Source: a bacterium (lineage in GTDB: Bacteria; RBG-13-66-14). Taken from it: 12,756 nucleotides of DNA. The DNA lies in the NCBI GenBank assembly GCA_021107695.1, contig JAIOSI010000280.1, positions 1 through 12,756 of the forward strand. The letters run 5' to 3'. A program made the position numbers and the translations under genes. The first letter of the stretch is position 1, and each line of letters starts with the position of its first letter. The notes beneath the pieces were generated by a model. It ran no database searches. It worked only from the letters and a program-made list of their open reading frames with translations, and was not told where the DNA came from. Below are positions 1 to 12,756 of the stretch, one piece after another.

Positions 1-111
1 CTCCACCTGCGGCACGCCGGAATGGTTCGCCGTGGTGATAAAGAGAGCCTGCCCCAGCAGGGGCATCGGCTCCCAGAGTCGCGGATTCAGACCAACAGAT
101 TTCTTTTCCAC
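1..111 (-). CDS. FMN-binding split-barrel / flavin-reductase-like protein, 5' part only
   Basis: This is the first 37 codons of a minus-strand gene that leaves the window at base 1. I place the start at a GTG (109-111) because AAAGG (117-121) lies 5 nt upstream of it and the frame stays open to the edge. The fragment contains ALFITTANHSGVPQVE, which resembles the first beta strands of flavin reductase-like and PPOX-type split-barrel flavoproteins (hydrophobic strand, TT, short turn with G, P and then a polar strand). Members bind FMN and transfer electrons to small substrates in the cytoplasm. The gene begins 18 nt after the M23 peptidase stop codon, so the two are probably co-transcribed. 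Reality of the gene is fairly sure. The family is a moderate call because only the N-terminus is visible, and the choice between flavin reductase and PPOX-like protein cannot be made. Confidence 0.6.
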   Translation of the reverse strand, partial: MEKKSVGLNPRLWEPMPLLGQALFITTANHSGVPQVE

Positions 112-129
112 AAAAACCTTTGCGTAAAG

Positions 130-1146
130 CTACTGCACCAGATAGTTGAGAGGGTCGAGGGCGACATTGTTGAGGCGTACTTCGTAATGCAGGTGCGGAC
201 CGGTAGTTGCTCCGGTAACGCCGATGGTGCCGATCATCTGCCCGGCATTCACCCGCTCACCAACGGAGAAGGTGGCTGTTCCCATGTGGGCGTAGCGGGT
301 CTCGTAGCCGTTACCGTGGTCAATCCAGACCGTCAGCCCGTAAGCTCCCCGATAGCCGGACTCGATGACGATGCCGTCCGCCGGGGTGGTGATAAAGGTG
401 CCGATGGGAGCGGCAATGTCCAGACCTTTATGAGGTCCGTGCCAGCGTGGCTCGCCAAAGTAGCTGGTGATGACTCCCTGAACCGGAACGCCGAAGGGGA
501 CATCGGGGCTGATGGTGGAGATACGCTGCTCCAGATCACGCAGCAGCAGGTACATCTCGGAGGATAGCCCCGCCATGTCGGTGAGCAGCGATGCCTCCGC
601 TGAGGCGTACTCCTGCGCCGAGTGGTTGGCGAAGCTCAGACCAAAGGTCGTGATCGCCTCCAGCTCCTGCTCGTCCGTTGTCTCGACTTCGACGACAGCT
701 TCGCCCTCCGGTCCACCGCTGCCGAGAACCGCATCGGCAGCCTCCGCCTCCAGCTTGAAGCCCGCCATAATCCGCAGGTTCTTGTAGAAGTTCTGAAGCT
801 GGGTCAGCTGTAACCGGACGGCACGGAGCGAGTTCTCGTATGCCTGACGGTCTCGCTCGGCAGCGTTCGTCAGGGCGGACAGCTCGGAATTCGAGACCAT
901 CGCCGAGGTTTTGTACTCGCCATTCTTCCGGGCGAGGAAGTCCCCCCGTTCCTCGAGGGGATCAATCCGCTCGCTGACCTCTTCGTAGCGGCTGGCGTAG
1001 TAGATCGCGGTACTTCCCAAGCCAATCAAAACGGCAAAGAAGAGGCAGATGATGGTAATCAAAGCCCAGCGTGGGACAGAAACCGGCTTGGTTTCTCCGC
1101 CGTCGTGGGGGACAATCAGAACAGAGATAGAACGCTTAAATGGCAT
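130..1146 (-). CDS. Membrane-anchored M23 (LytM-type) peptidoglycan endopeptidase
   Basis: This 338-residue protein has a short cytoplasmic N-terminus (SVLIVPHDGGE), one transmembrane helix at about 28-50, a periplasmic helical or coiled-coil stretch at about 52-125, an acidic linker at about 132-165 and a second helical part at about 175-212. The C-terminal LytM domain spans about 220-335. Zinc ligands are visible as H239 and D243 (HKGLD) and H320 in HLHYE, with H287 (YAHMG) and H318 as the other catalytic-site histidines. All motifs are intact, so it is expected to be an active metallo-endopeptidase cutting peptide cross-links in the cell wall, unlike the degenerate EnvC/NlpD activators. 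The layout (anchor, coiled coil, LytM) is the usual one for envelope M23 proteins. Upstream AGGGGA sits close to the ATG as a ribosome site. It follows the lipoprotein gene by 56 nt on the same strand. The family is certain; the specific role is not. Confidence 0.95.
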   Translation of the reverse strand: MPFKRSISVLIVPHDGGETKPVSVPRWALITIICLFFAVLIGLGSTAIYYASRYEEVSERIDPLEERGDFLARKNGEYKTSAMVSNSELSALTNAAERDRQAYENSLRAVRLQLTQLQNFYKNLRIMAGFKLEAEAADAVLGSGGPEGEAVVEVETTDEQELEAITTFGLSFANHSAQEYASAEASLLTDMAGLSSEMYLLLRDLEQRISTISPDVPFGVPVQGVITSYFGEPRWHGPHKGLDIAAPIGTFITTPADGIVIESGYRGAYGLTVWIDHGNGYETRYAHMGTATFSVGERVNAGQMIGTIGVTGATTGPHLHYEVRLNNVALDPLNYLVQ

Positions 1147-1202
1147 CTTCCCCTAAGGAATCGGTTCAGGTTTGGAACGGTTGAGCGTGAAGGTATGCTC
1201 TC

Positions 1203-1637
1203 TTACTCAGCAATATCGTTAAACAGCAGCAGGTCGATGGCTTCCTCTGGCAGCAGCACGTACCAGCTATCATCGCGCAGAACCAGCGTAAACACCTGAC
1301 GGGAGGAGTGACGGTTGCCATACTCGTCCTCCAGCACCTGGCGCATGGTGAGGCTGACTTCGTCCTCGCCAGTTTCCTGGCGGTCGATTACCTCATCCTC
1401 AACAATAGCCACGGGCAGGAGCAAAGCCGGGGCGAAGGGGCGAAGCGGTTCCCGCTGCTTGGCTACGATTTCTGCGGCGAGGTTATCCCAGCGGGCGAAC
1501 CAGATTGCGTCAATCAGCCCGTCGCCGTTGTTGTCATTATTGGCAGCGATAAAGCGGTCGTAGGCAGATTCCGGGGAGTCTCCCCCACAGCCGCTCAACA
1601 GAATCAACAGGGCTGTAAGTATCAGGATTGCTCGCAT
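1203..1637 (-). CDS. Small NTF2-like (DUF4878-like) lipoprotein
   Basis: This 144-residue protein starts with a type II signal peptide. A hydrophobic run (ILILTALLILL) is followed by the lipobox L14-S15-G16-C17, so C17 should be lipidated. The next residues are G, G and D, with no Asp at +2, so outer-membrane delivery is the default expectation. The mature part opens with SPESAYDRFIAANNDNNG, a helix of the kind that begins DUF4878 and related NTF2-like lipoproteins. It ends with beta strands rich in aromatic and hydrophobic residues (VFTLVLRDDSWYVLLPEEA), matching the W-x-V/I closing strands of that fold. No catalytic residues are evident. The upstream ribosome site (GAGAAG) is weak. It lies between a secreted protein gene and the M23 peptidase gene on the same strand, which suggests an envelope role. 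Lipoprotein status is firm; the NTF2-like fold is inferred from pattern only. Confidence 0.85.
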   Translation of the reverse strand: MRAILILTALLILLSGCGGDSPESAYDRFIAANNDNNGDGLIDAIWFARWDNLAAEIVAKQREPLRPFAPALLLPVAIVEDEVIDRQETGEDEVSLTMRQVLEDEYGNRHSSRQVFTLVLRDDSWYVLLPEEAIDLLLFNDIAE

Positions 1638-1672
1638 CAGCTTCTCAGGTGAAGGGTAGCTACAGCCTCAGA

Positions 1673-1700
1673 CGGGCGCATTTTAGCAGAAATGTGCCCG
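1673..1700. repeat. Intergenic 11-bp imperfect inverted repeat (hairpin)
   Basis: CGGGCGCATTT (1673-1683) and AAATGTGCCCG (1690-1700) pair with one imperfect position around a 6-nt loop, in the 90-nt gap between the lipoprotein and the upstream secreted-protein gene. No T-tract follows on the minus strand, so it is not a canonical terminator for that transcript. It could be an mRNA-processing or stability element or a copy of a small palindromic repeat. The structure is certain; the function is unknown. Confidence 0.6.
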
Positions 1701-1727
1701 ATAATCAAGAGAGCTGGATCGGCAGAG

Positions 1728-2327
1728 CTACTTTAGGATAATACACTCGGTCAGCTCCGCCGTCCAGCCGTAGCCATAATCGTCTAAATACTCTTCGGCG
1801 ATGACCCCCACGCCGGAAGCCAGAATGAAGCTCCAGCGGCTGAAACCCAGGCTGAACTCCGGCTTGCCGATGAAGCTGTAAGTTAAGCGGAGACAATCGG
1901 TGAACTCCCCTGCCGGGATGGTGTAGCTTCCGACCTCTTCAACAATAGCCGCATAGCCCGCTTCGTTCCACTCACGCCCAGCCTCAATAGGCAGTTCAAT
2001 CCGCCAGGGCAGCTCGCCCCACTCCCCAATCTGGCAGTAGAACTCGACGAAGCGCAGCGTATCGCCGTCGTCGCGCAGATAGAGGTGAACAATCCGGTGG
2101 CTGAGGTCGGAGAACTCGTAAGTCGGCGAGTCCCAGGTCGGGCGACCGTACTCGTCTTCGGGATCGAACTCCTCCAGCCCCACCCAGCGGGTTTCTTCGC
2201 ACAGGTAAGGGGCGTCCTCTTCCTCGTAAACGCAGGAGAAGACGTACTCCGCCTCAACCAGCGGCAGGTAAGTATCCGCCACCACCAGAGAAACGACGAC
2301 CAGCAGAAGAACGGTTGTCAGGCGCAT
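1728..2327 (-). CDS. Secreted protein with DUF3108/TapB-like C-terminal part
   Basis: This 199-residue protein has a clear Sec signal peptide (RLTTVLLLVVVSLVVA, likely cut after A17). The mature protein is acidic, rich in beta-prone stretches, and has several cysteines (C32, C43, one in FYCQIGEW, one in FTDCLRL, C195) that could form disulfides after export. The stretch SYTIPAGEFTDCLRLTY, followed by an ASGVGVIAEEY strand and a terminal LTECIIL strand, resembles the pattern of DUF3108 and TapB-like secreted proteins (tvPAG-f-dCl-l ... pGvG-v--e ... eL). Those families are beta-barrel-like and of unproven function. GGAGG sits 6 nt upstream of the ATG, a strong start. A candidate promoter lies about 60-90 nt upstream, so it may head the run with the lipoprotein and M23 genes. 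Export is confident; the family is a pattern-level guess. Confidence 0.8.
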   Translation of the reverse strand: MRLTTVLLLVVVSLVVADTYLPLVEAEYVFSCVYEEEDAPYLCEETRWVGLEEFDPEDEYGRPTWDSPTYEFSDLSHRIVHLYLRDDGDTLRFVEFYCQIGEWGELPWRIELPIEAGREWNEAGYAAIVEEVGSYTIPAGEFTDCLRLTYSFIGKPEFSLGFSRWSFILASGVGVIAEEYLDDYGYGWTAELTECIILK

Positions 2328-2384
2328 GGGTAACCTCCGGTGTAGCGTGAGAACGGTTGTCTAGCCGTCCCATCTACAGTCGGG

Positions 2385-2414
2385 ATGATAAGTTGGGGTG
2401 GGCATCAATGTCCA
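2385..2414 (-). promoter_or_regulatory. Candidate sigma70-type promoter for the secreted-protein gene
   Basis: On the minus strand TGGACA (2409-2414, 5/6 to TTGACA) and TATCAT (2385-2390, 5/6 to TATAAT) are separated by 18 nt. This would start transcription about 50 nt upstream of the ATG at 2327. It is the best such pair I saw in the gap, but promoter consensus in this organism is unknown. Confidence 0.35.
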
Positions 2415-2477
2415 CTAGAGTAACCACCCCTGCTGTAAAAATGCGCGAGGCAATCACGATCAGAAAATCTTGTGAAA

Positions 2478-2489
2478 GATTAATTAATC
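2478..2489. promoter_or_regulatory. Perfect 12-bp AT-rich palindrome
   Basis: GATTAATTAATC reads identically on both strands, upstream of the candidate promoter at 2385-2414 and downstream of the propeller gene. It may be a regulator-binding dyad. AT-rich palindromes also occur by chance, so this is weak. Confidence 0.25.
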
Positions 2490-2525
2490 ATCTGGGACCA
2501 GGGTGATGGGCAAAATTACAACAAA

Positions 2526-2551
2526 GGGCAGCCACAGGAGACTGCCCCTAC
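2526..2551. repeat. REP-like palindromic repeat, copy 1 (GGGCAG...CTGCCCCTAC)
   Basis: GGGCAG (2526-2531) pairs with CTGCCC (2542-2547) around a 10-nt loop, and the unit ends in CCCCTAC. It shares the TGCCCCTAC end and orientation with a second unit 50 nt away. It resembles the small intergenic palindromes with a TAGGGGC/GCCCCTA signature that are scattered through many bacterial genomes. The gap 2328-2610 holds no credible gene. Confidence 0.6.
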
Positions 2552-2577
2552 GAACACCATGAAGATGTTTGATAAAA

Positions 2578-2601
2578 GGGTACGGCATGCCATGCCCCTA
2601 C
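2578..2601. repeat. REP-like palindromic repeat, copy 2 (GGCATG...CATGCCCCTAC)
   Basis: GGCATG (2584-2589) and CATGCC (2591-2596) form a tight inverted repeat preceded by GGGTAC and followed by CCCTAC. It ends in the same TGCCCCTAC as copy 1, in the same orientation. It sits 9 nt after the stop codon of the propeller gene, so it could form a hairpin at the 3' end of that mRNA. There is no clear T-tract. Confidence 0.6.
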
Positions 2602-2610
2602 AAGTCGTTG

Positions 2611-4707
2611 CTAACGGCTAATCACCGCACGTTTGGTAATTGCCTCGCCCGCTGCTTCCAAGCGAATCAGATAGACTCCTGTTGCCGAAGTTGAGCTATC
2701 CCAGCTTACGTTGTGCCGTCCGGCGGTCTGTTCGCCGCTAACCAACGTCTCGACCAGACGACCAGAGAGGTCATAGATGTTCAGTTCTACTAACCCATTT
2801 TGAGTCAACTCGTAGCTCACCGTCAGGGCAGAGCTTGCCGGGTTGGGGTACGGATCGCTCAGAGCCAACTCGCTCACTGCTCCGGGAACGACTATCTCAG
2901 AAGGTCCAAAGCGACTGACGGTGCCGTCAAGCTCCGTAATCTCAAGCCAGTAGGCGTATTCCATGCCAGCCTCGGCGGGGGCATCGAGCCAGCTTGTCGC
3001 CGAGCCGGAAAGCTCACCGCTCAGGTTAACTGACCCATTTTGGGTCAGTCCACGCAGGACACTGACCGTCGCCGGAGTATCGCCAACGATTGACCAGCTC
3101 AGCAGCACGCCTTCGTCTTTGGCATTGGCGTAGAGGTCAACGGACTCCACCGCCGTGCAATCTGTCCAGTTGATGGTGATGTCCTCGAAGGTCGGGCTGG
3201 CGGAGGTGTCTGTAGTCGTAAAGGCAACCTTATACTGGAAGTAACGGTCGTAGTCGGTGAGATAACTGCCCAGCTCGTCGCCGGAGCTGACCGCGAACCA
3301 GCTTCCCATGCTGCCGGAGTCGTTGCTGGCACGGACTTCCACAGCCAGTGTGGTGTTAGTGGGAGTATCCGCCGTCCAGCTTATCTGTCCCCACTCCGGC
3401 AGAGCGGCGGTATCGAGGATCGAACTGGTCAGGTTGCCGTTCGCTCTGAACTCTGTAACCTCCCACCAGGTGATGTCGTCGGCATAAAAAGCCGCTCCCA
3501 GAATGTCTAGAGCTCCGTCGCCGTTAATGTCCTCCGCATAAACTGTGTTGGCGGCATCAAAGCTTCCAGCAACGGTATGTTCTGTCCAACTGGTACCAGA
3601 ACCGTCGTCGTTTTTCCACCAGGTGATGTCATCAGCAGTCATAGCCGCACCCAGCACATCAATATCTCCATCACCATCAACATCAGCAGCATAGGCTGTA
3701 TAGGCACCGTCGAAACTGCCGTCAACGAGATGCTCTGTCCAGCTAGTACCGGAACCGTCGTCGTTCTCCCACCAAGTGATGTCGTCGTCGCTCCGTGCTG
3801 CCCCAAGCATATCAATATCTCCATCGCCATCAATGTCAGCACCGTAAACTGAATAGGCACCGTTAAAGCTGCCGTCAACAGTATGTTCTGTCCAGCTGGT
3901 GCCAGAACCGTCGTTGTTCTCCCACCAGGTGATGTCGTCGGCGTTGTAAGCCGAGCCAAGAACATCCAGGTAGCCGTCACCGTTTACATCCTCAGCAAAA
4001 ACTGAGGTAGCAGTATCAAAACTACCGTCAACGGTATGCTCTGTCCAACTAGTACCTGTGCCATCGTCATTCTTCCACCAGGTGATGTCGTCGGCATCTA
4101 TAGCTGCACCTAGCACATCAAGATAGCCATCAGCATCAACGTCGGCAGCGTAAACTGAATAGGCACCATTAAAGCTACCGTCAATAGTGTATTCGGTCCA
4201 ACTGGTGCCAGTCCCATCATCGTTTTTCCACCAGGTAATGTCATCGGCGATTCGTGCCACACCCAGAATATCTTGATAGCCATCGGCATCAACGTCAGCG
4301 GAGAAAACGGAGAAGGCACCATCAAAGCTGCCGTCAACGAGATGCTCGGTCCAGCTGGTACCAGAGCCATCGTCGTTCTCCCACCAGGTAATGTCATCGG
4401 CATCGCGAGCCGCACCGAGGATGTCCATATCGCCATCGTCATCAATATCAGCAGAATACACTGACCAGGCAGCATCAAAACTACCGTCAACGGTATGCTC
4501 GACCGGAGTCATAGGCGTGGACGAGAGGTGCAACTCACCGGGGAAAGCCAGCCAGCTTACATCGGTTGCCGTATCAAACTGGTCAGTCCAGTCGGTAACC
4601 GGACCAGCAACGCCATCGCCGCCAGACCAGTCGGTCTGAGCAGCGTCATCGGCAAAAACACTGTTAACCGTAAATAGCGCAAGCAGAACAAGGGCGAACC
4701 GTTTCAT
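2611..4707 (-). CDS. Secreted VCBS/FG-GAP seven-repeat propeller protein with type A sorting-domain-like tail
   Basis: This 698-residue exported protein has a signal peptide (RFALVLLALFTVNSVFA, cut after A19). Next is a leader segment with WSGGDGVAGPV at about 27-37. Seven consecutive repeats of exactly 51 residues cover 68-420. Each contains a calcium-loop-like D-x-D-x-D-G-x-x-D and ends in ADDITWW (DDDITWW in repeat 5), as in FG-GAP/VCBS repeats of integrin-type beta propellers. A beta-rich module follows at 421-520 (SSILDT..., RYFQYKVAF, SPTFEDITINW), then an FN3-like module at about 521-610. The tail at about 614-698 (PYPNPASSALTVSYEL, IYDLSGRLV, GVYLIRL) resembles Por/type IX secretion sorting domains or FlgD-like Ig domains. 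It is probably cell-surface or extracellular and binds ligand or calcium; no catalytic residues are visible. CGGAGG lies 5 nt before the ATG. Whether a type IX system exists in this genome cannot be seen here. Confidence 0.93.
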   Translation of the reverse strand: MKRFALVLLALFTVNSVFADDAAQTDWSGGDGVAGPVTDWTDQFDTATDVSWLAFPGELHLSSTPMTPVEHTVDGSFDAAWSVYSADIDDDGDMDILGAARDADDITWWENDDGSGTSWTEHLVDGSFDGAFSVFSADVDADGYQDILGVARIADDITWWKNDDGTGTSWTEYTIDGSFNGAYSVYAADVDADGYLDVLGAAIDADDITWWKNDDGTGTSWTEHTVDGSFDTATSVFAEDVNGDGYLDVLGSAYNADDITWWENNDGSGTSWTEHTVDGSFNGAYSVYGADIDGDGDIDMLGAARSDDDITWWENDDGSGTSWTEHLVDGSFDGAYTAYAADVDGDGDIDVLGAAMTADDITWWKNDDGSGTSWTEHTVAGSFDAANTVYAEDINGDGALDILGAAFYADDITWWEVTEFRANGNLTSSILDTAALPEWGQISWTADTPTNTTLAVEVRASNDSGSMGSWFAVSSGDELGSYLTDYDRYFQYKVAFTTTDTSASPTFEDITINWTDCTAVESVDLYANAKDEGVLLSWSIVGDTPATVSVLRGLTQNGSVNLSGELSGSATSWLDAPAEAGMEYAYWLEITELDGTVSRFGPSEIVVPGAVSELALSDPYPNPASSALTVSYELTQNGLVELNIYDLSGRLVETLVSGEQTAGRHNVSWDSSTSATGVYLIRLEAAGEAITKRAVISR
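3448..4506 (-). repeat. Seven tandem 153-bp coding repeats (propeller blades)
   Basis: Residues 68-420 of the propeller protein are seven units of 51 codons (the last is 47 codons before the sequence diverges), with no indels between units. Recurrent blocks are TEH[TL]VDGSF, VDGDG and DITWW[EK]N. Units vary mainly just before ADDITWW and in the codons after DGSF. This is intragenic expansion, not an array of independent elements. Confidence 0.9.
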
Positions 4708-4760
4708 CAGAACCTCCGAAGGTTATAGTTAATGACGGCAAAATACCACACCACATATCA

Positions 4761-4785
4761 GACTGTAACAGTCCCATTTGCAAAT
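4761..4785. promoter_or_regulatory. Two adjacent dyad-symmetric sites in the divergent promoter region
   Basis: GACTGT-A-ACAGTC (4761-4773) is a perfect 13-bp dyad, followed 3 nt later by the perfect 10-bp palindrome ATTTGCAAAT (4776-4785). Both lie between the divergent propeller and SMC genes, 54-105 nt from the nearer start codons. Their placement suits operator sites for a dimeric regulator. No regulator gene is nearby. Confidence 0.4.
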
Positions 4786-4800
4786 AGCAAGGGGAAAACT

Positions 4801-4846
4801 GGTTCTCACCACGCGGCTGGTAAACTAGAACCGTCTGGTGTAAAAT
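4801..4846 (+). promoter_or_regulatory. Possible SMC promoter region with inverted repeat
   Basis: GGTTCT (4801-4806) and AGAACC (4827-4832) form a spaced inverted repeat. TAAAAT (4841-4846, 5/6 to TATAAT) is a possible -10, with only a poor -35 upstream. If it is used, transcription would begin after the ATG at 4845, which favours the TTG start of SMC at 4878. Weak evidence. Confidence 0.25.
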
Positions 4847-4877
4847 GCACTCTTCGGTAGCTAACCAAGGCGGCTTT

Positions 4878-7800
4878 TTGTTCTTAAAAAAACTCAGTAT
4901 TGCTGGCTTTAAGTCCTTTCCCGACCCGCTGGAGCTAAACCTGCGCGAGGGGATGACCGCCATTGTCGGACCTAACGGCTGTGGCAAGACGAACCTCTCC
5001 GATGCCATTCGCTGGGCACTGGGCGAGCAGCGGGTGCGCAGCCTGCGCGGTAAAAGCTCGGTGGACGTGATCTTCTCCGGCACCGAAGAGCGGCACCCCC
5101 TAGGGATGAGCGAGGTTTCGCTGCTCCTGGCAAACGAGGACAACCGACTGCCGGTGGAGTACGAGGATGTGCTGATCACCCGGCGGCTCTTCCGCTCCGG
5201 GGAGTCAGCGTACCTGCTCAACCAACGTCCCTGCCGACTGAAGGACATTCAGAACCTCCTCCTCGATACGGGAATTGGTACCAACGCCTATTCGATCATC
5301 GAGCAGGCGCAGGTTGACCTGATCCTCTCGCAGAACCCCCACAAGCGGCGGGAGATCTTCGACGAGGCAGCGGGAATCGGGCGTTACAAAAATCAACGCG
5401 CCGAGGCGACGAAGAAGCTGGAACAGACCGAGGGTGAGCTGCAACGGCTCAACGACCGTCTCGACGAGCTGACCACCCAGCTTCGGGGGTTGAAGCGCGA
5501 GGTCAACAAGGCGCAGCACTACAAACGGTTGGGCGAGGAGCTGCGCCAGGTTGAGGCTTATACCTATCGCTTCCATTGGGACAACCACCAGTCCCGCTCC
5601 GACGAGCTTAACCAGGGGCTGGAGACCGCACAGGACAAGCAGGCAGAGCTTGCCGCGAAGCTCGCCTCCGCCGATGCCGCCCTGACCGAGGCGCAGGAAG
5701 AGCAGCTTCGGGCGCAGAACACCCTGACCGAGGGTCAGCAGCAGAGCTATCACTCGCTGGAGCAGGTGAAGAACTTCGAGAACCGCCTCTCGCTCTCCAG
5801 AGAGAAACAGGCGGAACGAACCAGACGGAAGCGAGAACTGGAGCAGCGGCTTACCGAGCTTGGCGAGGAACAGTCGAGCCAGAACAGTGAGCTAACCGCG
5901 GGTAACGCGAAGGCGGCAGAGCTGCGCGAGGAGCTTGAGACCGTCCGGGAGCGCATTACCGCTTCGGAGGAAGAGCTGGCGGGACTGCGGGATGAGCTAC
6001 TGCTCCATCGAGGTGAGGCAAAACAGCTGGGGGTGGAGCTCCTCGATGCCGCTGGCTCCGGAGCCGAACGACAGCTTCGTCTGGAAGGTTTAGGCAAAGA
6101 ACGAGACAAACTGCGGCTGGAGGAAGACTCCAACGCCGAAGAGCTGATGCTTCTTGAGGAGAACCTCTCCGCCAAACAGGTTGAGGTCGATAAGCTCCGT
6201 GGTCGGCTCGATGCTCTGGAAGAGCGGCTGAAGGAGGCTCTGGAGCTTCAGCGCAACGCCAACAGGCAGATTGCCGAGGTCTCGGAGAAGACCCGGCGGA
6301 GTCTGGATGCCCTGACCCGGGCCCGCGCCAGCTTCGAGAGTCTGGAGCGGGTCTATCATAGTAACGAGAGCTTTAAGAAAGCTGTACGTGCTGTTCTCGC
6401 CGCCGGAAGTAAGGGTAGCCTCAGCGGTATCCACGGCGCGTTGGCGCAGCTGGTCTCCTGCGACAGTCAGTACGAGATTGCCATCGAAACCGCTCTCGGT
6501 GCCTCGTCTCAGGCGATAGTCTGCGATACCGAGGCCGATGCCCGGGCGGCGGTGGAGCTGCTCAAGCGGCTTCGTGTCGGACGGGCGCGCTTTTTCCCCC
6601 TGGATATCATTCGCCCCCGGAAACAGCCGTATTGCGCCCGGCAGATTCAGCACCCCGGACTGATTGACGACGCTCTCGCGCTGATTCACTTTGATTCCCT
6701 GATTACCCCGGCGGTGGAGTTCGCCCTCGGCGGAACGCTGGTCGCGGACACCCTCGCCTCGGCAACGGATCTGGTTCGCAGCTGGCGGGGACAGGTCAGC
6801 TTCCGGCGGATTGTCAGCCTCGACGGCGAGCTGGTGGAATCCAGCGGAGCCATCACCGGCGGCGATTCTGGAAAAGGTCGGCAGCATCTGCTCTCCCACG
6901 AGCGCGATCTGGATAAGCTCAGGGAGAACCTGGTCACCCTGCAAGAGGAGTACGACACCGCCCGTGCCGAAGAGAAACGACTGCGGGATAACTTCAGTCG
7001 GGTTGGCGAAACCCTCTCCGGTCAGCGGGAACAGCAGTCCGCCGATTCGCTGGAATGGGAGCGGGCGAAGGTGGCTCTGGAACGACAGCAGGAAGAGCAG
7101 CAGCGACTGGAGAAGACCGAAGAAGATCGCCTCCACCGACTGAGAGAGGTCGAGGAGGAACTGAAGCTGCTCAATAGTGAAGCCGAAGCCACCGACGATG
7201 CTCCTGACGAAGAGGAACTCCGGGAGCGGCACAGCGAGGCGTTAAACAAAGCCGAGCGGCTGGAGGCTCGCCTGAACCAGCGGCAGGAGGAGTTCGCCGC
7301 CATCCGGGAGGCACGGAACCGCCACGAGGTGGAACTGGAAGGTCTGGAGAAGGAGATTGAGCGGCTGAAGCGGGGGATCGCGCAGTCGGAGCTGCGCCGG
7401 GAGAAGCGGGAGCAGGAACTTGCCGAGGTGAAGGATGCGAGCAGCCGTGCCGACAGCGACCTGGAAGAACTCAGCGAGAAACTCTCCGAGCTGACCCTCT
7501 CTAAGGATGAAGAGGAGAAACAGCTCGGCAAGCTGCGGCTGGTTCTCAACAAAGCTGGCACGGAGTTTTCCGGTAAACTGGCAGAGCGAACCAAGCTCGA
7601 TACCAAAGTAGGCGAGGTCGAGAAACAGCTGACCAACCTGCGGGTCTCGCTGGAGCATGAACACGGTGAGCAGGAGCGGCTTATCGCCGAGGCTCTGGAG
7701 CGTACCGCATTGAAGCTGGACGAGGTCGCCCTGCCCGAAGACTTTGAGCTGACCGACTCGCACAAATCCGCCGACAAGCTCCGCCGTCGTCGGGAGCGAC

Positions 7801-8453
7801 TGGGACAGATCAACTTCTCCGCCCAGGCAAACTACGATGCGATCATGGAGCGCAAGGAGTTCCTCAACGGTCAGAGCGACGAACTGAACCGGGGAGCGAA
7901 CAGCCTCCGCGCCTCCATTCGGCGGCTGAACACCGAGGCGACGGAACGCTTCCTCACCACCTTCAATCAGGTGGTCTCCAACTTCGAGCGGCTCTTCTCG
8001 CAGATATTCGGTGGCGGAGAAGCCCGGCTCTCCCTGACCGATGAAGAACCGCTGGAGGCGGGAGTGGAGATTCACGTTCGCCCGCCGGGAAAGGGTGAGC
8101 AGAGTCTCATCGCCCGTTCCGGTGGAGAGAGGGCACTCACCGCCATCGCCCTGCTCTTCGCCCTCTTCGAGGCGAAGCCAAGCCCCTTCTGCATCCTCGA
8201 CGAGATCGACGCTCCCCTGGACGATGCCAATGTGGATCGCTTCCTCAAGCTGCTGGGGCGGTTCTCTACCCAGAGCCAGTTCCTGCTGATTACCCACAAC
8301 CGCCGGACGATGGAGTCCGCCGACACGCTGATCGGCGTTACGATGGACGAGCCAGGAGTGAGCCGGGTTTATAGCCTGGCGTTCCAGGGTGGACAGCTGA
8401 TAACCGAGGAAGACCAGCGGTCTTTCTCTCTGAAGCAAAAGAGGAAAAAATGA
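4878..8453 (+). CDS. smc: Chromosome segregation/condensation ATPase SMC
   Basis: This 1191-residue protein (from TTG) has the full SMC order. The N-terminal ATPase half has FLKKLSIAGFKSF and Walker A GPNGCGKT with K37, then the SMC-typical SIIEQAQVDLILSQNP and FDEAAGIGRYK. A long coiled coil rich in E, L, R and Q is followed by the hinge at about 517-662 (GIHGALAQLV to SGAITGG) and a return coiled coil. The C-terminal half has signature SGGERALTA (S1081-E1084) and Walker B FCILDEIDAP (D1108, catalytic E1109), then LLITHNRRTME. It forms a DNA-loop-extruding dimer, normally with ScpA and ScpB, on the nucleoid; neither partner is in the window. I chose TTG 4878 over ATG 4845. AAGG (4867-4870) lies 7 nt upstream, and SMC proteins normally begin M-[YFH]-L-K. 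The ATG has no ribosome site and would add 11 unusual residues. All key residues are intact. Confidence 0.97.
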   Translation: MFLKKLSIAGFKSFPDPLELNLREGMTAIVGPNGCGKTNLSDAIRWALGEQRVRSLRGKSSVDVIFSGTEERHPLGMSEVSLLLANEDNRLPVEYEDVLITRRLFRSGESAYLLNQRPCRLKDIQNLLLDTGIGTNAYSIIEQAQVDLILSQNPHKRREIFDEAAGIGRYKNQRAEATKKLEQTEGELQRLNDRLDELTTQLRGLKREVNKAQHYKRLGEELRQVEAYTYRFHWDNHQSRSDELNQGLETAQDKQAELAAKLASADAALTEAQEEQLRAQNTLTEGQQQSYHSLEQVKNFENRLSLSREKQAERTRRKRELEQRLTELGEEQSSQNSELTAGNAKAAELREELETVRERITASEEELAGLRDELLLHRGEAKQLGVELLDAAGSGAERQLRLEGLGKERDKLRLEEDSNAEELMLLEENLSAKQVEVDKLRGRLDALEERLKEALELQRNANRQIAEVSEKTRRSLDALTRARASFESLERVYHSNESFKKAVRAVLAAGSKGSLSGIHGALAQLVSCDSQYEIAIETALGASSQAIVCDTEADARAAVELLKRLRVGRARFFPLDIIRPRKQPYCARQIQHPGLIDDALALIHFDSLITPAVEFALGGTLVADTLASATDLVRSWRGQVSFRRIVSLDGELVESSGAITGGDSGKGRQHLLSHERDLDKLRENLVTLQEEYDTARAEEKRLRDNFSRVGETLSGQREQQSADSLEWERAKVALERQQEEQQRLEKTEEDRLHRLREVEEELKLLNSEAEATDDAPDEEELRERHSEALNKAERLEARLNQRQEEFAAIREARNRHEVELEGLEKEIERLKRGIAQSELRREKREQELAEVKDASSRADSDLEELSEKLSELTLSKDEEEKQLGKLRLVLNKAGTEFSGKLAERTKLDTKVGEVEKQLTNLRVSLEHEHGEQERLIAEALERTALKLDEVALPEDFELTDSHKSADKLRRRRERLGQINFSAQANYDAIMERKEFLNGQSDELNRGANSLRASIRRLNTEATERFLTTFNQVVSNFERLFSQIFGGGEARLSLTDEEPLEAGVEIHVRPPGKGEQSLIARSGGERALTAIALLFALFEAKPSPFCILDEIDAPLDDANVDRFLKLLGRFSTQSQFLLITHNRRTMESADTLIGVTMDEPGVSRVYSLAFQGGQLITEEDQRSFSLKQKRKK

Positions 8454-9517
8454 AGACGCTAACCGCCGCGCTGCTCCTGCTGGCTGTTTTCAGTATTCCT
8501 GCGCTGGCTTTTTACTTTCCGGTTCCCCAGCCCTTCCATCTAGGTATCTATGCCAAGAACGAACATCCTGATGTGGTGATGACAGACGAGTTTGTCAGTA
8601 TTGTTCTGGGAGCCGAAGGAGCCGTAGTCAACTCCGAGTTCACCTTCCACAATGAGGGAACGGCACAGACCGTGCCAATGTATTTTCTGCTGGAAAGCGA
8701 TAATCGATACAATATGATAGACGAGGATGAGTACGGCGGAGAACCGAAGGTAACGACGATCGAGGACATTTCCAACGCCGACTACAATTTTTTCGCAACC
8801 GTCAGTGGGAAAGAATATCCTGTACAGGTTTCTATAGAATCAACCATAGTATATACAAGCGAGGAGTCAGAGCCAGGTTACTATTATACTCAGGAGTACT
8901 CACACAGCTATGCCCTCTACGAAATACCATTTGAAGCAGGCGAAACGCTAACGCTGTCTGTGAAGTACTGGCAAAGATACAGTGGTCCCAACTTCGCCGA
9001 CTGGTGGCATATGTATTATAAGATTCACACGGGAGGCTCCTGGAAGGGACCGATCGGTCATGGGATTGTCGAAGTAACCGCTGGTTCCGACTTCAACTGG
9101 AACGGAGTCTGGCAGTACCAGTCGGTTTCTCTGCCACCAGCCACCGAGAAAGGTGGTAAGCTGGTCTGGGAGTTTGACGAACTGGAGCCAGAAAGAGATA
9201 GTATCTGGGGGACGTGTATCAGAGTGATGATGCCCTTTGATAACCAGCCCTGCTGGGGAATCGTCCTTGTCGAGAGCGGAATCAACTTTCGCTCTGAACG
9301 GAATAACACCTCGGCACGGGTCGCCGCTCACCCGGTGATGAAAGAGGGCGAGTACTTTACCATTTTTGAGCGACAGGGCGACTGGTGGCGCGTAGAGGAC
9401 GAAGAGGGTAACCCGGGCTGGTTGCGCTGGCGTTACGTTGATGGAGATAAAGAGAACATCTATGCTGCGATCACTCCTGCTAAGAACACCTACCACGCGC
9501 TTAATGGCGGAGGTTAG
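8450..9517 (+). CDS. Secreted DUF4424-like protein with C-terminal SH3-like domain (paralogue 1)
   Basis: This 355-residue protein has a Sec signal peptide (KTLTAALLLLAVFSIPALA, cut after A20). Its main region, about 35-285, follows the layout of DUF4424. An early acidic start (EHPDVVMTDEFVSIVL) and a strand pair FTFHNEGTAQTVPMYF come first. YEIPFEAGETLTLSVKYWQ and TGGSWKGPIGHG follow, and then the late WEFDELEPERD motif. Residues 289-338 form an SH3-like barrel (FTIFERQGDWWRV, GWLRWRYV), a domain that in exported bacterial proteins often binds cell-wall peptide. Its start overlaps the SMC stop (ATGA) and AGAGG precedes it by 6 nt, so translation is probably coupled to SMC. It is the first of three tandem paralogues. 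Residues about 120-150 are coded by unusually AT-rich DNA and differ most from paralogue 2. Biochemical function is unknown. Export and domain order are confident; the DUF4424 name rests on pattern memory. Confidence 0.88.
   Translation: MKTLTAALLLLAVFSIPALAFYFPVPQPFHLGIYAKNEHPDVVMTDEFVSIVLGAEGAVVNSEFTFHNEGTAQTVPMYFLLESDNRYNMIDEDEYGGEPKVTTIEDISNADYNFFATVSGKEYPVQVSIESTIVYTSEESEPGYYYTQEYSHSYALYEIPFEAGETLTLSVKYWQRYSGPNFADWWHMYYKIHTGGSWKGPIGHGIVEVTAGSDFNWNGVWQYQSVSLPPATEKGGKLVWEFDELEPERDSIWGTCIRVMMPFDNQPCWGIVLVESGINFRSERNNTSARVAAHPVMKEGEYFTIFERQGDWWRVEDEEGNPGWLRWRYVDGDKENIYAAITPAKNTYHALNGGG
9317..9442 (+). repeat. SH3-domain duplication, copy A
   Basis: These 42 codons differ from copy B (10483-10608) at 18 of 126 bases by my hand alignment (about 86% identity) and at 4 of 42 residues. 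Both contain the same 21-base run GCGACAGGGCGACTGG plus the next five bases. The rest of the two genes is clearly more diverged. Confidence 0.8.
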
Positions 9518-9540
9518 AGAAAAGAGTTCTCCGTTTTCTC
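9517..9540 (+). repeat. Small hairpin after paralogue 1
   Basis: GAGAAAA (9517-9523) pairs with TTTTCTC (9534-9540) around a 10-nt loop, directly after the stop codon and before the AAGGAG ribosome site of the next gene. With no T-tract after the stem it is not a standard terminator. It may modulate read-through or mRNA stability. Weak. Confidence 0.3.
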
Positions 9541-9591
9541 CGGTGTACTACCCCTCAATTGTCGGATCAGTATTACTCATAAGGAGTTACG

Positions 9592-10668
9592 ATGAAACGG
9601 TACACTATTGTTTTGTTCCTCCTGGTGATTTTATCCATGCCCGCGCTTGCCGATTCCGGCTCGTACTGGAGCGATTTTTCTAATCCTCAGCCATTTAAGC
9701 CCGGTGAGGATGAGATAGAACACCCCGATGTGGTGATGGCAGACGAGTATGTGACTATTACACTCGATCAAGGCGGTGCCTGGGTGGACGCAAACTTTAC
9801 CTTCCGCAACGAGGGCGCGGCTCAAACCGTGCCGATGTACTTTCCGCTGGAAAGCTCTCGCGGATGGAGCCTGATAAGCGAGGAAGAGTATAGTGGAGAG
9901 TCGGAGGTAACGACGGTCGATGAAATCACCAACAGCGAGTATAGCTTCTCTGCAAGCATCCAAGAGCTAGAATTGAAGGAGCGAATAATCAGGGAGACAA
10001 CTCTTCGGGTCAACCAGGAAACGCTTGAGGAGCTGGGGGCTTATGAAGCTAGCATCCATTTTGACACCTATGCCCTCTATGAGGTGCCTTTTGACGCAGG
10101 GGAAACCCTCTGGCTATCCGTTCGCTATTGGCAGAAATACAGCGTTCCCAAACACGCCACGTGGGTAGAGATGTTCTATCCGGTTTACACTGGTGGCTCA
10201 TGGCAGGGACCGATTGGCCACGGTATCATTGAGATTAATTCCTGGGGATCCTTTGACTGGAACGGACGCTGGCAGTTCCGCTCCATCGGGCTACCCCCGG
10301 CCCGCGAGGAACGTAACAAGGACAATGTGCGTTTTGGCAGTCTCTTCTGGGAGTTCACCAATCTGGAGCCTGAACGTGGTGCTGGCGTGGAAGTCTTGAT
10401 GATCGGCCACTCCGAACCCTGGGGTAATGTCCTGGCAACTGGTGGAATCAACTTCCGCACCCTTCCTGAGCCAGCAGCAGCGAGAGTATCCGCTCACCCG
10501 GTGATGAAAGAAGGCGAGCTTTTTACCATTTTCGGGCGACAGGGCGACTGGTGGCGGGTTGAGGACGAAGAGGGCAACATCGGCTGGCTGCGCTGGCGTT
10601 ACGTTGACCCGGACACGGGCAAAGAAAGCATCTACGCTACCTTCACAAACCTGTATGCGGGAGCCTGA
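9592..10668 (+). CDS. Secreted DUF4424-like protein with C-terminal SH3-like domain (paralogue 2)
   Basis: This 358-residue paralogue of the preceding gene has the same order of parts. The signal peptide is RYTIVLFLLVILSMPALA (cut after A20). The DUF4424-like region, about 35-290, contains EHPDVVMADEYVTITL, FTFRNEGAAQTVPMYFPLE, YEVPFDAGETLWLSVRYWQ, TGGSWQGPIGHG and WEFTNLEPERG. The SH3-like domain lies at about 297-347 (FTIFGRQGDWWRV, GWLRWRYV). Acidic-aromatic composition suggests a soluble beta-rich envelope protein. AAGGAG with 5-nt spacing precedes the ATG, the strongest ribosome site of the triplet. A 74-nt gap with a small hairpin separates it from paralogue 1, so it may be co-transcribed with SMC or have its own promoter. 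The gene is intact. Function is unknown; a partner role with its two neighbours is likely from tandem arrangement only. Confidence 0.88.
   Translation: MKRYTIVLFLLVILSMPALADSGSYWSDFSNPQPFKPGEDEIEHPDVVMADEYVTITLDQGGAWVDANFTFRNEGAAQTVPMYFPLESSRGWSLISEEEYSGESEVTTVDEITNSEYSFSASIQELELKERIIRETTLRVNQETLEELGAYEASIHFDTYALYEVPFDAGETLWLSVRYWQKYSVPKHATWVEMFYPVYTGGSWQGPIGHGIIEINSWGSFDWNGRWQFRSIGLPPAREERNKDNVRFGSLFWEFTNLEPERGAGVEVLMIGHSEPWGNVLATGGINFRTLPEPAAARVSAHPVMKEGELFTIFGRQGDWWRVEDEEGNIGWLRWRYVDPDTGKESIYATFTNLYAGA
10483..10608 (+). repeat. SH3-domain duplication, copy B
   Basis: Counterpart of copy A at 9317-9442. Most differences are synonymous; the amino-acid changes are Ala/Ser, Tyr/Leu, Glu/Gly and Pro/Ile. 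This is the most conserved segment shared by the two paralogues. Confidence 0.8.
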
Positions 10669-10673
10669 TACCG

Positions 10674-11348
10674 ATGAGATACTCCCTCCTGCTCATCTGC
10701 CTGCTGGCTCTGGCGACCCTTGCTAACATCGCGCCGGGATGGTGGGTCGAGGAGTCTTCCACCACCGAGCGTGGTGAGCATCCGCAGAACATAATGGCAG
10801 ACGAGGAGGTAACGGTCTTCTTCTGGGAGGACTGCGTGCTGGTCGAGGCGTGGTACGACATGCACAACTCCGGCGAAGCCACCCGCAACGCCATGCTGCT
10901 GCCGATGTACTTCGAGTATCCCGACGAGGTAAGCGACTTCGAGCCGTCGGTTACGGTCTCAATCAACGGTGAGTCTCTGGAGAGCCATATCACTCGCCGA
11001 CGGCAGTACGACGAGGCGGGAAACCACACTGCGACGCTGGTCTCCGCCCTCTTCCGGGGGGATGATCTGCCCGCCAAGGTTACCACTCGCTTCTCGGTAA
11101 GCTATCTGGCTCCCTACACCGCCGAGGGTTGCTTTGAGTATCCTCTCGGCACAGGAGGCGGCTGGCAAAACGCAATCGGACATGGCGTTCTCTGGCTGCG
11201 TCCGGGACCCGGAGCCGACTGGAGCATTGTGGAGGAGTACGGCGATGTCGCTCTGCCAGAGCCGAGCTTCGACGGCGATACCGTCCGCTGGGAGTTCACC
11301 GAACTTGAACCGCCAGCTGATACCTGCTACTGGCTGCGAGTAAAATAG
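10674..11348 (+). CDS. Secreted DUF4424-like protein without SH3 domain (paralogue 3)
   Basis: This 224-residue protein is a shorter, more diverged member of the tandem family. A signal peptide (RYSLLLICLLALATLA, cut near A17 or A20) is followed by the same landmarks as its neighbours: EHPQNIMADEEVTVFF, MHNSGEATRNAMLLPMYF, TGGGWQNAIGHG and VRWEFTELEPPAD. It stops soon after the last motif, so the C-terminal SH3-like domain of paralogues 1 and 2 is absent. The central insert between the two halves is also shorter. The ATG lies 5 nt after the paralogue 2 stop codon. The only ribosome-site candidate, GGAG (10660-10663), is 10 nt upstream inside that gene, pointing to translational coupling. It has four cysteines including C9 in the signal peptide. 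It ends 17 nt before a strong terminator, so it is the last gene of this transcript. Function is unknown. Confidence 0.85.
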   Translation: MRYSLLLICLLALATLANIAPGWWVEESSTTERGEHPQNIMADEEVTVFFWEDCVLVEAWYDMHNSGEATRNAMLLPMYFEYPDEVSDFEPSVTVSINGESLESHITRRRQYDEAGNHTATLVSALFRGDDLPAKVTTRFSVSYLAPYTAEGCFEYPLGTGGGWQNAIGHGVLWLRPGPGADWSIVEEYGDVALPEPSFDGDTVRWEFTELEPPADTCYWLRVK

Positions 11349-11365
11349 CTATTCTACGGAAATAG

Positions 11366-11395
11366 AAAAAGAGGAGGTCAGAGCCTCCTCTTTTT
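11366..11395. terminator. Bidirectional Rho-independent terminator
   Basis: AAAAAGAGGAGG (11366-11377) pairs with CCTCCTCTTTTT (11384-11395) around a 6-nt loop. The stem has a GC-rich core flanked by an A-tract and a T-tract, so it works from either side. It lies between the convergent paralogue 3 and acetyltransferase genes, 17 nt and 14 nt from their stop codons. Confidence 0.93.
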
Positions 11396-11409
11396 TCATA
11401 CCGATGGCT

Positions 11410-12342
11410 CTACTCCTGAGCAATGAGCTTCTCGTAGATAAGCTCGGCTGGTTGCTCGGCGTAGCTCAGCTTACTGTGGATGCGGCGGATTGGCTCCGGC
11501 AGCTCACGTTCCCAGGCGACGATTCCCGGACAGCCCAGCCGCTTTAACTCCACAGCCTGAGCTGTCATGAGTGCCGTGGCGATGCCCCGCTTTCGATAGT
11601 CGGGCAGCACTCCGGTGAAGTTGGCTATGGCGTAACGCTGGATTCCGGCGCGGAGCTTAATATCCGTCATTCCCACCACTTCTCCAGCGCTCAGAGCCAC
11701 GACAACGCTGTTTCTGTGTGCAGTCGGATTGTTCCAGCACTTCCGCCAGATTTCAATCGGCCTTTTCGTAAAACTACGTCCGGCATATAATTCGAGCAAG
11801 ATTTTCTCGTTGAATCGCCAGAGCTTTTCCTCTTTGTCGGAATCGTCCCAGCCGCCATAGACCATGACCTGGACATCGTCAGCTGCGGGTATCTCGCCCG
11901 ATTTGAATGTGGGCAGGTCGAGGCGGCTAATCGGGATTTTCTTTTGCAGGGAAAATCCCTTCTTTTCCAGCCAAACTGCCCCGGTCGGTTCTCCCTCCAG
12001 ACAACGGGAGATGAGCCGGGTGCAGTTCAGGTAGCGTCGTTGATACTCCAGCACATCGTAGAGCTTTTCGGCGATGCCCCGCTTCCTGTAACCGGGGTGA
12101 ATCCAGACCTCGTACTCGAAGGTGGTGGCAACGTCGTACCATTTGTCGTGACCGAAGACGGCGCCGAAGCCAATTAGCTGATCATCCTCTTCGGCGACGA
12201 AGACCGAATCGAAGAACTCCAGCGACTTATTATCGAAGAAGAACTGCTGACTTTCGAGAGATCGCGGTGAGTTTGGAAAACACAAGTTGTTCAGCTCGAC
12301 AATACCGCCGAGGTCGTTGATGGTGCGGTGGCGAATGCGCAT
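11410..12342 (-). CDS. Tandem-GNAT acetyltransferase
   Basis: This 310-residue cytoplasmic protein has two GNAT domains in one chain. The first, about 1-145, has acetyl-CoA-binding motif A in VWIHPGYRKRGIAEKLYD (R86-A91) and ends with the GAVWLEKKGF helix-strand typical of the fold. The second, about 155-305, has NFTGVLPDYRKRGIATAL (R250-A255), then IRRIHSKLSY where family members usually show an N-x-x-LGF-like element. Both pyrophosphate loops keep the R/K-x-x-G-x/A pattern, so both could bind acetyl-CoA, although in many two-domain GNATs only one is active. The substrate is not predictable. Mycothiol synthase has this architecture, but nothing here supports that role. GGAG with 5-nt spacing precedes the ATG. 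It is convergent with paralogue 3, sharing its terminator, and lies 75 nt after the partial gene on the same strand. The family call is very secure. Confidence 0.92.
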   Translation of the reverse strand: MRIRHRTINDLGGIVELNNLCFPNSPRSLESQQFFFDNKSLEFFDSVFVAEEDDQLIGFGAVFGHDKWYDVATTFEYEVWIHPGYRKRGIAEKLYDVLEYQRRYLNCTRLISRCLEGEPTGAVWLEKKGFSLQKKIPISRLDLPTFKSGEIPAADDVQVMVYGGWDDSDKEEKLWRFNEKILLELYAGRSFTKRPIEIWRKCWNNPTAHRNSVVVALSAGEVVGMTDIKLRAGIQRYAIANFTGVLPDYRKRGIATALMTAQAVELKRLGCPGIVAWERELPEPIRRIHSKLSYAEQPAELIYEKLIAQE

Positions 12343-12395
12343 GGTTTCTCCACGGGAACGAGACTGGCGATAGACTTATCGACCCCATAACAACG

Positions 12396-12427
12396 TTGCC
12401 TGGTGATGCCCGATCACTTAACGGCAA
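12396..12427 (-). repeat. Interrupted hairpin at the stop codon of the edge gene
   Basis: TTGCC (12396-12400) pairs with GGCAA (12423-12427), and inside it GTGAT (12403-12407) pairs with ATCAC (12413-12417). The structure overlaps the TAA at 12418. No T-tract follows on the minus strand. A second small stem, CGATA-GACT-TATCG, lies at 12368-12381 in the leader of the acetyltransferase gene. Functions unknown. Confidence 0.3.
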
Positions 12428-12756
12428 AATCCCAGGCTGGAGCTAGCGTGAGGGCGAGACTTCATAAGTTCGTTGCTTGGTCCCGGTCCCGAAGGGTCAA
12501 TAACAAATAACGAGTCGTGGCCCTGAGACACCTTTGGCGGTGGCGATTCGTCGTAGATGTACTCAAACTCTTTGAGAAGCAGCTTCCCGTCGAGCTTTCC
12601 AAGCCTCTTGATTATGCCCGTGCGGAGTTCATTGACAAGTAGTGCCGTAACATAGGCAACTCTTGCTTTTAGTTCCGGCTGGAGAATGCCAAGCTCCTTT
12701 AACCTGTTGAGTAATCCTTTGCGCTTGCCACGATAGTATTTACTCAGCGAGGCGGT
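12418..12756 (-). CDS. Unrecognised protein, C-terminal part only
   Basis: An open minus-strand frame of 112 codons runs from the right edge to a TAA at 12418-12420; its start lies outside the window. The first part looks like a basic helical protein (SLSKYYRGKRKGLLNRLKEL, then ARVAYVTALLVNELRTG and KLLLKEFEYIYDES). The tail from about residue 80 on is Pro/Gly/Ser-rich (DPSGPGPSNELMKS to SSSLGFCR) and reads less like folded protein. It may be a disordered tail or translation running into a repeat. Codon choice (AAA, TTA, CTA, ATA) is more AT-leaning than in SMC. I do not recognise a family; a small helical, possibly nucleic-acid-binding domain is conceivable from the basic charge alone. The acetyltransferase gene follows 75 nt later on the same strand. 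The reading frame is moderately supported by length and composition. Confidence 0.6.
   Translation of the reverse strand, partial: TASLSKYYRGKRKGLLNRLKELGILQPELKARVAYVTALLVNELRTGIIKRLGKLDGKLLLKEFEYIYDESPPPKVSQGHDSLFVIDPSGPGPSNELMKSRPHASSSLGFCR

Follow-up and report, generated by a model that had tools for sequence, protein, structure and literature searches.

Probable recombinational exchange of a hypervariable cassette in apparently exported DUF4424-fold proteins encoded downstream of smc, and its possible meaning for recognition

Three adjacent genes for similar, apparently exported proteins directly follow the gene for the chromosome segregation protein SMC in a bacterial contig, which raises the question of what these proteins do and whether their position has any bearing on it. 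Here, we examined this locus in a stretch of 12,756 nucleotides (the window), which is contig C139 of genome G000 (assembly of 1.83 Mb in 315 contigs, 70.6% complete). Other genomes are designated G0xx and listed homologous proteins P00xx, and the B genes of G002 and G005 are called G002B and G005B. A previous sequence-only reading had described a tandem triplet of DUF4424-like secreted proteins and suggested a multi-subunit or ligand-diversified envelope system. The features considered are as follows:

130-1146, minus strand: M23 peptidase (Pfam profile match in the window)
4845-8453, plus strand: smc, encoding the chromosome segregation protein SMC; it opens the run and is a local neighbour only (PF02463, 7.3e-65; PF06470, 2.2e-29)
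8450-9517, plus strand: gene A, 355 aa, DUF4424-fold and SH3-like protein (open frame, homology to B; exported by inspection)
8696-8905, plus strand: hypervariable cassette of A, aa 83-152 (GC 0.44 versus 0.53 in the rest of the gene)
9335-9442, plus strand: SH3-like domain of A, aa 296-331 matched (PF08239, 4.8e-4; PF06347, 7.8e-4; below the Pfam cut-off)
9592-10668, plus strand: gene B, 358 aa, DUF4424-fold and SH3-like protein (open frame, homology, model; exported by inspection)
9853-10065, plus strand: hypervariable cassette of B, aa 88-158, of a type different from that of A (31% identical)
10447-10605, plus strand: SH3-like domain of B, aa 286-338 (PF08239, 1.1e-4; PF06347, 6.5e-4; below the Pfam cut-off)
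10674-11348, plus strand: gene C, 224 aa, DUF4424-fold protein lacking SH3, conserved and not cassette-diversified (open frame, homology, model; exported by inspection)
11365-11396, plus strand: hairpin and U run 3' of C (-20.7 kcal/mol, z -4.5, none of 200 shuffles as good)

All three open frames of the proposed triplet were confirmed. The ATG of A at 8450 lies inside the smc stop (AAATGA, ending at 8453), giving the ATGA overlap described previously, and C indeed starts 5 nt after B; the claim of tight spacing holds for these two junctions but not for A and B, which are 74 nt apart. The hairpin after C is likely to be the terminator of the run and perhaps also serves the convergent gene. It was absent from the list of a consensus terminator scan, probably because its stem extends into the T run.

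Judged by their sequences, A, B and C are paralogues, with a similarity far from chance (BLASTP): A and B are 52.8% identical over 358 columns (E 8e-119), A and C 27.0% (E 1e-19), and B and C 28.8% (E 1e-16). The common landmarks noticed earlier (EHPxxxM-DE, PMYF, TGG-W--xIGHG and WEF-xLEP) align across all three proteins. With regard to the signal peptides assigned to them, each N-terminus carries a hydrophobic stretch, seen by inspection and, for B and C, as a helix in the models, and the signal peptides are putative. Both A and B end in an SH3-like domain whose PF08239 scores (20.7 and 22.7 bits, respectively) are below the cut-off of 27, and PF08239 or PF06347 is precomputed in six of the 14 listed A/B-type proteins; C does not have this C-terminal part, and an SH3b resemblance applies to A and B but not to C.

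Structural models were obtained for B (15-row alignment, pLDDT 79.5) and C (11 rows, pLDDT 76.6). By Z-score, the best match of both was the DUF4424 structure 4g2a (B: 14.3, 172 aligned, 3.3 Å; C: 13.6, 176 aligned, 3.1 Å), followed in both cases by oligosaccharyltransferase chains, which we take to be ribophorin I / OST1, and M1 aminopeptidase N-domains. By Foldseek E-value, 4g2a was the top match of C, whereas for B inter-alpha-inhibitor heavy chain 1 ranked above it and 4g2a came second; the Foldseek TM-scores to 4g2a were low (0.37/0.41 for B and 0.52/0.38 for C). By homology (53% identity to the modelled B), A should have the same DUF4424-type fold. The PF14415 profile (Pfam cut-off 27 bits) matched none of A, B and C at E ≤ 1, HMMER filters dropping most matches above ~0.1, and a scan of their own genome at E ≤ 10 gave nothing at the three genes and only 11.3 bits at C186. 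Across 145 genomes at E ≤ 0.001 it had a single match (G067, outside the phylum), and 13 other genomes of the phylum had none. Searching PDB sequences with profiles built from the B-type and C-type alignments returned weak SH3 matches and apparent chance matches, and NCBIfam gave weak matches only, SH3-type or chance. Thus, the DUF4424 resemblance stands at the level of the modelled beta-sandwich of 4g2a and not as PF14415 membership; we use the label DUF4424-fold because that profile does not match.

The trio resembles the DUF4424 (PF14415) protein lpg2210, the source of 4g2a, in the modelled beta-sandwich fold and, putatively, in export, and some DUF4424 members likewise carry a C-terminal accessory domain. 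On the other hand, the A/B C-terminus is SH3-like, not YARHG or CARDB, in addition to the missing profile match. The domains of the other structural matches (the N-terminal domain of M1 aminopeptidases and leukotriene A4 hydrolase, and those of oligosaccharyltransferase chains) differ from the trio, whose members are stand-alone, apparently exported bacterial proteins with no catalytic domain. Cassette exchange is not mentioned in the retrieved portion of the DUF4424 paper (PMC3848476).

Protein searches (E ≤ 0.001) identified 14 A/B-type proteins, two of them the B and A of the window, and 10 C-type proteins, one of which bears the name Candidatus Coatesbacteria; the host is probably a relative of that group. 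Matches to B were present in 11 of 61 genomes and to C in nine (G000 included), all within the phylum of the window, and part of them were partial, for example covering just the SH3-like end. Among six other genomes of the same family, five had C orthologues (56-61% identical) and four had near full-length B-type genes. The C gene lies between ffh and rpoD/dnaG in G002 and G004 (in G004, dnaG by N-terminal match only), and part of the same setting is seen in G005 (response regulator, dnaG) and G006 (DUF1847).

One explanation is that A, B and C assemble into a single envelope complex, possibly docking a catalytic partner. Their tandem arrangement, the short B-C gap and the smc-A overlap suggest coupled expression; a B-like gene (648-1721) also adjoins a C-like gene (1793-2485) on contig G003:C62 of another genus, and the DUF4424 authors, in the excerpted text, proposed multi-component enzymes (PMC3848476). 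However, B-type and C-type genes are on different contigs in G002, G004 and G005, G006 has C while no full-length B was found in its assembly (88% complete), and the cassette divergence of A/B described below would be odd for a fixed interface. Such a complex appears unlikely.

The cassette was delimited in an alignment of 15 A/B-type proteins, leaving out P0011 (fragment), P0013 (near copy of P0012), P0014 and distant relatives; trees were based on 14 rows (without P0012) and pair scans, which begin at B residue 41 and C residue 35, on 13 (without P0012 and the fragment P0010). Among seven close proteins, columns 90-189 (approximately B residues 88-170) had differences of 0.49-0.75 per 20-column window, and no window elsewhere exceeded 0.44. 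Of the 78 A/B pairs, 52 contained a segment of at least 15 residues that was divergent at p ≤ 0.01, in every case inside B 85-161, versus 3 of 55 pairs in the C family used as control; at matched overall identity (53-75%) the counts were 35/40 and 3/41. The shuffles behind these values treat sites as exchangeable, unlike those of real proteins, and the C family gauges that cost. Within the window, A and B are most divergent at B 122-159 (19% identical there and 62% elsewhere, p 0.0055). The remaining 26 A/B pairs include some with a common cassette type (A-P0008, G004b-G005b2), some that are strongly diverged, and some that are neither (A-G002B, B-G002B, B-P0003).

The B loci of G002 and G005 are syntenic, with 80-90% DNA identity in pieces over ~9.7 of 12.0 kb, and the two B proteins are 81% identical outside the cassette (0.76-0.86 in three flank regions) but 29% identical inside it. 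At the base level, one segment has 92 differences in 171 positions, compared with 159 in the 870 positions of the gene outside it (p ≤ 0.0005 by shuffling), while pS is 1.01 in the cassette, i.e., saturated synonymous sites, versus 0.33-0.44 in the three flank regions; the G005B cassette contains 28 N. The C proteins of the same genomes are 0.90 identical in the equivalent region and show no replacement there. GC content is 0.43 in the G002B cassette versus 0.61 in the rest of the gene, where the lowest window of that length has 0.58; the cassettes of B, G005B, G004b and G005b2 have values near those of their genes. The cassette of G002B is nearest to that of P0010 (74%), then to those of P0008 and the A gene of the window, which is from another genus (54%).

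Cassette and flank trees conflict. A grouping of P0005, P0006, G002B and G005B is rejected by the cassette data (p-AU 0.0004) and neither required nor rejected as a clade by the flank data (p-AU 0.18), and a grouping of A, P0008, P0010 and G002B is rejected by the flank data (p-AU 6e-42) and not by the cassette data (p-AU 0.11); both groups were picked after the identity matrix had been seen. Similar patterns were observed in proteins from other sources. P0002 shares 89-100% identity with B over its first three windows and 100% over the last one; its middle is in large part nearer to A, P0004 and P0007 than to B (27 runs against B and A versus 55 expected, 0 of 5000 shuffles). P0004 and P0007, from contigs of equal size and source, have flanks that are 84% identical but cassettes with only 32% identity. 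Mis-assembly of G002B was rejected as the sole cause, since P0002, P0003, P0004 and P0007, which come from other sources, have the same kind of segment.

The variable segment could instead be an insert under weak constraint that changes quickly by drift, with neither exchange nor a role in recognition. Its length varies, it sits among hairpin strands, and in several pairs it is divergent only in part, all of which would agree with drift. However, drift increases amino-acid differences and leaves synonymous ones unaffected, and pS between G002B and G005B rises from ~0.4 to 1.0 within sharp borders; moreover, the GC jump in G002B and the conflict between cassette and flank kinship speak against it. 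This reading is already disfavoured and we consider it improbable. It is well supported by these comparisons that a cassette with sharp borders and a length of ~70 residues (B aa 88-158) is exchanged by recombination between lineages and paralogues, with the flanks conserved. Silent cassette stores were sought in 10 genomes (E ≤ 0.1), and the A and B cassettes matched only the whole A/B genes of G000, itself 70.6% complete, and the B gene of G002; therefore, the donors are probably other cells or paralogues. For the A and B genes of the window, recent conversion was not supported (pS of 0.60 in the SH3 region versus 0.57-0.68 elsewhere).

The genomic neighbours of B-type genes raise the possibility that the trio has an accessory role in cell-wall hydrolysis, either by amidases or under FtsEX control, and that the SH3-like domain binds peptidoglycan. 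In both G002 and G005, two Amidase_3 genes of the same orientation precede the B gene, and in G002 a 267-aa gene intervenes. In G003, genes for an ABC ATPase and for FtsX lie downstream of the B-C pair, and the window itself contains the M23 peptidase gene. On the other hand, G002 and G005 represent one genus, no family gene was found on the tandem-amidase contigs G001:C153 and G003:C125, one of the 13 genomes with FtsX encodes it on the same stretch of contig as a family gene, and the cassette would be left unexplained. Such adjacency may be missed since most assemblies are fragmented. A hydrolysis role is considered quite improbable. Amidase and FtsX as general fixed partners were rejected because the adjacency was not seen across genera.

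With regard to smc, proteins 90% and 88% identical to that of the window are encoded on a 12,289-nt contig (jgi) and a 13,819-nt contig (ncbi), respectively. P0008, P0015 and P0026 come from 12,289-nt jgi contig(s), and P0004, P0007, P0016 and P0027 from 13,819-nt ncbi contig(s), a shared contig being judged here from the equal nucleotide size and source of the protein records, not from DNA or gene order. By this bookkeeping, the linkage of the triplet to smc recurs in two close relatives. No family gene was found 3' of smc in G002 (3.9 kb read), G005 (6 kb), G003 (1.4 kb) and G006 (0.5 kb), the last two read to the contig end, or within 3.3 kb in G012. In G012, a distant relative (27% identical to B) is encoded on the strand of smc, 4.4 kb upstream of that gene. 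The linkage is a matter of local gene order, because smc, B-type and C-type genes are mostly apart in the wider family; it reflects gene order and probable co-transcription, not function. A role of the trio in serving SMC or chromosome segregation, suggested by the ATGA overlap, the linkage in two close relatives and the upstream gene in G012, was rejected as highly improbable, since the linkage is local and the wider family largely refutes it, with the 3' sides of smc in G002, G003, G005 and G006 free of family genes as far as read, and proteins that are exported by inspection.

Our preferred reading, to which we give a probability of about one half, is that A and B are exported, wall-associated recognition proteins whose specificity piece is exchanged by recombination; within it, the exchange is well supported and recognition is what we infer. 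The A and B proteins would consist of a DUF4424-type beta-sandwich, the fold of the M1 aminopeptidase N-terminal domain, followed by an SH3-like domain that, from family knowledge, may hold them at the cell wall, and C would be a bare sandwich and their constant relative. The cassette would contact a variable partner, such as another cell, phage, matrix or nutrient molecule, because such patterns generally mark recognition, as the excerpted text indicates for TraA (PMC6372800). The A-B tandem would allow two cassette types to coexist in a single cell, and two types in one genome (A and B, 31% identical; P0004 and P0007, 32% if their contig is shared) fit a cell with more than one specificity. 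The idea of a ligand-diversified system gains support from the exchanged hypervariable cassette in A/B.

TraA of myxobacteria is a polymorphic receptor with a variable domain for which, in the portion of the paper available, allele shuffling has been suggested (PMC6372800). On that account, the likeness in working would be an exported protein in which a single hypervariable part is set in a frame of higher conservation. However, TraA recognition is homotypic, via the variable domain and with TraB, and for A/B it serves as an analogy only. Among the listed literature matches for hypervariable, cassette or SH3b, there was no work on the A/B/C family. More tentatively, the locus might encode a distinct kind of cell-wall-anchored recognition system in an uncultured phylum, for telling self from non-self or for recognizing phages or predators, with a DUF4424/M1-aminopeptidase-type sandwich as scaffold, an exchangeable cassette and two types expressed in tandem.

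To our knowledge, no member of Coatesbacteria has been cultured, and the proposed role, if true, would be a sign of envelope-protein diversification in this group. For DUF4424 proteins the fold has been solved and the function is not known. An exchanged piece in a kept frame points to a possible partner-binding site in this fold of unassigned function, and may turn it into a testable question of recognition.

On sequence grounds, two longer proteins with partial similarity to A and B are a further class of the A/B/C family, and neither has a Pfam match:
L082 229-1563, longer relative, 444 aa
L083 4785-6056, longer relative, 424 aa

A distant A/B-type gene was also recognized by sequence comparison in G012, a genome from the phylum of the window and a different family, where it lies 4.4 kb upstream of smc and on the same strand:
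L071 4658-5737, distant A/B-type gene, 27% to B
L071 10117-13677, smc

In two genomes of one genus, tandem Amidase_3 genes were found upstream of a lone B gene:
L064 7403-9691, tandem Amidase_3 genes
L065 7357-9608, tandem Amidase_3 genes

Both database fragments of A/B type (P0010 and P0011) start near a border of the hypervariable cassette, as if assemblies or gene calls had broken there, and a mixture of strains could be the source.

Two further genes of the window encode the following proteins:
130-1146, minus strand, M23 peptidase with a hydrophobic N-terminal segment (PF01551, 3.8e-32)
2611-4707, minus strand, 698-aa protein with FG-GAP repeats and Por_Secre_tail (profile match, 3e-11)

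Close to the peptidase gene, small proteins are encoded at 1203-1637 and 1728-2327, which are probably exported. Por_Secre_tail is a sorting domain of type IX secretion, and its match in the 698-aa protein therefore suggests type IX-like secretion in this lineage.
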